Of a stretch of 64,000 bases of DNA, positions 1 through 64,000 are shown piece by piece. The position numbers and the translations under genes were made by a program. Position 1 is the stretch's first letter. Every line of letters begins with the position of its first letter. Under the pieces are notes generated by a model that did not search any database, had not been told where the DNA came from, and saw only the letters and a program-made list of their open reading frames with translations. Location of the stretch: positions 62,001 to 126,000 of the forward strand of contig NZ_ATXC01000002.1 of assembly GCF_000421485.1 (NCBI RefSeq). Reading direction: 5' to 3'. This DNA is from Desulfurobacterium sp. TC5-1. Its GTDB lineage: Bacteria; Aquificota; Aquificia; Desulfurobacteriales; Desulfurobacteriaceae.

Positions 1-65
1 CTGATGAATGGGTGTGCCCAATATGTGGGGCATCAAAAGACAAATTTGAACCGTTAGAGGAATGA
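1..65 (+). CDS. Rubredoxin or rubredoxin-type domain, C-terminal end (partial)
   Basis: The frame is open from the window edge (first full codon at base 3) to TGA at 63-65. It encodes a second rubredoxin knuckle, WVCPxCG, followed by AxKxxFE. In rubredoxins the two CxxC pairs bind one iron for low-potential electron transfer in the cytoplasm. Only the second pair is inside the window, so it could equally be the C-terminal domain of a rubrerythrin or a flavoprotein fusion. The stop overlaps the ATG of the next gene. Confidence 0.75.
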   Translation, partial: DEWVCPICGASKDKFEPLEE

Positions 66-1039
66 TGAAAGTTTTACTCATAAGACTTTCTTCAATAGGG
101 GACGTTATACTTATCTCTTCTGTTTTTAACGCACTCAAAAAAGCCGGAGCGGAAATTGACATACTAACAGATAAATCCATAGCCCCCATATTCGTGCCCG
201 ATACCCGCATCAGAAAGGTCATGGGCGTCAACAAAAACAGACTATCATTTCAGGCTATAAAAGAGTTAGCGGATAACCTTAAAAAGGAAAACTACAACTA
301 TGTTTTTGATTTACATAACATCCTGAAAACGCGGTTACTTTCAAAGTTTTTACCTTTTAAAACCATACGGTACAACAAACAGTCCCTCTGGCGAAGAGAG
401 GTAATATTCTTCAAGTTTTTAAAAAGGAAAAAGCAGCTTTTCATCCCTGAACTTTATGCAAAAGCCGTCAGAAAAGCCGGTATAGAGGTCGAAGAAAATC
501 CCACCCCGGAAATATTCATTCCTGAAGAAACGGAATTACACATATCAAGACTTTTACCCCACAAAAAATTTGTTGTAATCGCACCGGGAGCCAGATGGGA
601 AGGTAAAGCTTACCCAATAAGGAAGTACAAGCGAATTGCACAGATATTGAGAAGGGTTGGTTTTGAGGTCGTTACAGTCGGCGGAAAGGAAGATGTGGAA
701 GCCGGTATGGAAATAACGGGCGCTTACAATTTGAACTTCTGCGGAAGATTAACCCTCCTTGAATCAATGGCGGTAATAAAGCAGGCCGAATTCGTCATAT
801 CCAACGACTCCTCTGCAGTTCACATGGCAAGGGCTGTAAAAACAAAAGTAGCAGTTATTTACGGTGCAACCCATCCATGTTTTGGATTTGCTCCCCTTGA
901 ATCCGAAGGAACCGTAATAAGGAAAGAACTCCCTTGTAACCCGTGCTCTCTCCACGGGAAGGTTAGATGCGAACACCTCAAGTGCCTTGACATACCGCCA
1001 AAAGAGGTAGTTACAAAAGCACTCCAAATGATATCGTAA
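62..1039 (+). CDS. Glycosyltransferase family 9 (heptosyltransferase-like)
   Basis: This 325-residue protein is a GT-B glycosyltransferase of family 9, the group that adds ADP-heptose to the lipid A-core of LPS on the cytoplasmic face of the inner membrane. Visible signs are the N-terminal RLSSIGDVI motif, the mid-protein VVIAPGARWEGK stretch at the start of the nucleotide-sugar domain, and SNDSSAVHMA in the donor site. The C-terminal CNPCS...C...C cluster is common in heptosyltransferases. There are two adjacent ATGs (62 and 65), and the first overlaps the preceding TGA. A paralogue lies at 24741-25760. The family is clear; the exact acceptor sugar is not. Confidence 0.85.
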   Translation: MMKVLLIRLSSIGDVILISSVFNALKKAGAEIDILTDKSIAPIFVPDTRIRKVMGVNKNRLSFQAIKELADNLKKENYNYVFDLHNILKTRLLSKFLPFKTIRYNKQSLWRREVIFFKFLKRKKQLFIPELYAKAVRKAGIEVEENPTPEIFIPEETELHISRLLPHKKFVVIAPGARWEGKAYPIRKYKRIAQILRRVGFEVVTVGGKEDVEAGMEITGAYNLNFCGRLTLLESMAVIKQAEFVISNDSSAVHMARAVKTKVAVIYGATHPCFGFAPLESEGTVIRKELPCNPCSLHGKVRCEHLKCLDIPPKEVVTKALQMIS

Positions 1040-1040
1040 A

Positions 1041-1059
1041 GGGGCGAAAAAGACGCCCC
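1041..1059. terminator. Hairpin terminator between convergent genes
   Basis: GGGGCG and CGCCCC form a six-pair stem around an A-rich loop, directly after the glycosyltransferase stop and before the convergent stop of the transporter at 1067. It can serve both directions, although neither side has a long T run. Confidence 0.6.
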
Positions 1060-1066
1060 GGACTTA

Positions 1067-2413
1067 TTATTTAAAAAAGACAACAGTAAGAATCACAAAA
1101 GTCGTAACAAGAACAGGAATTGAATACTTTATTATATATCCAAAGAAAGAAGGCATCTCAACGCCCTGTTCCCTTGCGATAGAAGCAACCATAAAATTTG
1201 GCGCATTTCCAATATAGGTAATTGCACCAAAGAAAACGGCACCTGCAGAAATAGCCTCAAGATATATAGAATGTGTCGCTATCAATTTATGGACAGCAAC
1301 CTTAACAGGAACACCCGGATAAAACTTCCCAAGAGCTGTCATTAAAAATGTAAGGTATGTTGGTGCATTATCAAGGAAAGAAGAAAGGGAACCTGTAGCC
1401 CAGAAATAGTGGTAAGGTTCGGAAAGCATATGGATCAACCCACCTGCCGGTCCATGTTCACCAGCTTCAAGAATTTTAAGACACGGAATCATCGCAATAA
1501 AGATACCTATAAATAGGATAGCGACCTCTTTTATTGGAAACCAGGTAAACTCGTTCTTTTCTCTTACCATCGGTGGCGTTAAAAGAATTGAAAGAACCGC
1601 AAGAACGACGAGAATCAAGTCCCTCAAAACATCCTGTAGATGAAGATGCACCCCAAAAACACTTATCTGAGGGAGATGTACAATGCCGCTTAAGAGAACA
1701 GCCCCCAAAACGCCTATAAGAAACAGAAAATTAATAGAACCAAGAATTTCAAACTTCTCATCACCTATCGGAATGGTCGTTTTATCTTCTTTTGCATAGT
1801 AATAAGAATCAACTGCAAAAAAGATACCAAGAACAATCAACACAGCTGTTATCCATATCGGAATAAGCCTTAGAGTGAAGAAAAAGGGAACCCCTTTTAG
1901 AAAACCAAGAAAGAGAGGCGGATCACCAAGAGGCGTCAAAGCACCACCAATATTTGCGACTAAGAAAATGAAGAAAACAATAACAAACGTTTTATACTTT
2001 CTCCACCTGTTAGCCCTTATTAAAGGCCTCACAAGCAGCATAGCCGCACCTGTAGTTCCCATAAGAGATGCAAGCATAGCACCTATAAAGAGAAGAGCCG
2101 TATTAAAAATCGGCTTCCCCACAAAGGAACCTTTTATATAGATACCCCCTGCAATCGTATAAAGAGCTCCAAGGAGAACAAGGAACGGAATATATTCAAC
2201 CAGAATCGTGTGCAAAATATCGTGAACTGCAATACCTTTGTACATAGCAATAAAAGGAACTGCACATGCGACTGCCCAAAAGGCTGAAACCTTACCAAAA
2301 TGTTTATGCCAGAAGTGTGAAGCAACAAGAGGCAAAATGGCAATGGAAAGGAGAATTCCAGCAAAAGGTATGGTCAACCATAGGGGCATGTGGGCTCCAA
2401 TCTCTTCAACCAT
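1067..2413 (-). CDS. NhaD/CitMHS-type ion transporter
   Basis: This is a 448-residue, strongly hydrophobic protein with about eleven predicted membrane segments, typical of the ion-transporter superfamily that holds NhaD Na+/H+ antiporters, CitM and ArsB. The stretches GGALTPLGDPPLFLGF and FLDNAPTYLTF match the paired discontinuous-helix motifs (GD-P and SxxLDNAPT) of this group. The likely role is Na+/H+ or organic-anion exchange across the inner membrane; the substrate cannot be read from sequence. The ATG at 2413 follows a good GGGAGG ribosome site. It lies 57 bases downstream of the binding lipoprotein gene on the same strand and may share its transcript. Confidence 0.75.
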   Translation of the reverse strand: MVEEIGAHMPLWLTIPFAGILLSIAILPLVASHFWHKHFGKVSAFWAVACAVPFIAMYKGIAVHDILHTILVEYIPFLVLLGALYTIAGGIYIKGSFVGKPIFNTALLFIGAMLASLMGTTGAAMLLVRPLIRANRWRKYKTFVIVFFIFLVANIGGALTPLGDPPLFLGFLKGVPFFFTLRLIPIWITAVLIVLGIFFAVDSYYYAKEDKTTIPIGDEKFEILGSINFLFLIGVLGAVLLSGIVHLPQISVFGVHLHLQDVLRDLILVVLAVLSILLTPPMVREKNEFTWFPIKEVAILFIGIFIAMIPCLKILEAGEHGPAGGLIHMLSEPYHYFWATGSLSSFLDNAPTYLTFLMTALGKFYPGVPVKVAVHKLIATHSIYLEAISAGAVFFGAITYIGNAPNFMVASIAREQGVEMPSFFGYIIKYSIPVLVTTFVILTVVFFK

Positions 2414-2470
2414 AGGTTCCTCCCTCAGATTTGCTCATTCTTTTTTTAGATTTCAACAGGAAAGATTATA

Positions 2471-4213
2471 TCACTCTTTTATGAAAATACGTTCCGGCTT
2501 ATAGGCACCCCATATAGTAGGAAAATAGTTTCTAACTCTATTCCTCGCTGCCTCAAGAACAACAGGAGCCGCTATGTAAATGAGAGGTTGTTGTTCACAG
2601 ATTATTCTGTACGCCTTTCTATAAATCTTCACCCTCTTTTTAAAATCAAGCTCTTTCACCCCTTCGTCAAAAAGTCTATCAACCTCGGCTTCCCATTTGG
2701 TCACCGGCTTTTTCTGCCCCGGATTCCACAGGTGAAGCTGTCCAGAACTTTTCCAGACATTCCTTCCGCCGTTTGGATCCATAGAACCTGTAAGCCCTAT
2801 AATCACAGCATCAAAGTCGTGAGTGTTGAGAAGCTTATCAACAAGATTGTTAAAATCAAGAGGTTGAAAGTGAACATCTATACCAAGTCTTTTAAAATCA
2901 AACTTCAAAATCGTGCCTATCTGAACTCTTGCAGGATTGTTGGAATTCGTAAGGAGGTTAAACTCCACTTTATGGCCATCCGGCGTTTCAAGCCACCCGT
3001 CTCCGTTTCTATCTTTTAATCCAATACTTTCAAGCAACGCCTTTGCCTTTTTAAGATCATAAGGAAACTTAGGTGCATTCTCATCGTAATAGAGTTTATT
3101 GGCAGACGTAACAGGCGTATAAACGGGAAAACCAAGCCCATTATAAACCGTCAGAACAATACCCTTTCTATCTACGGCGTGAGAAATGGCTCTCCTGAAA
3201 GTCGCATTTGAAAAGAGTCTCCACTTCCAGTCAGGAACAGCACCTTTTCGCTCGTTAAAACACAAAAAATCAGCGGTAAGAGAAGGACCTAAGTTATATA
3301 TGGTAAAGTTGCCGTTTTTCTCTTCTTGTTTTAAGGCTGGAAAATCGTCACCGGAAAGTCCATAAAAATCCAGCTCACCATTCTTAAACTTAAGAAGTTC
3401 TGTGTCTTTCTGCGGGAGAATGTATGTAACCTTTTTTTCTACAAAGGGTAATTTATCGCCGTAATCATCTCTCATATAGTAGTAAGGATTCCTCTCATAA
3501 ATCAGATACTGACCGGGAACATATTTCACAAGTTTATAGGGTCCCGTCCCTACAATTTCTTCTGGCGGCGTTGAGACAGTCCATACGTTATCAAAACTTC
3601 CATCATTTACAGATTTTTCAAGAACATGTTTGGGGAAAATAGCTGCTGAAAGTGAATAGAGAAGTGGAGCAAAAGGCTCAGGCAGAACAAACTCAACTGT
3701 GTAATTATCTATCTTCCTGATTTCCGGTAACTTACCGTCAATCTCAAACATATCTTTAACAGAATTGGGATAGCGGGGATTGAAGTAGATATCTCTGTAA
3801 GTAAAAACAACATCGTCAGCTGTAAAAGGTTTACCGTCAAACCACCTGACATTTTTCCTTAAATGAAATATCCACCTCCTGCCGTTGTCCTTAAATTCCC
3901 ACGAAACTGCAAGCCTGCCTGTAGGTTTCAGTGTTTTAATGTCAACATCGGTAAGACCTTCAAAAAGTCCACCAACAGCACCTGTAGAAGACGTCTCATG
4001 GGCAAAAACAAGGTTAAAAGTTTTTGGATCAGAGGAGGAAGAGTCGTAAAGCGTTCCCCCGTAAGCACCTTTCTGAAAATGGACTTTTGACGGATCCACC
4101 CTTTCACCAAGAACAGCATCACCTGCAGGTTTGCCGGAAGGCTCAGAACAGGAAAAAAAGAAAAAGGGCAGAAGCGCCAAAAGCACCCTGCCCCTGAGTT
4201 TTATCAGTTTCAA
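2471..4213 (-). CDS. Peptide/oligosaccharide-type ABC substrate-binding lipoprotein (SBP family 5)
   Basis: This resembles OppA/DppA binding proteins: about 580 residues with the family signatures TFNLVFAHETSS near the mature N terminus, WEFKDNGRRWIFHLRKNVRW, DGKPFTADDVVFTYRD and GTGPYKLVKY. I place the start at the TTG at 4213, because AGGAGA sits seven bases upstream and this gives a short positive leader (KLIKLRGR), a hydrophobic core and the lipobox FFSC, hence a lipoprotein. An in-frame GTG at 4246 would give a longer, less likely leader. No permease or ATPase gene is adjacent. It starts only 19 bases after the small membrane protein gene that closes the cytochrome block, so it is probably cotranscribed with it. 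Peptide binding is inferred from family only. Confidence 0.85.
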   Translation of the reverse strand: MKLIKLRGRVLLALLPFFFFSCSEPSGKPAGDAVLGERVDPSKVHFQKGAYGGTLYDSSSSDPKTFNLVFAHETSSTGAVGGLFEGLTDVDIKTLKPTGRLAVSWEFKDNGRRWIFHLRKNVRWFDGKPFTADDVVFTYRDIYFNPRYPNSVKDMFEIDGKLPEIRKIDNYTVEFVLPEPFAPLLYSLSAAIFPKHVLEKSVNDGSFDNVWTVSTPPEEIVGTGPYKLVKYVPGQYLIYERNPYYYMRDDYGDKLPFVEKKVTYILPQKDTELLKFKNGELDFYGLSGDDFPALKQEEKNGNFTIYNLGPSLTADFLCFNERKGAVPDWKWRLFSNATFRRAISHAVDRKGIVLTVYNGLGFPVYTPVTSANKLYYDENAPKFPYDLKKAKALLESIGLKDRNGDGWLETPDGHKVEFNLLTNSNNPARVQIGTILKFDFKRLGIDVHFQPLDFNNLVDKLLNTHDFDAVIIGLTGSMDPNGGRNVWKSSGQLHLWNPGQKKPVTKWEAEVDRLFDEGVKELDFKKRVKIYRKAYRIICEQQPLIYIAAPVVLEAARNRVRNYFPTIWGAYKPERIFIKE

Positions 4214-4232
4214 AAATGTCTCTCCTATAAAT

Positions 4233-4403
4233 TTAGTGCCCACCACCGAAGAAAAGATGGAAGAGGTGAAGCCCCTGCTTCATACAATTTATAGACACCA
4301 TACCTACCGTAAGTATAGCAACTATGAGTTCAAACGCAGATATCCAGCTTTTAAAGAAGTTTATTTTTCCCATCTTACTATGAAACTCTCCGCTATGAGC
4401 CAT
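4233..4403 (-). CDS. Small membrane protein (56 aa), unknown
   Basis: This 56-codon frame opens with ATG at 4403 behind a near-perfect ribosome site (GGGAGGTGAGGA) and ends at TAA 4233-4235. The protein begins MAHSGEFHSKMGK, has one hydrophobic helix (about residues 18-40, ending in INC), and finishes with a His/Phe/Gly-rich tail HLFHLFFGGGH. The tail and the N terminus hold several His that could bind haem or metal, but there is no CxxCH. It is the eighth gene of the cytochrome operon, so an accessory subunit or assembly role for the cytochrome complex is plausible. I do not recognise the family. Confidence 0.7.
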   Translation of the reverse strand: MAHSGEFHSKMGKINFFKSWISAFELIVAILTVGMVSINCMKQGLHLFHLFFGGGH

Positions 4404-4417
4404 TCCTCACCTCCCAA

Positions 4418-4579
4418 TTATAACCACATAAAGAATGATTGAGCGTACCAGTGAACAAACTTAACAAACCAGACAAGTATCCATGGAAGGAAAAGGATGA
4501 TAAATACAGCCGCAAGCACTATCCAGGCCTTCTTCCATGAATATCTTTCAAACTCCTTTGCAGTCATCTCTTTAGCCAT
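4418..4579 (-). CDS. Small membrane protein (53 aa), unknown
   Basis: This 53-residue frame starts at ATG 4579, eight bases after AGGAGG, and stops at TAA 4418-4420. The N-terminal third is charged (MAKEMTAKEFERYSWKK), followed by a Trp-rich hydrophobic span of roughly 30 residues (about 18-50) that would cross the membrane once. It sits between the 24-haem cytochrome (24 bases upstream) and the 56-residue membrane protein (14 bases downstream). The size and layout recall small single-helix subunits of respiratory complexes; this is inference and no family was recognised. Confidence 0.7.
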   Translation of the reverse strand: MAKEMTAKEFERYSWKKAWIVLAAVFIILFLPWILVWFVKFVHWYAQSFFMWL

Positions 4580-4602
4580 CTGCAGCTTCCTCCTGCTTTA
4601 GT

Positions 4603-7131
4603 TTACTTATAGCTTGATGTGGACTGCCTAACCTCCTTTTTATGGTACCACATGTACCTAATAAGAGCCTCGTCGCCGTGGCAGTCAACACAGGTGCTTC
4701 CAGCAATCGTCCTATTTCTTAAGAAGTAAGTTTTTCCATGTATGTGTGCATCGTGACATGTCTCACACGCAATTGCCCCAGCCCTCTTCACTTCTGTGCC
4801 ATTCTCCGCAAATATAGGCCATTTACCTTTCCTGCCGGGTCTATCCTGGGCAACAATATCAAAGTCAGCCCTTGGATGGAAGAAGTATTCAACTGTAGCA
4901 TTTTCTGCTACGCCACCTTTGCTGTGACAGGTGAGACAGTAGGATGATGCTCTATCAACGGTTTCGCCGTTAGGATATGTAAAGTTCTTAAGTTCAATCT
5001 TCCACAGGAAAGCACCTTTAGCCTGGTGAGGTACGTGACATGCAGAACACATCTGCCCATTAACATCATGACCTGTCCCTTTAATTGCCGCTTCTGTCTT
5101 GTGACATGAGATACAGAGCTTGCTTCCCCTGTTTGTAACCCTGAGGAATGGTTTACCGGCAGCGCTACCGTGCGGATCGTGACAGCTTGCACAGTCAACA
5201 ACACCTTCACCGGGAACGCCTGTCTTCTGATTAATAGCAGGAACAGCGTCCGTTTCAACTTTCCCACCAAGCGGATGCGAAATTTTACCGGTCGTGAGGC
5301 TTGCAGCCATTTTACCGGGAGCGTGACAGGAAGTACACTGTCTCTCGTTAATCGTCTTGCCTTCACCAAGCTCTCTATTCCAGAGAGTCGGACCTTTAGG
5401 ATTGTGGGGTGTATGGCAAGCAGAGCACTGCCCGTTTTTCTCAATACTTTCACTTTTAGCCACAAGATAGTGTGCTGTTCCTTTAAGATTTTTATCTTTA
5501 TGACACTTAAGACAGAGGGCTGAATCACCCTCGACCGGCACAATGAGAGCATATGGATTACCGCTGTGCGGATTATGACAGCTTGCACATGTAACAACTT
5601 TGCCGTCTTTTGTTCTGACATCAATTGGGTGATCTTTAAACTTGCCCGCCATAACTTTCGCTCTGGCTACGCCGCCTTCACCGTGGCACGCCATACAGAA
5701 AGCTGAAACGTTATCAAGGCCTTCTCCTCCTCTGATACCTTTAAGGTATGCACCGACTGCCTTGTGTGGAACGTGGCAAGCGGCACACCTTCCAGCATTC
5801 CTTGGCGTTTCTCCGAGAACATTTCTATTGTCAATGGCACCGTGAACACCCTTTTTACATGCACAGTTGCCTGGATGACATCTACTACACAGGTCTTTTT
5901 CTGGCACCCTGAGGAAACTGCCGTTTGCCCTGTCACTCTTTGGAGCACCAACGGCACTCCACTTGTGGGGATTGTGGCAGGTAACACAGGCAACCCTGCC
6001 CTTTTTGAGCGGCAGAGACCTAAACTTCGTTTCAACATTTGTTGGGTGGGAAATAGTACCCATGTCAGGTGCTTCACCGCCAGGATAGTGACATGAAATA
6101 CACATTCTATCTGCGTCAGACGCCTCAAGATAAACAGCATAAGCTGTGGCTTTATCATTAAGCTTTCTACCCCAGAGGTTTGCACCGACTGCCTTGTGCG
6201 CTGTATGACACTCAAGACAGGCGTCTTTGTCTGCGAATCCATGTTTTGAATGGAGAATGGTCTTCTCTGAAACGTGACAGGCAACACAGAGAGACTTGGG
6301 TGATTCTGCAAGGAGCCTCTTTTCATCTGAATGGTGAACCTTGTGACATGTGTAACACTCAACCTTACCACTATCACCAAACTTTAAGCCTGTGTCAGAA
6401 GGCTTAACACCAAGAGAATCTACAGCAACAAGAACCGGGTGAGACATTTTATTCCTGTGCTCAGGTGAATTGAGCTCCTCTGTGTGGCACACTGAACAGA
6501 GCTGAGAATCTTTATTTGATGTAATAAGCGCATGTTCACCCTGACCTTTGTGGGCAGCGTGACATGACTGACAGGTAACTTCTCCATCCTTACCGACCCT
6601 GCCGTGTAGAGACTCTATCTTGGCTATAACGGATGAAGACATCTTTCCTGCAGTATCGGCAAGGATAGGATGGTTACCGTGACCTGTATTGTTCTTGTGA
6701 CAATCTATACACATGCTTGAATCTGTATTTTTAAACCGCATGAAGGTGTAGTCCAATTTGTCCTGGCTGCCGACCTCTGAGTGAGGCGTATGACAGGTAC
6801 CGCAGAAAAGCCTCCCATTATGGAGAGGGAACTTCTTGGGAATCTTCATATCTTCAGGAACTTTAACATCAACAGGGTGGGAATGCTTACCAAAGTTAAG
6901 GAAAGTTAACCTGTCATCGGCCATAGAGCCGTCATGACAGGTTAAACACATTATCGTATCCCCTGCCATTAAAGTCCTATCGGTAAGAAGCCTGGGAGAA
7001 CTCACCTTAGCTTCCAGCAGCCAGTTCTGGTGACAAACCAGACAGTCCTTCTTCATGCTCTTCTCAAGCTTCGCATGAGAAACTGTTGGTATCGCAACCA
7101 CTGATAGGAGAATAGCTAAGGTCTTCCTCAT
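4603..7131 (-). CDS. 24-haem c-type cytochrome built from six tetrahaem modules
   Basis: An 842-residue exported protein with a Sec signal (MRKTLAILLSVVAIPTVSHA) and 24 CxxCH haem-binding motifs. From the third motif onward, every odd-numbered motif carries a further His three residues later (CxxCHxPH or CxxCHxxH) and every even-numbered one does not. Comparing the spacers gives a four-motif period: in each module the second haem is followed by a HP(V/T/I/L) segment and the third by (G)xVxCxxCHxxH, and the last four modules open with CxxCHxxHxxxGxxL. Six modules of about 140 residues account for the whole chain. It belongs with doubled-CxxCH multihaem cytochromes that pass electrons through the periplasm or outside the cell. 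No lipobox or membrane anchor is seen. The ATG overlaps the NHL gene stop (TAATG). Function as an electron wire is inference. Confidence 0.9.
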   Translation of the reverse strand: MRKTLAILLSVVAIPTVSHAKLEKSMKKDCLVCHQNWLLEAKVSSPRLLTDRTLMAGDTIMCLTCHDGSMADDRLTFLNFGKHSHPVDVKVPEDMKIPKKFPLHNGRLFCGTCHTPHSEVGSQDKLDYTFMRFKNTDSSMCIDCHKNNTGHGNHPILADTAGKMSSSVIAKIESLHGRVGKDGEVTCQSCHAAHKGQGEHALITSNKDSQLCSVCHTEELNSPEHRNKMSHPVLVAVDSLGVKPSDTGLKFGDSGKVECYTCHKVHHSDEKRLLAESPKSLCVACHVSEKTILHSKHGFADKDACLECHTAHKAVGANLWGRKLNDKATAYAVYLEASDADRMCISCHYPGGEAPDMGTISHPTNVETKFRSLPLKKGRVACVTCHNPHKWSAVGAPKSDRANGSFLRVPEKDLCSRCHPGNCACKKGVHGAIDNRNVLGETPRNAGRCAACHVPHKAVGAYLKGIRGGEGLDNVSAFCMACHGEGGVARAKVMAGKFKDHPIDVRTKDGKVVTCASCHNPHSGNPYALIVPVEGDSALCLKCHKDKNLKGTAHYLVAKSESIEKNGQCSACHTPHNPKGPTLWNRELGEGKTINERQCTSCHAPGKMAASLTTGKISHPLGGKVETDAVPAINQKTGVPGEGVVDCASCHDPHGSAAGKPFLRVTNRGSKLCISCHKTEAAIKGTGHDVNGQMCSACHVPHQAKGAFLWKIELKNFTYPNGETVDRASSYCLTCHSKGGVAENATVEYFFHPRADFDIVAQDRPGRKGKWPIFAENGTEVKRAGAIACETCHDAHIHGKTYFLRNRTIAGSTCVDCHGDEALIRYMWYHKKEVRQSTSSYK

Positions 7132-7937
7132 TATTTAACCCCTTGTACATTAAATGTAAGTATCTTGTTTTTCAGAGGCTCAAGAACGTAAAGAACACCT
7201 GCATCGTAAGCGATGGATATTGGATATTGAAGTCCTTTAGCAACAACACCGTCAAAAGCACCGTATGGATTGAAGAGCTGAACAGCACCGTTAACAACAT
7301 CGGAAACGGCAACTTCACCGTTGAAAACGGCAATGCCTTTAGGCCTGTAAAAATCACCCTCTTCTACGCCAAAATCACCAAATACTCTCAAGAAGTTGCC
7401 ATCCTTATCAAAAACCTCAACCCTGGCATTAATAGAATCTACCACGTAAACATTCTTTCCATCGGTAGCAATCATGAAAGGCGAAACAAAGTCTCCAGGA
7501 ACAGAGCCTTTCTCACCGATCTGCTTAACCACTTTACCACTTTCAATAGAAACAACTTTCACACAATCATTCCTGGCATCCGTGACCCAGAGGTTGTTTC
7601 CGAGTCTAACAACATCTATAGGCCTGCCGGAAACATCAATGCTCTTTTTTAGCTTTCCGTCCTTTGAAAAAATCAAAACCTTACCGGATTGAGAAGCAAC
7701 ATAGATGCCATTGCTGTCAACAGAAATACCATAAGGATTGTTAGCCTTTATAGTCCCGACTTCGTCACCATCCTTATTTAAAACAACAATCCTCCCATTA
7801 AGACCGTCAACCACATAAACCTTTCCCGCTGAAACAGCTATATCGGACGGGAACTTAAAGTTCCCGCTTATTTCTCCGGCAAAAGACGGAACAGCGAAAG
7901 AAAAAATTGCAAACAACACCGCTATTAAAAATCTCAT
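7131..7937 (-). CDS. Exported NHL-repeat beta-propeller protein
   Basis: I set the start at ATG 7937, because it follows AGAGGTAAGG by a few bases and gives a clean signal peptide (MRFLIAVLFAIFSFAVPSFA); an upstream in-frame ATG at 8018 lies deep in the preceding gene. The mature protein of about 250 residues is a run of NHL/YncE-like blades, recognisable from repeats such as FKFPSDIAV, NPYGISVDSNG, SPFMIATDGKNVYVVDS, YRPKGIAVFNGEVAVSD and QYPISIAYDAGVLYVLE. Such propellers are protein-docking scaffolds. Here it is wedged between two multihaem cytochromes, so a role in assembling them is a fair inference. No CxxCH is present. Confidence 0.85.
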   Translation of the reverse strand: MRFLIAVLFAIFSFAVPSFAGEISGNFKFPSDIAVSAGKVYVVDGLNGRIVVLNKDGDEVGTIKANNPYGISVDSNGIYVASQSGKVLIFSKDGKLKKSIDVSGRPIDVVRLGNNLWVTDARNDCVKVVSIESGKVVKQIGEKGSVPGDFVSPFMIATDGKNVYVVDSINARVEVFDKDGNFLRVFGDFGVEEGDFYRPKGIAVFNGEVAVSDVVNGAVQLFNPYGAFDGVVAKGLQYPISIAYDAGVLYVLEPLKNKILTFNVQGVK

Positions 7938-7941
7938 CGCC

Positions 7942-8682
7942 TTACCTCTTCCAGATGAAGTTTGGGAAGTAGATCTTTCCTTCCTCAAGTAATCCCTTAA
8001 CGACTTCGTTGTTCTCAATCTCGTTTATCCTCTCCTGAGAAAATCCGAGTCCAACAAGGTTAAGAGGATTCCTTCCTCTATGACAGTCTGCACACTTGTA
8101 AGGATCCTTTGCAAGATTGTTGTAAATCTTCGAAACAGCTGCTGCATCGTGGAGCAATCCTTCGTTACCCTTTAACGGAATATCAACCGGTTTTCCGTTA
8201 ATAAGTGGCGTTATTCTTGCATCACTGTCAAGGCCTGAAAGCGCAACCCTATCACCGACCTTAACGTATCTAACGCCGTACATATCTTCCGTATTTTTTA
8301 CTACTTTCATCTTTCCATCTTTTGTTATCTCAACCCACGCATATGTGAGCCCCGCCTCCTTATAGTGGCATACTGTACAGCTCATAAACGTTGAGTGAGC
8401 ATTGTAAAAAGGCGCAAGTGTTTCATCTTTCGTGTGCGCTGCGTACGAGTGACATGCAACACAAACATCCCTTACAGGATACTCATAACCGTTCGGCGCA
8501 TGGAACGGCTGAGGATACTCAGATTTCTTTGGAAACTGAGGCTTTTCTTTTAACTGTTCCTCTATTTTCTTTTCCCATCCTGAAATGTTTGAAGGTGAAC
8601 CCTTCAAGAGAGGGCTTATTACACCTTCAGCAAAAGCCGCAACAGGAAAAATAGCTGCTATGACAAAAACAAGTTTTCTCAT
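7942..8682 (-). CDS. Triheme c-type cytochrome, periplasmic
   Basis: A 246-residue exported protein with a signal peptide (MRKLVFVIAAIFPVAAFAEG) and three CxxCH sites: CVACH, CTVCH and CADCH. The segment VCVACHSYAAHTKDE and later GLLHDAAAV add His that could be distal ligands. The C terminus is unpaired with any membrane anchor. Its ATG shares the last base of the cytochrome b stop (TAATG), indicating translational coupling. It probably takes electrons from the membrane cytochrome bc pair encoded just upstream; this is inferred from gene order. Exact family not recognised. Confidence 0.85.
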   Translation of the reverse strand: MRKLVFVIAAIFPVAAFAEGVISPLLKGSPSNISGWEKKIEEQLKEKPQFPKKSEYPQPFHAPNGYEYPVRDVCVACHSYAAHTKDETLAPFYNAHSTFMSCTVCHYKEAGLTYAWVEITKDGKMKVVKNTEDMYGVRYVKVGDRVALSGLDSDARITPLINGKPVDIPLKGNEGLLHDAAAVSKIYNNLAKDPYKCADCHRGRNPLNLVGLGFSQERINEIENNEVVKGLLEEGKIYFPNFIWKR

Positions 8683-9605
8683 TATGCTGCCTCCTCGCTA
8701 AGTTCCTTTTCAAGAAGGTGATGTGCGTACTCGTGAATTTTGGCAACAATCTCTTCGTTAGGCAGATTTTCTATAGACTTAACAAATTCATACCTTTCTC
8801 TAAGAGCTGGATACTTCTCAAGAAGCTCGGGCTCATGCTCGGCTGTTCTCTTGATGATTCTTCTCCATGAGCGGGGCCTCTCTTCCATCCACTCAATCTC
8901 AGGTGAAATACCTGTAAGCCATATCCAGTCCATCGGAAACTTGTGCGGACCGTAATGAGTCATGTAGAGGTGAACAAGGGCAATCCATCCAACGGCAACT
9001 AAAGCTTCGTCACCGTGCGCTAAATAAGCTATCTGAATAGTAACAGGAGGGAGGTGCAAAAATCCCGTGAAAACTTCCGGAAGCCACAGAATCCAGCCTG
9101 TAATACCAATAGCAAGCATACCCCAGCCAACTGCGAAGAAGTCAAATTTATCAACCCACATCCATTCATCATAATCTGGAGGTGATTTTCTAAAGCCAAG
9201 AAGATATTTAAAATAATGAACTACCGTAATATCCGAAGGACCTGGAAGAAGTCTGTAAGTATCCCAGAACCCATACTTTTTGACCCTATCCCTGTTGGCT
9301 ATCATAAACATTATGCAGTAGAAAACGACAAAGAGGAAGTCAAAAAACATTATCGCACCGTCCACTCTATGCATTATCATCAATCCATTTATCCCTCCCA
9401 GGGCCTTAACAATGTACTTTGCCCAAGGAGCATTCCAGTACTTAAGGGGAAAACCTGTGATGACTTGAATAATCATCGTCATGATACCTACGTGCATAAG
9501 CGACTGTATTGTCGTCCACTTTTCGACATAAAACTTATCACCATCAACGATGATAAGTTTCTCATAATCCTCTCTCATTCTGAATTTTTCTTTAAGCCAT
9601 CCCAT
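8682..9605 (-). CDS. Membrane cytochrome b, quinone-reactive type
   Basis: A 307-residue protein with four hydrophobic helices and conserved-looking His in each half: the helix after SLMHVGIMTMIIQVITGF, then MIMHRVDGAIMFFDFLF, then IAYLAHGDEALVAVGWIALVHLYMTHYGPHKFP. This matches the diheme cytochrome b family of formate dehydrogenase, thiosulfate reductase and NiFe-hydrogenase membrane subunits, which exchange electrons with menaquinone. The C-terminal 90 residues are hydrophilic and Glu-rich. It begins one base after the stop of the anchored multihaem protein. The pair resembles bc-type quinol oxidoreductases such as Geobacter CbcBA; this comparison is from memory and untested here. Confidence 0.85.
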   Translation of the reverse strand: MGWLKEKFRMREDYEKLIIVDGDKFYVEKWTTIQSLMHVGIMTMIIQVITGFPLKYWNAPWAKYIVKALGGINGLMIMHRVDGAIMFFDFLFVVFYCIMFMIANRDRVKKYGFWDTYRLLPGPSDITVVHYFKYLLGFRKSPPDYDEWMWVDKFDFFAVGWGMLAIGITGWILWLPEVFTGFLHLPPVTIQIAYLAHGDEALVAVGWIALVHLYMTHYGPHKFPMDWIWLTGISPEIEWMEERPRSWRRIIKRTAEHEPELLEKYPALRERYEFVKSIENLPNEEIVAKIHEYAHHLLEKELSEEAA

Positions 9606-9606
9606 G

Positions 9607-10719
9607 TTACTTCCTCCTCACGAATTTGAGGGTATCGAGAATAACAACTATCGCTGCAAAGAGAATAACTTGAGCAGCCATCCAGAACATTCCCTCTTCA
9701 ACACCCCACGCTATTGTTTGAGAAAGATCCTCACCAAGCACAGGGTCAACGTGAACCCACTTGGTCTGGGCAAAGTTTTTCATATGATACTTGGGAGCAA
9801 GTGGGTGACACTCTGTTGAACGACCACATGTCATTTCAATATTCCTTGGATTAATGGATGACCTTGGATCGTCTTTGTGGAAGATATCATGGAAGTTTCC
9901 ACCTTTGTTTGTATGACAGTCAAGACAGTCTGCTGCCCGCGTATCTGACCTGTCAAGATACAACATCTTTGAGTGCATTGTTTTTTCGTAAGAATCGACT
10001 GCCTCAAGTATCCTCTGCTTCAGGTATTTATTATGAATACCCTCCACTTCAATAGCTTCTTCCATTTTCTTCTCGTTCTCATGACAGCTTGCACAAAGTT
10101 CAACAATTTCCCAGCCGTCTCTCCTTGTCTTCACAAATTGAGAAACGTAGCCGTTTCTAATTACTGGAATGTCCATTCTGCTTGCCACGTGTGCAAGCCT
10201 ATCAGCTGACCACTCCTTGTTCGTATGACAGAGATAACATCTGTCAAAACTTCCTTCAAGAGTCTCGAATTTCTTGATGTCAACAAGAAGTCTGTTGGTG
10301 TGACAGTACTGGCAGTTTGGATAAAGATCCGGAGCCTTTTTGTAATTTTTACCGTGCACACTCTCTTCCCACGTCTTATAGACGGCAGCATGGGAAAACG
10401 GCCTTTTCGTTGCCGGATCAATCACGTGACACTTTGCCGCACAGTTTACTTCTCTCACGACCGCCCTGTTGTGAGGATAAGACGTCGCCTTTGTGTGACA
10501 CTCAGTACAGTGGATGTTTCTGTGAACTGAGTGAAGATACTTTGCATCGTTAATGCTGCAGTCCACAATTTCCTTCTCACCGTTTTCCTTTACCTCTACA
10601 ACTGACAGCCCCTTAAGTCTGTGACAGTAGAGACATCCATCGTCTCCTATGTTCACATTTGCACGGGCTGTTCCACAGAGGGTTAGCATTCCCAACAAGA
10701 ACATTATGAAAGCTCTCAC
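9607..10719 (-). CDS. Membrane-anchored multihaem c-type cytochrome (up to eight haems)
   Basis: A 370-residue protein with a signal peptide (MRAFIMFLLGMLTLCGTARA), a large periplasmic domain and a C-terminal transmembrane helix (QVILFAAIVVILDTL) ending in KFVRRK, so it should be anchored with its haems outside. It has six canonical CxxCH sites (CLYCH, CTECH, CQYCH, CYLCH, CASCH, CLDCH), one CX3CH (CAAKCH) and one CX5CH (CGRSTECH). Variant spacing occurs in catalytic or unusual haems of other multihaem enzymes, but whether these two bind haem is not certain. Its stop is one base from the cytochrome b start, so the two should form a complex that connects the quinone pool to periplasmic cytochromes. 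Confidence 0.85.
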   Translation of the reverse strand: MRAFIMFLLGMLTLCGTARANVNIGDDGCLYCHRLKGLSVVEVKENGEKEIVDCSINDAKYLHSVHRNIHCTECHTKATSYPHNRAVVREVNCAAKCHVIDPATKRPFSHAAVYKTWEESVHGKNYKKAPDLYPNCQYCHTNRLLVDIKKFETLEGSFDRCYLCHTNKEWSADRLAHVASRMDIPVIRNGYVSQFVKTRRDGWEIVELCASCHENEKKMEEAIEVEGIHNKYLKQRILEAVDSYEKTMHSKMLYLDRSDTRAADCLDCHTNKGGNFHDIFHKDDPRSSINPRNIEMTCGRSTECHPLAPKYHMKNFAQTKWVHVDPVLGEDLSQTIAWGVEEGMFWMAAQVILFAAIVVILDTLKFVRRK

Positions 10720-10756
10720 TCCAGACCCCCTACACTATAAGTTTCTTGTTTCCTTC

Positions 10757-11131
10757 TCATTGAGACACTCCCTGGGCATGACACGCCCTACAGCTTGCCA
10801 CACCCGGTTTTAAGAATTTCTGAGAGATCACCTCTGCCCTTTTCACATCAGGAACGTGCATCTCCACGTTAAAGTGATGGCAGGGTAAACATCCGTACTT
10901 TGAAATCACAGCCATGTGTTCCCTGTGACTGAACCTGGCAAGCGTTAGCTCCTTTTCCGGTACGGTTACCTTTGGCTTAACCTCTTCAACCTTTTTCTCT
11001 ACCCTGGGTTTCTCTTCCTCTGTTTTATTTTCCGTTACAGGTTTTTCCGTAACAGGTTTTGTCTGAACCGTACCACATGAAGCTGCAAAAAGAACCGCCG
11101 CTGATAAAAACAGTACTTTCCTCATCTCCAC
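10757..11131 (-). CDS. Diheme c-type cytochrome lipoprotein
   Basis: A 124-residue protein with a short leader and lipobox (LFAASC), then a Pro/Glu/Lys/Val-rich tether of about 40 residues and a small C-terminal domain with two haem sites, CLPCH and CRACH. The HREHM and HHFNVEMH His may act as distal ligands. The GTG at 11131 and an in-frame ATG at 11125 are both possible starts. It is the first gene after the promoter at 11248-11276. A lipid-anchored, flexibly tethered diheme domain fits a shuttle between membrane and periplasmic cytochromes (inference). Confidence 0.85.
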   Translation of the reverse strand: MEMRKVLFLSAAVLFAASCGTVQTKPVTEKPVTENKTEEEKPRVEKKVEEVKPKVTVPEKELTLARFSHREHMAVISKYGCLPCHHFNVEMHVPDVKRAEVISQKFLKPGVASCRACHAQGVSQ

Positions 11132-11247
11132 CCATCCTTATGCACATTTGTTTTTATGTGAAAGGTTATTGTAAACTTCACCCCTTTTTCCACCACCATC
11201 TATGTACAAACCTCCTATCCCACCATAAAACAAACATTCTGGAAGGT

Positions 11248-11276
11248 ATGTTAGAAAAAATTACCACCCATGTCAA
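11248..11276 (-). promoter_or_regulatory. Sigma70-type promoter of the cytochrome operon
   Basis: On the minus strand the sequence reads TTGACA (11271-11276), a 17-base spacer, then TAACAT (11248-11253). The -35 is a perfect consensus and the -10 differs at one position. It lies about 117 bases upstream of the first cytochrome start, leaving a leader of roughly 110 bases. No other strong promoter was seen inside the block, so it may drive everything down to the binding lipoprotein. Confidence 0.75.
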
Positions 11277-11285
11277 GCTAATTAT

Positions 11286-12080
11286 CTATATGTAATTGTA
11301 TAAATTTATCAATGTCTGCTTTAATGTAGTTGTCAGTGCCTCATTTTTTAACCTGACGTTTTCAAGAACCTCTTCATGGGTTGTATTCACACTTAAAGCA
11401 TCATTAGCAACCACAGCTACTGCACCAACTTTCATACCGTAAAACCGCGCCGCAATAATTTCCGGAACTGTTGACATACTAACGACATCCACTCCCAACA
11501 TTGAAAGCATTCTTATCTCGGCAAACGTCTCATAGTTGGGTCCATGCATTGCAGCAAGCACTCCGCTCATAGCAGACACTTTAGACTTAAAAGCACAGTC
11601 TAAAAAAGCATCAATAAACTGTCTATCGTAGGCAAACTTTAAATCTACAAAAACATCGCTCCCATACGTTTTTATCAATCCTGTGAGAGGGTTCTTGCCT
11701 ATAAGGTTTATATGATCCTCAACGACAACAAGATGAGAAGCGGCAGCTCGTCTCGAAACAGCCCCCGCAGCACACGTGGCTATGAAAAACTTACAGCCAA
11801 GCAGATGGGACAGGCGGGGAATAGCTCTAATCTCTTCATCGCTCCTTCCCTCATAATAGTGAAACCGCCCTGAAAAAACCAAAGCAGAAATAACACCTAT
11901 GTTAACCAGCTTAAGGATTCCTCTGTGACCCGGGACGGAGGGAACGGGCATTTCAGGAATCTCATTGTAAGGTATCTCAAAAGAAACATCCCCTATTTCG
12001 ACACCCGAACCAAGAACAATAGCAACGTCAAAAGCTTCTGTCCCGGAAAGTTCTTTAATGTAATCTGCTGCCCTTTTCAC
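11286..12080 (-). CDS. Purine nucleoside phosphorylase (PNP/MTAP family)
   Basis: About 264 residues with the trimeric purine nucleoside phosphorylase signatures: GSGVEIG phosphate loop, VPGHRG, SGRFHYYEG, GPNYETFAEIRM and the base-pocket segment VVANDALS with Asn. These enzymes cleave purine nucleosides with phosphate to ribose 1-phosphate and free base in salvage. The Asn suggests 6-oxopurines (inosine, guanosine). I prefer the GTG at 12080, because GAGGG lies six bases upstream; a TTG at 12083 would add one residue. It is transcribed away from the Fur-family gene. Confidence 0.9.
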   Translation of the reverse strand: MKRAADYIKELSGTEAFDVAIVLGSGVEIGDVSFEIPYNEIPEMPVPSVPGHRGILKLVNIGVISALVFSGRFHYYEGRSDEEIRAIPRLSHLLGCKFFIATCAAGAVSRRAAASHLVVVEDHINLIGKNPLTGLIKTYGSDVFVDLKFAYDRQFIDAFLDCAFKSKVSAMSGVLAAMHGPNYETFAEIRMLSMLGVDVVSMSTVPEIIAARFYGMKVGAVAVVANDALSVNTTHEEVLENVRLKNEALTTTLKQTLINLYNYI

Positions 12081-12207
12081 CAATTTCCCTCATAAAAGGT
12101 GTTTTAATCATTATACACACAAAAACCTTATCAAGGGAATTTTATAAAAAAAACAGAATTTTATCAACACCAGACAATTATCATTACCCGTTATATCTAA
12201 AATCAAT

Positions 12208-12236
12208 TTTACAAAAATTTGCAAGCAGGTTATAAT
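12208..12236 (+). promoter_or_regulatory. Promoter of the Fur-family gene, with AT-rich operator-like repeat
   Basis: TTTACA (12208-12213), a 17-base spacer and a perfect TATAAT (12231-12236) precede the Fur-family start by about 40 bases. The -10 lies in TTATAATTAATAATAA, which is partly palindromic and resembles the AT-rich 7-1-7 boxes of Fur/PerR regulators. Autoregulation is therefore possible but only inferred. Confidence 0.65.
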
Positions 12237-12274
12237 TAATAATAAATCTTATTTTTACCACGGGAGATACCTCT

Positions 12275-12700
12275 ATGGAGAACCGCAAAAATAAGAGACA
12301 GACAAAACAAAAGATTGTTATATATCAAACAGTTATGTCATCCAAAGACCACCCGACGGCCGAGCAGGTTTACGAGAGAGCAAAGAAAGAACTTAAAACC
12401 ATCAGCCTTGCCACCGTTTACAGAGTTTTGAAAGAACTGGTAAGGGAAGGAAAAATCGGTGAAATCGTCGTTAACAAACAGTCTCGTTATGACTACAAGA
12501 CTGAATATCATCACCATTTTGTCTGCACTTACTGCGGTAGAATATTTGACATCGATATCCCTATATGCGACATGGCAAGAAAGTTCGTAGAGGAACCAGG
12601 CCACATCATAGAAAATGCGCAGCATACATTCTTTGGAAAGTGTAAGATCTGCGCCCGGAAAGAAAAAGATAAAACCGGCATTCCACCTTCCACACCTTAA
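12275..12700 (+). CDS. Fur-family metalloregulator (Fur/PerR type)
   Basis: A 141-residue repressor. The N-terminal winged helix is clear (KDHPTAEQVYERAKK, then ISLATVYRVLKELVREG as the recognition helix). The C-terminal dimer domain has HHHFVCTYC, IFDIDIP and a second CKIC pair, which together form the structural zinc site of the PerR/Fur group. The His cluster after the hinge is the usual regulatory metal site. Iron or peroxide sensing would be the expected role, and iron supply for many haems is an obvious need here. Fur, PerR and Zur cannot be told apart from these features. Its stop is six bases from the convergent aldehyde dehydrogenase stop. Confidence 0.9.
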   Translation: MENRKNKRQTKQKIVIYQTVMSSKDHPTAEQVYERAKKELKTISLATVYRVLKELVREGKIGEIVVNKQSRYDYKTEYHHHFVCTYCGRIFDIDIPICDMARKFVEEPGHIIENAQHTFFGKCKICARKEKDKTGIPPSTP

Positions 12701-12706
12701 CAACCT

Positions 12707-14140
12707 TCAAAAGTTAATATCAAAACAGATCGTCTTTATTTCCGTCATCTCTTCAATGGCAAAAAGCGGACCTTCCCGTCCAATTCCGCTCTCTTTTACC
12801 CCACCGTAAGGCATCTGATCAACCCTAAATGTTGGAATTTCATTTACCATTATTCCGCCAGCTTCAACTTCTTCAGAAAACTTAAACGCCGCCCTTAAAT
12901 CATCTGTAAATATACCTGCCTGAAGACCGTATCTTGAAAGATTAACCTTTTCTATCGCCTCATCAACACTTTTTACTCTGTTCACCACTATAACCGGACC
13001 GAAAACCTCACCGATAAATAACCTTACATCCTCAGGAACATTAATAACTATAGTCGGTTCTATAACTGTATCGGAAAGCCTTTTACCACCGCAAACAACT
13101 TTGGCACCAGCAGATACTGCCTCTTCAATCCATTCCATTATTCTATCTGCCGCTTGAACATCTATAACAGACCCCATATCGGTAGTCTCTTCAAGCGGAT
13201 TACCAATCTTCAAGGTCTTTGTAAATTCAACAGCCCTGTTAATAAAATCATCAAAGAGAGAATCATGAACAAACACTCTCTGAACAGATATACAGACCTG
13301 ACCTGCAAGGGCAAATCCGCCACGACAGATCTTTTCAGATACAAAATCAAGCCTTACCAATTGGTCTTTGTCAACATAAACCCCCGCATTTGAACCAAGC
13401 TCCATCGCATACTTTTTCAAACCGCCTCGAGACATTATTATTTTTCCAGTTTCAACGCTTCCCGTAAAAGTTATCATCCTTACCCTTTCATCCCTCACAA
13501 GAGCATCACCAACTTTCTCACCGTAACCTGTAATCACATTTACAGCTTCAGGTGGAAATCCTGCTTCTATCAAAATTTCTGCAAGCTTTATAACAACAAG
13601 AGATGTATTCTCGGAAGGTTTTATAACAACGCTATTACCTGCAGCAAGTGCAGGACCAACTTTGTGACAGGTAAGGTTAAGAGGGAAGTTGAAAGGTGTA
13701 ATACAGCCGATAACACCAAGAGGAACTCTCCTGTAAAAACCGACCTTTCCTCTTATTCCCGGTGCTGCATCAAAATTCACTTCTTCACCAGTTATCCTTT
13801 TCGCCTCTTCCGCTGATAGAGTCAAAGTATTAACTGCCCTGCCAACCTCCCCCATTGACTCTCTTATTGTTTTTCCAACCTCTTTTGTAAGAAGTTCCGC
13901 AATCTCATAACTCCTGTTTGAAAGTATCCTTGCCGCCTTCGAAAGAATAGAGTACCTATCGTAAGCGGTAAGTTCTTTCATCTTCTCAAAACCTTTAATG
14001 GCGGCATCAACAGCTCTTCTCGCATCCTCTTCATCGCCGTCAGGAATAGTTCCGACAACAGAATTATCGTAAGGGAACAGTATTTCTATTTCTTTATCTT
14101 TAAATATCTTCTCACCACCTATCAACATGTAACCTTTCAT
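12707..14140 (-). CDS. NAD(P)-dependent aldehyde dehydrogenase
   Basis: A 477-residue member of the aldehyde dehydrogenase superfamily. Visible are CITPFNFPLN (cofactor-binding Asn motif), VIKPSENTS, ITFTGSVETG (Rossmann turn), the general-base MELGSNAG with Glu, the catalytic Cys in AGQVCISVQR, and GEVFGPVI. The MVNEIPTFRVDQMPYGGVKESGIGREG tail region is of the lactaldehyde/succinate-semialdehyde/glycolaldehyde subgroup. It oxidises an aldehyde to the acid in the cytoplasm; the substrate is not predictable. The start at ATG 14140 follows GGGAGG. It lies 12 bases after the diguanylate cyclase gene. Confidence 0.9.
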   Translation of the reverse strand: MKGYMLIGGEKIFKDKEIEILFPYDNSVVGTIPDGDEEDARRAVDAAIKGFEKMKELTAYDRYSILSKAARILSNRSYEIAELLTKEVGKTIRESMGEVGRAVNTLTLSAEEAKRITGEEVNFDAAPGIRGKVGFYRRVPLGVIGCITPFNFPLNLTCHKVGPALAAGNSVVIKPSENTSLVVIKLAEILIEAGFPPEAVNVITGYGEKVGDALVRDERVRMITFTGSVETGKIIMSRGGLKKYAMELGSNAGVYVDKDQLVRLDFVSEKICRGGFALAGQVCISVQRVFVHDSLFDDFINRAVEFTKTLKIGNPLEETTDMGSVIDVQAADRIMEWIEEAVSAGAKVVCGGKRLSDTVIEPTIVINVPEDVRLFIGEVFGPVIVVNRVKSVDEAIEKVNLSRYGLQAGIFTDDLRAAFKFSEEVEAGGIMVNEIPTFRVDQMPYGGVKESGIGREGPLFAIEEMTEIKTICFDINF

Positions 14141-14152
14141 TGCAACCTCCCT

Positions 14153-15181
14153 TTACTCAAGCGACTCTATGCGGTTCCCGCCACGATTCTTAGCAAGATA
14201 AAGAGCTTCGTCAAGTCTCCGCAAAAGTTCATCCATAGTATCATCATTCTTTAAAGATGTAACACCCATGCTTACTGTAATTTTACCACCTATTTTGGCA
14301 AAAATGCCATCCATTACTCTTTTCAACTTCTCTGCAAGTTTAATGGCCCCGTATATATCAGTATGGGGCGCAAAAATGACAAACTCATCATCACCCCATC
14401 TCACAATGATATCTGCACCTCTCACATTTTTTTCAATTGTCTTCACTATCTGTCTTAAAAAAGTGTTTCCAACTTCGTAACCAAAGGTTTTATTAACTTC
14501 TCTAAAATTATCTATATCAAACATTATCAATGATACTGGAATACCGTACCTTTTTGACCGGGGAATCTCTTTTTCAAGATTTTCAAGAAACCGTGCACGA
14601 GAAACTGCTCCGGTAAGCTCATCTTTGGATGTTAACCATTTTAAAAGAAATTGCTGTTTCTCCATAACCTTAGCATATAGAAATCCCCCAGCTATCATAA
14701 AAAGGTAAAATATTAGCATCTCCTGAAGAAAGTAGAGCTCATTGCCGGAGAACTGCCTGCGAAAAAGAAAATCAACAATAAAAACAACTATTCCAAAGAA
14801 AAAAGAGAGAAAAAGCGCCGTTTCTGAAGGAAACAGAATAAAAGCAAGGGCCGGGAAAAGGGCGAACCACATATACATAAACGGAACATTTTGAAAAATA
14901 ACGCCCAAAAGTATGACGGCAACTGCAAACATTAAAGTAAGCTTTGAATATCCATACTTTCCTATTTTATAGAGAAAAAAACCAAAAAGGAGTATTAACT
15001 CTGCTATTAGAGAAGCTTCTACGATAACGTACTTTCCAAAGATGTAGTTTCTCAAAGCGCCAAATACCGGTACAGTCAATATGCCTGCCAGCAGGAGATA
15101 ATAGAATATCGCCTGCCTCAACCCTTCAAGATCAGTTGTGTCTGTCAAACAACAAGCCCGTTTCAAACCTGCAACATTCAT
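14153..15181 (-). CDS. Membrane diguanylate cyclase (GGDEF domain)
   Basis: A 342-residue protein with about six N-terminal hydrophobic helices (to roughly residue 170) followed by a GGDEF domain. The signature loop reads GDDEF, a functional-looking variant, preceded at the usual distance by RGAD, which is an allosteric I-site (RxxD). DELTGAVSRARFLENLE and SLIMFDIDNFREVN are the metal- and GTP-binding stretches. It should make cyclic di-GMP in response to a signal sensed in the membrane. It is a close paralogue of the adjacent gene at 15301-16350, sharing VFQNVPFMYMWFALFPA-type segments. Confidence 0.9.
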   Translation of the reverse strand: MNVAGLKRACCLTDTTDLEGLRQAIFYYLLLAGILTVPVFGALRNYIFGKYVIVEASLIAELILLFGFFLYKIGKYGYSKLTLMFAVAVILLGVIFQNVPFMYMWFALFPALAFILFPSETALFLSFFFGIVVFIVDFLFRRQFSGNELYFLQEMLIFYLFMIAGGFLYAKVMEKQQFLLKWLTSKDELTGAVSRARFLENLEKEIPRSKRYGIPVSLIMFDIDNFREVNKTFGYEVGNTFLRQIVKTIEKNVRGADIIVRWGDDEFVIFAPHTDIYGAIKLAEKLKRVMDGIFAKIGGKITVSMGVTSLKNDDTMDELLRRLDEALYLAKNRGGNRIESLE

Positions 15182-15232
15182 TCCTCAAATCCCCCTCAAA
15201 ACTCTTAAAAATCCATTTAAGATTCCTTACCG

Positions 15233-15261
15233 ACTATACAAACACAAAAAGATTTTAACAA
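15233..15261 (-). promoter_or_regulatory. Promoter of the first GGDEF gene
   Basis: The minus strand carries TTGTTA (15256-15261), a 17-base spacer and TATAGT (15233-15238), about 50 bases before the ATG at 15181. This suggests the downstream GGDEF and aldehyde dehydrogenase genes have their own promoter besides any read-through. Confidence 0.5.
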
Positions 15262-15300
15262 AAATTTCTTTAATCGTTAGCAAGTACAAAGCAGAAAAAT

Positions 15301-16350
15301 TTAAGGTGCCACTTCTACTCTATTTCTTCCCTCTCTTTTGGCCTTGTAAAGCACTTTATCCACCTTTTTTAATAAATCATCTATTGTGTCATTCTTCTCA
15401 AGCTGGGCTACACCGAAGCTAACGGTAACCTTTCCTACCTCATCAAAGTTGGCTTTCTCTATATTCTGTCTTATTTTTTCCGCTAAAACAGCCGCACCTT
15501 CTTTTTTTGTATTTGGTAAAAATATAATAAACTCTTCTCCGCCCCATCTGACCAGCGTATCTACCTTTCTTATACTATCTTTTACTATTTTAGCTATCTT
15601 TTTAAGAACTCTATCGCCGGCATCGTGACCGTAGGTGTCGTTCACCTTTTTAAAGTGGTCTATGTCAAACATAATAAGCGAAATGGGATAGTTGTAACGC
15701 CTTGCCCTTTCAAACTCACTCTCAAAATCTTCAAGAAATTTCCACCTGTTATAAGCCCCTGTGAGCATATCTTTCGTTGCGAGTCTTTGTAAAATCAACT
15801 CATGTTCTTCAAGAATCTTTGAGTAAAGATAACCGCCAAAAACCATAAAACAGTAGAAAATCAAAACTTCCTGCACATAGTAAAACTTTAGCCAGAAAGC
15901 ACGGCCGTGGAGAACAAACTCAATAAAAACTATGGCAGCTCCAAAAATAATAGAAGCCCCGAGGGCTATACCGGCAGGGAATAGAACGAACGCAACGGCA
16001 GGGAAGAGCGCAAACCACATGTAGTTGTAGTGTACATCCTGAACAAGTATGCCCACAAGAATCGTAAAAACGCCCGTAATAACAAAGGCTCTTGAAAAGG
16101 CAAAATTCTTAAGTTTAAAAAATATATAGGCAACAAACAGCAAAAGTTCCGCCACCACGGAAAAAAGTGCTATCTTGGTTTGACCAAGCAATATATTGCG
16201 CAAAACTGCAACAAAAGGAATCGATACAAGTCCTATAACAATCGTGTACTTTAAAATCGTAAGTCGATAGGGCGTAAAATCTTCTCCTTCTTTTGAAGCG
16301 TTGACAAAAACGGAATACTGTATATCTCTGAAGCTGTTTTTAAAATCCAT
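15301..16350 (-). CDS. Membrane diguanylate cyclase (GGDEF domain), paralogue
   Basis: A 349-residue protein with the same architecture as its neighbour: about six membrane helices, a short coiled link (ILEEHELILQRLATK) and a GGDEF domain with the active loop GGEEF. RKVD five residues before the loop is an I-site for product inhibition. DMLTGAYNRWKFLEDFE and SLIMFDIDHFKKVNDTYGHDAGD are canonical. It should synthesise cyclic di-GMP, a regulator of pili, secretion and biofilm. The ATG at 16350 follows GAGAGG and lies 21 bases after the phosphorylase stop, so it is probably in the queF transcript. Confidence 0.92.
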   Translation of the reverse strand: MDFKNSFRDIQYSVFVNASKEGEDFTPYRLTILKYTIVIGLVSIPFVAVLRNILLGQTKIALFSVVAELLLFVAYIFFKLKNFAFSRAFVITGVFTILVGILVQDVHYNYMWFALFPAVAFVLFPAGIALGASIIFGAAIVFIEFVLHGRAFWLKFYYVQEVLIFYCFMVFGGYLYSKILEEHELILQRLATKDMLTGAYNRWKFLEDFESEFERARRYNYPISLIMFDIDHFKKVNDTYGHDAGDRVLKKIAKIVKDSIRKVDTLVRWGGEEFIIFLPNTKKEGAAVLAEKIRQNIEKANFDEVGKVTVSFGVAQLEKNDTIDDLLKKVDKVLYKAKREGRNRVEVAP

Positions 16351-16371
16351 TGAAACCTCTCAACCGCAACA

Positions 16372-17229
16372 TCAAAACCAGGTTTTCCAATCTTCACCTA
16401 TCATGCCTTTTATCCTGTACCTCTTCATCGTGTCCTTACAGGGACACTTCCTGTCTTTTGAATATAGAACTTCCAAAAGAGAAAGCATAATTTCCGGAAA
16501 GCGGCTCACTGCTTCATCAACTACCTTCTTCTGTTCTTCGGGAAGCATACCCTCAAAAAGAATTCCTGCTTTAAACTCATAAGGTTTTATTCCCTCCGCA
16601 TAATTAGTAACATAACAGACCGCACCGTAACACATCTCTAATTCTTTAGCCAGAAAAACTTCTGGAACAAGGGTCATACCTACAAGATCACCACCAAGCT
16701 TTCTATACATCCTTATTTCTGCCGGCGTTTCAAGACGTGGACCCTCAGTACACACGTACGTCCCGCCAGGATGAAAATCATAACCCATCTTGGTTAGCAC
16801 TTCCTTAAGAGCAGCCCTTATCTCGGGGCAGAAAACAGGATTCTGTCTCACAAAACCGAGGCCCTTATTTTCAAAAAATGTATAATCTCTCTTCTTCGTA
16901 AAGTCTATTAAATCATCTGGAATTACATAATCACCCGGCTTAAATTCTTCTCTCATTGAACCAGGACCTGTCCAGGCAACGATCCGCTCGGCGCCACATT
17001 CTTTTGCTGCATAGATGTTGGCACGATAATTAACAAATGGAGCAGTAACCTCGTAATCTTTTTCCCCGTGGCGGGAGAGAAAGAGAAATTCAAAACCGGC
17101 CAATGACTTTATTTTATAAACAGGATTGGAAAGTCCAAAGGGTGTCTCTATCCGCTTCTTCCACAACACCTTACCAAAACGTTCTTTATCTAAAAAATAG
17201 GCACCACTTCCACCAAGAATCAGTATCAT
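16372..17229 (-). CDS. MTAP-family purine nucleoside phosphorylase
   Basis: The start at ATG 17229 gives MILILGGSGAYFL, the usual N terminus of the family; a longer frame to 17337 lies inside queF and is not needed. The 285-residue protein has LSRHGEKD, VNYRANI, CTEGPRLETPAEIRMYR and GMTLVPEVFLAKE, all of S-methyl-5'-thioadenosine phosphorylases. The base-pocket segment reads TNYAEG. In this superfamily Asp at that point favours 6-amino purines and Asn favours 6-oxo purines, so methylthioinosine or inosine is as likely a substrate as methylthioadenosine. Cys-rich KCPCKD lies near the C terminus. It follows queF by four bases. Confidence 0.88.
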   Translation of the reverse strand: MILILGGSGAYFLDKERFGKVLWKKRIETPFGLSNPVYKIKSLAGFEFLFLSRHGEKDYEVTAPFVNYRANIYAAKECGAERIVAWTGPGSMREEFKPGDYVIPDDLIDFTKKRDYTFFENKGLGFVRQNPVFCPEIRAALKEVLTKMGYDFHPGGTYVCTEGPRLETPAEIRMYRKLGGDLVGMTLVPEVFLAKELEMCYGAVCYVTNYAEGIKPYEFKAGILFEGMLPEEQKKVVDEAVSRFPEIMLSLLEVLYSKDRKCPCKDTMKRYRIKGMIGEDWKTWF

Positions 17230-17233
17230 AAAG

Positions 17234-17722
17234 TTACCCCCTGTTACGCAATATCCTTGGAGGATTAATTCTGTGAAGTCTAAATCTCTCTGAAGCAAGT
17301 TCCTTAACCCAATCAATCTCCTTAAATTTCTGAACAAATGGATCTATTGAAATTCCACCGCGGGGATTAAACTCACCGTACACCTCTATGTAATAAGGTT
17401 CAAGTAGCCTGAAAAGGTCCTCTGCTATCCTGTTTACGGTATCTTCATGGAAATCTTTTGCGTTTCTGTATGAAAAAAGGTAGAGCTTCAAAGATTTACT
17501 TTCTACAAGCCACTTATCAGGAATGTACTGAATGTAAATAGTTGCAAAATCCGGTTGACCTGTTATGGGACAGAGTGCTGTAAATTCAGGACAGTTGAAA
17601 GAGACCCAGTATATGTTGTTAGGGAACCTGTTGGGAAATTTTTCAAGAACTTCCGGTTTGTAATCAAAAACATATTCAGTTTTTTTTCCAAGAGAACTCA
17701 CCGTTCCAAAATCCTCTCTCAT
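17234..17722 (-). CDS. queF: NADPH-dependent 7-cyano-7-deazaguanine reductase (preQ1 synthase)
   Basis: A 162-residue single-domain QueF (tunnelling fold). The catalytic Cys lies in ALCPITGQPDFA, and NAKDFHEDTVNRI and YGEFNPRGG complete the active site. It reduces the nitrile of preQ0 to preQ1 during queuosine synthesis for tRNA wobble bases. The ATG at 17722 follows AAGAGGT. I see no preQ1 riboswitch in the short leader. The next gene starts four bases after its stop. Confidence 0.95.
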   Translation of the reverse strand: MREDFGTVSSLGKKTEYVFDYKPEVLEKFPNRFPNNIYWVSFNCPEFTALCPITGQPDFATIYIQYIPDKWLVESKSLKLYLFSYRNAKDFHEDTVNRIAEDLFRLLEPYYIEVYGEFNPRGGISIDPFVQKFKEIDWVKELASERFRLHRINPPRILRNRG

Positions 17723-17805
17723 AATTGACCTCTTTTAAAAAAGTTCTGCATATACACCCAATCTACAAAATTTTAACATTTAATACATTTACGAAAAAAA
17801 GCACC

Positions 17806-17834
17806 TTTCACGAGTCAAACATAAGTTATAAAAT
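17806..17834 (+). promoter_or_regulatory. Promoter giving a near-leaderless mRNA
   Basis: TTTCAC (17806-17811), a 17-base spacer and TAAAAT (17829-17834) end only seven bases before the first ATG (17842) of the phosphoesterase gene. No ribosome-binding sequence fits between, so the transcript would start at or next to the ATG. Confidence 0.5.
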
Positions 17835-17841
17835 TTTAATC

Positions 17842-18555
17842 ATGATGAAGATAGGAATCATATCTGATATACACGCAAATTTGCACGCCCTCGAAGCCGT
17901 GGCAAAGGACATGGATTTAGAGGGAATAGATGAGGTATGGTGCCTTGGAGACACGATAAATTATGGAGCCTTCCCTAACGAATGCTGCCAATGGGTTATT
18001 GAAAATGTTTCCTCTTACATACTGGGCAACCACGAACTAATGCTTCTCGGGCTCGCATCCGTAGAAAATAGATATGTAAACGCATGTTTGAAATGGACAA
18101 AACAGGTAATAAGAGAAGATTACATAGAATACTTTGCTACTAAGAGTGTAATAAAAATTTTCGATGACGTAACCCTTGTACACGATAACCCCTTGTCCCC
18201 GGGGAGCATGCGGTATATTTTAACAAGAGGCGAAGCCGAAGAAGTACTCTTAAAATCCACCGCTCATGTATGTTTCTTCGGACACACTCACATTCCCATA
18301 GGATACCGTCTTTCAACTGTCGGTGCAGAGATTATCAAAACTCCAGTTTACACGATAGACTCCAGAAAACATTTGATCAACCCTGGAAGCGTGGGACAAC
18401 CGAGAGACGGCATGCCTCTTGCTTCATATATAGTGCTTCAAGATAACACCCTCAGGCTAAAAAGAATCAAATATGATGTAAAAGGAGCAGCAAAAGCAAT
18501 AATAGAGGCAAACCTGCCAATAATTATGGCCGCAAGACTTCTGGAAGGAGTATAA
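17842..18555 (+). CDS. Calcineurin-like metallophosphoesterase (YfcE/ApaH-like)
   Basis: I place the start at one of the two adjacent ATGs (17842 or 17845), because the protein then opens with the family motif MKIGIISDIHANLHAL. GDTINYG, GNHE, FGHTHIP and NPGSVGQPRDG complete the dimetal site of this superfamily. About 237 residues match small single-domain phosphodiesterases that hydrolyse nucleotides or phosphodiesters in the cytoplasm. The extra upstream frame to 17725 is AT-rich promoter sequence. The natural substrate is unknown. It precedes recA by 80 bases on the same strand. Confidence 0.88.
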   Translation: MMKIGIISDIHANLHALEAVAKDMDLEGIDEVWCLGDTINYGAFPNECCQWVIENVSSYILGNHELMLLGLASVENRYVNACLKWTKQVIREDYIEYFATKSVIKIFDDVTLVHDNPLSPGSMRYILTRGEAEEVLLKSTAHVCFFGHTHIPIGYRLSTVGAEIIKTPVYTIDSRKHLINPGSVGQPRDGMPLASYIVLQDNTLRLKRIKYDVKGAAKAIIEANLPIIMAARLLEGV

Positions 18556-18574
18556 AAATCCTTAGAATTTAAGT

Positions 18575-18580
18575 TATAAT
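18575..18580 (+). promoter_or_regulatory. Candidate -10 element for recA
   Basis: A perfect TATAAT lies 56 bases before the recA start. No good -35 is visible at 17 bases, and I saw no obvious LexA-type palindrome, so regulation of recA here is unclear. Confidence 0.4.
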
Positions 18581-18635
18581 ATTACGCAATACATAAATAC
18601 CATTAAAACTCATAAGATTTCAGAGGTAAAAAAAT

Positions 18636-19637
18636 ATGGAAGATGCAAAAGCAAAAGTTTTAAAAGAAGCCCTTAAACAAATTAAGAAAGATTATGGCGA
18701 AGGCGCCATAATGTTCTTGGGTGAAAAACCAAGCGAAAAAATACCATCAATAAGCACCGGCTCCATAAGTATAGATTATGCAACCGGTATAGGTGGTGTT
18801 CCAAGAGGAAGAATAACAGAAATCTATGGACCGGAATCATCCGGAAAAACAACCCTTGCACTTCACGTAATAGCAAACGCTCAAAAACAGGGAGGAATTG
18901 CTGCTTTCATAGATGCGGAACATGCTCTTGACCCTCTATATGCAAAAAAACTCGGAATAAACCTTGATGAACTTCTTATTTCTCAACCTGATAGCGGAGA
19001 GCAGGCCCTTGAAATAGCGGAAACTCTCGTCAGGAGCGGTGCCGTTGACGTAATAGTTATAGACTCCGTTGCCGCTCTTGTCCCTGAAGCAGAACTTAAA
19101 GGCGATATGGGTGACTCTCACGTAGGATTACAGGCAAGGCTCATGAGTCAAGCTTTAAGAAAACTCACAGCCGCAACCAACAAAAGTAACGCCGCCTTAA
19201 TCTTCATAAATCAGGTAAGAGAAAAAATTGGAGGAACAAATTACGGACCCAATGAAACTACGACCGGCGGAAGAGCGCTAAAATTCTACTCTTCACTCAG
19301 AATAGAAGTTAGAAACGCAGGCGCTATAAAGGGAAAAAATGACGAACGGCTCGGCCATTCCGCACGGGTAAAGATAGTAAAAAATAAATTGGCTCCACCT
19401 TTTAGAGAGGCTTTTGTTGATATCTACTACGGGGAAGGCATTTCAAGGTGGGCTGAACTCATTATTCTTGGCGAGAAATTAGGGTTCATTAAGAAAAGCG
19501 GTTCCTGGTACTCCTACGGCAACATAAGACTCGGGCAGGGTAAAGAAAATGCAAGAAAATATCTAAAAGAACATCCGGAAGTGGCAGAGGAGATCGAAAC
19601 CAAGATAAAGGAGAAGCTCTATGGCAACTCTGAATGA
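18636..19637 (+). CDS. recA: Recombinase A
   Basis: A 333-residue RecA. The Walker A loop GPESSGKTT, Walker [11 protein letters not shown], loop L1 and L2 segments ([36 protein letters not shown]) and INQVREKIG are all intact. It forms the ATP-dependent filament on single-stranded DNA for strand exchange and the SOS response. The usual acidic C-terminal tail is short. The last 17 bases overlap the pilT start, so the two are translationally coupled. Confidence 0.97.
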
Positions 19638-20692
19638 GATACTCGAAAAAGCCCTTGCCCTGGGGGCATCAGACATCCATTTGAGAATGAAAATGGTGCC
19701 GATATTTCGCATACAGGGGAAGCTCGTGAAAACGAATTTCCCGCCTTTAACAGGTGCTGAAATATTTGAATTTGTAAAGACAATTCTTCCAATAGAGAAA
19801 AAGAAAGAAATACCTATTCTGAAAAATTACGACACTTCGTACAGTATTCCCGGAGTCGGAAGGTTCAGGGTTAACATTTTCAAGCAGAGAAATACCTTTG
19901 CAATAGTTATGAGAGCAATTCCCACCAAAATTCCCACTATTGAGGAGTTGAACCTTCCAGAAATAATAAAAAAAATAGCTCTTGAGCACAGAGGACTTGT
20001 TCTCGTGACAGGAACGACAGGTTCAGGTAAATCAACCACTTTAGCTGCAATGCTCAATGAACTTAACCATAAAGATTCAAGGGTCGTAATAACGATAGAA
20101 GACCCTATAGAATATCTTCATAGAGACATAAAATCCATCTTTTACCAGAGAGAAGTCGGCGTTGATGCAGAGGACTTTTTCTCAGCACTGAAAGCCGCCC
20201 TTCGTGAAGACCCTGACGTTATCCTCGTAGGTGAAATGAGGGATCCGGAAACCGTTAGAACTGCTCTTGACGCAGCAGAAACCGGACACCTCGTATTTTC
20301 AACACTCCACACACTTGATGCCAAAGAAACCATCTACCGTATCGTCTCCTTTTTCCCTCCATATCACCAACAGGCAATCAGATATCAGCTTGCCTCTGTT
20401 CTAAAGGCAACAATTTCTCAACGACTCTTACCTAAAGCTGACGGAAAAGGAAGGGTTCCCGCCGTGGAGGTTATGATAACAACGGAAGCAATAAAGGAAA
20501 GAATCTTAAATCCTGAACTTACAGAGGAAATTCCAAACTTTATCGAAAAAGGTAGAGAAACTTATGGCTCTCAAACGTTTGACCAATCACTCTATCAACT
20601 GTGGAAAAACGGACTTATCACAAGAGAAGATGCTCTCAAATATGCAACAAGACCAGACGACCTTAAACTCAGAATGGAAGGAATCACTTCAG

Positions 20693-20709
<17 letters not shown>
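19621..20709 (+). CDS. pilT: Type IV pilus retraction ATPase
   Basis: A 362-residue PilT/PilU-type hexameric ATPase. ASDIHLR opens the N domain, [15 protein letters not shown] is Walker [10 protein letters not shown] is the Asp box, [14 protein letters not shown] is Walker B, and HLVFSTLHT is the His box. PilT powers pilus retraction, twitching motility and DNA uptake at the inner face of the membrane. No other pilus gene is beside it. It overlaps recA at its 5' end and recX at its 3' end. Confidence 0.93.
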
Positions 20710-23798
<3,089 letters not shown>

Positions 23799-23800
23799 TC

Positions 23801-24532
23801 ATGGAAAAACCTGATGTTCTGTTAACGATAGCCGGCTTTGACCCAACCGGGGGAGCCGGCATATTAAGAGACATATCAACATTCAGACACTTTGGATTTT
23901 ACGGAACTGCCGTAATCACAGCAAACACATCTCAAAACACAAAAGGCGTTACAGACGTTCTATTCCAGCCTCCAGAGCTTATAAAAAAACAGATAAAAGC
24001 CGTTGATGAAGACTTTTCAATTGCAGGAATAAAGATAGGACTCCCCCATTACGATAAAACTCTAAATACCTGGATAGCCGAATTTATTACAGAAAAGAAA
24101 ATACCAGCAGTTTTTGATCCTGTTTTAAAACCAACACTTGGAAAGGCTTTTGTGAAAAAGATAGAAACAATTGAGCCTCTGATGAAAGCTTCAACGGTAA
24201 TAACACCAAACTATTCAGAATACCAGAAACTCAGGGGATACCTGAAAAGTTTTCGGGGAAGCATAGTCGTAAAGGGAATTTTTGAAAACAATACGGTAAA
24301 AGACATTCTTATACAAAACGGAAAAAAAACGGAAATCATATCCCATACATTAAGAAGCGGAGAAGAAGTAAGAGGAACAGGATGCGCCTTCTCATCAGCC
24401 CTGCTTGCTCTGATAATAAAGAAAGATTTAAAAACAGCGTTCAGAGAAGCATCTCAATTCTTACAGGATTTTAGAAAAAAGGCTCTATCTTTAGAAAGCA
24501 GGAAGCAGAAAATAAATCTTGATATCCTTTAA
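23801..24532 (+). CDS. Hydroxymethylpyrimidine/phosphomethylpyrimidine kinase (ThiD-like)
   Basis: A 243-residue ribokinase-fold kinase. TIAGFDPTGGAGILRDIST is the HMP-binding start, VFDPVLKPTLG and ITPNYSEY follow, and GTGCAFSSAL is the catalytic anion hole. ThiD phosphorylates HMP and HMP-P for thiamine synthesis. It is a little shorter than the usual 260-270 residues and slightly diverged, so a related pyridoxal or other kinase role is possible. It begins two bases after the alaS stop. The gene ends just before two convergent tRNAs. No TPP riboswitch is nearby. Confidence 0.85.
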   Translation: MEKPDVLLTIAGFDPTGGAGILRDISTFRHFGFYGTAVITANTSQNTKGVTDVLFQPPELIKKQIKAVDEDFSIAGIKIGLPHYDKTLNTWIAEFITEKKIPAVFDPVLKPTLGKAFVKKIETIEPLMKASTVITPNYSEYQKLRGYLKSFRGSIVVKGIFENNTVKDILIQNGKKTEIISHTLRSGEEVRGTGCAFSSALLALIIKKDLKTAFREASQFLQDFRKKALSLESRKQKINLDIL

Positions 24533-24533
24533 G

Positions 24534-24612
24534 TGGCGGGGACGACGGGACTCGAACCCGCGACCTCCGGCGTGACAGGCCGGCGTTCTAACCAGAACTG
24601 AACTACGTCCCC
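24534..24612 (-). tRNA. tRNA-Asp (GTC)
   Basis: Read on the minus strand, GGGGACG pairs with CGTCCCC at the acceptor, the anticodon stem encloses CTGTCAC with anticodon GTC, and the T loop is GGTTCGAGTCC. Discriminator G and CCA are encoded. The end is two bases from the stop of the convergent kinase gene. Confidence 0.95.
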
Positions 24613-24624
24613 GAAGGAAGGAAA

Positions 24625-24700
24625 TGGTGGGCGGAACAGGGATCGAACCTGTGACCCCCAGCTTGTAAGGCTGGTGCTCTCCCAGCTGAGCTATCCGCCC
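24625..24700 (-). tRNA. tRNA-Val (TAC)
   Basis: On the minus strand GGGCGGA pairs with TCCGCCC, the D arm reads AGCTCAGCTGGGAGAGC, the anticodon loop CTTACAA carries TAC, and the T loop is GGTTCGATCCC. Discriminator A and CCA are encoded. It lies 12 bases upstream of tRNA-Asp and should share its transcript. Confidence 0.95.
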
Positions 24701-24740
24701 GAATTGACGATAAACAAATATAGGATAATTTCCGAAGGTG

Positions 24741-25760
24741 TCAACTACCAACACCTCTTTTTTCCGCAAAATCACCATCTTTTAGCACTTCATCTATTAA
24801 AGGGAAAACCTTTTCAGGTGTAAGGTCCCTCATGCATTTAAAATGTCCCTCACGACATCTTTTCCCACCATGAATTCCACAGGGCCTGCAGTAAAGAGGA
24901 ATTTCAGCCACCTTAGCCTTTTCACCAAGAGGATAAAATCCAAACTCTTTAACAGTAGGACCAAACATCGTAACAACAGGCTTTTTAAACGCAGAAGCAA
25001 AGTGGGTCGGAGACGAATCGTTTGTGATAACTACACTGCTTCCGGCAATAAGCGCCATCAATTCTCTCAAATTCGTTTTTCCGGCGGTGTTCACAGCAAA
25101 AGGAATCTGTCTGAAAACCTTCTCAGCAACAGGAATATCAGCGGCACTACCGACAATGACAGGAACAAGTCCCCTTTCTTCAATCAAATATTTTCCAACA
25201 GAAGCAAAGTATTCCGGAAGCCACCTCTTTGTAGGCCAGACGGAACCGGGAGATATTACGGCAAAGGGAAATTCCAGAGAAAACTTTTCCCTGACCTTTC
25301 CAACCTCGTCTTTCGAAACGAAAAGCTCCGGCTGAAGATCAACCCTGGCAGCTTTATTAACGGCAAGGAGGAGCTGTATATTTCTCTCCACCTCGTGAAC
25401 ATTCCGTCTATACTTAACGCGCCTGGTGTAGAGAAACGAAAAACCAGCCGTATCAAAACCAACTCTTAAAGGTATTCCACTTAAAAAGAGCAAAGTGGCC
25501 GTTCTATGAGAGCGGTGAGGTGAGAAAACGGCATCAAATTTTATACTTTTCAGTTTAGAGGCAAAACCCCTGATCCCCTTTTTATCATAAGGAATAACCC
25601 CTTTAAGATACTGAAACCCTTCATATATCGCCTCATATCCTTTCTTACACACCAAAAACACTTCAGCTTCTGAATAAGTTTTTGCAACGGACTTAATAAG
25701 AGACGATACAAGAACAAGGTCACCGATAAACGCTGTCTGAAAAATAAGTATCCGCTTCAT
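24741..25760 (-). CDS. Heptosyltransferase II-like glycosyltransferase (family 9)
   Basis: The start at ATG 25760 follows GAGG and gives MKRILIFQTAFIGDLVL, the family 9 start; the longer frame to 25982 crosses the promoter region of the divergent gene. The 339-residue protein has VISPGSVWPTKRW and TNDSSPTHFASAF in the donor half and a C-terminal CRPCG...C...C cluster like that of the paralogue at 62-1039. It should add heptose to the LPS inner core at the inner membrane. The exact linkage is not predictable. Confidence 0.88.
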   Translation of the reverse strand: MKRILIFQTAFIGDLVLVSSLIKSVAKTYSEAEVFLVCKKGYEAIYEGFQYLKGVIPYDKKGIRGFASKLKSIKFDAVFSPHRSHRTATLLFLSGIPLRVGFDTAGFSFLYTRRVKYRRNVHEVERNIQLLLAVNKAARVDLQPELFVSKDEVGKVREKFSLEFPFAVISPGSVWPTKRWLPEYFASVGKYLIEERGLVPVIVGSAADIPVAEKVFRQIPFAVNTAGKTNLRELMALIAGSSVVITNDSSPTHFASAFKKPVVTMFGPTVKEFGFYPLGEKAKVAEIPLYCRPCGIHGGKRCREGHFKCMRDLTPEKVFPLIDEVLKDGDFAEKRGVGS

Positions 25761-25850
25761 ATACTTCCTCAACCTGCATGTTTCAAAGTCGATTATACAC
25801 AAAGAAGAATTCTTTAGTAACAATATAAATAAAAACAGATATAAAGTAAC

Positions 25851-25909
25851 TTGCATTTTTGTAAAAAATTTTACATAATTTTTACATGACTTTAACTTTT
25901 CTTTTACAT
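25851..25909 (+). promoter_or_regulatory. Promoter and phased operator repeats of the usp-actP operon
   Basis: TTGCAT (25851-25856), 17 bases, then CATAAT (25874-25879) is a plausible promoter. Inside it lies a palindrome, TGTAAAA-AA-TTTTACA (25860-25875). TTTACAT occurs three times in direct orientation at 25870, 25881 and 25903, that is 11 and 22 bases apart, one and two helical turns. Such face-of-helix spacing suggests cooperative binding of a regulator; the regulator is unknown. Confidence 0.5.
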
Positions 25910-25924
25910 CTATGGAGGTGACAC

Positions 25925-26656
25925 ATGGGGTTCCGAAAACTCCTTGTAGCCGTGGACAATTTCTCCGCTTCATTCGGTGCATTTAAAAAAGCGGTGGAAA
26001 TTGCACGGGAAGAGAAAATCCCGCTTACAGTTGTGAATGTTGAAGAGGCAATTCCTCTCCTTCCAGCGGAAAAGATGCTTGAAGCACCGCCAGACCACTT
26101 TGTAACGGATGATCCCTTAAAACTGGCAGAAATCTACGCCAGAAAACACGGCATAGAAGTAAAAACTGTCAAGAAAACAGGTCCAATAGCCGGAGGAATT
26201 TTAGAAACAGCTGAGGAAGAGGATGCAGACCTTATAATCCTTGGCGATTCCGGTATTAAAGGCATGGAAAAACTATACCTGGGAAGCATTGCTCAAGCAG
26301 TAGTTGAAAATTCTAAAAGACCTGTTCTCATCGTAAGAAAGGGGTGGATGAACATTGAGGACATACTGAGCCTTGCAAAAAGTCTTGGTAAAGAGGAAAG
26401 AAAAGAGGAAATTCCCTGTAAATATGACCCTGCTCTTGTTAAAGAGAATTTTAAATCAATGGGAACGCTCTTTTTCATCCTCTGCGTTATCTACTTTTTT
26501 GCAGCCATAATAACATCAAAACCGTTTAAAAACATCGCCGCTCTTGAGATTGCAGGACTTCCATTCGGAATATGGTCAGGCATATTTCTTGTAATTTCCG
26601 GAATCATATTAACCCGAATATACATAAACAAACAAATTGGAGGTGAGACACAATGA
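25925..26656 (+). CDS. Universal stress protein fused to a DUF485-like membrane domain
   Basis: A 243-residue two-part protein. Residues 1-140 are a UspA domain: FRKLLVAVDNFSAS at the start, ILGDSGIKGMEKLYLGSIAQAVVENSKRPVLIV as the ATP-binding G-x2-G-x9-GS type segment. Residues 175-240 hold two membrane helices with the pattern of DUF485/YjcH, the small partner of acetate permease ActP (EIAGLPFGIWSGIF...ILTRIYINK). The stop overlaps the symporter ATG (ATGA). In most bacteria these two domains are separate proteins. The fusion suggests that nucleotide or stress sensing acts directly on the transporter; this is inference. Confidence 0.85.
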   Translation: MGFRKLLVAVDNFSASFGAFKKAVEIAREEKIPLTVVNVEEAIPLLPAEKMLEAPPDHFVTDDPLKLAEIYARKHGIEVKTVKKTGPIAGGILETAEEEDADLIILGDSGIKGMEKLYLGSIAQAVVENSKRPVLIVRKGWMNIEDILSLAKSLGKEERKEEIPCKYDPALVKENFKSMGTLFFILCVIYFFAAIITSKPFKNIAALEIAGLPFGIWSGIFLVISGIILTRIYINKQIGGETQ

Positions 26657-28257
26657 CATATCCAATAGCATTCATAATAGTAGCTATAAGTGTCCTTGTC
26701 TCCATATACGTAAGCTTCTATTTCAGAAAACACACAAGGACATCAAGCTCGTTTTTTGTAGCTGGTGGGGAAATTCCCTGGAAAATCAACGGAATGGCAA
26801 TGTTCGGCGACTACTGCAGTGCTGCAAGCTTCCTTGGTGTCGCCGGCGCCATAGCTATAATGGGAATAGATGGGTGGTGGCTCGCCCTGGGATTCTTCGC
26901 TACATGGATGGCAGTTCTGTTCCTCGTTGCAGGACCCCTTAAAAATGCAGGTAAATTCACCGTTGCAGATGTCATAGGAACACGTTTCGGTCAGGATAAA
27001 AACATAAGAACTATTTCAATGATAATAACACTTGTTCTCTCAGCTTTATATCTTGTGCCCCAGATAGTCGGAGCAGGACACCTTTTCAGACTCCTTTTAG
27101 GCTGGGAATATCTAACCACCGTTATCGTATCCGGCGTTTTAATAACAGTTTTAGTTGTTCTTGGTGGAATGAAAGGAACAACATTCAACCAGGCTATCCA
27201 GGGTGTCGTTCTCCTTGGTGCAATGCTACTCCTGCTGATTGCAGCATCTGTCATGTTCTTTAAAGGAAATCCCTTCGGAATTGTTAAAGCAGCAAAAGAG
27301 ATAGTGCCGCCAGTTGTTGCCGCAAAACAGGCACCGGAGCTTGTTAAAAATGCAAGCAATGCCCACGAAGCCATAAAAACTGTAAGAGCTGCCCTTTCCG
27401 GCGCACCTTCAGGATTAACGCCCGGCGTTGGACTTAGAGATTTCTGGAACCATTTGAGTCTTATTCTCGGACTTTTCTTCGGGGTTCTCGGACTTCCGCA
27501 TATTCTCATCAGATTTTACACCGTTAAAAGTGCAAAAGCTGCCCAACGAAGCATCGAATTCACCATATGGGGACTCGCAATCTTCTACACTGCTGTTCTC
27601 TTTGTGGGACTTGCAATCATGTACATCCTGTATCCAGACCTTGTAACCTTAGTTGCAACCGGAAAAAAAGGGATAGCAACAAACATGGCAGTTCCAATGC
27701 TTGGTCAGAAATTAGGCGGTGAACTGTTCTTAGGACTTATAGCGGCCGGTGCCTTAGCAGCAATGCTCAGTACCTGTACAGGACTTCTCATCACCGCTAC
27801 AACAAGCATTGCCCACGACCTTTACGCCTCCATACTCAGGCCCGACAGCACGGACGAACAGAGGGTCTCTTTTGCTAAAAAAGCGGTATTTATTCTCTCT
27901 GGAATATCCCTCCTGCTTGCAATATGGCTTAAAAACCAAAACGTCGGGATGTTAGTGGGAATGAGCTTTGGAATTGCAGCAAGTACATTTGCACCTGCCC
28001 TTGTTCTTACCGTATGGTGGAAAGGACTAACAAGACAGGGAATCATCGCTGGCATGTGGGTCGGTCTTGCAGTTTCCCTTCTGTTCACGTTCGCAAGATT
28101 TTTTAAATTAAAAACTTTCTTGGGACTTCCCGTTCTCGTCAATCCTGCCCTCTATAGCATTCCCGTTGCTCTACTTGTATTTATCATCGTGAGCCTCACC
28201 ACAAAAGATAAAGGAAAAGTTGAAGAGTTTATGGCCATAGCCCACTGTAAAAAATAA
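26653..28257 (+). CDS. Sodium:solute symporter, ActP (acetate/monocarboxylate) type
   Basis: A 534-residue protein with 13 or so membrane helices. SSFFVAGGEIPWKINGMAMFGDYCSAASFLG and AAMLSTCTGLLITATTSIAHDLY are signature stretches of the SSS family close to ActP, which couples Na+ to uptake of acetate and similar short acids at the inner membrane. A soluble insertion of about 60 residues (IVPPVVAAKQAPELVKNA...) sits mid-protein. Overlap with the Usp-DUF485 gene supports a two-component transporter. The substrate is inferred from family. Confidence 0.9.
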   Translation: MTYPIAFIIVAISVLVSIYVSFYFRKHTRTSSSFFVAGGEIPWKINGMAMFGDYCSAASFLGVAGAIAIMGIDGWWLALGFFATWMAVLFLVAGPLKNAGKFTVADVIGTRFGQDKNIRTISMIITLVLSALYLVPQIVGAGHLFRLLLGWEYLTTVIVSGVLITVLVVLGGMKGTTFNQAIQGVVLLGAMLLLLIAASVMFFKGNPFGIVKAAKEIVPPVVAAKQAPELVKNASNAHEAIKTVRAALSGAPSGLTPGVGLRDFWNHLSLILGLFFGVLGLPHILIRFYTVKSAKAAQRSIEFTIWGLAIFYTAVLFVGLAIMYILYPDLVTLVATGKKGIATNMAVPMLGQKLGGELFLGLIAAGALAAMLSTCTGLLITATTSIAHDLYASILRPDSTDEQRVSFAKKAVFILSGISLLLAIWLKNQNVGMLVGMSFGIAASTFAPALVLTVWWKGLTRQGIIAGMWVGLAVSLLFTFARFFKLKTFLGLPVLVNPALYSIPVALLVFIIVSLTTKDKGKVEEFMAIAHCKK

Positions 28258-28264
28258 CTTTTTC

Positions 28265-28290
28265 GCTCCGGGCGTTGTCCCGGAGCTTTT
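28265..28290 (+). terminator. Rho-independent terminator after the symporter
   Basis: GCTCCGGG and CCCGGAGC form a perfect eight-pair stem around CGTTGT, followed by TTTT. It separates the usp-actP operon from the radical SAM cassette. Confidence 0.85.
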
Positions 28291-28365
28291 CACCACATCC
28301 TGAATTTCCAATTTTCCTCTTCACTTTTGATATACTTTGTAGAAAGACTTTTTCAGGAGGATTCA

Positions 28366-29565
28366 ATGGCTGTAAACCTTGAGTATATCTTTGACAACGA
28401 TACTGTAGGATTAGGATGTTTTTCCTATCTGCCTGGAGAATTTGTCTGGGCGTGTACAAACGAATGTAACCTTGAGTGCAAACACTGCTCAATAGAATCA
28501 GGCCACGGCAGAAAATGGGCTGATGAACTCACAACTGAAGAAGCAAAATCCCTGATCATGGATATCTGGGAACATTTTGGTCCTGTTAAATTTGCAATAA
28601 CCGGTGGTGAACCTCTACTCAGAGAAGATATCTACGACATCATAAAGTTTGCCTTTGAAAACACAAGAATGCAGCTTGTCATGGCTACAAACGGAACGCT
28701 TCTTAACAAAGAAAACATTAAAAAGCTCCTCGATGCCGGTATGTGGCGTGTTGGTGTTTCCATTGACGGCGTCGGTGAAAAACATGACGAAATCAGGGGA
28801 CTTCAGGGCTGTTTTGAAACGGTGTATCAAAATCTCAAGCTTGCCAAGAAAATGGGATTGAGATTCCAGTTTCATACGACGGTCTCAAAACTTAACAAAG
28901 ATGAAATTCCGGCAATCATAGACCTTGCTGAAGAACTGGGCACTTACAGAATATATTTCGTATTCTTAATAACAACAGGTAGAGGCAAAAACCTTCCCGA
29001 TCTGACACCTGAAGAGGCAAAAGAGGTGTTTGAATACATCTATGAAAGGCAGAAAACGTCAAACGTATGGTTAAAACCTATCTGTGCTCCGTGTTATACA
29101 ACATGGCTAAAAGATAAAATGACAGAAGAGTATAAAGCCGGAAAGATAAATGTATTTCCGAGGGTAAAGCCCATAGGATGCCCTGCTGGAATTACGAGAT
29201 TCCATATACTTCCAAACGGTGACGTGTGGCCGTGCGCTTACGTTCCCATGAAGGTAGGAAACATAAGAGAGAAAAAACTCAGCCGTATAGCCATAGACAC
29301 ACCCGACTTTAAAGCAATAAAATTGGCAAGGGGCTTCAACCCTGATGTTTACGGTTTTGATGAAATCAAAAATCCTGCCAAACTTGAAGAGCTCAAAGAA
29401 GCATTTAAGAAAGAGTATGGATACGAGCCAGAGCTTGGCGGAATATGCAGAGATTGTGAGTATAAACAGGAATGCGGTGGATGCAGAGCAAGAGGTTATG
29501 CAAAAACGGGAAGTTTCCTCGGTGAAGATATAATGTGCCCTCTGAAAAACGTAGAGGAGAAGTGA
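28366..29565 (+). CDS. Radical SAM/SPASM protein (first of a pair)
   Basis: The ATG at 28366 follows AGGAGG and gives 399 residues. The radical SAM cluster is C34-x3-C38-x2-C41 (CNLECKHC) with an extra Cys at 30, and ITGGEPLLR is the SAM-binding GGE motif. The C-terminal third is a SPASM domain with CPAG...NGDVWPCAY and CRDCEYKQECGGCRARGY...C, which would hold up to two more iron-sulfur clusters. SPASM proteins modify peptides, enzymes or cofactors by radical chemistry (PqqE, AlbA, sactisynthases, NirJ/AhbC). The target here is unknown; no precursor-like small gene is adjacent. Four bases separate it from the next radical SAM gene. Confidence 0.9.
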   Translation: MAVNLEYIFDNDTVGLGCFSYLPGEFVWACTNECNLECKHCSIESGHGRKWADELTTEEAKSLIMDIWEHFGPVKFAITGGEPLLREDIYDIIKFAFENTRMQLVMATNGTLLNKENIKKLLDAGMWRVGVSIDGVGEKHDEIRGLQGCFETVYQNLKLAKKMGLRFQFHTTVSKLNKDEIPAIIDLAEELGTYRIYFVFLITTGRGKNLPDLTPEEAKEVFEYIYERQKTSNVWLKPICAPCYTTWLKDKMTEEYKAGKINVFPRVKPIGCPAGITRFHILPNGDVWPCAYVPMKVGNIREKKLSRIAIDTPDFKAIKLARGFNPDVYGFDEIKNPAKLEELKEAFKKEYGYEPELGGICRDCEYKQECGGCRARGYAKTGSFLGEDIMCPLKNVEEK

Positions 29566-29569
29566 TTAT

Positions 29570-30604
29570 ATGTACGATTTGAAATTATCAATAACACGAG
29601 CCTGTAATCTCAAATGTAAGTACTGTCATTACATTACAAATGTTGACAAACACGTCCTTCCCGCCTCCTTCTGGAAGGACGTCCTTGACCAGTATAAGAA
29701 TCTCGACCTTGAAAAATACGGTCTATTTGCCGACGGGAAAAAAGTGACGATAACAGGCGGTGAAGCGACCCTACATCCTGAATTCTGGGAAATCTTTGAA
29801 TATGCCAAAAAACTTGGATTCTACGTTTCACTGCCTACAAACGGCACATACCTTACGGACGAACTGGTCAAAAAGTTCAAAGACTACGGTGCAGACGACA
29901 TAATCATAGCCATAGATGGAAATAGGGAAAACCACGACTTCCTGAGAGGAAAAGGAAATTTTGACCTTGCAGTGAAAGGTGCTGAACTCGTTAAAAAATA
30001 CGGTATACCACTTAGAATCACAACATGCATGTCAAAGTACAACTATAAAGACCTCCCTTTTGTAACGGAGCTGAGTCATCAGCTCGGCGCCGAAATCCTC
30101 ATCATCTTCCACTACGTTGAACTTGGAAGAGGTGAAATCGAGCTACCTCATTCTGAAATGAGTCTTGATGAAATTGCCGAATCGATGAGAACTATATACG
30201 AACTCCAGTGCAAGTATAAAGATATTGCCCTCTGTACAACAACAATTCCCCACTACTGGGCCGTTCTTAAAAAAATGGAAGAAAAAGGCTCTTTCGTCCC
30301 GCCTTATTACTACAAGGTGTTCCCGGGATGCAGAGCCGTTAAAGATTTTGTTTATGTAACAAGCGACGGTTCAGTCTTCCCGTGTCCGTTAATACAGAAA
30401 GCCATAGGTAACCTTCAAAAAACAAAACTGCACAAAATCTTTGAAAGTGAAGGTGCTAAAATATACGCAGACAGAAACTACTTCAAAGAGTGCGTTTCCT
30501 GCAAATACAAAGAACTGTGCGGCGGATGTAAAGTAAGAGAAAATTCTCTCTGTCCAGAGCTCATAGAAAGAATAGAAGATATTTGCACAGACCTTTCCTG
30601 TTAA
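29570..30604 (+). CDS. Radical SAM/SPASM protein (second of a pair)
   Basis: A 344-residue protein with C12-x3-C16-x2-C19 (CNLKCKYC) right at the N terminus, GGEA as the SAM motif, and a C-terminal SPASM region: FPGCRAVKDFVYVTSDGSVFPCP, then CVSCKYKELCGGCKVRENSLC. It ends with a further CTDLSC. It is not a duplicate of the preceding protein; identity seems limited to motifs. MoaA/AhbD-like single-domain proteins have similar length, so cofactor or tetrapyrrole chemistry is possible. Its pairing with another SPASM enzyme and a PLP enzyme argues for a shared multistep pathway. Confidence 0.9.
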   Translation: MYDLKLSITRACNLKCKYCHYITNVDKHVLPASFWKDVLDQYKNLDLEKYGLFADGKKVTITGGEATLHPEFWEIFEYAKKLGFYVSLPTNGTYLTDELVKKFKDYGADDIIIAIDGNRENHDFLRGKGNFDLAVKGAELVKKYGIPLRITTCMSKYNYKDLPFVTELSHQLGAEILIIFHYVELGRGEIELPHSEMSLDEIAESMRTIYELQCKYKDIALCTTTIPHYWAVLKKMEEKGSFVPPYYYKVFPGCRAVKDFVYVTSDGSVFPCPLIQKAIGNLQKTKLHKIFESEGAKIYADRNYFKECVSCKYKELCGGCKVRENSLCPELIERIEDICTDLSC

Positions 30605-30616
30605 TCTGGAGGATAA

Positions 30617-31579
30617 ATGACCGTCCAACGAATTCTGATGTCTTCTTTCGTTGAAAATTCACCTTTCGTAGAAGAATTTTTTGGAAGGAAAAACATAAGT
30701 GTTTTGCTTTCAGGCTTTTTTGAAAAATTTGGCGCAAAATGTCCAACAGGTTCATTTAAAGACTACATAACAGGTTTAACTTTATACTTTCGTAGAAAGA
30801 AAGAGTTAGTTGTTGTATCTGCAGGTAACGTAGCAAGAGCATTCTTCTACAAAGCATCTGTCCTCAAAAGGCCCTTAACCATCGTTCTGCCTGAATATGC
30901 TTTAGAAGGACTAAAAATCTCCGTACCACCTTCAAAAACTGTAACAATATACGCAATAAAAGGCGAATACAATGACGCCATTGACTTCTCAAGAGAATTA
31001 GTGGCTAAAAATCCCGAAAAGTACGAGCACGAAGGGGGCCTTTCCAATGAATGGCGAATAAAAGGCCTCTACAGACTTTTCAGAAGACTTCCACAGTTTG
31101 ATATCTACTTTCAGGCTGTATCCGGTGGCGTAGGTCCTATGAGCATATATGAAACAGCAAAAGCCACCAAGAAATCTTTGCCAAAACTTTTCCTATCACA
31201 AAACCTTCCATACGCACCTGTTCTTTCCGCCGTACAAGGAGAAAAGGTGCCTGAACCGGAAATTGCAGAAAAGATACTGGCAAAGGTTCTCAGTAATGCA
31301 AAAACAAACATTCCTCTACTGTCTAAATTGATACGAGAAAGCAACGGAAAAATTTACGGAATAACAAACGAAGAACTACTATCAGCGAAAAAGGCTTTCG
31401 AAGCGTTTACAGAGGACGAAATAGACTATTCCTGCGGTGTAACTGTTGCAAGCGTATTGAAAGCGATAAAAAATGGAGACGTAAAAGAAAACGAAAAGAT
31501 CGTTGTTCACATAACGGGCGGTGGATACTCAAAAGTTAAAAAATATCCCCCCTACGAAGAACAGGTGATTCATATTTAA
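30617..31579 (+). CDS. Fold-type II PLP enzyme, threonine synthase/cysteate synthase-like
   Basis: A 320-residue protein with the fold-type II arrangement: the presumed PLP Lys48 in PTGSFKD, the phosphate or substrate loop SAGNVARA (68-75), the glycine loop VSGGVGP (168-174) and a C-terminal ITGGGY. SFKD with SAGN is typical of threonine synthase and archaeal cysteate synthase, which do beta- or gamma-replacement on phosphoserine or phosphohomoserine. It is shorter than threonine synthases, lacking about 80-100 residues, and lies 12 bases after the second radical SAM gene. The true substrate is unknown. The ATG at 30617 follows CTGGAGG. Confidence 0.8.
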   Translation: MTVQRILMSSFVENSPFVEEFFGRKNISVLLSGFFEKFGAKCPTGSFKDYITGLTLYFRRKKELVVVSAGNVARAFFYKASVLKRPLTIVLPEYALEGLKISVPPSKTVTIYAIKGEYNDAIDFSRELVAKNPEKYEHEGGLSNEWRIKGLYRLFRRLPQFDIYFQAVSGGVGPMSIYETAKATKKSLPKLFLSQNLPYAPVLSAVQGEKVPEPEIAEKILAKVLSNAKTNIPLLSKLIRESNGKIYGITNEELLSAKKAFEAFTEDEIDYSCGVTVASVLKAIKNGDVKENEKIVVHITGGGYSKVKKYPPYEEQVIHI

Positions 31580-31583
31580 GCCG

Positions 31584-31670
31584 TGGTGCCCGGGGCGGGA
31601 ATCGAACCCGCACGGCCTTGCGGCCCCGGGATTTTAAGTCCCGTGCGTCTGCCTATTCCGCCACCCGGGC
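31584..31670 (-). tRNA. tRNA-Leu (TAA)
   Basis: On the minus strand GCCCGGG pairs with CCCGGGC, the anticodon loop is CTTAAAA (TAA), and the long variable arm (GGGGCCGCAAGGCCGTGC region) marks a class II tRNA. Discriminator A and CCA are encoded. The 3' end is four bases from the stop of the convergent PLP enzyme gene. Confidence 0.95.
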
Positions 31671-31729
31671 AGGCGGATAAAGATGCAAGATTAAACTTTT
31701 ATTGTAATTTTAGTGAGGGAAAATAAAAA

Positions 31730-31805
<76 letters not shown>

Positions 31806-31976
31806 AACCATGTAGAAGGAAATATAAACTTTTTGCCCCTTCATGTCAACGGTAAAGAATAATACAAGCTTATAAATGGTGGTGTTGCTGCCGCCAGAGT
31901 CTATTTAACCGCACCCCCGATTACACAAAATTATACATATGACCGAATGCAATATTTTTAAATAATTTTTGATAAA

Positions 31977-32126
31977 ATGAATTAGCGGCACTTACAAGGA
32001 ACCGTTATAGGTTCGGCTACTCTTGACTTCACAATCTATCCGCTTTTAAAGGATGAAAACGGCAATGTGCTTATATACCTTGATTTTCCAGGCTTTAAAG
32101 GACCGCAAATTCTGATAAAGCAGTAA
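31977..32126 (+). pseudogene. Orphan coding fragment with an early in-frame stop
   Basis: An ATG at 31977 is followed by Asn and then TAG (31983-31985), after which the same frame stays open for 46 residues to TAA at 32124-32126. The residues look like real coding sequence (GTVIGSATLDF, LLKDENGNVLIYLDFPGF, ending ILIKQ) and no other start lies in frame before a GTG near the end. It may be the C-terminal scrap of a lost gene, or a gene broken at codon 3. I do not recognise the family. Within 31806-32154 I see nothing else beyond AT-rich sequence and the hairpin at 32131. Confidence 0.4.
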
Positions 32127-32130
32127 TCCT

Positions 32131-32152
32131 GCAGGGGCTTTAAGCCCCCTGC
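32131..32152. terminator. Hairpin between the fragment and the secretion operon
   Basis: GCAGGGG and CCCC(C)TGC pair around TTTAAG-type bases, just beyond the gspF stop on the minus strand. It probably ends the type II secretion transcript, although a clear T run is lacking. Confidence 0.55.
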
Positions 32153-32154
32153 AT

Positions 32155-33345
32155 TCACCTCACAGAAAGGTTAAATATCGGCAGAATCGTTGCAAAAACG
32201 AAAAACGCCACAAAAACGGCAAGAACAAGCAACGTGGCCGGTTCAAGGAGTGTTATAAACCTATTTATCAGTTTTTCCGTTTCTTTCCTGTAAATTGAGC
32301 TTACAAGTGAAAGCATCTCTTCAAGTTCTCCCGTCTCTTCACCAATAACAACAAGCCGCACCGCTGCATCGGGAAGCGCTTTGCTTCTGCTCAAAAACTC
32401 AGACATCCGCTTACCTTCCCTTATCCACTCAGGAAGTTTTTTAAACTTTTCAACAATAATAGAGTTGCTTATTGTCTTGTTTGCCACCACTACGGCTTCA
32501 TCAAGTGTCAAACCGCCTGAAAGGAGAATGGAGAGAGTACCTGCCCAGGAGCTGTAGATAGAAAAAAGTTGAATGTTTCTAAAAAGGGGAATTTTTAATT
32601 TCAATCTATCCATTCCCTGTCTTGTAAAGATTTTTTCCTTAAAGAGTAAAATTAAAATTCCAGCCGGAATCAAAAGCTTAAAAAGAAGGGATAGAACAGA
32701 AGAAAATCCCATAATAATCCTTGTCGATAGAGGAATTTCCTCGTTAAACTGGGTGTAAATTTTAACTATTTTTGGCACAGCAACTTTCATCACAACAATC
32801 ATTGAGATGAAGCCTATAACAACAACGATAGCAGGATAGGTCAGGGCACCTTTTATCTTTTCTTTAAAATCAGTTTCCCTTTCCAAAAACTTTGAAGCTG
32901 AAATAAGAACTTTCCCCAGAGCTCCCGACTCTTCTCCTGCAAGCACCATCTCAACAACAAAATCAGGAAATATGCCTGCCTCTCTCATAGCTTCCCCAAC
33001 AGACATACCTTCGGCAACTTTTGAACGGGATAAAAGAAAAACTTCTTCAAGCTCCGTCCCTCTAAACTGATTGGCAAGAATTTCAAAAACATCGGTTATG
33101 TGAATCCCCCTGTCAAAAAGGGTTCCCATTTCATATAGGATAAGTGAGATATCGGAATCGGAAATTTTCTTTCCCACGGAGAAAGAGAAACGCTTTCTCT
33201 TTACCTTCCCAGCTGGCACTATTTCAAAAGGAATCAATCCCTGCTTCTCGAGAATCTGCCTCAACTGCTCTTCTGAAAGAGCTTCTTCTTTTCCCTTTAC
33301 CTCTTTTCCGCTTGAATCGTAAGCTTTATACTCAAAAACCGCCAT
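32155..33345 (-). CDS. gspF: Type II secretion inner-membrane protein F
   Basis: A 396-residue GspF. The N-terminal MAVFEYKAYDSSGKEVKG is the standard start, followed by two GspF domains (about 70-190 and 270-390) and three membrane helices. LAGEESGALG and VIGEETGELEEML are the repeated GspF domain motifs. It sits in the inner membrane and couples the GspE ATPase to pseudopilus assembly. It is the last gene of the operon and starts two bases after gspE. Confidence 0.95.
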   Translation of the reverse strand: MAVFEYKAYDSSGKEVKGKEEALSEEQLRQILEKQGLIPFEIVPAGKVKRKRFSFSVGKKISDSDISLILYEMGTLFDRGIHITDVFEILANQFRGTELEEVFLLSRSKVAEGMSVGEAMREAGIFPDFVVEMVLAGEESGALGKVLISASKFLERETDFKEKIKGALTYPAIVVVIGFISMIVVMKVAVPKIVKIYTQFNEEIPLSTRIIMGFSSVLSLLFKLLIPAGILILLFKEKIFTRQGMDRLKLKIPLFRNIQLFSIYSSWAGTLSILLSGGLTLDEAVVVANKTISNSIIVEKFKKLPEWIREGKRMSEFLSRSKALPDAAVRLVVIGEETGELEEMLSLVSSIYRKETEKLINRFITLLEPATLLVLAVFVAFFVFATILPIFNLSVR

Positions 33346-33347
33346 AA

Positions 33348-34769
33348 CTAATCCCTTGCCACCTGAAGAACTTCTTCTACTGTTGTTATTCCCGATAAAA
33401 CCTTCTCCATTCCATCCTCAAGTAGCGTTCTCATACCTCTCTTTTTAGCAAGTTCCCTTATCTTTTCAGTATCTGAGGTCCTCGAAATGAGGGCCCTCAT
33501 CTCCTCATCTATCTTCATAACCTGATATATGGCAATCCTGCCGCTGTAACCCGTGCCAAGACACCTTTCGCAGCCCTTTCCACGCTTCAATCTTACAACG
33601 TTAACATCCCCTAAAACACTGTGAATGGTTTTAAGTTCCTCTTCTGTTGGTTCATACTCAAAAGCACAGTGGGAACAAACCCTTCTTACAAGTCTCTGGG
33701 CAAGAACACACTCAAGGGAAGATGCAACAAGGAACGGTTCAACCCCCATGTCAGTTAAACGGGCAATAGAGGAAGGGGCATCATTCGTATGCAGGGTAGA
33801 AAAAACAAGATGCCCCGTCATGGAAGCCCGAACAGCTATCTCGGCAGTTTCAAGGTCTCTTATTTCTCCTATCATGATAACGTCGGGATCCTGCCTCAAG
33901 ATGCTTCTCAAACCGGCAGCAAAGGTTAAACCTATCTTGGGATTAACCTGCACCTGATTTATCCCTTCCATCTGATACTCAACCGGATCCTCTACCGTCA
34001 GAATGTTTTTTTCCGGCGTCCATATTCTCTGGATGGCAGCATAAAGTGTTGTCGTCTTACCTGAACCGGTGGGACCTGTAACGAGGATAAGTCCATGAGG
34101 CTTTGTAATAACATCCTCAAATACAGCGTGGTCCCTGTCTGAAAATCCCAGCTCTTTCAGCGTAAGCAGCTTATGGGAACGGTCAAGAAGCCTTATAACG
34201 ACTCTCTCTCCAAAAACGGTAGGCAGGGTTGAAACCCTCATATCTATCTGCTTTTTACCAATCCTCACCTTTATACGGCCGTCCTGTGGAAGTCGTTTCT
34301 CAGCCACATTGAGGCGGGAAATAACCTTTACCCTTGAAACAACTTTCGGATAACTTGAAAAGGGAATTCTCGTAACTTCATGAAGAACACCGTCAAGACG
34401 AAACTTAACAATCACATCCCTTTCGTAAGGTTCAAAGTGAATATCGCTGGCACCAACCTTTATGGCTTTTAAAAATATCGTGTTTAGAAGCTGAATAATC
34501 GGAGCGTCAGAACCTGCAAGCAAATCTTCAAATATCGCTCCTTCAGCCTCTTCTCCCTCCTCAAGACGGCTCTCTAAAGAAGAGATGTAATCTTCCATCT
34601 TTTCGTTAAAGGTTTCTTCATCAACAAGAACCGTCTCGACTTTTCCGAAAGTGAACCTCAGGTCTTCAACAATGAAAAAGGGTGTATTTTCGGTTATGAA
34701 AAATCTTCCTTCACCGTCAGGAAGGATAAAATAGCGCCTCATAAAATCCACTGGAAGATCAGCCTTCAC
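33348..34769 (-). CDS. gspE: Type II secretion ATPase E
   Basis: A 473-residue ATPase with a short N1E-like domain, ASDIHFEPYE, Walker A GPTGSGKTTTLYAAI, Asp box VEDPVEYQ, Walker B MIGEIRDLETAEIA, His box [12 protein letters not shown] and a zinc-binding insertion CSHC...CERC near the C terminus. It drives pseudopilus extension from the cytoplasm. The N-terminal MshEN-like region is shorter than in many homologues. It starts eight bases after the gspD stop. Confidence 0.95.
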   Translation of the reverse strand: MKADLPVDFMRRYFILPDGEGRFFITENTPFFIVEDLRFTFGKVETVLVDEETFNEKMEDYISSLESRLEEGEEAEGAIFEDLLAGSDAPIIQLLNTIFLKAIKVGASDIHFEPYERDVIVKFRLDGVLHEVTRIPFSSYPKVVSRVKVISRLNVAEKRLPQDGRIKVRIGKKQIDMRVSTLPTVFGERVVIRLLDRSHKLLTLKELGFSDRDHAVFEDVITKPHGLILVTGPTGSGKTTTLYAAIQRIWTPEKNILTVEDPVEYQMEGINQVQVNPKIGLTFAAGLRSILRQDPDVIMIGEIRDLETAEIAVRASMTGHLVFSTLHTNDAPSSIARLTDMGVEPFLVASSLECVLAQRLVRRVCSHCAFEYEPTEEELKTIHSVLGDVNVVRLKRGKGCERCLGTGYSGRIAIYQVMKIDEEMRALISRTSDTEKIRELAKKRGMRTLLEDGMEKVLSGITTVEEVLQVARD

Positions 34770-34777
34770 CTTTTACC

Positions 34778-36718
34778 TCAATCGTTTCCCTTTATATTTC
34801 CCTTATGTTCCTTCTGGTATTTAATGAACAGTTCGCTCATCTTTTTGTGCCACTCTGTTATCTTTGCAATCTCATCCGGCGTTTCAACAACATAAGGAGT
34901 CATAAAGATAAAGAGATTCGTTTTCTCCGTATCTTCAGAGTTGTATTTAAAAAGATTTCCCACAACAGGTATGGAAGAGAGCAGCGGAACGCCTTCCATC
35001 GTCTTTATCGTTCTCTTTGAAATCAAACCGCCAAGAACGATGGTTTTTCCGTCAGGTACCTTTATCGTTGTGTCAAGTTCCCTCTTTGAAGTTATTGGAA
35101 CAACGTACTGAATACCTCCTATGTCCGGCTTTTCGTAACCGATAACATCATTAACTTCAAGGTGTGTTTCCATAACGACGGATTTGTCAACGGATATATG
35201 AGGCGTAATCTTTAAAACAAGCCCTACGGGTTTGTAAGAGTAATTTATTATTGGGTTACCATTAACATCAAACTTAACGCTCTCTGCAAACGGCGTTACC
35301 TGAGATACATCTATTGTTGCTTCCTTATTGTTAATCGTAAATATCTTCGGTGCTGAAATAACATTAAATCCGGTTCCGGATTCAAGTAGAGAAAACAGGG
35401 CAAGAAGATTTGGAAAGAAAACATTTGTCCCTCCGATGTTTACAGTCTGACCGCTTGAACTTAAAAATCCCGCTGCAAAATTACTCAAACCAACCGATGA
35501 ATAAAAATCAGCATCGGAAAGCCCTCCCCTGAAAGCAGCTCCACCGTTCTTACCAAAAATCTGCCACTTTATGCCTATCTCTTTCATCGCCTTCTGAGAA
35601 ACTTCGGCGATAAAGACAGAAACAAGTACCTGTTTTCTCTTTCTGTCAAGCTGTGAAACAAGATTCTCTATCGCCTTGTACTCTTTATCGTTAGCGTAAA
35701 CTATCAAAGCGTTTAAAGAGGTATCGGGAACAATCTTTATTAAATCCTTTGAAGAGGGAAGAGGCACCACTTTTCCCTTCTTTTTAGGAGATTCCGAATA
35801 AATAGCAATGCTTTTAACAAGCTTACCAAGTGTATCGGCAAGGTCGTCTGCCTTTGAATTTTTAAGATAGATAACGTGAAAGGTTCTCTCTTTGCCTACA
35901 GAAGCAGGCCTATCAAGTTCCTTAATAATTCTGTCTATCTCTGGAATCAAATCCTTTCTCGCATTCACAACAAGGCTGTTTTCAGAGTTGACGGAAAAAG
36001 AGGTAAACGGAACACCTCTCTTTGCCATTGAAGCGTAGATGGTTTTAAGTGCCGTGGCAACTTCTGACGCCTTTGCATAGTTAAGCGGATAGACTTTAAC
36101 TTCCGTACCTTTCTCAGCAGAATCTATGAGTTTTAAAACAGCCTCAAAGTTTCTGATGTTCTCTGCCGTATCGGTTATTATCACCATGTTTGTGGGTCTG
36201 TAGAAAAGAAGATTTCCCCTTCTTCCCCTGAAACGGCCAAGTATCCTCTCAACATTTGTAACATCACCGTTTTTGAACCGGTAAACGTAGGTGACAAGCA
36301 TACTGCCAGAAGAGAGCTTCTTTTCAAGAGGCGGCGTTTCATCTTTTGCTCTCGTAAGAGGAATAATTTCATAAAACTTCCCTCTATCAACGATTGTAAA
36401 ACCCCTCGTTTTCAAAATAGCCGTGTAGATGTTCCAGAAATCACCGATAGAAACAGGTTTTGAAAAAATGAGAGTAACCTTTCCGCTCAAATTTGATGGA
36501 ACGACAATATTCTTCCCGGTAATCTGAGAGACAAGGTATGTTAAGTCCCTAACGTCAATATCCCTAAAGTTAAGAGTAATTTCACGGCTCTTCTTTATCT
36601 CGTCAATGTTTTGAAGAAGAACAGAAATTTGCGGATTTACCTCCTGTGCGGCAAAAGAAGAAATATTAAACAGAGTAACAGAAAAAAGCAACGCTAAAAA
36701 TAACCTACCTGATTTCAT
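34778..36718 (-). CDS. gspD: Type II secretion secretin D
   Basis: The ATG at 36718 follows AAAGGAGGT and opens a signal peptide (MKSGRLFLALLFSVTLFNISSFA); a longer frame to 36757 overlaps gspC further and is less likely. The protein of about 646 residues has the N0 domain (LNFRDIDVRDLTYLVSQITGK), N1-N3 domains, and a secretin barrel ending VPLLSSIPVVGNLFKYNSED. It forms the outer-membrane channel. The start overlaps the gspC stop by 14 bases. No pilotin gene is obvious nearby. Confidence 0.95.
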   Translation of the reverse strand: MKSGRLFLALLFSVTLFNISSFAAQEVNPQISVLLQNIDEIKKSREITLNFRDIDVRDLTYLVSQITGKNIVVPSNLSGKVTLIFSKPVSIGDFWNIYTAILKTRGFTIVDRGKFYEIIPLTRAKDETPPLEKKLSSGSMLVTYVYRFKNGDVTNVERILGRFRGRRGNLLFYRPTNMVIITDTAENIRNFEAVLKLIDSAEKGTEVKVYPLNYAKASEVATALKTIYASMAKRGVPFTSFSVNSENSLVVNARKDLIPEIDRIIKELDRPASVGKERTFHVIYLKNSKADDLADTLGKLVKSIAIYSESPKKKGKVVPLPSSKDLIKIVPDTSLNALIVYANDKEYKAIENLVSQLDRKRKQVLVSVFIAEVSQKAMKEIGIKWQIFGKNGGAAFRGGLSDADFYSSVGLSNFAAGFLSSSGQTVNIGGTNVFFPNLLALFSLLESGTGFNVISAPKIFTINNKEATIDVSQVTPFAESVKFDVNGNPIINYSYKPVGLVLKITPHISVDKSVVMETHLEVNDVIGYEKPDIGGIQYVVPITSKRELDTTIKVPDGKTIVLGGLISKRTIKTMEGVPLLSSIPVVGNLFKYNSEDTEKTNLFIFMTPYVVETPDEIAKITEWHKKMSELFIKYQKEHKGNIKGND

Positions 36719-37541
36719 ATATGATAACCTCCTTTCTTCCCCGTCTTTCAATTTCAACCTTAACCGTATCTTCGTTTCTCAACATGTTGTAAATCTTGAA
36801 CGCATCCTCCACTGTTCTAACAGGCATATCATTAACGGCGGTTACTATATCACCGTTCCTAAAACCTATCTTTGTCAGAATTGTTCCCGGTCTTATTCTC
36901 AAAAAACGATATCCAATGGTCTCTCCGTGCCTTAAAACAGGAACGATGTTGACATCCTTCAGCAACTTACCTATATCTGCTGTCTCCTTTTCAACCATCG
37001 TCCTATCAAGATGGACAACGTGTTCCTTCCCTCCCCCTGCCACCGGAAAGGACTGATGAGGTTTTTGCACGGCTGAAATACCGCCTGGCGAAAGTATGTA
37101 AATCTTTGTTCCGTCATCAAGCTGATAGTACAGCTGCGTAATTTTTACTATCTTTCTGCCATTAAGCGTGTCTCCCTCTTTTAAAATTTTAAAACTACTG
37201 CCGTCAGAAACAAGTAAGAATCTGTTCTTCCCTGTTATTATCGTTCCCAGAACCCTTCCAGAAGCAAAAGAAACAACAGATGAACCATTTTTATCAGGAG
37301 ATACCAGAGGCGCTCCGGACAGAGAGAGGAAGAATTTATCAATACCTGAATAGTCTATCCTGTTTTCCGGAACTTTTTTGTGTCCAGCAGGCGACAAAGA
37401 CTGGTTAATGGTGAAATTTTTGTAAAAAACAAACAGAGAAAGAACAATGCCGAGCGCAACAGAGACAATAGAAACGGCTATAGAAATTACAGCATCGGGC
37501 AAAATGTAAATAAATCTCTTTAAAAGCTCTTCTCTCCTCAT
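36705..37541 (-). CDS. gspC: Type II secretion protein C (HR and PDZ domains)
   Basis: A 278-residue protein with one N-terminal membrane helix (about 15-35), a Pro-poor linker, a homology region (GRVLGTIITGKNRFLLVSDG; GDTLNGRKIVKITQLYYQLDDG) and a C-terminal PDZ domain (IRPGTILTKIGFRNGDIVTAVND). GspC links the inner-membrane platform to the secretin and takes part in substrate choice. It overlaps gspN by four bases and gspD by 14. Confidence 0.9.
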   Translation of the reverse strand: MRREELLKRFIYILPDAVISIAVSIVSVALGIVLSLFVFYKNFTINQSLSPAGHKKVPENRIDYSGIDKFFLSLSGAPLVSPDKNGSSVVSFASGRVLGTIITGKNRFLLVSDGSSFKILKEGDTLNGRKIVKITQLYYQLDDGTKIYILSPGGISAVQKPHQSFPVAGGGKEHVVHLDRTMVEKETADIGKLLKDVNIVPVLRHGETIGYRFLRIRPGTILTKIGFRNGDIVTAVNDMPVRTVEDAFKIYNMLRNEDTVKVEIERRGRKEVIIYEIR

Positions 37542-38167
37542 AGACTTAACCCTGCCACAACATATTTAAACCTTTTCGAAAGTCCTTCTCCTTCAATAAA
37601 AAGATTCACAATACCGGAAATGACAAAATCGCCACCTTTTTTACTAACGTTTCCCGTAGCTCTCCCCTTTACGAAAGAAGATGTAAAATCTGCCGAAAAC
37701 TCCCCGTCTTTGTAGGAAAACTGTACATTCAGCTTTCCAGCGTTAACACCTTTGTAAAGGGCATTTTCAACATGAATCTTCCCGCTTACATCTCCAGAAA
37801 GATTATCCCTGACAAATCCATTAACATAAACAGTCCCTTCTCCTTTAAAATCACCAGCGTTTACAGAAAACGGTAACCCTTTAATAGAAAAGACCGCCCT
37901 TTTGCTAACGGGATAGACCTTTATACTACTGTTACCTGAAACGATATTGATAGAAATTACCCTGTTTATGCACTCAATATCACTTACCGACACACCTTTA
38001 AACGTTAACTCAGGTATCTTAATGTACCAACCGTTCCCATCAATAGAAGAAAATTCTGCACCGGAAGAGGCCAAAAGATTACTCAAAAATACATCTGCCG
38101 GCAGAAAGTAGAGGAAAGAAAAAATCACAGAAAACAGACACAGAATCGCCAGCAGTCCTCTTTTCAT
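37538..38167 (-). CDS. gspN: Type II secretion protein N-like
   Basis: A 209-residue protein with an N-terminal signal anchor (LLAILCLFSVIFSFLYFL) and a beta-rich periplasmic domain (LPFSVNAGDFKGEGTVYVNG; LSGDVSGKIHVENALYKG), the pattern of GspN/AsmA-like proteins. Its place between gspM and gspC is where N is found in delta-proteobacterial and related systems. The function of GspN is poorly known. It is assigned by pattern and position. Confidence 0.75.
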   Translation of the reverse strand: MKRGLLAILCLFSVIFSFLYFLPADVFLSNLLASSGAEFSSIDGNGWYIKIPELTFKGVSVSDIECINRVISINIVSGNSSIKVYPVSKRAVFSIKGLPFSVNAGDFKGEGTVYVNGFVRDNLSGDVSGKIHVENALYKGVNAGKLNVQFSYKDGEFSADFTSSFVKGRATGNVSKKGGDFVISGIVNLFIEGEGLSKRFKYVVAGLSL

Positions 38168-38625
38168 TGCCTCTCTCCAGAAACTGTCAAAAGTGCTTTA
38201 ACCTTTCCGGTAACAGTGTCCACGTTCATGTATAAAACAGAAAATCCCCTGTTTTTAAAGATTTTTAAAGCCGAAGAGAAAACCTCCATCGGCGCACCGT
38301 CTATCTTTATCTCAAAGTTGTTTCCAGAAGGTTTAATAGAAACCACAAAAGGCTTTATCCCTGAAACTGTAAGAACGCTGGAAACGTCTTTAAGGGAAAC
38401 GGGTTTTCCGCTCTTTTCCGGCACAGCCTCTGATAGAAGCTTTTTAAATGAATAAAACTCTGAAACAACGTTTTTTAGCTCTTTTTTTTCCCTAAAGTAA
38501 CTGTTAAAGGCAGAGGGAAGCAGAATAAAACCACCGCCCAAAATAACCACAGCATAGATACCCAAAATCAGCCACCATCTCTCCTTATCAGAAAGAGACG
38601 AGAAAAAGAGTTTAACTTTTTCCAT
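38164..38625 (-). CDS. gspM: Type II secretion protein M
   Basis: A 153-residue bitopic protein: a short cytoplasmic segment with LSDKERWWLILGIYAVVILGG as the membrane helix at about 11-35, then a ferredoxin-like periplasmic domain (FEIKIDGAPMEVFSSALKIFKNRGFSV). GspM partners GspL in the inner-membrane platform. The start shares one base with the gspL stop, and its stop overlaps gspN by four bases. Confidence 0.85.
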   Translation of the reverse strand: MEKVKLFFSSLSDKERWWLILGIYAVVILGGGFILLPSAFNSYFREKKELKNVVSEFYSFKKLLSEAVPEKSGKPVSLKDVSSVLTVSGIKPFVVSIKPSGNNFEIKIDGAPMEVFSSALKIFKNRGFSVLYMNVDTVTGKVKALLTVSGERQ

Positions 38626-39674
38626 CAGTAGCGTCCCTCTAACCTGAACCTTACCTTATTTTTAAGTGTAACAGTTTCGGTAATCTCAGCGTTAAACTTC
38701 TTAAGTCTATCTGCAAATGTCGTAACGGAAGAGATATCAGGCGCTTCTCCTTCAATAGAAAACCGTCCGTCTCCAGCGTTAAATTTCAAGATAGAAATTG
38801 CATCTTTCCTCATCTTTCCTATATCGTTCATAATATCGGCTGCATCCACCTCTACAAAGTTTTTAGACGCAAGCATTCCCCTTAACTGCGTAAGCGGATC
38901 AACAGCAGGAATGCCTGGAAATCGCTTTTCAAAAAGCACAGCTTCCGCTCTTCTTATATCCCTGATTTTCCTTTTAAAAAAGAATCCACCTGCAAACAGA
39001 GTGCCACTTAAAATTAAGATGGAAAGAAGTAGAAAAACCGCCGACCTGACAAGAGAAACATCTATATCTGAAGACTCTTCCTTTAAAAAGTTTAATTCCA
39101 TGTTCTTTATAACCTGAAGGGCTGAACCAAATAGAGGAAGCGTTTTTAAATCAACACCCTCCAAAGTAATAAGTTCTCCCTCTTCCTTGCTTCCTTCAAA
39201 AACCCTAACCGAAACAGGCACACCGCCTTTAATGGAAATAACGATAGTGCTGTCTTCCTTTGGGTAGTAAAACTCACCATCTCTCTTTTCATTCAATAGA
39301 ACGATCCTTAAAAGAGAGACAACCTCGCTATCAAGAGAATCGGCTTCCCTTTTTTCTACCTCTTCCACATCCTTTCTCTCTGCAATGACGGTAAAGACAG
39401 TTGTTCCTTCACCGTTTGAAAAAAAGAGAGAACGATAAACCAAATCTTTCCGGGCAAGCAGAGGATTTGACTTAATGTCATTCTCAACGATTTTAAGAAT
39501 CTTCCTCTTATCGTTAAACGGAAAGTGCCTGATTCTAAAGGTCGTCTTTTCAGCGGGAAGAAGAACAAACAGTCTATCATAATTCTGCCTGTCTGAAAGC
39601 CTTACATCAGCCTTCAGAACATTCACATCAAAGTTCTTTCCGTAACCGTCAGGATATTCAACTCTAACTATCAC
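38625..39674 (-). CDS. gspL: Type II secretion protein L
   Basis: A 349-residue protein with an actin-like cytoplasmic part (LFVLLPAEKTTFRIRHFPF; DLVYRSLFF), one membrane helix at about 210-232 (VFLLLSILILSGTLFAGGFF) and a periplasmic ferredoxin-like domain ending RFRLEGRY. GspL recruits GspE to the membrane. It is somewhat shorter than proteobacterial GspL, with a reduced N-terminal domain. Its ATG overlaps the gspK stop by four bases. Confidence 0.85.
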   Translation of the reverse strand: MIVRVEYPDGYGKNFDVNVLKADVRLSDRQNYDRLFVLLPAEKTTFRIRHFPFNDKRKILKIVENDIKSNPLLARKDLVYRSLFFSNGEGTTVFTVIAERKDVEEVEKREADSLDSEVVSLLRIVLLNEKRDGEFYYPKEDSTIVISIKGGVPVSVRVFEGSKEEGELITLEGVDLKTLPLFGSALQVIKNMELNFLKEESSDIDVSLVRSAVFLLLSILILSGTLFAGGFFFKRKIRDIRRAEAVLFEKRFPGIPAVDPLTQLRGMLASKNFVEVDAADIMNDIGKMRKDAISILKFNAGDGRFSIEGEAPDISSVTTFADRLKKFNAEITETVTLKNKVRFRLEGRY

Positions 39675-40534
39675 CTTATCTTTCTCCAGACCTCTTTTAA
39701 AGAAGCGCCATCCCGTTTAAAAAGTATATAGAGGTAATAAGTACTCCCACCTGTTTTAACGCTGGCCTTTGCCAAAAAGTAACTGCTCTTTACATCAACA
39801 AAAGGTTTTATTCTATAAATAATATCAGATGTCATGCCTTCCACATTTATAAGATCGTCAACCTTTTTAAAGGGGTGCTTTTTTCTGTATTCAATGATGT
39901 TGTCAGCAAGATTTTCATCTATACTTTTGTCTAAAGACATTAAAATCCACTTTGACGCCGTGTTTATGTTAACCTTCCCGTCTGTCCATACAGACAAAAG
40001 TGAGCGGAGTCCTGGACGAAACTGACCTCCTTCAATTGTCCCGTTAAAAATTTCGGCAGTTACACCATCTACAAGTTCAAGCTCCTCAGTGGTACTGAAT
40101 TTCTCGTGTTTAAAGTTCAAACTATCTGGAAGCATCCAGTCCTCTATACTCTTTGTTAACGTTTCTCCGCCAAGTCCCGTAACATCAAAAAGTCTATCGA
40201 AAACAGCCTCTGCCTTTTCATTCACCTTTCCATTTTCAACAAGCATATTGGGATTAAGGTAACGCTCCTCATCCTCCACCTCAACAGTCAGATCAATGCC
40301 GTCCAGGGAAATGGGTATCGGATAACTCCAGTATTCTCCATAGTAATCAACATTTCCATCATCCTGCGAAAGCAGCTCCCTAATACCGGCAGACATTGCA
40401 TCAGCAAGAGCCATAACCTGTTCCTGCTGAAGAACCTTCGTTACATACTGAGAAGCGAAGAAGGTTTCATTTGCCGTCTCAGTCACAACCGCCGTCACAG
40501 TACCTATAATCATTAAAATAACAAGGAGTATCAT
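39671..40534 (-). CDS. gspK: Type II secretion minor pseudopilin K
   Basis: The 287-residue frame from ATG 40534 has the GspK domains, including KVNINTASKWILMSL and VDDLINVEGM, the helix-hairpin-helix-like C-terminal part. The first ATG gives MILLVILMIIGTVTAVVTE with no cleavable leader. However, the same frame upstream encodes SYNWKGG directly before that Met, which would be a prepilin cleavage site (GG/MILLV). The only candidate start between the upstream TAG (40562-40564) and the ATG is ATT at 40558. GspK caps the pseudopilus tip. See findings for the start question. Confidence 0.88.
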   Translation of the reverse strand: MILLVILMIIGTVTAVVTETANETFFASQYVTKVLQQEQVMALADAMSAGIRELLSQDDGNVDYYGEYWSYPIPISLDGIDLTVEVEDEERYLNPNMLVENGKVNEKAEAVFDRLFDVTGLGGETLTKSIEDWMLPDSLNFKHEKFSTTEELELVDGVTAEIFNGTIEGGQFRPGLRSLLSVWTDGKVNINTASKWILMSLDKSIDENLADNIIEYRKKHPFKKVDDLINVEGMTSDIIYRIKPFVDVKSSYFLAKASVKTGGSTYYLYILFKRDGASLKEVWRKIR

Positions 40535-41061
40535 TCCACCTTTCCAGTTATAAGAAATTCCCTACCGTCGACAGAAAGCTTTGCAACACCGGTAAAATTC
40601 CCCTTGAAATTTTCCGTCCAGTGATTACCATCTAAAACTTTAAAATCAAAACCCGAAAACTCTCCCAAAACAATTTCTTTTGTACCGTTAGACTCCAGTT
40701 TCCCATCAGGATATGGAAACTCCTGATAGATAACTTTAACCCTGCCGTCGTCCGCCTTTTCAAAAAGGTAAACTGCCCTAACGCCACCTGTATAAAAAAC
40801 CGGATAGAGCGTATAGAAAGAGAGTCTATCTTGCGTCAACAAAAAATTTTCATTTTCAGGCTTAAAAAAAGAAAACAACTGCTTTGAAAGTTGAGAATAG
40901 AGGGAAAGGGTATCTTCTAACTGAACAGCCCTTCTCTCAATATTCCCCGAAGAAAAAACAATTCCACTGTAAAAAAACTCAACAGCCGCAAAAAGAACGG
41001 CCATAAGAGAAACAACTATAAGAATTTCAAGGAGCGTAAAAGCGCTTTTACCGTTTTTCAT
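40531..41061 (-). CDS. gspJ: Type II secretion minor pseudopilin J
   Basis: A 176-residue pseudopilin with the leader MKNGKSA/FTLLEILIVVSLMAVL: Ala instead of Gly before the cleavage point, Phe+1 and Glu+5 present. The C-terminal half has the beta-rich GspJ form (VIYQEFPYPDGKLE). It forms the tip complex with I and K. It overlaps both gspI and gspK by a few bases. Confidence 0.88.
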   Translation of the reverse strand: MKNGKSAFTLLEILIVVSLMAVLFAAVEFFYSGIVFSSGNIERRAVQLEDTLSLYSQLSKQLFSFFKPENENFLLTQDRLSFYTLYPVFYTGGVRAVYLFEKADDGRVKVIYQEFPYPDGKLESNGTKEIVLGEFSGFDFKVLDGNHWTENFKGNFTGVAKLSVDGREFLITGKVE

Positions 41062-41350
41062 AGTAGTAAAATGTGAAAAGGTTTTTCTCTCCTTTTTTAA
41101 CCTTAAAAATTCTCTCTACCACACCATAATTAAGGTCTTTCTCTTTTTCTTCCACAGAAAATCCGTCACCCCTGCCCTTACCAGATAAACCGTAAATACG
41201 GGACTTAACTATATAAAGACCCTTAACCACATCCTCCGCATTTCCCAACCTTTCAACATTTTTTGAAGAGACAAAGATCAGAGCGGAAGCAGCTACGGCA
41301 AAAATGGTAACACCAACAAGGACTTCAAGAAGTGTAAATCCTTTTCTCAT
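41048..41350 (-). CDS. gspI: Type II secretion minor pseudopilin I
   Basis: I choose ATG 41350, which overlaps the gspG stop (TAATG) and follows GGGAG; a GTG at 41359 is also in frame. The 100-residue protein starts MRKG/FTLLEVLVGVTIFAVAAS with a standard prepilin site, then LGNAEDVVKGLYIVKSRIYG. GspI nucleates the pseudopilus tip. It is at the short end for the family. Confidence 0.88.
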   Translation of the reverse strand: MRKGFTLLEVLVGVTIFAVAASALIFVSSKNVERLGNAEDVVKGLYIVKSRIYGLSGKGRGDGFSVEEKEKDLNYGVVERIFKVKKGEKNLFTFYYYEKR

Positions 41351-41751
41351 TACTCCCACACGGAAATGTCATCCTGAGTATTCAACTCTCCATCGGGTCC
41401 CTTTGATTTTAACTCAAAAGGATGCCTATCACCGGGACAGACATAAACAAAATCATTCCCCCAACCGTCCTTTGGAACACTGTCAAGGTACTGACGCCAG
41501 TGGGCAGGAACGGGCGGTATTTCTGGCTTCTCAACAAGGGCTTTCAATCCCTGAGAAGTCGTAGGATACATACCGTTATCCAGCTTATACATCTCAAGGG
41601 CTCTTTTGATTTCTTTAAGCTGAACTTTTGTCGTTTTAACCTTTGTCTCATCAACCCTTCCGGTTAGCTTCGGAACAACAATCGCCGCAAGAAGAGAAAG
41701 AATAACAACGACAACAAGGAGTTCTATAAGGGTAAAACCTCTCTTTTTCAC
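41350..41751 (-). CDS. gspG: Type II secretion major pseudopilin G
   Basis: I place the start at GTG 41751, because GGAGG lies six bases upstream and the leader becomes MKKRG/FTLIELLVVVVILSLLA; an ATG at 41766 would put the ribosome site inside the gene. The 133-residue mature core has the GspG calcium-loop type C terminus (PKDGWGNDFVYVCPGDRHPFELKSKGPDGE). It is the first gene of the secretion operon. Downstream order is I, J, K, L, M, N, C, D, E, F with overlaps throughout; no gspH is present. Confidence 0.95.
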   Translation of the reverse strand: MKKRGFTLIELLVVVVILSLLAAIVVPKLTGRVDETKVKTTKVQLKEIKRALEMYKLDNGMYPTTSQGLKALVEKPEIPPVPAHWRQYLDSVPKDGWGNDFVYVCPGDRHPFELKSKGPDGELNTQDDISVWE

Positions 41752-41817
41752 TGAAAACCTCCACATCTCTTCTAAATTACTATTTTACCCTAATTAAAAA
41801 CAAAGCTGTACAAAAAT

Positions 41818-41846
41818 TTGTAAAAGCATACATTTTTTTGTAGAAT
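41818..41846 (+). promoter_or_regulatory. Promoter of the DUF2062-dapF operon
   Basis: TTGTAA (41818-41823), a 17-base spacer and TAGAAT (41841-41846) lie 38 bases upstream of the ATG. The -35 lies in a palindrome, TACAAA-AA-TTTGTA (41809-41822), between this operon and the divergent secretion operon, so one regulator could act on both. On the minus strand a TAAAAT (41782-41787) could serve gspG, with a poor -35. Confidence 0.5.
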
Positions 41847-41883
41847 GTGTTGTCGTAAATACCAGCTGCTATGAGGAAAGGGA

Positions 41884-42354
41884 ATGAAGCTTAAAGAGCT
41901 TTTCTCCTTCAGATTCTACATTAAAAAACTACTTGAATTAAAAGATAGACCGGAAGAAACTGCGAGGGGACTGGCTCTTGGTGTTTTCATAGGTTTCCTT
42001 CCCGTAAACGGATTCCAGGTTCTCATAGCAATAACAATAGCTGCATTTGCAAAGGCAAGCAAAATTGCCGCTGCCATAGGAACTCACGTTACAAATCCGT
42101 GGACCACGGTTCCCGTTCTTGTAATAGACTACTACGTTGGATGTAGAATCTTGAGACTTCTCGGATATCAGGTAATGAGAGTTTCACTGTCAACATTTTC
42201 GCTTTCAAGAATCTTTTCAGCAGGCCTTGCACTTTTAGCACCAACATTTGTAGGCGGTGCCTCTTTAGGATTAATCTTTTCCATACTTTCATATTTTGGA
42301 TTTAAAAAGTTAGTTGAAAATATAAGAGAGAAGCAAAACGCGGAGACAGCGTAA
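41884..42354 (+). CDS. DUF2062 membrane protein
   Basis: A 156-residue protein with the DUF2062 pattern: RPEETARGLALGVFIGFLPVNGFQ, then KIAAAIGTHVTNPWTTVPV, then a hydrophobic hairpin near the C terminus. Two to three membrane segments are likely. The family is widespread and uncharacterised. Its stop directly abuts the dapF GTG start. Confidence 0.85.
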   Translation: MKLKELFSFRFYIKKLLELKDRPEETARGLALGVFIGFLPVNGFQVLIAITIAAFAKASKIAAAIGTHVTNPWTTVPVLVIDYYVGCRILRLLGYQVMRVSLSTFSLSRIFSAGLALLAPTFVGGASLGLIFSILSYFGFKKLVENIREKQNAETA

Positions 42355-43179
42355 GTGATTGAATTTTCAAAGTTAGAAGGAACGGGAAACGATTTTATAA
42401 TAATAGACGACAGAAATGGCTCTATAAAAACATTTCTTAAAAAGAAAGAAATAGAAGTAGAAACTTTCGTTCAGACAATCTGTAACAGAAAAAGAGGAAT
42501 TGGTGCTGATGGGCTAATTCTGATAGAAAATTCATTCCGGGCAAACTTCAAATGGGATTTCTTTAATGCCGACGGCTCAAGAGCTTCCATGTGCGGGAAT
42601 GGGGCAAGGTGTACCGCAAGGTTCGCTTTTGAAAAAGGAATAGCACCTCAGAAGATGAGTTTTGAAACCGGGGCAGGAATAATAAAAGCTGAAGTAACCG
42701 GTAAAACCGTAAAAGTACAGATGACCCGGCCCCACAGCATAAACTTTACCCGTGAAATAGAGATAGACGGTGGAAAGGTAAAAGGTGCTTTTCTAAACAC
42801 CGGCGTGCCCCATTTCGTTGTGTTTGTTGAAAATATAGAAAACGTTAACGTAGAAAGTTTTGGAAGAAAAATAAGATTCCACAAAACGTTTGAACCGGAA
42901 GGAACTAATGCCAACTTTGTCCAGTTTAAAGACGGAAAATTGTTTGTCAGAACCTACGAGCGGGGTGTAGAAGGGGAAACCCTCGCCTGTGGCACCGGTT
43001 CCGTCGCTGCGGCAATTACCTTTTCGAAACTCTTTTCCCGCAAGCCTCCCATTACTGTAATCACCCGTTCCGGCAAACCGCTCACCATCTACTTTGACGA
43101 AGAGTTAAAAGAAGTGTTCCTTGAAGGAGGAACGACCTGGATATGTGACGGAAAGCTGAGGGAGGAAGTCTTTGGATAA
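42355..43179 (+). CDS. dapF: Diaminopimelate epimerase
   Basis: A 274-residue enzyme starting at GTG 42355 with IEFSKLEGTGNDFIIID. The two catalytic Cys are in MCGNGARC and ACGTGSVAA. It interconverts LL- and meso-diaminopimelate for lysine and peptidoglycan. It overlaps the uracil-DNA glycosylase gene by eight bases. Confidence 0.95.
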   Translation: MIEFSKLEGTGNDFIIIDDRNGSIKTFLKKKEIEVETFVQTICNRKRGIGADGLILIENSFRANFKWDFFNADGSRASMCGNGARCTARFAFEKGIAPQKMSFETGAGIIKAEVTGKTVKVQMTRPHSINFTREIEIDGGKVKGAFLNTGVPHFVVFVENIENVNVESFGRKIRFHKTFEPEGTNANFVQFKDGKLFVRTYERGVEGETLACGTGSVAAAITFSKLFSRKPPITVITRSGKPLTIYFDEELKEVFLEGGTTWICDGKLREEVFG

Positions 43180-43843
43180 GGTTCAACAGTTCATAAAATT
43201 TTTAAATGAAATTGGATACGAAGAGATAAAAATAGAAGGAGCTTTTATGAAAGAGAAAGAAATTGCGAAAGATAAAGAAAATGATATCTCAGCTCTTGAA
43301 AAATTAAAAGACGAAGTCCTTAAATGCAAAAAGTGCAGACTTGCCGAAACACGCCACAACGTTGTATTTGGCGAAGGTAATCCAAAAACAAATCTAATGT
43401 TCATAGGTGAAGCTCCTGGCGAACAAGAAGATCTTCAGGGAAGGCCCTTTGTAGGAAGGGCAGGACAACTGCTGACAAGATTTTTAAATCTGTTCGGCAT
43501 AGAAAGAGAAAGGGTTTACATAACCAACATCGTAAAATGCAGACCGCCAAAAAACAGAAATCCCCAACCTGACGAAATAAAAACCTGCTACCCTTACCTC
43601 AATAAACAGATAGAAATAATAAAACCAAAGGTTATCCTCTGTCTCGGAGCGTTCGCCGCAAGAACGGTTCTAAACCTGCCTGAAAAAACCCCTATATCAA
43701 AGATTAGGGGACAGGAATTCAAGGTAAAAGATTACATAGTTATACCGACATTCCATCCTGCGTACCTTCTAAGAAACAGGCGAGGCGAAACAGACTTCCA
43801 GAGAGACCTTGAAGTTGCTTTAAGGATAGCTGGAATGATCTAA
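43172..43843 (+). CDS. Family 4 uracil-DNA glycosylase (iron-sulfur)
   Basis: A 223-residue protein starting at TTG 43172, seven bases after GGGAGG. CKKCRLAETR and KCRPPKNRNPQPDEIKTC supply the four Cys of the 4Fe-4S cluster, GEAPGEQEDLQGRPFVG is the water-activating motif, and TFHPAYLLR is the leucine-loop motif. It removes uracil formed by cytosine deamination, a heightened hazard in thermophiles. An N-terminal extension of about 45 residues precedes the core. Next gene start overlaps its stop (TAATG). Confidence 0.93.
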   Translation: MDKVQQFIKFLNEIGYEEIKIEGAFMKEKEIAKDKENDISALEKLKDEVLKCKKCRLAETRHNVVFGEGNPKTNLMFIGEAPGEQEDLQGRPFVGRAGQLLTRFLNLFGIERERVYITNIVKCRPPKNRNPQPDEIKTCYPYLNKQIEIIKPKVILCLGAFAARTVLNLPEKTPISKIRGQEFKVKDYIVIPTFHPAYLLRNRRGETDFQRDLEVALRIAGMI

Positions 43844-44280
43844 TGATAACCATTGTTCAGTTCTCATTTGGAGTCACCGTAATAGTAGAACACATAGACA
43901 ACACCGTAACAAAAGTGAACTTAACAGCAGAAAAGCTGGTAGAAACAGAGGGGCATCCTTTAATTGTTAAAAGATTTCAAGCCTACGAGAAATACGGGAA
44001 AGTCATTGTCCCATTTAAAAAAGAGTTACTTACGCCTTTTCAGTTAAAAGTTTTCTCAACCGTCACAGCCATTCCACCGGGTAAAACCGCAACGTACGGT
44101 CAAATCGCAAAGACACTTAAAACATCGCCAAGGGCTGTCGGACAGGCACTTAAAAGAAATCCCTTTCCAATTATCATTCCCTGCCACAGGGTTATATCAT
44201 CCAGAAATATTGGCGGCTTTTCCGCTGGAATATCCATAAAAAAATTACTGCTGAACTTTGAAACAAATCACTTTATATAA
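43843..44280 (+). CDS. ogt: Methylated-DNA--protein-cysteine methyltransferase
   Basis: A 145-residue protein with the active-site PCHRV, the helix-turn-helix SPRAVGQALKRNPFPIIIPCH and the Asn-hinge replaced by the usual GxxxTYGQIA motif upstream. It transfers methyl from O6-methylguanine to its Cys and is used once. The N-terminal half is short, as in thermophile Ogt proteins. It is coupled to the uracil-DNA glycosylase gene. Confidence 0.92.
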   Translation: MITIVQFSFGVTVIVEHIDNTVTKVNLTAEKLVETEGHPLIVKRFQAYEKYGKVIVPFKKELLTPFQLKVFSTVTAIPPGKTATYGQIAKTLKTSPRAVGQALKRNPFPIIIPCHRVISSRNIGGFSAGISIKKLLLNFETNHFI

Positions 44281-44471
44281 CGGTAGTGTATGATGCAAAA
44301 ACCTTCCTTTTTAACAAGAATTTTCCTATCTATTCCCTCAGGAACAACAACAACCTTGCTGCAGCACGCCCTCTCTAAAAACCTTTCAATGAGTTTGGGA
44401 AACGGACACAGCGTGCCTTCAAGTTCTGCCCCTCCAACACCCTTTGGACAAAAACGACAAGTTGAAGAAAG
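44268..44471 (-). other. Open frame continuing past the amidohydrolase stop, Cys-rich
   Basis: After the TAA of the M20 gene (44472-44474) the same frame stays open for 67 codons to TGA 44268-44270. It would encode CRFCPKG, LCPFPKLIERFLERACC, KVVVVPEGIDRKILVKK and GFCIIHYRYIK, with six Cys and a convincing hydrophobic pattern, but has no ATG, GTG or TTG of its own. It could be a remnant, a gene with a rare start, or chance. The 190-base gap to ogt holds nothing else I can support. Confidence 0.3.
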
Positions 44472-45665
44472 TTATTTAACCATAGAAGAAAGCCACTTAA
44501 AAGCAAGAAAAGATAAAACAGCGGTCCCAACGGGAAGAGCATCTTCATCAATGTCAAACTTCGGATTGTGAAGCGGAAAGGTTGTTTCCTTTTTTTTGTT
44601 TCCCGTTCCAAGTCTGAAGTAGGTACCCGGAACAATTTTCAAATACTCCGCAAAATCCTCCCCACCCATTGAAGGTTTTTCAAGGTAGAGAACGTTCTCC
44701 TCACCAAGAAACTCTTTCAAACTGTTCATTGCAAATTCTGTAACTTTCTTATCATTTATGAGGGGTGGCGTCCCTTCAGCATACTCAAACTCATAGGAAC
44801 CACCGTAAGCAGCGGTTATACCCCTTAAAGCTTCCTCTATCCAGAGAGGAATCTTCTTTCTAACATCCTCGTTTAAAGTTCTTATCGTTCCTGTCATCTC
44901 AACAGTATCCGGGATAACGTTTTCGGCCTCACCACCTCTTATCGTTCCTATGGTAAGGACAGCAGGGTCAAGTGGATCAACCCGTCTGCTAACAATGTGG
45001 TGGAGAGTATTAACAACCTGAGAAGCTATCAAAACAGTATCTATACCCATGTGGGGCTTTGAAGCGTGCGTCCCTTTGCCGTGAATCTTTATACTGAATA
45101 CATCTGAAGAAGCAAGAACAGCACCCGGGCAGGTTGCCACCTTACCTGTCTCAAGTTCCGGGAAAACGTGAAGACCGAAAATAGCACCGACATCAGGGTT
45201 TTTAAGGACCCCGGCAGCAACGAGTTTTTTTGCGCCGCGGCAGTCCTGCCTCTCCTCACAAGGCTGAAAAATAAGCTTTACATTTCCTTTAAGTTTATCC
45301 CTGTGTTTTACAAGCAACTTTGCCGCTCCAAGAAGCATCGCCGTATGGGCGTCGTGACCACAGGCGTGCATAACACCTTTAATCTTAGAGGCGTAAGGCT
45401 TCCCCGTCTCCTCTTCTATTGGAAGTGCATCCATATCAGCCCTTAAAGCAACAGTCTTATCACCGTTTCCCTTTATAAGGCCAACAACAGCCGTTGTATC
45501 ACCAAAGTTTTCAATAACTTCATCAACCCCAAGGCTTCTGAGAGTATCTGCCACAAGCTCTGAAGTTCTGAACTCTCTCCCGGAAAGTTCGGGATATTGA
45601 TGAATCCTGCGTCTTAAACCAACCACGAAATCCTTTATCTCCTGTGCCTCCTTTAGAAAATCCAC
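44472..45665 (-). CDS. M20 family amidohydrolase (N-acyl amino acid hydrolase type)
   Basis: A 397-residue metallopeptidase-fold hydrolase. LRADMDALP, HACGHDAHTAMLLGAA, FQPCEERQDCRGAKK and the late SMGGEDFAEYL are the metal and catalytic motifs of the aminoacylase/hippuricase/IAA-amino acid hydrolase group. It removes acyl groups from N-acyl amino acids in the cytoplasm; N-acetyl-diaminopimelate or acetylornithine roles are also possible in the group. The mid-protein lid domain (KGTHASKPHMGIDTVL) is intact. It has no close partner gene. Confidence 0.9.
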   Translation of the reverse strand: MDFLKEAQEIKDFVVGLRRRIHQYPELSGREFRTSELVADTLRSLGVDEVIENFGDTTAVVGLIKGNGDKTVALRADMDALPIEEETGKPYASKIKGVMHACGHDAHTAMLLGAAKLLVKHRDKLKGNVKLIFQPCEERQDCRGAKKLVAAGVLKNPDVGAIFGLHVFPELETGKVATCPGAVLASSDVFSIKIHGKGTHASKPHMGIDTVLIASQVVNTLHHIVSRRVDPLDPAVLTIGTIRGGEAENVIPDTVEMTGTIRTLNEDVRKKIPLWIEEALRGITAAYGGSYEFEYAEGTPPLINDKKVTEFAMNSLKEFLGEENVLYLEKPSMGGEDFAEYLKIVPGTYFRLGTGNKKKETTFPLHNPKFDIDEDALPVGTAVLSFLAFKWLSSMVK

Positions 45666-45721
45666 TTTTACACCTCTCAGAGGGAAATTTCACTATTAGA
45701 ATATAATCCTTTAAAAGTAAA

Positions 45722-45745
45722 AAGCCCCGACCTAAGTCGGGGCTT
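45722..45745. terminator. Perfect hairpin terminator
   Basis: AAGCCCCGAC and GTCGGGGCTT form a ten-pair stem around CTAA. On the minus strand it is followed by TTTTTACTTTT, ending the two-gene transcript that starts at 48795. Confidence 0.85.
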
Positions 45746-45765
45746 CACACGGCAATTTAGAGATT

Positions 45766-46839
45766 TTAAGCAACTGGATAAGCAACTTCCGGCCTTTCTT
45801 CCACAAGGCGAATATCGTAGGCACCTTCAGGAATAGGAACAATCTTCTCCCTCTTAACCCATCTTTCAGGAAGGTGAATAACTCTGTCGCCTATGTGAAT
45901 AACTGTAGGCCTGATATTCGCTTCATAAGTTATTCTCACACCGTAAACTTCGCGTCCAAACCTGTTTTTAAATTTTCCCGGCCCTTCCATTTTAATGTTT
46001 CTTGCCGTTCCTGGAATGTATATTCTTTTAGCATACTCTCTGTTCCTTACAGGATGGTGATACACAAGCCATAAAACCTTACCTTCTTTATATCTTGCTT
46101 CAGTAGGAATATACTCCTGAGCTTTCTTCTCTTCTTCCAGAAGTCTCTCCACATACTGCTCTAGCGTTTCATCTTCTCTCACATCACTTTCATCCCATAC
46201 TTCGTAAGTTATCCTCCAGCCGTTAACCTCTGAAATTACATTGGCAAGTTTAACAGTCCTTTCTTCCTCAACATTCACAATGTCATCAATCCTGTCAAGA
46301 ATATCCCCAAATCTTTCCCTGAAATCCTTCAAGTGAGTAATCGCAACAATCAGGTCTGCCTGACGTTTTAACTTCGTCAGAAGCTCTGAAGACTCAGCAA
46401 GCACCATCGCCTTTCTTATAGCACAGAAATCCCTGCGAAGTTCCTCAAGAATTTCTGGAGAAAGTTTCAGGTCGGTGACAGCTTCTTTTATCTCTCTCAT
46501 AATCTCTTCAGGCAGTTCTTTAAGACGCTCTTCTATACTTCTGTTATCACTCCCCCAGGGATCATAAGTCTTTTCCCATCCGTTGTAAGCTGAAATGTAG
46601 TTTGCAAGCCTTACTGTTGCCCTGTTTTCTTCAAGGGCAACTTCTCTTAGCTTTTCAATCATGGGCCCAAACTTTTTAAGCCAGAACGGTGAGTAGGTTA
46701 ACGTGCACAGATAATCAGACCTTTTTTTAAGGTCTGTCAACTGCTCAACTGCCTGCACCTCAAGCATCTCGTCTCTGATTATACAGTTGATACGTCTGAT
46801 GTCTTCCGGCGAATCCACTTTTCCATAAATTCTTCCCAT
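45766..46839 (-). CDS. Uncharacterised protein with an internal duplication (357 aa)
   Basis: A soluble, charged protein that I cannot place. It contains two copies of an 80-residue helical unit: residues 18-97 and 136-216 align with LKKRSDYLCTL / LKRQADLIVAI, RATVRLANYIS / RTVKLANVIS and YNGWEKTYDPW / VNGWRITYEVW. The C-terminal third (about 245-357) is different and beta-rich, with VLWLVYHHPVRNREYAKRIYIPG and VIHIGDRVIHLPERW. No signal peptide or membrane helix is seen. It follows the DUF505-like gene by 21 bases, so they likely act together. Confidence 0.8.
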   Translation of the reverse strand: MGRIYGKVDSPEDIRRINCIIRDEMLEVQAVEQLTDLKKRSDYLCTLTYSPFWLKKFGPMIEKLREVALEENRATVRLANYISAYNGWEKTYDPWGSDNRSIEERLKELPEEIMREIKEAVTDLKLSPEILEELRRDFCAIRKAMVLAESSELLTKLKRQADLIVAITHLKDFRERFGDILDRIDDIVNVEEERTVKLANVISEVNGWRITYEVWDESDVREDETLEQYVERLLEEEKKAQEYIPTEARYKEGKVLWLVYHHPVRNREYAKRIYIPGTARNIKMEGPGKFKNRFGREVYGVRITYEANIRPTVIHIGDRVIHLPERWVKREKIVPIPEGAYDIRLVEERPEVAYPVA

Positions 46840-46860
46840 GATACCCTCCCCTAATTAGGT

Positions 46861-48795
46861 TTAGTTCAGCCTGTCAAAGGCCTCAAGAATCAAAAGTCCA
46901 GCTTCGTTAATGCTGTTTTTACCGACAAGATTCGCCTTCTTAAGGATTAAAAGCTCCTCTCCAAATGTTCTCTCATCAAGGCCTGAAAGTTTTATGGCTT
47001 CTTTTAGATTCTTAGGAAGAACCCTTATCTTTTGTTCTTTAACGTAAAGCGTTCCAACTTTTCTAAGTGCATCAAGAACTCTAACACCAAGAGGCGTAAT
47101 AGGATTGGCAAAACCTTCAGGCGTTCCAGCAAGGGCTCTCTTTATAAGTCTTCCCACCTCCGTCAGGACAATTGCTCTGTTCGGCAGAATATCAATATAC
47201 CCTCTCGCCTCAAGCTTGTTAACGGCATACTCTATTTCTTCGTGCCATGTCTCATAAAAATATTCGTAAAGGTCATCTACAAAGAATCCAGTTTCTGGAA
47301 TTTTGTGAAGCACCTGAAGTTCAAACCTTGTTATGTGAGGAAGCCTCCTTATAGCATAAGCAGCTTCTTCATAAAGCTTTCCAGCAACCGTCGGCTCACC
47401 GCCACCAACAAGCTGAGCGGCAACAGCCTCCTCGTACCACTCAACGTTTGGAGCACCAAATACTCTATTCTTGATTGTTATCGCTTTAACGGCAGTCGAA
47501 GAAATCTTTCTGAATCCCCTTGTCTCCATATCTTCAAGGATCTTTTTACCCCAGCCGGTCAAATAGTGAACTTTTTTACCATTGTAATCCTTTGATTCTA
47601 TAAGGTTAAAGGATTCCAGTGTATAGAGGCTTTCCTGTACAATGTCATAAAGCTTAACATACCACCTGTTACCTTTCTCGTAGAAACTCTTGAAAAGCTC
47701 TTCAACCGTTTTAACTTCGGAAAACTTTTTCTTAATTTCCTCTTTTTTCTGATAACCGATATCCTGATAGAGTCTCCTTCCATAATGTTCCATGACATGT
47801 TTGTAATCTTTAAGCGGCTTGTAGAACAGGTAGTGAACAAGTTCATCAACCGTTGGAACAACTTCAGGATTATCCTTGTGCCTTTTCCAGACCTCTTCTA
47901 TAGCTTTAAGAAGTTCAGCATCAATGTCTTCAACGTTTATCGTTTTAACCGGAAGAGATTCTTTATCCTTCCAGACCCTATAAACTTCAAGGAGCGCTTC
48001 TCCTGCGGGAAGTAGTTCACCTTTATCGTCAACGAGGGCAAGCTGCCAGAGAACCTCCTTTTCTTCCCCGTTAAGCTCTTCAATGCCCGCATCAAAACAC
48101 TTAGCAAGCGTATCCATTATATCTTCAGAAATAACAACATCAAGAGCCGGTGGAATCAGCTCACACGCCTCTTTCACCTTACACCCAAGAGCTGTAAACG
48201 TATATATATCCGAAGCCGGAACGGAAAAGGCAATAAGCCTCATTGACTCAAGAATGAGAGGAAGCCTGCTTTCACCCTTTAGCACAGAACTTTCCGCAGG
48301 ACCAGAAGGAATTGACCTGATATAGTCGTGAAGTTCCTTTGAGACGATAAGCCTTGGACTTGCATTCTGGAAGATATCGTAAACGGCCTTTCCATAATCG
48401 TTTACAACCTTAAAAGTGCCTTTTTTCTCTATCTTCCTCTCCTCTATGAAACCTCTTTCCTCAAGATACTCCTCTGCAAGCTTTCCGGGAATATCACCAT
48501 TTCTGACAGCCGCATCTATCATAGCTATTATTTCAGAACCTACCCACCTGAACTCCTCATCCCACTTTTCAGGATGAGGAAGAATCCCCTTATCAACCAT
48601 CTCTTTTAAAACATCAACAAGGGCTTCGCCCCAATAGGTAAGTACGTACTCAAGCGGCTTACCCATCCTCGCAAGATTTGCCATCTCAAGTTCTACAAAT
48701 GGCTCTTTTTCAGTTTCCTGAACTGTGCAGAACTTTCCCTTTTCTACTCCTTTCAGCCTCAGAAGGGCAAGTGCGTGCTCCTTTCTGATTACCAT
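46861..48795 (-). CDS. DUF505-like protein (644 aa)
   Basis: I start it at ATG 48795, five bases after GGAGGTGAAG-type sequence; a GTG at 48801 adds two residues. The protein is soluble, long and helical with repeated winged-helix-like stretches (VLTYWGEALVDVLKEMVDKG; YLTGWGKKILEDM; VLTEVGRLIKRAL). These repeated T-x-x-G-x-x-(L/I) turns are like those of transcription-factor winged helices. From memory it fits DUF505, a family of hyperthermophilic archaea and bacteria with no known role. The family call should be tested by a profile search. It is divergent from two membrane protein genes. Confidence 0.7.
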   Translation of the reverse strand: MVIRKEHALALLRLKGVEKGKFCTVQETEKEPFVELEMANLARMGKPLEYVLTYWGEALVDVLKEMVDKGILPHPEKWDEEFRWVGSEIIAMIDAAVRNGDIPGKLAEEYLEERGFIEERKIEKKGTFKVVNDYGKAVYDIFQNASPRLIVSKELHDYIRSIPSGPAESSVLKGESRLPLILESMRLIAFSVPASDIYTFTALGCKVKEACELIPPALDVVISEDIMDTLAKCFDAGIEELNGEEKEVLWQLALVDDKGELLPAGEALLEVYRVWKDKESLPVKTINVEDIDAELLKAIEEVWKRHKDNPEVVPTVDELVHYLFYKPLKDYKHVMEHYGRRLYQDIGYQKKEEIKKKFSEVKTVEELFKSFYEKGNRWYVKLYDIVQESLYTLESFNLIESKDYNGKKVHYLTGWGKKILEDMETRGFRKISSTAVKAITIKNRVFGAPNVEWYEEAVAAQLVGGGEPTVAGKLYEEAAYAIRRLPHITRFELQVLHKIPETGFFVDDLYEYFYETWHEEIEYAVNKLEARGYIDILPNRAIVLTEVGRLIKRALAGTPEGFANPITPLGVRVLDALRKVGTLYVKEQKIRVLPKNLKEAIKLSGLDERTFGEELLILKKANLVGKNSINEAGLLILEAFDRLN

Positions 48796-48836
48796 CTTCA
48801 CCTCCGGTTGTGATTTTCAATATGCTTCTATGTTTG

Positions 48837-48865
48837 AAGATATATCATAAATCTTTTTAAGTCAA
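48837..48865 (-). promoter_or_regulatory. Promoter of the DUF505-like operon
   Basis: The minus strand has TTGACT (48860-48865), a 17-base spacer and TATCTT (48837-48842), about 42 bases before the start. It is back to back with the plus-strand promoter at 48888-48916, so both operons may be controlled together. Confidence 0.5.
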
Positions 48866-48887
48866 CTGCAACAACGAATGATTAAGC

Positions 48888-48916
48888 TTGACAATAGTAC
48901 TTTAGATTTTTAAATT
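48888..48916 (+). promoter_or_regulatory. Promoter of the small membrane protein pair
   Basis: TTGACA (48888-48893), exactly 17 bases, then TAAATT (48911-48916), 42 bases before the ATG at 48959. Confidence 0.65.
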
Positions 48917-48958
48917 GAGTTATGTTAATTTATCTCAAATCAGACAGGGAGGTGAAAA

Positions 48959-49453
48959 ATGAAAAAGCCGGCATGGATAGTGGTACTTCTAACAACCATC
49001 GGACTGCTCCTTGGATGGAGCATAGGGACGTTCTTCACCGGTGTAACAGTGGCAAAGGTGGTAGCGTCTATTCCCGCATCACCGATCGTCACAGGAGTAA
49101 ACTACAACAGAGATAAGCACCAGCTTACCTACTCAATGCTCAACCCGGGCGGAATGCCACTTACCATCATTCAGGAATCCTTTGTATTTACGCCAGGAAG
49201 CAAATCTAAAGAGAAAGGCTATGTAGTATCCAACATTCCGGTAAAAGTAACCTTACCCCCGGGAGTCGTTACAAAGGTAATTTTGAAACTTAAACCGGGA
49301 ACCGAAAAGCTCGAAATTGGCGACGGCGTTCTGGCAACATTCACTTATGTAACCCCGCTTTCAAATGACCTCTATACAGTAATTCATCCATTTAAAATGG
49401 GAGTATCCGGTAAAGCTACCGCTCAAAGTGCTAAAAAAGGAGGTGAAAAATGA
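48959..49453 (+). CDS. Uncharacterised membrane-anchored protein (164 aa)
   Basis: A strong GGGAGGTG site precedes ATG 48959. One N-terminal helix (IVVLLTTIGLLLGWSIGTFF, about 8-28) is followed by about 120 residues that look beta-rich and extracytoplasmic (VTGVNYNRDKHQLTYSML; VKVTLPPGVVTKVILKLKPG). The pattern resembles a small immunoglobulin-like domain held at the membrane. It overlaps the next gene by four bases (ATGA). I do not recognise a family. Confidence 0.8.
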   Translation: MKKPAWIVVLLTTIGLLLGWSIGTFFTGVTVAKVVASIPASPIVTGVNYNRDKHQLTYSMLNPGGMPLTIIQESFVFTPGSKSKEKGYVVSNIPVKVTLPPGVVTKVILKLKPGTEKLEIGDGVLATFTYVTPLSNDLYTVIHPFKMGVSGKATAQSAKKGGEK

Positions 49454-49995
49454 AAAAAGAAAAATTAGTATGGTGGCTTTTTATGATTATCTTCGGAATC
49501 ACTGTAGTTGCAGCAGCATTCGGAGTAGCAGCCCTGATATCAGTTGCAATGTCCAGCCCCGAAACAGCAGCATTCGTAGTAGGATTAATTGGATTCTGGC
49601 TGTTTGCTAACAGACTCATCTTTGGATATGGAGGTGTGGCAAATGCAGCTTCAACATTCTTAAAAGGAGAAAAAATTGATAGAGAAACATTGATGGCAAA
49701 GGTAAAAGAGCCAGCGGAAAAGATAAAGGAAATGAGCATAGCGTCACTGCTCATACTATGGTACAACTCACTGGAACCGTTTAAATATGCTTACTATCTC
49801 GGCTTTTTCCTCGTCCTTACATTCGCCGTTATACTTGGAATGAACATAATCGTTGCAGGTCCGGTAGCCTTAGTAGTAAAGGCTTTAACTTACGGTGCCT
49901 CCATACCAACGCTCATCGTATGGGGACTTGAGCTTCTTTCAGGATACTACATTGCTGAAGTAATCAAAAAGGTTGCAGAAGACATAAGCAAGTGA
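49450..49995 (+). CDS. Uncharacterised polytopic membrane protein (181 aa)
   Basis: An integral membrane protein with four hydrophobic stretches (about 9-33, 41-60, 110-130 and 135-165) and a charged cytoplasmic or external loop at 70-100 (GEKIDRETLMAKVKEPAEKIKEM). It is coupled to the preceding gene. No known motif was found. Together the pair looks like a small membrane complex, and the divergent DUF505 operon is its nearest genetic neighbour. Confidence 0.8.
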   Translation: MKKEKLVWWLFMIIFGITVVAAAFGVAALISVAMSSPETAAFVVGLIGFWLFANRLIFGYGGVANAASTFLKGEKIDRETLMAKVKEPAEKIKEMSIASLLILWYNSLEPFKYAYYLGFFLVLTFAVILGMNIIVAGPVALVVKALTYGASIPTLIVWGLELLSGYYIAEVIKKVAEDISK

Positions 49996-50018
49996 GGGGG
50001 ACCCCCCCCTCACTTGCT
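49987..50018 (+). terminator. Fourteen-pair hairpin overlapping the stop codon
   Basis: AGCAAGTGAGGGGG and CCCCCTCACTTGCT form a perfect stem around ACCC. The TGA of the 181-residue gene (49993-49995) is inside the left arm. CTAAAATTTC follows, without a long T run. Confidence 0.7.
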
Positions 50019-50065
50019 CTAAAATTTCTCAATTAATTTTGAAAAATTAAAAAATTAACGAAAAT

Positions 50066-50095
50066 TTGACAAAAATTTCCCCGTTATATTAAAAT
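50066..50095 (+). promoter_or_regulatory. Promoter of mscL
   Basis: A perfect TTGACA (50066-50071), an 18-base spacer and TAAAAT (50090-50095), about 80 bases before the start. Confidence 0.6.
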
Positions 50096-50175
50096 AAATT
50101 CTGAAATTCACAATCAGATTTAAGCAACTTGATGTTTGTCTCTGCAAATTAAATAAGACCAAATGGAGGATGAAC

Positions 50176-50565
50176 ATGGGAATGCTGAAAGAGTTTAAAA
50201 ATTTTGCCATGAGAGGGAATGTAATTGATATGGCAGTCGGTATCATCATAGGTGCGGCTTTTGGAAAAATTGTTTCATCATTCGTCGGTGATGTGCTTAT
50301 GCCGGTGATAGGACTGTTAATAGGAGGCGTAAACTTTACCAGCCTGTCAATTTCTGTAGGAAAAGCCACCATTAAATACGGAAAATTTATACAATCTGTC
50401 GTTGATTTTACAATTATAGCTTTTGCAATATTTTTAGCTATAAAAGCTATAAACTCACTTAAAAAGAAAGAGGAGGAGAAACCATCAACTCCACCTGCAC
50501 CCTCAAAAGAAGAAATTCTGCTTTCAGAAATAAGAGACCTTTTAATGAAAATGGCTGAAAAATAA
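50176..50565 (+). CDS. mscL: Large-conductance mechanosensitive channel
   Basis: I start at ATG 50176, because GGAGG lies eight bases upstream; the ATG at 50170 directly abuts that site. The 129-residue MscL has the S1 helix and first membrane span ([27 protein letters not shown]), the periplasmic loop (about 45-70), the second span ([18 protein letters not shown]) and a C-terminal helix ([15 protein letters not shown]). It opens under membrane tension to relieve osmotic shock. Confidence 0.95.
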
Positions 50566-50571
50566 CTTCCT

Positions 50572-50590
50572 GCGGGCTTCTGCCCGCTTT
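50572..50590 (+). terminator. Terminator after mscL
   Basis: GCGGGC and GCCCGC pair around TTCT, followed by TTT. Confidence 0.7.
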
Positions 50591-50680
50591 CACCAATAAT
50601 TCATCATACCCTCTGCTTTGCACTTTTACACCAAATTTACATATATTTACTCTGGATAAACTCTCTAACGGAGAGACAGG

Positions 50681-51061
50681 ATGAGAAGATTTATGTTTAA
50701 GTCAAAAATACACAGAGCAACGGTAACACAGGCTGACCTTAACTATGAAGGAAGCATTACCATAGATTCGGCACTTATGAAGCTTGCAGACATTCTTCCC
50801 TATGAAAAGGTTGACATATATAACATAACGAACGGCGAGCGTTTCTCCACTTACGTTATCCCCGGTGAGCCGGAAAGTGGCGTTATATGTCTTAACGGTG
50901 CAGCTGCAAGAAAAGTTCAAGTTGGGGATAAAGTCATAATCGTATCCTACTGCGAACTTGAGGAAAATGAGCTTGAACACTTTTCACCAACGGTTGTTCT
51001 GGTCGATGATGAGAACAGACCTGTAAAGATCACCTCTCAATCCGGCGGTGTGGTTGTCTAA
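50681..51061 (+). CDS. panD: Aspartate 1-decarboxylase
   Basis: A 126-residue pyruvoyl enzyme. The self-cleavage site is Gly-Ser in YEGSITID, which produces the pyruvoyl group; [16 protein letters not shown] and [11 protein letters not shown] match the family. It makes beta-alanine for pantothenate and CoA. The start follows ACGGAGAGACAGG. Its stop overlaps the convergent MgtC/DUF4010 stop by four bases. Confidence 0.95.
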
Positions 51062-52329
51062 CGAAAGAGAATCGCAAAAACGCCTGCAAGTCCCAAAGTT
51101 TCACCTGCAAGGAGTAAAAGAAACCCTTTTGTGCTTTCCTTAAATATTGCCTCACCGCCAATAAATAGAGTGAGGAACCATTTGAACAGAGTATTTACAG
51201 TTGCTGCAATGAATATCGCTGCAACTGCAACAAGAGCTGTAATTTCACCAGAAGAGTAAAGTTTTGCCATAGAAAGCGTTATGGCGTCAACATCGGAGAG
51301 GCCGGAAACGGCAGCTATCGCAAAAAGTCCCCAGGCACCAACGTACCTTGCAGCAAACTTTGTGAGAAAGAGAACAAATCCAAAAAATACACCGAATTTA
51401 AGTGCAGTTGAAAGTTCGTAGGGATTCTCAACTTCTATCTTTTCATTTCCCTTTGTCATCCTGGCTCTGGCGTAGGTAAATAAGAGACCAAAAATGGTAG
51501 CAACAACGCAGGGAAAGAGGAAAAACTTTATAAGAGAAGTATTAACGATAAAAACAAGTGTCAGTATGCGGAAAAACATTATCGCAGAGGCACCAACTAT
51601 CCCTGCAGCGTACTCACTAACTATAACAGGATTCCTCTTTGCAAATGAAGAGAGCGTGACGGTAACGGCAGTGCTCGACACAAGCCCGCCTATCAGTCCA
51701 GTAATAACCGTTCCCTTCTTGCTTCCAACAAACTTTGTAAGCACGTAGCCGATAAAATCTATCGTAGAAATAACAACAACCATTGCCCAGACATCTCTCG
51801 GATTAACGCCGTAGAAGGTTTTATCAGGAAGGAGAGGATAAATAAGAACCGTTACAACGGCAAACTTCAAAAAGGCAAAAAGATCGTCAAGAGTGATATG
51901 TCTGACAAATTCGTGCATCGGCTTTTTAAATGTCAAAACGGAAAAGACCGCAATAGATATAACTGCTGCAATCTGATACTCTCTGAAAAAGCAGAGAACA
52001 CCCGTGAAGAAAGTAACAAGAGCTGCAAACTCTGAAGTTAAACCGGGCTCCTTCTCGCTCTTTTGAGCCATGAGGATAAAAGCTGAAGCCGCCGCGAAAA
52101 CGATGGGAACGACAAGTGGCGATACAGCGTCAGCCACATGCGCCGATAAAGTTCCAAGCAGAGATATAAGAATAAACGTCCTTATACCGCCAAAAGTCGG
52201 TGTCCCCTCAAGTTGCTTTTTATACTCTCTCTCTATCCCTACAAGAGCACCGAAAATTATAGACAGGAAGTAGGGTTCGTACTGATTCCAGACGGAAGAA
52301 TCAACAAGTTCCCTCATAAACTCTATCAT
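51058..52329 (-). CDS. MgtC/SapB-DUF4010 membrane protein
   Basis: I use ATG 52329, which overlaps the aroE stop (ATGA); an upstream GTG-like extension to 52386 is inside aroE. The 423-residue protein has about 12 membrane helices. The N-terminal part shows the MgtC signature [37 protein letters not shown], and the remainder is DUF4010-like with [15 protein letters not shown]. Members are linked to Mg2+ or acid-stress tolerance, but the transported substrate, if any, is unknown. Confidence 0.85.
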
Positions 52330-53165
52330 AGCTGCTCCAGAATGACCCTCTTCATCACGTCCACAGGCGGCTCTTTCCCTGTCCATATTCTAAAAGCCCG
52401 TGCACCCTGATGAACGAGCATGCCAAGACCATTTATAATCTTCGCACCTTTTTCTTCTGCCACCTTCAATAGCTCTGTTTTAAAAGGTTTATATATGATG
52501 TCAACAACGACCACTGAAGGCGGGATAACCTCATAATCAAAAAGTGGCGGATCGGTCTCCCTCATACCGACTGAAGTAGTATTCACAATCAGGTCTGCAC
52601 TGCTTAAGACCCTTTCAACATCCTCTAAAGAGATAGCCTCCACATCACCGTAACTTTTAAGTTTTTCCGAAAGAGCAACCGCTCTATCCAGCGTCCGATT
52701 GGCAATAATAACCCTTCCTGCTCCCCTATTTAAAAGTGCAAAGGCAACCGCCTTCCCGGAACCTCCGGCACCTATAAGCAAAACTGTCTTTCCTCTTACG
52801 TCAACTCCCTCTTCCTCAAGGGAATCAACAAAACCATCGCCGTCTGTGTTGTAACCGGAGAGGACACCATTTTCGTTTTTAACAGTATTAACAGCTCCCA
52901 AAAATGCTGCTACCTCATCTATTCTATCAAGAAACGGAACAATCTTCTCCTTTAAAGGCACCGTAACGTTTATTCCCTTTATATTCATCGCACGAAGTCC
53001 GGAAACGGCACCACCTAAATTATCAGGATTAACCTCAAACGGCACATAGACGGCATCTATTCCCAGCGCTTCAAAAGCTGCCGTCTGCATAAGAGGCGAA
53101 AGAGAATGTTTCACCGGAAATCCAAAAATACCGTAAACGTCAGTTTTTCCCGTTATCCTCAACAC
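52326..53165 (-). CDS. aroE: Shikimate dehydrogenase
   Basis: A 279-residue enzyme. GFPVKHSLSPLMQTAAFEALG is the substrate site, NVTVPLKE carries the catalytic Lys, GAGGSGKAVAFAL is the NADP loop, NRTLDRA follows, and GLGMLVHQGARAF closes the domain. It reduces 3-dehydroshikimate in aromatic amino acid synthesis. The start (GTG 53165 or TTG 53162) overlaps rarA by about 25 bases. Confidence 0.95.
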   Translation of the reverse strand: MLRITGKTDVYGIFGFPVKHSLSPLMQTAAFEALGIDAVYVPFEVNPDNLGGAVSGLRAMNIKGINVTVPLKEKIVPFLDRIDEVAAFLGAVNTVKNENGVLSGYNTDGDGFVDSLEEEGVDVRGKTVLLIGAGGSGKAVAFALLNRGAGRVIIANRTLDRAVALSEKLKSYGDVEAISLEDVERVLSSADLIVNTTSVGMRETDPPLFDYEVIPPSVVVVDIIYKPFKTELLKVAEEKGAKIINGLGMLVHQGARAFRIWTGKEPPVDVMKRVILEQL

Positions 53166-54432
53166 TTTTCATCTCCTCCAGCCACTGTTTTAACTGTTTC
53201 TCAAATCCAATCCCGTCGTCAGAGTAAAATTTTCTATCCTCAGCAAGATACTTCTGCTTAACGTAATGTTTGGGAAAATTGTGAGGATAGAGGTAACCGT
53301 TACCGTGTCCCATCTCCCTTGCACCTTTATAATGAGAATCTCTCAAGTGTAACGGCACAGGAAGAATATCACCAGATTCAATCGCTTCCATAGCCCTCTT
53401 TATCGACGTATAGACGGCGTTTGACTTTGGACTCATTGAAAGATATATCGTAACCTGGGCAAGGGTTAAAGCAGCTTCGGGCATTCCTATTTTTGAGACT
53501 GCATCCATGGCGGCGTTCGCCATCAGAAGAGCCTGAGGATTTGCGTTCCCTATATCTTCAGAGGCAAGAATCACAAGACGCCTTGCGATAAATACAGGGT
53601 CTTCACCGCCCTTAAGCATCCTTGCCAGATAGTAAAGGGCTGCATCAACGTCGCTCCCCCTTATAGACTTTATAAAGGCCGAAATAACATCGTAGTGATA
53701 GTCTCCCTTACCATACCTTGAACTCTCACCAAAAGCTACCTCTTTAACGGTATCTTCCGTTATCCTGGAACCGGAAGGCACTAAAGCAGCAATCTCTTCA
53801 AGGTAGTTTAAAGCCTTCCTGCCATCACCTCCAGAGAGTTTAGCAAGAAATTCAAGTGCTCCGTCAGATATGGAAAGATTTTGCCTTTTTAATCCCCGTC
53901 TATCGGTAAGTGCACGTAAAACCAGCGTTTTTATCTCTTCAGGCGAAAGAGGATTAAACCTGTAAAGCTTTACCCTTGATCTTAAAGCCGGAACAAGAGA
54001 AAAGTAGGGATTCTCTGTTGAAGCACCTATAAGTATAACGTTACCCGATTCTATGTCAGGAAGTAAAGCATCCTGCTGAACCTTGTTAAACCGATGAATC
54101 TCATCTATGAAAAGGATTGTTTTTCTGCCAATCTCAAAATTCTTTCTCCCTTTTGCAAGGGCTTCTTTTATCTCCTTAATATTTGAAGTAACGGCGTTAA
54201 GCTCTATAAAGTCAGCGTTAGATGTCTTTGCTATCAGTCTTGCCAGTGCCGTTTTCCCGGTTCCCGGCTCACCCCAGAAAATGGAAGATCTGACGGCATC
54301 ACTTTCTATCAATCGCCTTAAAGGTTTTCCCTCGCCTATAATATGCTTTTGACCAACAAACTCATTAAGATTTTCAGGCTGGAGTCTCACAGCAAGGGGT
54401 CTCTTTCCCTTTGAAAAAAGCGTATCCTTCAT
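53140..54432 (-). CDS. rarA: Replication-associated recombination protein A (AAA+ ATPase)
   Basis: A 430-residue AAA+ protein of the RarA/MgsA/WRNIP1 family. RPENLNEFVGQKHIIG opens it, GEPGTGKTALA is Walker A, LFIDEIHRFNKVQQDAL is Walker B, and the C-terminal tetramer domain has YPHNFPKHYVKQKYL. It acts at stalled replication forks. It overlaps aroE at its 3' end and the phosphoribosyltransferase gene by four bases at its 5' end. Confidence 0.95.
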   Translation of the reverse strand: MKDTLFSKGKRPLAVRLQPENLNEFVGQKHIIGEGKPLRRLIESDAVRSSIFWGEPGTGKTALARLIAKTSNADFIELNAVTSNIKEIKEALAKGRKNFEIGRKTILFIDEIHRFNKVQQDALLPDIESGNVILIGASTENPYFSLVPALRSRVKLYRFNPLSPEEIKTLVLRALTDRRGLKRQNLSISDGALEFLAKLSGGDGRKALNYLEEIAALVPSGSRITEDTVKEVAFGESSRYGKGDYHYDVISAFIKSIRGSDVDAALYYLARMLKGGEDPVFIARRLVILASEDIGNANPQALLMANAAMDAVSKIGMPEAALTLAQVTIYLSMSPKSNAVYTSIKRAMEAIESGDILPVPLHLRDSHYKGAREMGHGNGYLYPHNFPKHYVKQKYLAEDRKFYSDDGIGFEKQLKQWLEEMKSVEDNGKN

Positions 54433-55082
54433 CTCTCTTTTAACTCTCTGATAATCTCTATCACTTCTTCATCTTCAACCTGAGGAAAACGCTGGTAAAA
54501 CTGACCAACGGCGTTGAAAAAGGCCGGTGCATAGAGGACAACAAGGTCGTCAGCAAGAGAAGAAAACTCCTCAAGTTTATCTTCCGGCATAACGGGAACG
54601 GCAAGAATTATCCGCAAGGGACGTTCTCTACGTATTTCAGAAATAGCCGCCTTTACCGTTAAGCCGGTTGCTATACCGTCATCTACAAGGATAACATCCC
54701 TGTCGTAAAGGTCAATATCCGAAATGCCAAACTTCCTCTTCCTCTCCTCAATCTCTCTTATCTTTTCAAGAGCCTTCTTCTCAATGTACTCCCTTGTAAT
54801 TCCAAGCCTTGCAGCCACATCATCGGTGACAGAGGGATTTAGGAGAACGTGTCCCGTCTCTGTAACTGCCCCTATCGCAAACTCTTCGTTAAACGGAGCA
54901 CCTATCTTCCTTGGAAATGTCAAAGTGAGAGGCGCACTTAAAGCTTTAGCTATCGGCTCTGCGACAACAACGCCACCCCTTGGAATAGCCACAACAACAG
55001 GATTGACAAGCTTTCCGTCGTATCTTTCAATCAACGCCCTTGCAAGAAGTTCCCCAGCTTCCCTTCTGTCTCTAAAAACCAT
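54429..55082 (-). CDS. Type I phosphoribosyltransferase family protein
   Basis: A 217-residue protein with the PRPP-binding loop VILVDDGIATGLTVKAAI and AIPRGGVVVAEPIAKAL near the N terminus. This matches the broad PRTase-like group often annotated as erythromycin-esterase-linked or dienelactone-linked phosphoribosyltransferases. The natural base is unknown. It is translationally coupled to rarA. Confidence 0.88.
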   Translation of the reverse strand: MVFRDRREAGELLARALIERYDGKLVNPVVVAIPRGGVVVAEPIAKALSAPLTLTFPRKIGAPFNEEFAIGAVTETGHVLLNPSVTDDVAARLGITREYIEKKALEKIREIEERKRKFGISDIDLYDRDVILVDDGIATGLTVKAAISEIRRERPLRIILAVPVMPEDKLEEFSSLADDLVVLYAPAFFNAVGQFYQRFPQVEDEEVIEIIRELKER

Positions 55083-55179
55083 AACTATCCTCTCTGAAAC
55101 ACTTCTTATTTTAAAATTTTACCCTTATTAAAGTGAGCACAACCTCCGATATAGTATTGGAAAAACAATCTCAGGTGAA

Positions 55180-55474
55180 ATGGCAGTCAATCTCCTCTTT
55201 ACCGCACCAACCATTTCCGACATTGAAAAATATCTACGGTTACTTAAAATATTCAGAAACAACAATCGTAAGCGTTACAAGTTTTACCACAACCAGCGCA
55301 AAAACTAAAAAATACCTGAGGCTTCTAAAAGAATTTAAAAACTACAGCATAAAATACAGGGTAAAATCACTCTCCCTGAAGGAAAAACTTCCAGTTTGTT
55401 CTTCAGTCATTATAATCAGCGAAAATGAAAACAGATTTTTCGCCTTAAAGTGGTTGCAATGTTCAAAGGAGTGA
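55180..55474 (+). pseudogene. Small gene remnant with a frameshift between two repeats
   Basis: From ATG 55180 (weak AGGTG upstream) the frame runs through ISDIEKYLRLLKIFRNN and stops within 120 bases at TAA. A second frame, open to TGA at 55472-55474, carries a similar 27-residue unit, with TKKYLRLLKEFKNY, then YRVKSLSLKEKLPVC and ISENENRFFALKWLQC. Aligned directly, the two units share the YLRLLK core and about 11 of 27 residues, yet lie in different frames. A single-base shift near 55260 would join them into one protein of about 95 residues. In the stretch 55083-55704 I see no other supportable gene; 55475-55621 holds only short, conflicting frames. Confidence 0.35.
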
Positions 55475-55621
55475 GAGGAAGTACCATCATGCCTTCTGGC
55501 ACCGTACCTATCATCAAAAGCAAACGTCTGTTTCACATGGATTTCAAACAAATAAGGATTTAACTTTACTTAAAAAACTTGAAAATTACAAAAAAAATAT
55601 GTAAATTGTAAACAGCAAAGA

Positions 55622-55682
55622 AGGGACTGCCCCAACCTCTGACTCTATTCAGTCAAGGAGGTGTGGAGAAGGGACAGCCCCT
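55622..55682 (-). repeat. Two-tier hairpin element downstream of the polyprenyl synthase gene
   Basis: On the minus strand AGGGGCTGTCCC (55671-55682) pairs over 12 bases with GGGGCAGTCCCT (55622-55633), needing two G-U wobbles. Inside, ACCTCCTTGACT (55651-55662) pairs with AGTCAGAGGT (55635-55644) around GAATAG with one or two bulges. The wobbles favour an RNA made from the minus strand. It lies 22 bases after the stop at 55705 and is followed by TTCTTTGCTGTTT, so it may be a terminator or a structured 3' RNA. Confidence 0.6.
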
Positions 55683-55704
55683 CCCAGAAAATTTATAAAC
55701 CGCC

Positions 55705-56679
55705 TTAAAACGTTCTGGCGACTATGAAGTCCGCTATTTCTAAAAGGGATTCTTTATACTCTGAGTCCTCAATCGCCCCAAGAAGCTCTTTTGCTTTTTC
55801 TATATAGTTTTTAGCAAGATCAAACGTTTGACTTATTCCCCCTTTCTTCACAACCAGCATACGTACATATTCTATTTCTTCCTTACAAGGATTGCTTTTA
55901 TTTAAAATATGATTAATTTTTTTCTTTTCAACCTCCGAAAGGCCATTTCTAACAGCGATTAAAGGATACGTAACTTTTCCTTCTCTGATATCGTTTCCGG
56001 CAGGTTTCCCTATGGTCTCTGAATCTGAAATGTAGTCAAACGCATCGTCCACAAGCTGGAAGGCATAACCTATATATTTACCAAACTTCCTCATAGCAAT
56101 CTTTTCTTCTTCACTGGCACCACCAACTATTGCTCCGGCTTCACAGCAGGTAGAGAGCAAAGAAGCCGTCTTTCTGTAAATTATGTCAAAGTAATCTTCC
56201 TCACTTAAATCAAACTTACCAATAACTTCAAGCTGCTTAAGTTCCCCTTCTGACATGTCCCTAATCGCGTCTAAAGCCCTTTGAAGAACTTCCATGCCAC
56301 CAAAAGTGGCAAATGTTGAAACACCCTGAGCAAACATGTAATCACCGACCAAAACGGCAACATCATTACCGTAAACTGCGTTGGCGGAAGGTTTACCCCT
56401 TCTTAAGGAGGCACCGTCCACAATATCATCATGAAGTAGCGTAGCGGTATGAATATACTCCATGGCTATAGCAACAGGAATTAAACGGCTATCGTCAGGA
56501 TTAAAAAGCTTCCCCGAAAGGATTGTTAACCCCGGTCTTACCCTCTTTCCGCCACTGTTAAATATGTAACCGCCCGCTTCAAGAACGGACTTCACATCAG
56601 AACGCAAGAGTCTCCTTGCATAATCTTCACATGCTAAAAGCTCTTCTCTAATAACTTCAAAGGGCTTGAATATCTTCAT
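55705..56679 (-). CDS. Trans-polyprenyl diphosphate synthase
   Basis: A 324-residue enzyme with LLHDDIVDGASLRRGKPS (first Asp-rich motif) and FQLVDDAFDYIS (second). GGKRVRPGLTILSG binds IPP. It extends FPP or GGPP to a long chain, most likely the menaquinone side chain used by the cytochrome b encoded in this window. Small and bulky residues before the first motif suggest a long product, but length is not certain. The ATG at 56679 follows the pyrE stop by ten bases. Confidence 0.92.
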   Translation of the reverse strand: MKIFKPFEVIREELLACEDYARRLLRSDVKSVLEAGGYIFNSGGKRVRPGLTILSGKLFNPDDSRLIPVAIAMEYIHTATLLHDDIVDGASLRRGKPSANAVYGNDVAVLVGDYMFAQGVSTFATFGGMEVLQRALDAIRDMSEGELKQLEVIGKFDLSEEDYFDIIYRKTASLLSTCCEAGAIVGGASEEEKIAMRKFGKYIGYAFQLVDDAFDYISDSETIGKPAGNDIREGKVTYPLIAVRNGLSEVEKKKINHILNKSNPCKEEIEYVRMLVVKKGGISQTFDLAKNYIEKAKELLGAIEDSEYKESLLEIADFIVARTF

Positions 56680-56689
56680 ACATGCCTTC

Positions 56690-57280
56690 CTACTTTATTT
56701 TTCTACTTCCTGGCTTCTCAAGAGGAATTTTCCCTTCCTTGCAGATAGGGCAGTTTGAAGGTTCGTAGGCAGGAACATCTAACCGCCACAGTGTTACAAA
56801 AGGAACACCAAAATCCACCTTCCCACCACTTCTATCTACAAGGCTTCCGACTGCAACAACCTCAGCACCGAAAGATTTTACCACTTCAATTGTCTCTTTT
56901 GTTGATTTTCCCGTCGTAACAACATCTTCAACAACCAGAGCTCTTTCACCTGACTTTATCTCAAATCCTCTCCTTAAGACAAGGTTAACGCCATCTTTTC
57001 TCTCTGCAAAAATCCCTCTTACACCTACATGCCTTGCAGTTTCATAAGAAACTATTATGCCGCCAATCGCAGGGGCAATAACAAAATCGATATTAACGCC
57101 AAGCTCCTCAATCTTTTCAGCTATTTCCCTGCAGAGAATTTCAGCATACCTGGGATACTGAAGAACCTTTGCACACTGGAGATAATAAGGACTGTGAAGG
57201 CCGCTTGAAAGTAAAAAGTGACCTTCAAGGAAGGCATCCGTTTTAAGAAAAATCTCTTTTATCTCTTCTTCTGTCAACAT
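56690..57280 (-). CDS. pyrE: Orotate phosphoribosyltransferase
   Basis: A 196-residue enzyme with the PRPP loop [35 protein letters not shown] at the orotate side and [18 protein letters not shown] as the flexible catalytic loop. It forms OMP in pyrimidine synthesis. A C-terminal tail with [19 protein letters not shown] adds a CxxC that is common in thermophile PyrE. The pyrD start lies at the far right of this window, not adjacent. Confidence 0.95.
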
Positions 57281-57341
57281 TAAAACTCCTCCGGAAAGTT
57301 TAACTGAATTTTAGGCAGATTACTCTTATCTTTCAAGTTTA

Positions 57342-58262
57342 TCAAAACCTGAAAGCTCTTCCCTGATAGGTGTCTCTCTCAACAAACCTGTTTCTTATTC
57401 TCTGAATCAATCGATTCTTTTCCCTTTTATCGCAGTAGCAAGGTGCAATTAGTAGCTCTGAAGGAGCCTCACCGGTTATCCTCTGAACAACCGTGTCAGG
57501 ATGAAGTCTTTCGATAAAGTCAATCACAAGGTCAACATACTCTTCTTCCGAAAGTAGGGGGAACGGCGACTTTTCGTAAAGTCCGGCAAGCGGTGTATTT
57601 TTTATTATGTGGAGAGGATGAATCTTTACACCGTTTACTTTCAAGGCCCCAAGTATATCTGCTGTTTCTAACATCTCTTCTCTTGTTTCACCAGGTATTC
57701 CTAAAATAACGTGAGAGCAGACTTTTATCTTTTCATACTTCTTAGTCATAAGATACGCGTTTAAAAAATCGGAAAATCCGTGTCCCCGCTTCATCCACTG
57801 GAGAGATTTAAAATGTGGGCTTTCAAGGCCATACTCAATCCATACAAGATAATTATCCGTGTAACTATTAATAAGTTCAAGAATCTCTTTCGAAACGGCA
57901 TCAGGACGCGTACCGACAATTAGACCAACAACCTCCGGGAAATTCTTGATTTCATCGTAGATGGACTTTAGTCTCTCAACGGGCGCATACGTGTTTGTGA
58001 AAGCCTGAAAATAGACAAGAAACTTTTTTGCTTTATATCGCCTTCCTATTCGCTCAATACCGATTGATATCTGTTCTCTTACCGATAATGTTCTTTTTGA
58101 TGGATCGTACTCAGAACCTGCATAGCAGTATATACACCCTTCTGTCCCTTTTATTCCATCTCTATTGGGACAGGTGAATCCAGCATCAACCGTAACACGG
58201 TAAACCCGCTCGCCAAATATAGACTTAAGATATGAGGAAAAGGTTCTAAACCTCGCTTCCAC
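57342..58262 (-). CDS. Radical SAM protein, YhcC/TIGR01212 type
   Basis: A 306-residue protein. The cluster Cys are spread as FTCPNRDGIKGTEGCIYC, the variant spacing of the YhcC family, followed by KKFLVYFQAFTNTYAP and IVGTRPDAVSKEI. The C-terminal part has VIDFIERLHPDTVVQRITGE. The reaction is unknown; a tRNA or small-molecule modification has been proposed for relatives. It is transcribed alone. Confidence 0.88.
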   Translation of the reverse strand: MEARFRTFSSYLKSIFGERVYRVTVDAGFTCPNRDGIKGTEGCIYCYAGSEYDPSKRTLSVREQISIGIERIGRRYKAKKFLVYFQAFTNTYAPVERLKSIYDEIKNFPEVVGLIVGTRPDAVSKEILELINSYTDNYLVWIEYGLESPHFKSLQWMKRGHGFSDFLNAYLMTKKYEKIKVCSHVILGIPGETREEMLETADILGALKVNGVKIHPLHIIKNTPLAGLYEKSPFPLLSEEEYVDLVIDFIERLHPDTVVQRITGEAPSELLIAPCYCDKREKNRLIQRIRNRFVERDTYQGRAFRF

Positions 58263-58287
58263 AGTCTCTTCCTAAATAGTAGTGAAA

Positions 58288-58307
58288 GGCAGGAATGATC
58301 TCCTGCC
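58288..58307. terminator. Hairpin terminator
   Basis: GGCAGGA and TCCTGCC pair around ATGATC. It lies just beyond the stop of the acidic protein gene on the minus strand and is followed there by TTTCACTA. Confidence 0.6.
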
Positions 58308-58312
58308 CTCTA

Positions 58313-58687
58313 TTACTCTTCTCCCTCTTCTTCAAATTCAAGGCCTATCGGAACAAGCTCGGCAACATCACCTATGTTCCACTCTTTCAACTTCTCTTTA
58401 CCTTCCTCTTCACACTCAAGGGGAACAGAGATAAAAAATCCCTCTCCAGATTGTCTGCAGTGCTGCGCAATTGCCTTTGCCCTATTCTCTGCCTCTTCTG
58501 TCTGAAGAGATTGGCAATCTTCAACCTGAATGGCTATCTGATACTCCACCTCTTCATCTTTATAAACGGCAAGGAAATCGGGCTTATACTCTTCGTCTGT
58601 ATCAACGTCATACACTTCAAACCCTTCCATCTCAAGGACGGTTGCCATGAGTTCGGCAAGCTCTTCCCTTGTTAACTTCTCTTCCAT
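58313..58687 (-). CDS. Small acidic protein, possible PD-(D/E)xK-like fold
   Basis: A 124-residue, very acidic protein with no signal or membrane helix. The central KPDFLAVYKDEEVE, then IAIQVEDCQSL, has the Pro-Asp followed by a strand with E and polar residues that recalls the PD-(D/E)xK nuclease fold, but the usual Lys is not in place. Helices at the N terminus (LTREELAELMATVLEMEGF) and a middle ENRAKAIAQHCRQSGEGFFISVP are consistent. No partner gene suggests a role. ATG 58687 follows CGGAGGA. Confidence 0.65.
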   Translation of the reverse strand: MEEKLTREELAELMATVLEMEGFEVYDVDTDEEYKPDFLAVYKDEEVEYQIAIQVEDCQSLQTEEAENRAKAIAQHCRQSGEGFFISVPLECEEEGKEKLKEWNIGDVAELVPIGLEFEEEGEE

Positions 58688-58761
58688 AAATTCCTCCGAA
58701 ATTCAGTAACTGTTTAAGTTAATTTATAACGCTTTAAAATTATTTCCATAAGAAAAGAGCT

Positions 58762-59322
58762 CTACCCGGCAACCTGAGAAACAGCAACTTTCTTGTTTAT
58801 TATCTCAGCTGCTTTAATAGCAATATCCGCAGTAATTCTGGCACACCGTTCTCTCCTTTCAGCACTCCTTGGTGAAATACCCGTTTTCCTTGCCCAGTTC
58901 ACAATAGAATCCCTGCAAAGAACAGAATCGGGAGAAGCACCGGGAATCAAACTTCCATTACCGGAAAAGATAGGAAGGACAGAGTTGTTGTGAAACTCCA
59001 CAAGTTCCTCTACGGCAGATTCTATCTCATCTTCAGGAAGAGAAACTGCAAAAACCACAAAAGCACCCGTAAGAGCTCCACATATTGAATGCCACTTAAC
59101 GGGAATCTTCATCTTGTTTTCAATCACTTCATCAAAAGAGATATCAAGCCCTGCGGTCTCCACAAAAGCCCTTATTACTCCGTACTCGCAATCTCTTTCC
59201 CAGTAGCCTTTGTAAGCCACCTTTCCAAGCTCTTGCAGATCCTCCACTCTGTTCAGAGCCCTTTCACCAAGCAAATCTCTGTACTTCTTTATATTTTTCA
59301 AAATGTCTTTAATTTCAAACAT
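58762..59322 (-). CDS. C_GCAxxG_C_C family redox-type protein
   Basis: A 186-residue protein with Cys arranged as in this family: an early CEYGVIRAFVETAG, the core ICGALTGAFVVF, a later VLCRDSIVNWA and RRERCARITAD. The spaced Cys, usually four to five, may bind a metal or cluster or form redox disulfides. Such proteins are common in anaerobes and often occur beside oxidoreductases. Activity is unknown. Confidence 0.75.
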   Translation of the reverse strand: MFEIKDILKNIKKYRDLLGERALNRVEDLQELGKVAYKGYWERDCEYGVIRAFVETAGLDISFDEVIENKMKIPVKWHSICGALTGAFVVFAVSLPEDEIESAVEELVEFHNNSVLPIFSGNGSLIPGASPDSVLCRDSIVNWARKTGISPRSAERRERCARITADIAIKAAEIINKKVAVSQVAG

Positions 59323-59388
59323 GTTTCACCTCCTCAATGTCTATCGCTAATATATGAAAAGTACAATGGAAATCAAGAGAAACTGTGG

Positions 59389-59394
59389 TAAAAT
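59389..59394 (+). promoter_or_regulatory. Likely -10 element giving a leaderless transcript
   Basis: TAAAAT ends eight bases before the ATG at 59403, with no ribosome-binding site between. No good -35 is seen. It is the second case in the window of an AT-rich -10 immediately before a start. Confidence 0.35.
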
Positions 59395-59402
59395 TTTTTA
59401 TT

Positions 59403-60104
59403 ATGAAAAAAGGGCTGATTGCACTGTTTATAACGTTACTTTCCATTTCAACAGCCAGCGCTTCAAACTGCCCATCTATAGAATCCGTAGAAAAACAGAT
59501 ATCTGGCATTTTCAAAAAGAGAATCCACGTCAAAGCCGTCTACCCGATAGGTATCGAAGGATTCTGCAGAGTAATAACAGCAGAAGCGGGGAACTTTTTC
59601 ATAGATACACAGGAGAAATATCTTGTTCAAGGGCTTATTTTTAAATTGCCTGATAGACAGGTTGACAAAGACTTTCTCAACTTCCTCGAAAGAGCTGTCG
59701 ACTTTAAAGTTGGTAAAGGCAAAAAGTACGTTTACGTAATCGTTGACCCCGATTGTAAAGCATGCAGAAACAGCAGTGACAAGATAAAAGAGTTTTTAAA
59801 AAATGGCATTCAGTTAAAGTTTATAGTAGCGCCATTTTCAGGAAAAGAGGCAGAAGAGAAAGCTTACAAACTTGTATGCAACCATGGCGGGCTGGAAATG
59901 TTTTTATCTGGAAATTACAGAGGGAAAGTCTGCAGCGAAGGGAAACTCAAGGTGTGGTCAGTTATGGATAAACTAAAGGCAAGAGGCCTCGTTGATACAC
60001 CTGTCTTTATACTCCCGGACGGAAAAGTCTATTTGGGCGCAGAAAATGTGGAGAATGTAATTGAAAGATTAAAAAGCAGAGGGAAGAAACCCTCTGCGAA
60101 TTAG
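59403..60104 (+). CDS. DsbC/G-like periplasmic thiol:disulfide interchange protein
   Basis: The ATG at 59403 gives a signal peptide ([20 protein letters not shown]). The 233-residue protein has an N-terminal dimer-type domain ([13 protein letters not shown]...[13 protein letters not shown]) and a thioredoxin-fold domain with CKAC in [10 protein letters not shown] and the cis-Pro loop [11 protein letters not shown]. It likely isomerises or reduces disulfides in the periplasm, and could keep CxxCH cysteines reduced for haem attachment to the cytochromes here (inference). Its stop overlaps the convergent rpmA stop. Confidence 0.85.
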
Positions 60105-60358
60105 TTATCTAAAGGATAAACGCTTACAACCTTCTTGTTTCTTCTTCTCTCAAACTTAACTACACCGTCAACAAGGGCAAAAAGCGTGTAGTCTCTTCCA
60201 ACACCAACATTAGCGCCGGGATGGACGCTTGTTCCTCTCTGTCTAACGAGGATATTACCGGCCTTTACTATCTGTCCATCGTGCCTTTTAACACCAAGCC
60301 TTTTACCAATCGTATCTCTACCGTTCTTGGTAGAACCCATACCTTTCTTATGTGCCAT
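60101..60358 (-). CDS. rpmA: 50S ribosomal protein L27
   Basis: An 85-residue L27 starting [20 protein letters not shown], without the cleaved N-terminal extension seen in Firmicutes, then GGNI-type [25 protein letters not shown]. It lies at the peptidyl-transferase centre. It is 13 bases downstream of rplU. Confidence 0.97.
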
Positions 60359-60371
60359 AACAAACCTCCGA

Positions 60372-60680
60372 TTAGCCTACAATCTCTTCAATCTTTAGCT
60401 CTGTAAAGTGCTGACGATGACCATACTTTCTCTGATAGTGCTTCTTAGCCTTGTACTTAAACACAATAATCTTTTTGCCTTTACCGTGTCTTACCACTGT
60501 GGCTTTAACTTTAGCACCTTTAACTTCGTCACCAACCTTTACGCTTCCGTCATCATTTCTTATCATGAGTGTTTCAAGCTCAACCTCTGACCCTTCAGGT
60601 AGGTTGATCTTTTCAACCTTTAAAACCTGACCGGGCTCAACAACATACTGCTTTCCGCCGGTTCTAACAACTGCATACAT
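60372..60680 (-). CDS. rplU: 50S ribosomal protein L21
   Basis: The ATG at 60680 gives [20 protein letters not shown], the standard start; the upstream in-frame extension to 60761 is leader sequence. The 102-residue protein ends [13 protein letters not shown] with the usual basic [16 protein letters not shown]. It binds 23S rRNA. The rplU-rpmA pair is conserved across bacteria. Confidence 0.97.
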
Positions 60681-60853
60681 TACGGAATACCTCCGGGCAA
60701 TAAAGTTATAAGAAGCAGAGGTGTAATTTATAACAAAAATACCTCTCTGGTCAAGATGCAAATATATGCAAATTTAACTTTTCTGCCATACATTCACCGT
60801 TAAAAGGCACTATATTAATATCCGTTACCAATTTCAGGACAAAGGAGGAGAGT

Positions 60854-61516
60854 ATGAACAGATTTTATGAAATAGAGAAGGCAGGGACGGCAGACTTTGC
60901 CTCTTTCCTTTCAAAGGTATTCTTAAATATGTTTCTGGGACTCTTGCTGACGGCAATATCCGCCTACATGACACTTGCCACGGGCCTGTGGGCAAGGATA
61001 GGTACAGTGGGAGCTATCGGTTTTGGAATCTTGAGTTTCGTTCTTGTAATAATGACCGGCGTTTTAAGAAAGAACGGACTACTGGCAGGCATAATGTTTT
61101 ACCTCTTTTCAGCCTGCGAAGGCATTTTGCTTGCACCTATTTTTTACATTTACACCGGTGCCTCCATCATAACAGCTTTTGCCTCTGCCAGCATTCTCTT
61201 TGGAATAATGGCACTGCTTGCAATGACAAAGAAGGTCGATTTTAGACAGTTCGGAACCTATCTGTTCGTTGGACTGATAGGAATAATCGTTGCATCTCTG
61301 CTTAACATGTTTCTCTTTCACTCCGCAGGATTCAACATGGCAATAAATGCTATAACGATCATCATATTTTTAGGACTCACGGCCTACGATATACAGACAC
61401 TTGAAGAGGTAGCATACACAGACGGAAACGCATTCTTCGGTGCTCTTGCCCTGTACCTTGACCTTATAAACCTTTTCCTCGCCATCCTGAGCCTGTTTGG
61501 CGAAAGAAGAGATTAA
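60854..61516 (+). CDS. Bax inhibitor-1 family membrane protein (YccA-like)
   Basis: A 220-residue protein with seven membrane helices: VFLNMFLGLLLTAISAYMTL, further AGIMFYLFSACEGILLAPIFYIYTG, and the C-terminal TAYDIQTLEE with acidic residues that form the proposed pH-dependent ion path. Bacterial relatives leak Ca2+ or modulate FtsH. The start follows AAGGAGGAG. Role here is not predictable. Confidence 0.9.
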   Translation: MNRFYEIEKAGTADFASFLSKVFLNMFLGLLLTAISAYMTLATGLWARIGTVGAIGFGILSFVLVIMTGVLRKNGLLAGIMFYLFSACEGILLAPIFYIYTGASIITAFASASILFGIMALLAMTKKVDFRQFGTYLFVGLIGIIVASLLNMFLFHSAGFNMAINAITIIIFLGLTAYDIQTLEEVAYTDGNAFFGALALYLDLINLFLAILSLFGERRD

Positions 61517-61521
61517 CCGTA

Positions 61522-61545
61522 GGGCGGTTTAGCACCGCCCTTTTT
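61522..61545 (+). terminator. Rho-independent terminator
   Basis: GGGCGGT and (C)ACCGCCC pair around TTAG, followed by TTTTT, directly after the Bax inhibitor-1 gene. Confidence 0.88.
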
Positions 61546-61556
61546 AAAATATCTTC

Positions 61557-61596
61557 CATAAAAATTCCTTTCCTTTCATAAAAATTCTTTTCCTTT
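61557..61596 (+). repeat. Tandem 20-base repeat upstream of hsp20
   Basis: CATAAAAATTCCTTTCCTTT is followed at once by CATAAAAATTCTTTTCCTTT, differing at one base. The pair ends seven bases before the hsp20 -35 element, where it could act as an AT-rich upstream element or operator. Confidence 0.7.
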
Positions 61597-61602
61597 CTCC
61601 CC

Positions 61603-61631
61603 TTGACGTCCAATCCCTCTCTATCTATATT
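61603..61631 (+). promoter_or_regulatory. Promoter of hsp20
   Basis: TTGACG (61603-61608), a 17-base spacer and TATATT (61626-61631), about 50 bases before the start. No CIRCE-type inverted repeat is visible. Confidence 0.6.
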
Positions 61632-61680
61632 TAAAATTGGAATTAATGAAATCTAAAATAACCTTTTAAGGGAGGGAACG

Positions 61681-62178
61681 ATGTTTGGAGGATTCTTTGG
61701 TAGAAATAGAGGATTTGATCCCTTTGAAGATTTCTTTAGACTCTCAAAAGAGATGGAGAGAATGCTTGCAGAACTTACACGGTCATTTGGTGAAGTCCCT
61801 GGATTTGAAGTGGGATTTGAACCAAGAGTAGAGATGTACGAAACACCGGATGAACTGGTGGTAAGAGCTGAGATGCCGGGGCTTGACAAAGACAGCATAG
61901 ACGTAAGAGTAAGGGGAAATCACCTTATTATAAAAGGTGTTAAAAAGCAGGAGCAGAAAGAAGAGAAAGAAAACGTTTTCTTCAGCGAGAGCTTCTACGG
62001 TGAATTTCAGAGAATAATACCGTTACCCGTAGAGGTAAAAGAAGAAGGCATAGAGGCAACCTACGACAAGGGAATACTTGAAATAAGACTTCCAAAAGCC
62101 GAAACGGCAAAGAAAGAAGTGAAAATAATAGTAAAAGAGCCGGAAGAAAAGGAAAAGGGAGAAAACGAAGAGAAGTAA
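61681..62178 (+). CDS. Small heat-shock protein Hsp20
   Basis: A 165-residue alpha-crystallin chaperone. The N-terminal arm is Phe/Arg-rich (GGFFGRNRGFDPFEDFF), the alpha-crystallin domain runs from about 55 to 145 (PRVEMYETPDELVVRAEMPGL; GEFQRIIPLPVEV; ATYDKGILEIRLPK, the GxLxxxxP signature), and a Lys/Glu tail follows. It forms oligomers that hold unfolding proteins. Start follows GGGAGG. Confidence 0.95.
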   Translation: MFGGFFGRNRGFDPFEDFFRLSKEMERMLAELTRSFGEVPGFEVGFEPRVEMYETPDELVVRAEMPGLDKDSIDVRVRGNHLIIKGVKKQEQKEEKENVFFSESFYGEFQRIIPLPVEVKEEGIEATYDKGILEIRLPKAETAKKEVKIIVKEPEEKEKGENEEK

Positions 62179-62184
62179 CCTCCG

Positions 62185-62208
62185 GCGGGGGATTCTTCCC
62201 CCGCTTTA
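62185..62208 (+). terminator. Rho-independent terminator after hsp20
   Basis: GCGGGGG and CCCCCGC form a perfect seven-pair stem around ATTCTT, followed by TTTATTTC. Confidence 0.85.
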
Positions 62209-62309
62209 TTTCTTTCTCCTCATAAATCTTCACAAATCCCACCGTGGTAAAATTCAATCTGCACCATAAATTTCAACCTAATCACTCCCGACACACATAG
62301 GAGGCTTCC

Positions 62310-63587
62310 TTGCAGATTGAAATTGAAAAACTGGTTTACGGTGGGAAAGGACTCGGAAGATACAGAGGCAGAACATTCTTTGTGCCGTTCACAGCACCTG
62401 GAGACATCGTCGAAGTAAGGGAAACATCAAGGAAGAGCGGTTACAGTGAAGGTGAAGTTATAAAAATTCTGAAAAAGGGGAAAAACCGCATAAAACCGCG
62501 ATGCCCCTACTTTGGAAAATGCGGAGGATGTGACTGGCAACACATAGATTACGATTCTCAGGTTGAGTTTAAAAGGAGTATCCTTGAAGAGAACCTTCAA
62601 AAAATTGGAAGGATAAAAAAACCGAATATCGATGAAGTCATACCATCACCGTCACCCTGGCACTACAGAAACCGAGCCCAGCTAAAGGTTAAAAACGGTA
62701 AGGTCGGATTCTACGCAAAGGGAACCCACGAAATTGTTGACATAGACACCTGTTACATTCTAAAAGAGGACATTGCAGGCGCAATTCCAAAAATAAAAGA
62801 ACTTGTTAAAAGGCTTGCAACTGAACCAAACGAGGTTCACATATACTCCTCTAACAAGAACGAAGTTATCCTCAAGCTTGTCTATCAGGGAAAGTTTAAA
62901 AAGGTAACACTAAGCCTTGAAGAAATCAGAAATATTTTAGAGATAAACGTAATCGGTTTTGGCATCTACAAGACGGGCGAATCTGGATATCCTGAAAGAA
63001 TTAAATTTTTCGGAAAAGACTTTACGTACGAAACGGTAGATAAGTTTAAGTTCCGCGTCAGTGCCGACTCCTTCTTTCAGGTTAACAGATTTCAGGTAGA
63101 AAACCTCATTAAAAAAGTCTCCCGCGGTGCAATGGAATATCAATATCTGCTTGCTGCAGACCTATACTGCGGCGTTGGAACGCTAACAATACCTGTAGGA
63201 AGGTACGTTCACAGGGCTTTTGGAATAGAGGCAAACTTTTCCGCAATAAGCGATGCCCTTTATAATAAAGACATAAATGGACTGAGAAATATAAGCTTTT
63301 ACTGTCGCGAAACGGAAGAGGGTATAGAAATCATTAAAGAAAACAGCCCCGACTTAATAGTTATCGACCCACCAAGGAGTGGCTTAAGCCAGAGAATCAT
63401 AAGGGAAATTGCTTCTCTTCCAAGACTTAAAAGGATTATCTATGTCTCCTGCAATCCGGCAACCCTTGCAAGAGATATAGCACTGTTCTATCAACACGGC
63501 ATTCACATGGAAAAATCAAAACTCATAGATATGTTCCCGCAAACTTACCACATAGAAACAATAGCCTTTTTAAGGAAGGTGAGATAA
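62310..63587 (+). CDS. 23S rRNA/tRNA (uracil-5-)-methyltransferase, RumA/TrmA family
   Basis: A 425-residue enzyme starting at TTG 62310, after AGGAGG. An N-terminal TRAM domain ([20 protein letters not shown]) is followed by an iron-sulfur site ([14 protein letters not shown] plus a later Cys) and the Rossmann methyltransferase with [14 protein letters not shown] and [20 protein letters not shown] carries the catalytic Cys. It methylates uracil C5 in rRNA or tRNA; the exact site is not known. Its stop overlaps the pyrD ATG (TAATG). Confidence 0.92.
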
Positions 63588-64000
63588 TGGCTGACATAAG
63601 TGTTGAACTTTTTGGTGTAAAGTTTGAAACACCCGTTTGGACTGCTTCAGGCACGTTTGGATTTGGTCTTGAGTACGAAAAGTACACGGACTTAAACCGT
63701 ATAGGTGCCGTGTGTGTTAAAGGTCTATCAATAAAACCTAAAGAGGGAAATCCGCCACCAAGGATATGGGAAACGCCCTGCGGCATGCTTAACTCAATAG
63801 GCCTTCAGAATCCGGGCGTTTACCATTTCATAGAAAAAGTACTGCCAAAACTTAAAAAATACAGACTAAAGGTAATCGCAAATGTTTACGGAACGACCTA
63901 CGAAGAGTACAGGGCAGTTGCAGAAGCCCTTAAAGGTGTTGAAGGCGTTCACGCAGTTGAGGTGAACATCTCCTGTCCAAATGTGAAAAAAGGCGGACTT
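63587..64000 (+). CDS. pyrD: Dihydroorotate dehydrogenase, catalytic subunit (partial)
   Basis: The first 138 residues are inside the window, beginning [32 protein letters not shown] and [14 protein letters not shown] are the FMN-binding start, NSIGLQNPG is the orotate-side motif and [13 protein letters not shown] is the conserved loop just before the window edge. This is class 1B, which usually pairs with PyrK and uses NAD. It is coupled to the methyltransferase gene. Confidence 0.93.

Follow-up and report, generated by a model that had tools for sequence, protein, structure and literature searches.

A putative Cbc5-like multihaem operon related to porin-cytochrome clusters, without a detected porin, in a deep-sea-vent Desulfurobacterium

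Porin-cytochrome (Pcc) clusters have been reported in Desulfurobacterium thermolithotrophum and Thermovibrio ammonificans (Shi et al., 2014, PMC4245776). They include a membrane cytochrome (Dester_0351/Theam_0871, published as 79% identical to one another) that has six CX2CH and two CX3-5CH motifs and has been linked to quinone cycling (PMC4245776). Geobacter Cbc5 comprises the 7-haem CbcA, the PF01292 cytochrome b CbcB, the 12-haem CbcC, the 2-haem CbcD and the membrane protein CbcE. A four-helix, four-histidine pattern of the cytochrome b type is found in membrane subunits that pass electrons to quinones or take them up from quinones.

Here we compare these systems with a locus from a deep-sea-vent bacterium of the Desulfurobacteriaceae (genome size 1.65 Mb), contained in a stretch of 64,000 nucleotides that is referred to as a whole as the window. 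Open reading frames and motifs read from the sequence give an operon of eight minus-strand genes, A to H, at 4233-11131, and all eight genes listed for the region 4213-11131 in the initial annotation are present. A (10757-11131) encodes a diheme lipoprotein with the lipobox FAASC, a Lys/Glu/Pro linker and two CxxCH motifs, and B (9607-10719) a 370-residue cytochrome with six CxxCH motifs plus CAAKCH and CGRSTECH, anchored by a C-terminal membrane helix. C (8682-9605) is a PF01292-type cytochrome b with four helices and invariant histidines at 38, 79, 197, 212 and 217. The secreted products are the triheme cytochrome D (7942-8682, 246 residues, three CxxCH), the NHL-repeat beta-propeller E (7131-7937, haem motif absent) and the 842-residue cytochrome F (4603-7131), with 24 CxxCH motifs in tandem tetrahaem modules. 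Last come two single-helix membrane proteins: G (4418-4579, 53 residues), found in every complete locus including that of the sister family, and H (4233-4403, 56 residues, ending in GGGH), with a counterpart after G in nearly all loci. The hydrophobic N-terminal signals, the lipobox on A, the C-terminal helix on B and the single helices of G and H can all be seen directly in the sequence.

Together A (2), B (6), D (3) and F (24) carry 35 CxxCH motifs which, with the one CX3CH and one CX5CH of B, make 37 possible c-haem sites and reproduce the count of the initial annotation. The non-motif histidines of A, B, D and F number 4, 13, 4 and 33, so that every haem protein would have enough to spare for bis-histidine ligation. 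From A to H the junctions are a 37-base gap between A and B, then 1 base, a TAATG overlap, 4 bases, a second TAATG overlap, 23 bases and 14 bases, in agreement with the earlier description of most junctions as overlapping or shorter than 30 bases. The promoter proposed for the operon, TTGACA-17-TAACAT, is present on the minus strand at 11276-11248, but such matches occur at chance density (21 in the region vs 18.5 +/- 3.5 in shuffles) and this one therefore carries little weight. Directly downstream of H in three species of the window's genus is I (2471-4246, minus strand, start possibly at 4213), an oligopeptide-binding (SBP_bac_5) lipoprotein gene that overlaps H if the GTG start is used and may be co-transcribed with the operon in this genus. 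We also noted a gene on the plus strand at 12275-12700, slightly upstream of the operon and past a nucleoside phosphorylase gene, that by sequence inspection encodes a Fur/PerR-like protein, a possible candidate regulator of the operon.

The PF01292 model was matched by 12 of 13 orthologues of cytochrome b (best E 1.2e-13), with H38, H79, H197 and H212 invariant; the window's own copy alone gave no Pfam match, and its predicted structure was of low confidence (pLDDT 54.9), too poor for a fold search. By family profile and by its four conserved transmembrane histidines, C thus appears to belong with the PF01292 cytochromes b. As judged through the orthologues, then, a cytochrome b of this type adjoins an anchored cytochrome with eight haem sites, and this is the layout of Geobacter Cbc5/CbcBA (cbcEDCBA), with which the operon was compared by layout only. 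Both operons also combine a large multihaem cytochrome with a small membrane protein, and in both a porin is absent. Unlike Cbc5, however, the window's operon has a large cytochrome of 24 rather than 12 haems, atypical CX3CH and CX5CH motifs in B, and a soluble triheme D and an NHL protein E instead of the HAMP-containing diheme CbcD; no HAMP match was obtained anywhere in the operon. A plain Cbc5 homologue was rejected because the HAMP subunit is absent, and the likeness is kept as one of probable working, based on similar layout. Since an anchored B beside C is the Cbc5 arrangement, we infer that B, C, G and H oxidise menaquinol and that D and F pass the electrons on, and a route from quinones to multihaem cytochromes is the best reading of the operon. 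MtrCAB and MtoAB likewise provide a multihaem route leading outward from quinones, and F scores weakly with DmsE/MtrA-type models, but the window's operon has neither an MtrB-type barrel nor a CymA-type NapC quinol oxidase.

A search of 136 genomes of the class found the gene for cytochrome b in 22, of which 21 belong to one family and one to a sister family. Named matches in a contig search were to Desulfurobacteriaceae (Thermovibrio and Desulfurobacterium MAGs) and to one "Aquificota bacterium", all within the same order. Synteny was compared across 20 loci, drawn from seven Desulfurobacteriaceae genera and a single sister family, and B-C-D-E-F-G proved collinear in every locus that was not broken by a contig end; the conservation of gene order that the initial annotation had suggested checking is therefore confirmed, and confinement of the gene set to the window's genus is ruled out. 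All eight haem sites of B are conserved in 20/20 orthologues, and the two atypical motifs among them do not vary at identities down to 49%, which argues for haem binding or another constraint on both. The conserved order in 20 loci and the invariance of these two motifs indicate that the gene set is not a chance assembly. One family member (G010, 98% complete) has neither the cytochrome b nor the barrel described below, probably through loss of the entire cluster.

The B proteins of genomes G005 and G011, which we take to be D. thermolithotrophum and T. ammonificans, are 79.6% identical, in agreement with the published 79%. The window's B has the features of the Dester_0351/Theam_0871 type (a membrane cytochrome with six CX2CH and two CX3-5CH motifs) and, by sequence, is assigned as its orthologue. 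The initial annotation had not recognised the gene set. We find instead that its core largely matches, in the same order, the named Pcc cluster that Shi et al. (PMC4245776) reported for D. thermolithotrophum and T. ammonificans, and that its inner-membrane half resembles Geobacter Cbc5. The gene set is thus already known, as a variant of the published Pcc cluster, and the absence of the porin is peculiar to the window's genus.

The first three genes of the operon in the other six genera encode a protein of 413-436 residues, a lipoprotein with seven CxxCH motifs and a cytochrome of ~300 residues, likewise with seven. The predicted structure of the 413-436-residue protein is a barrel of ~22 strands (pLDDT 76.8), and its best PDB structure matches, at modest TM-scores, are to the outer-membrane barrels of ushers, MOMP and AlgE; the protein is thus predicted to be an outer-membrane barrel. 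No homologue of this family barrel was found by sequence or profile search in the three genomes of the window's genus (G000, G001 and G003), and these searches rule out that the family porin was simply missed in the window's genome. The earlier statement that no beta-barrel porin accompanies the genes consequently holds, as regards the family barrel, for the window's locus and genome, but not for the other six genera, where the porin gene lies within the cluster.

A periplasmic multihaem cytochrome adjacent to the operon is also missing. In each of the three well-covered species of the window's genus the orthologous gene (product 48% identical) stands alone elsewhere in the genome, with bioB as a neighbour and a SecD-like gene downstream (both named from inspection of the sequence). 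No barrel was recognised in its neighbourhood. In G000 the relocated gene is at L052:8737-9516 (G000:C1:178.2 kb). The lipoprotein A aligns with part of the relatives' 7-haem outer-membrane lipoprotein (L036:6938-7543; 43-48% identity), retains two of its seven haem sites and scores just under the cut-off for PF14522. The window's locus therefore resembles the Pcc cluster in its orthologous core and in having A and a displaced 7-haem cytochrome akin to the cytochromes that flank the barrel in relatives. It differs in the undetected porin, in an operon without the 7-haem cytochrome, in a lipoprotein with two haem sites vs seven and in the peptide-binding lipoprotein I downstream. For the complete route from the quinone pool to a very large cytochrome seen by the initial annotation, the PF01292 family, the four histidines and the adjacent anchored B speak for the quinone-to-multihaem part, but not for "complete", as six of the seven genera carry a porin and two 7-haem proteins, a lipoprotein and a cytochrome, that would finish the route. 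The absence of the porin from a single genus is the most interesting part of the finding.

The reading we favour, and consider somewhat more probable than not, is that of a Cbc5-like menaquinol:cytochrome c oxidoreductase encoded together with a periplasmic haem wire and uncoupled here from the Pcc conduit. Menaquinol would be oxidised by C together with the anchored B and the small single-helix proteins G and H, the electrons would be carried off from the inner membrane by D, with its three haems, and by the modular F, with 24, and the NHL propeller E probably has an assembly or docking role. Most of the family has the module joined to a Pcc conduit (barrel, 7-haem cytochrome and 7-haem lipoprotein) that would deliver electrons outside the cell. 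With the barrel missing, the most probable end point of the module in the window's genus is the periplasm or the inner side of the outer membrane, where its electrons may go to a different reductase, to a soluble acceptor or to some outer-membrane partner. Described family members have been reported as S0 or nitrate reducers (PMC4245776, PMC5441870), which we counted against this reading. The S0 pathway of T. ammonificans has been reported as unsettled (PMC5441870) and, as T. ammonificans and D. thermolithotrophum are both described as S0 reducers, the acceptor used by the relatives may be extracellular sulfur.

In a tree of B, C and D the window's genus branched outside the other six with support of 92/88, a placement that is unsure as long branches meet there. 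Both a late gain of the conduit outside the window's genus and its loss within this genus are possible: A and the 7-haem cytochrome, common to both groups, point to loss, whereas a sister-family outgroup in which the barrel, the lipoprotein and the 7-haem cytochrome were all not found (L041/G022) points to gain. That outgroup and the branching order also fit the less probable view that the core B-C-D-E-F-G-H is a self-sufficient respiratory system older than the porin, and that the common ancestor of the remaining six genera acquired the Pcc conduit on a single occasion. The older core would then have been a quinol oxidase with a haem wire growing in tetrahaem steps and acting within the periplasm.

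Less probable, though deserving some weight, is that full extracellular electron transfer has been kept, either with an unrelated barrel encoded elsewhere that replaces the porin, possibly together with the relocated 7-haem cytochrome and A, or with F itself reaching the surface. The survival of the 7-haem orthologue in each of the genus's three well-covered genomes, the lipobox retained on A and the further large secreted cytochromes in G000 fit such an arrangement, but no barrel was recognised beside the relocated cytochrome and the searches, made for homologues of the family's barrel, found none. We think it improbable that the module works in reverse, supplying the quinone pool with electrons that come from periplasmic donors or from outside the cell. 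Reversal of CbcBA has been proposed for syntrophic sulfate reducers (PMC10553843), and H2-oxidising autotrophs need low-potential electrons; however, the sequence offers nothing that favours this direction, and H2 has been reported as the sole donor of T. ammonificans (PMC5441870). A decaying, non-functional remnant, which the missing porin, shortened lipoprotein and displaced 7-haem cytochrome might suggest, is very unlikely given core genes that are intact in three species of the genus at 66-94% identity with their haem-motif counts kept.

The present comparison extends the published Pcc entry for Desulfurobacteriaceae to a whole conserved operon. It also provides a natural comparison for the building or dismantling of extracellular conduits, with the same quinone-to-wire module present with and without an outer-membrane exit in closely related vent bacteria. 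Motif spacing and C..CHxPH signatures indicate that F is built of repeated four-haem modules. Its haem number is 24 or 28 among relatives, a difference of one module, and 13 in the sister family, and this stepwise change in length, a four-haem step in a giant cytochrome, suggests that F may be a wire of adjustable length. Searches of PDB sequences with B, C and F returned no close relative; for F there were short matches only, among them two to multihaem cytochromes and one to a 333-residue chain not labelled as a cytochrome. Plasmid searches with B and C found nothing.

Further multihaem cytochromes were observed at other loci. In one relative an additional 8-CxxCH lipoprotein cytochrome lies ~1 kb downstream of the operon (L033:16280-17488). 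Outside the window, a second multihaem cluster (G000:C1:1077000-1081000; L055:9105-13155), without a close PDB relative by sequence, encodes secreted cytochromes with 8, 5 and 6 CxxCH motifs, a PPIC-type peptidyl-prolyl isomerase and several small lipoproteins. On G000:C2, a secreted 8-CxxCH cytochrome adjoins a 4-CxxCH NrfH-like membrane cytochrome (L061:7139-9244).
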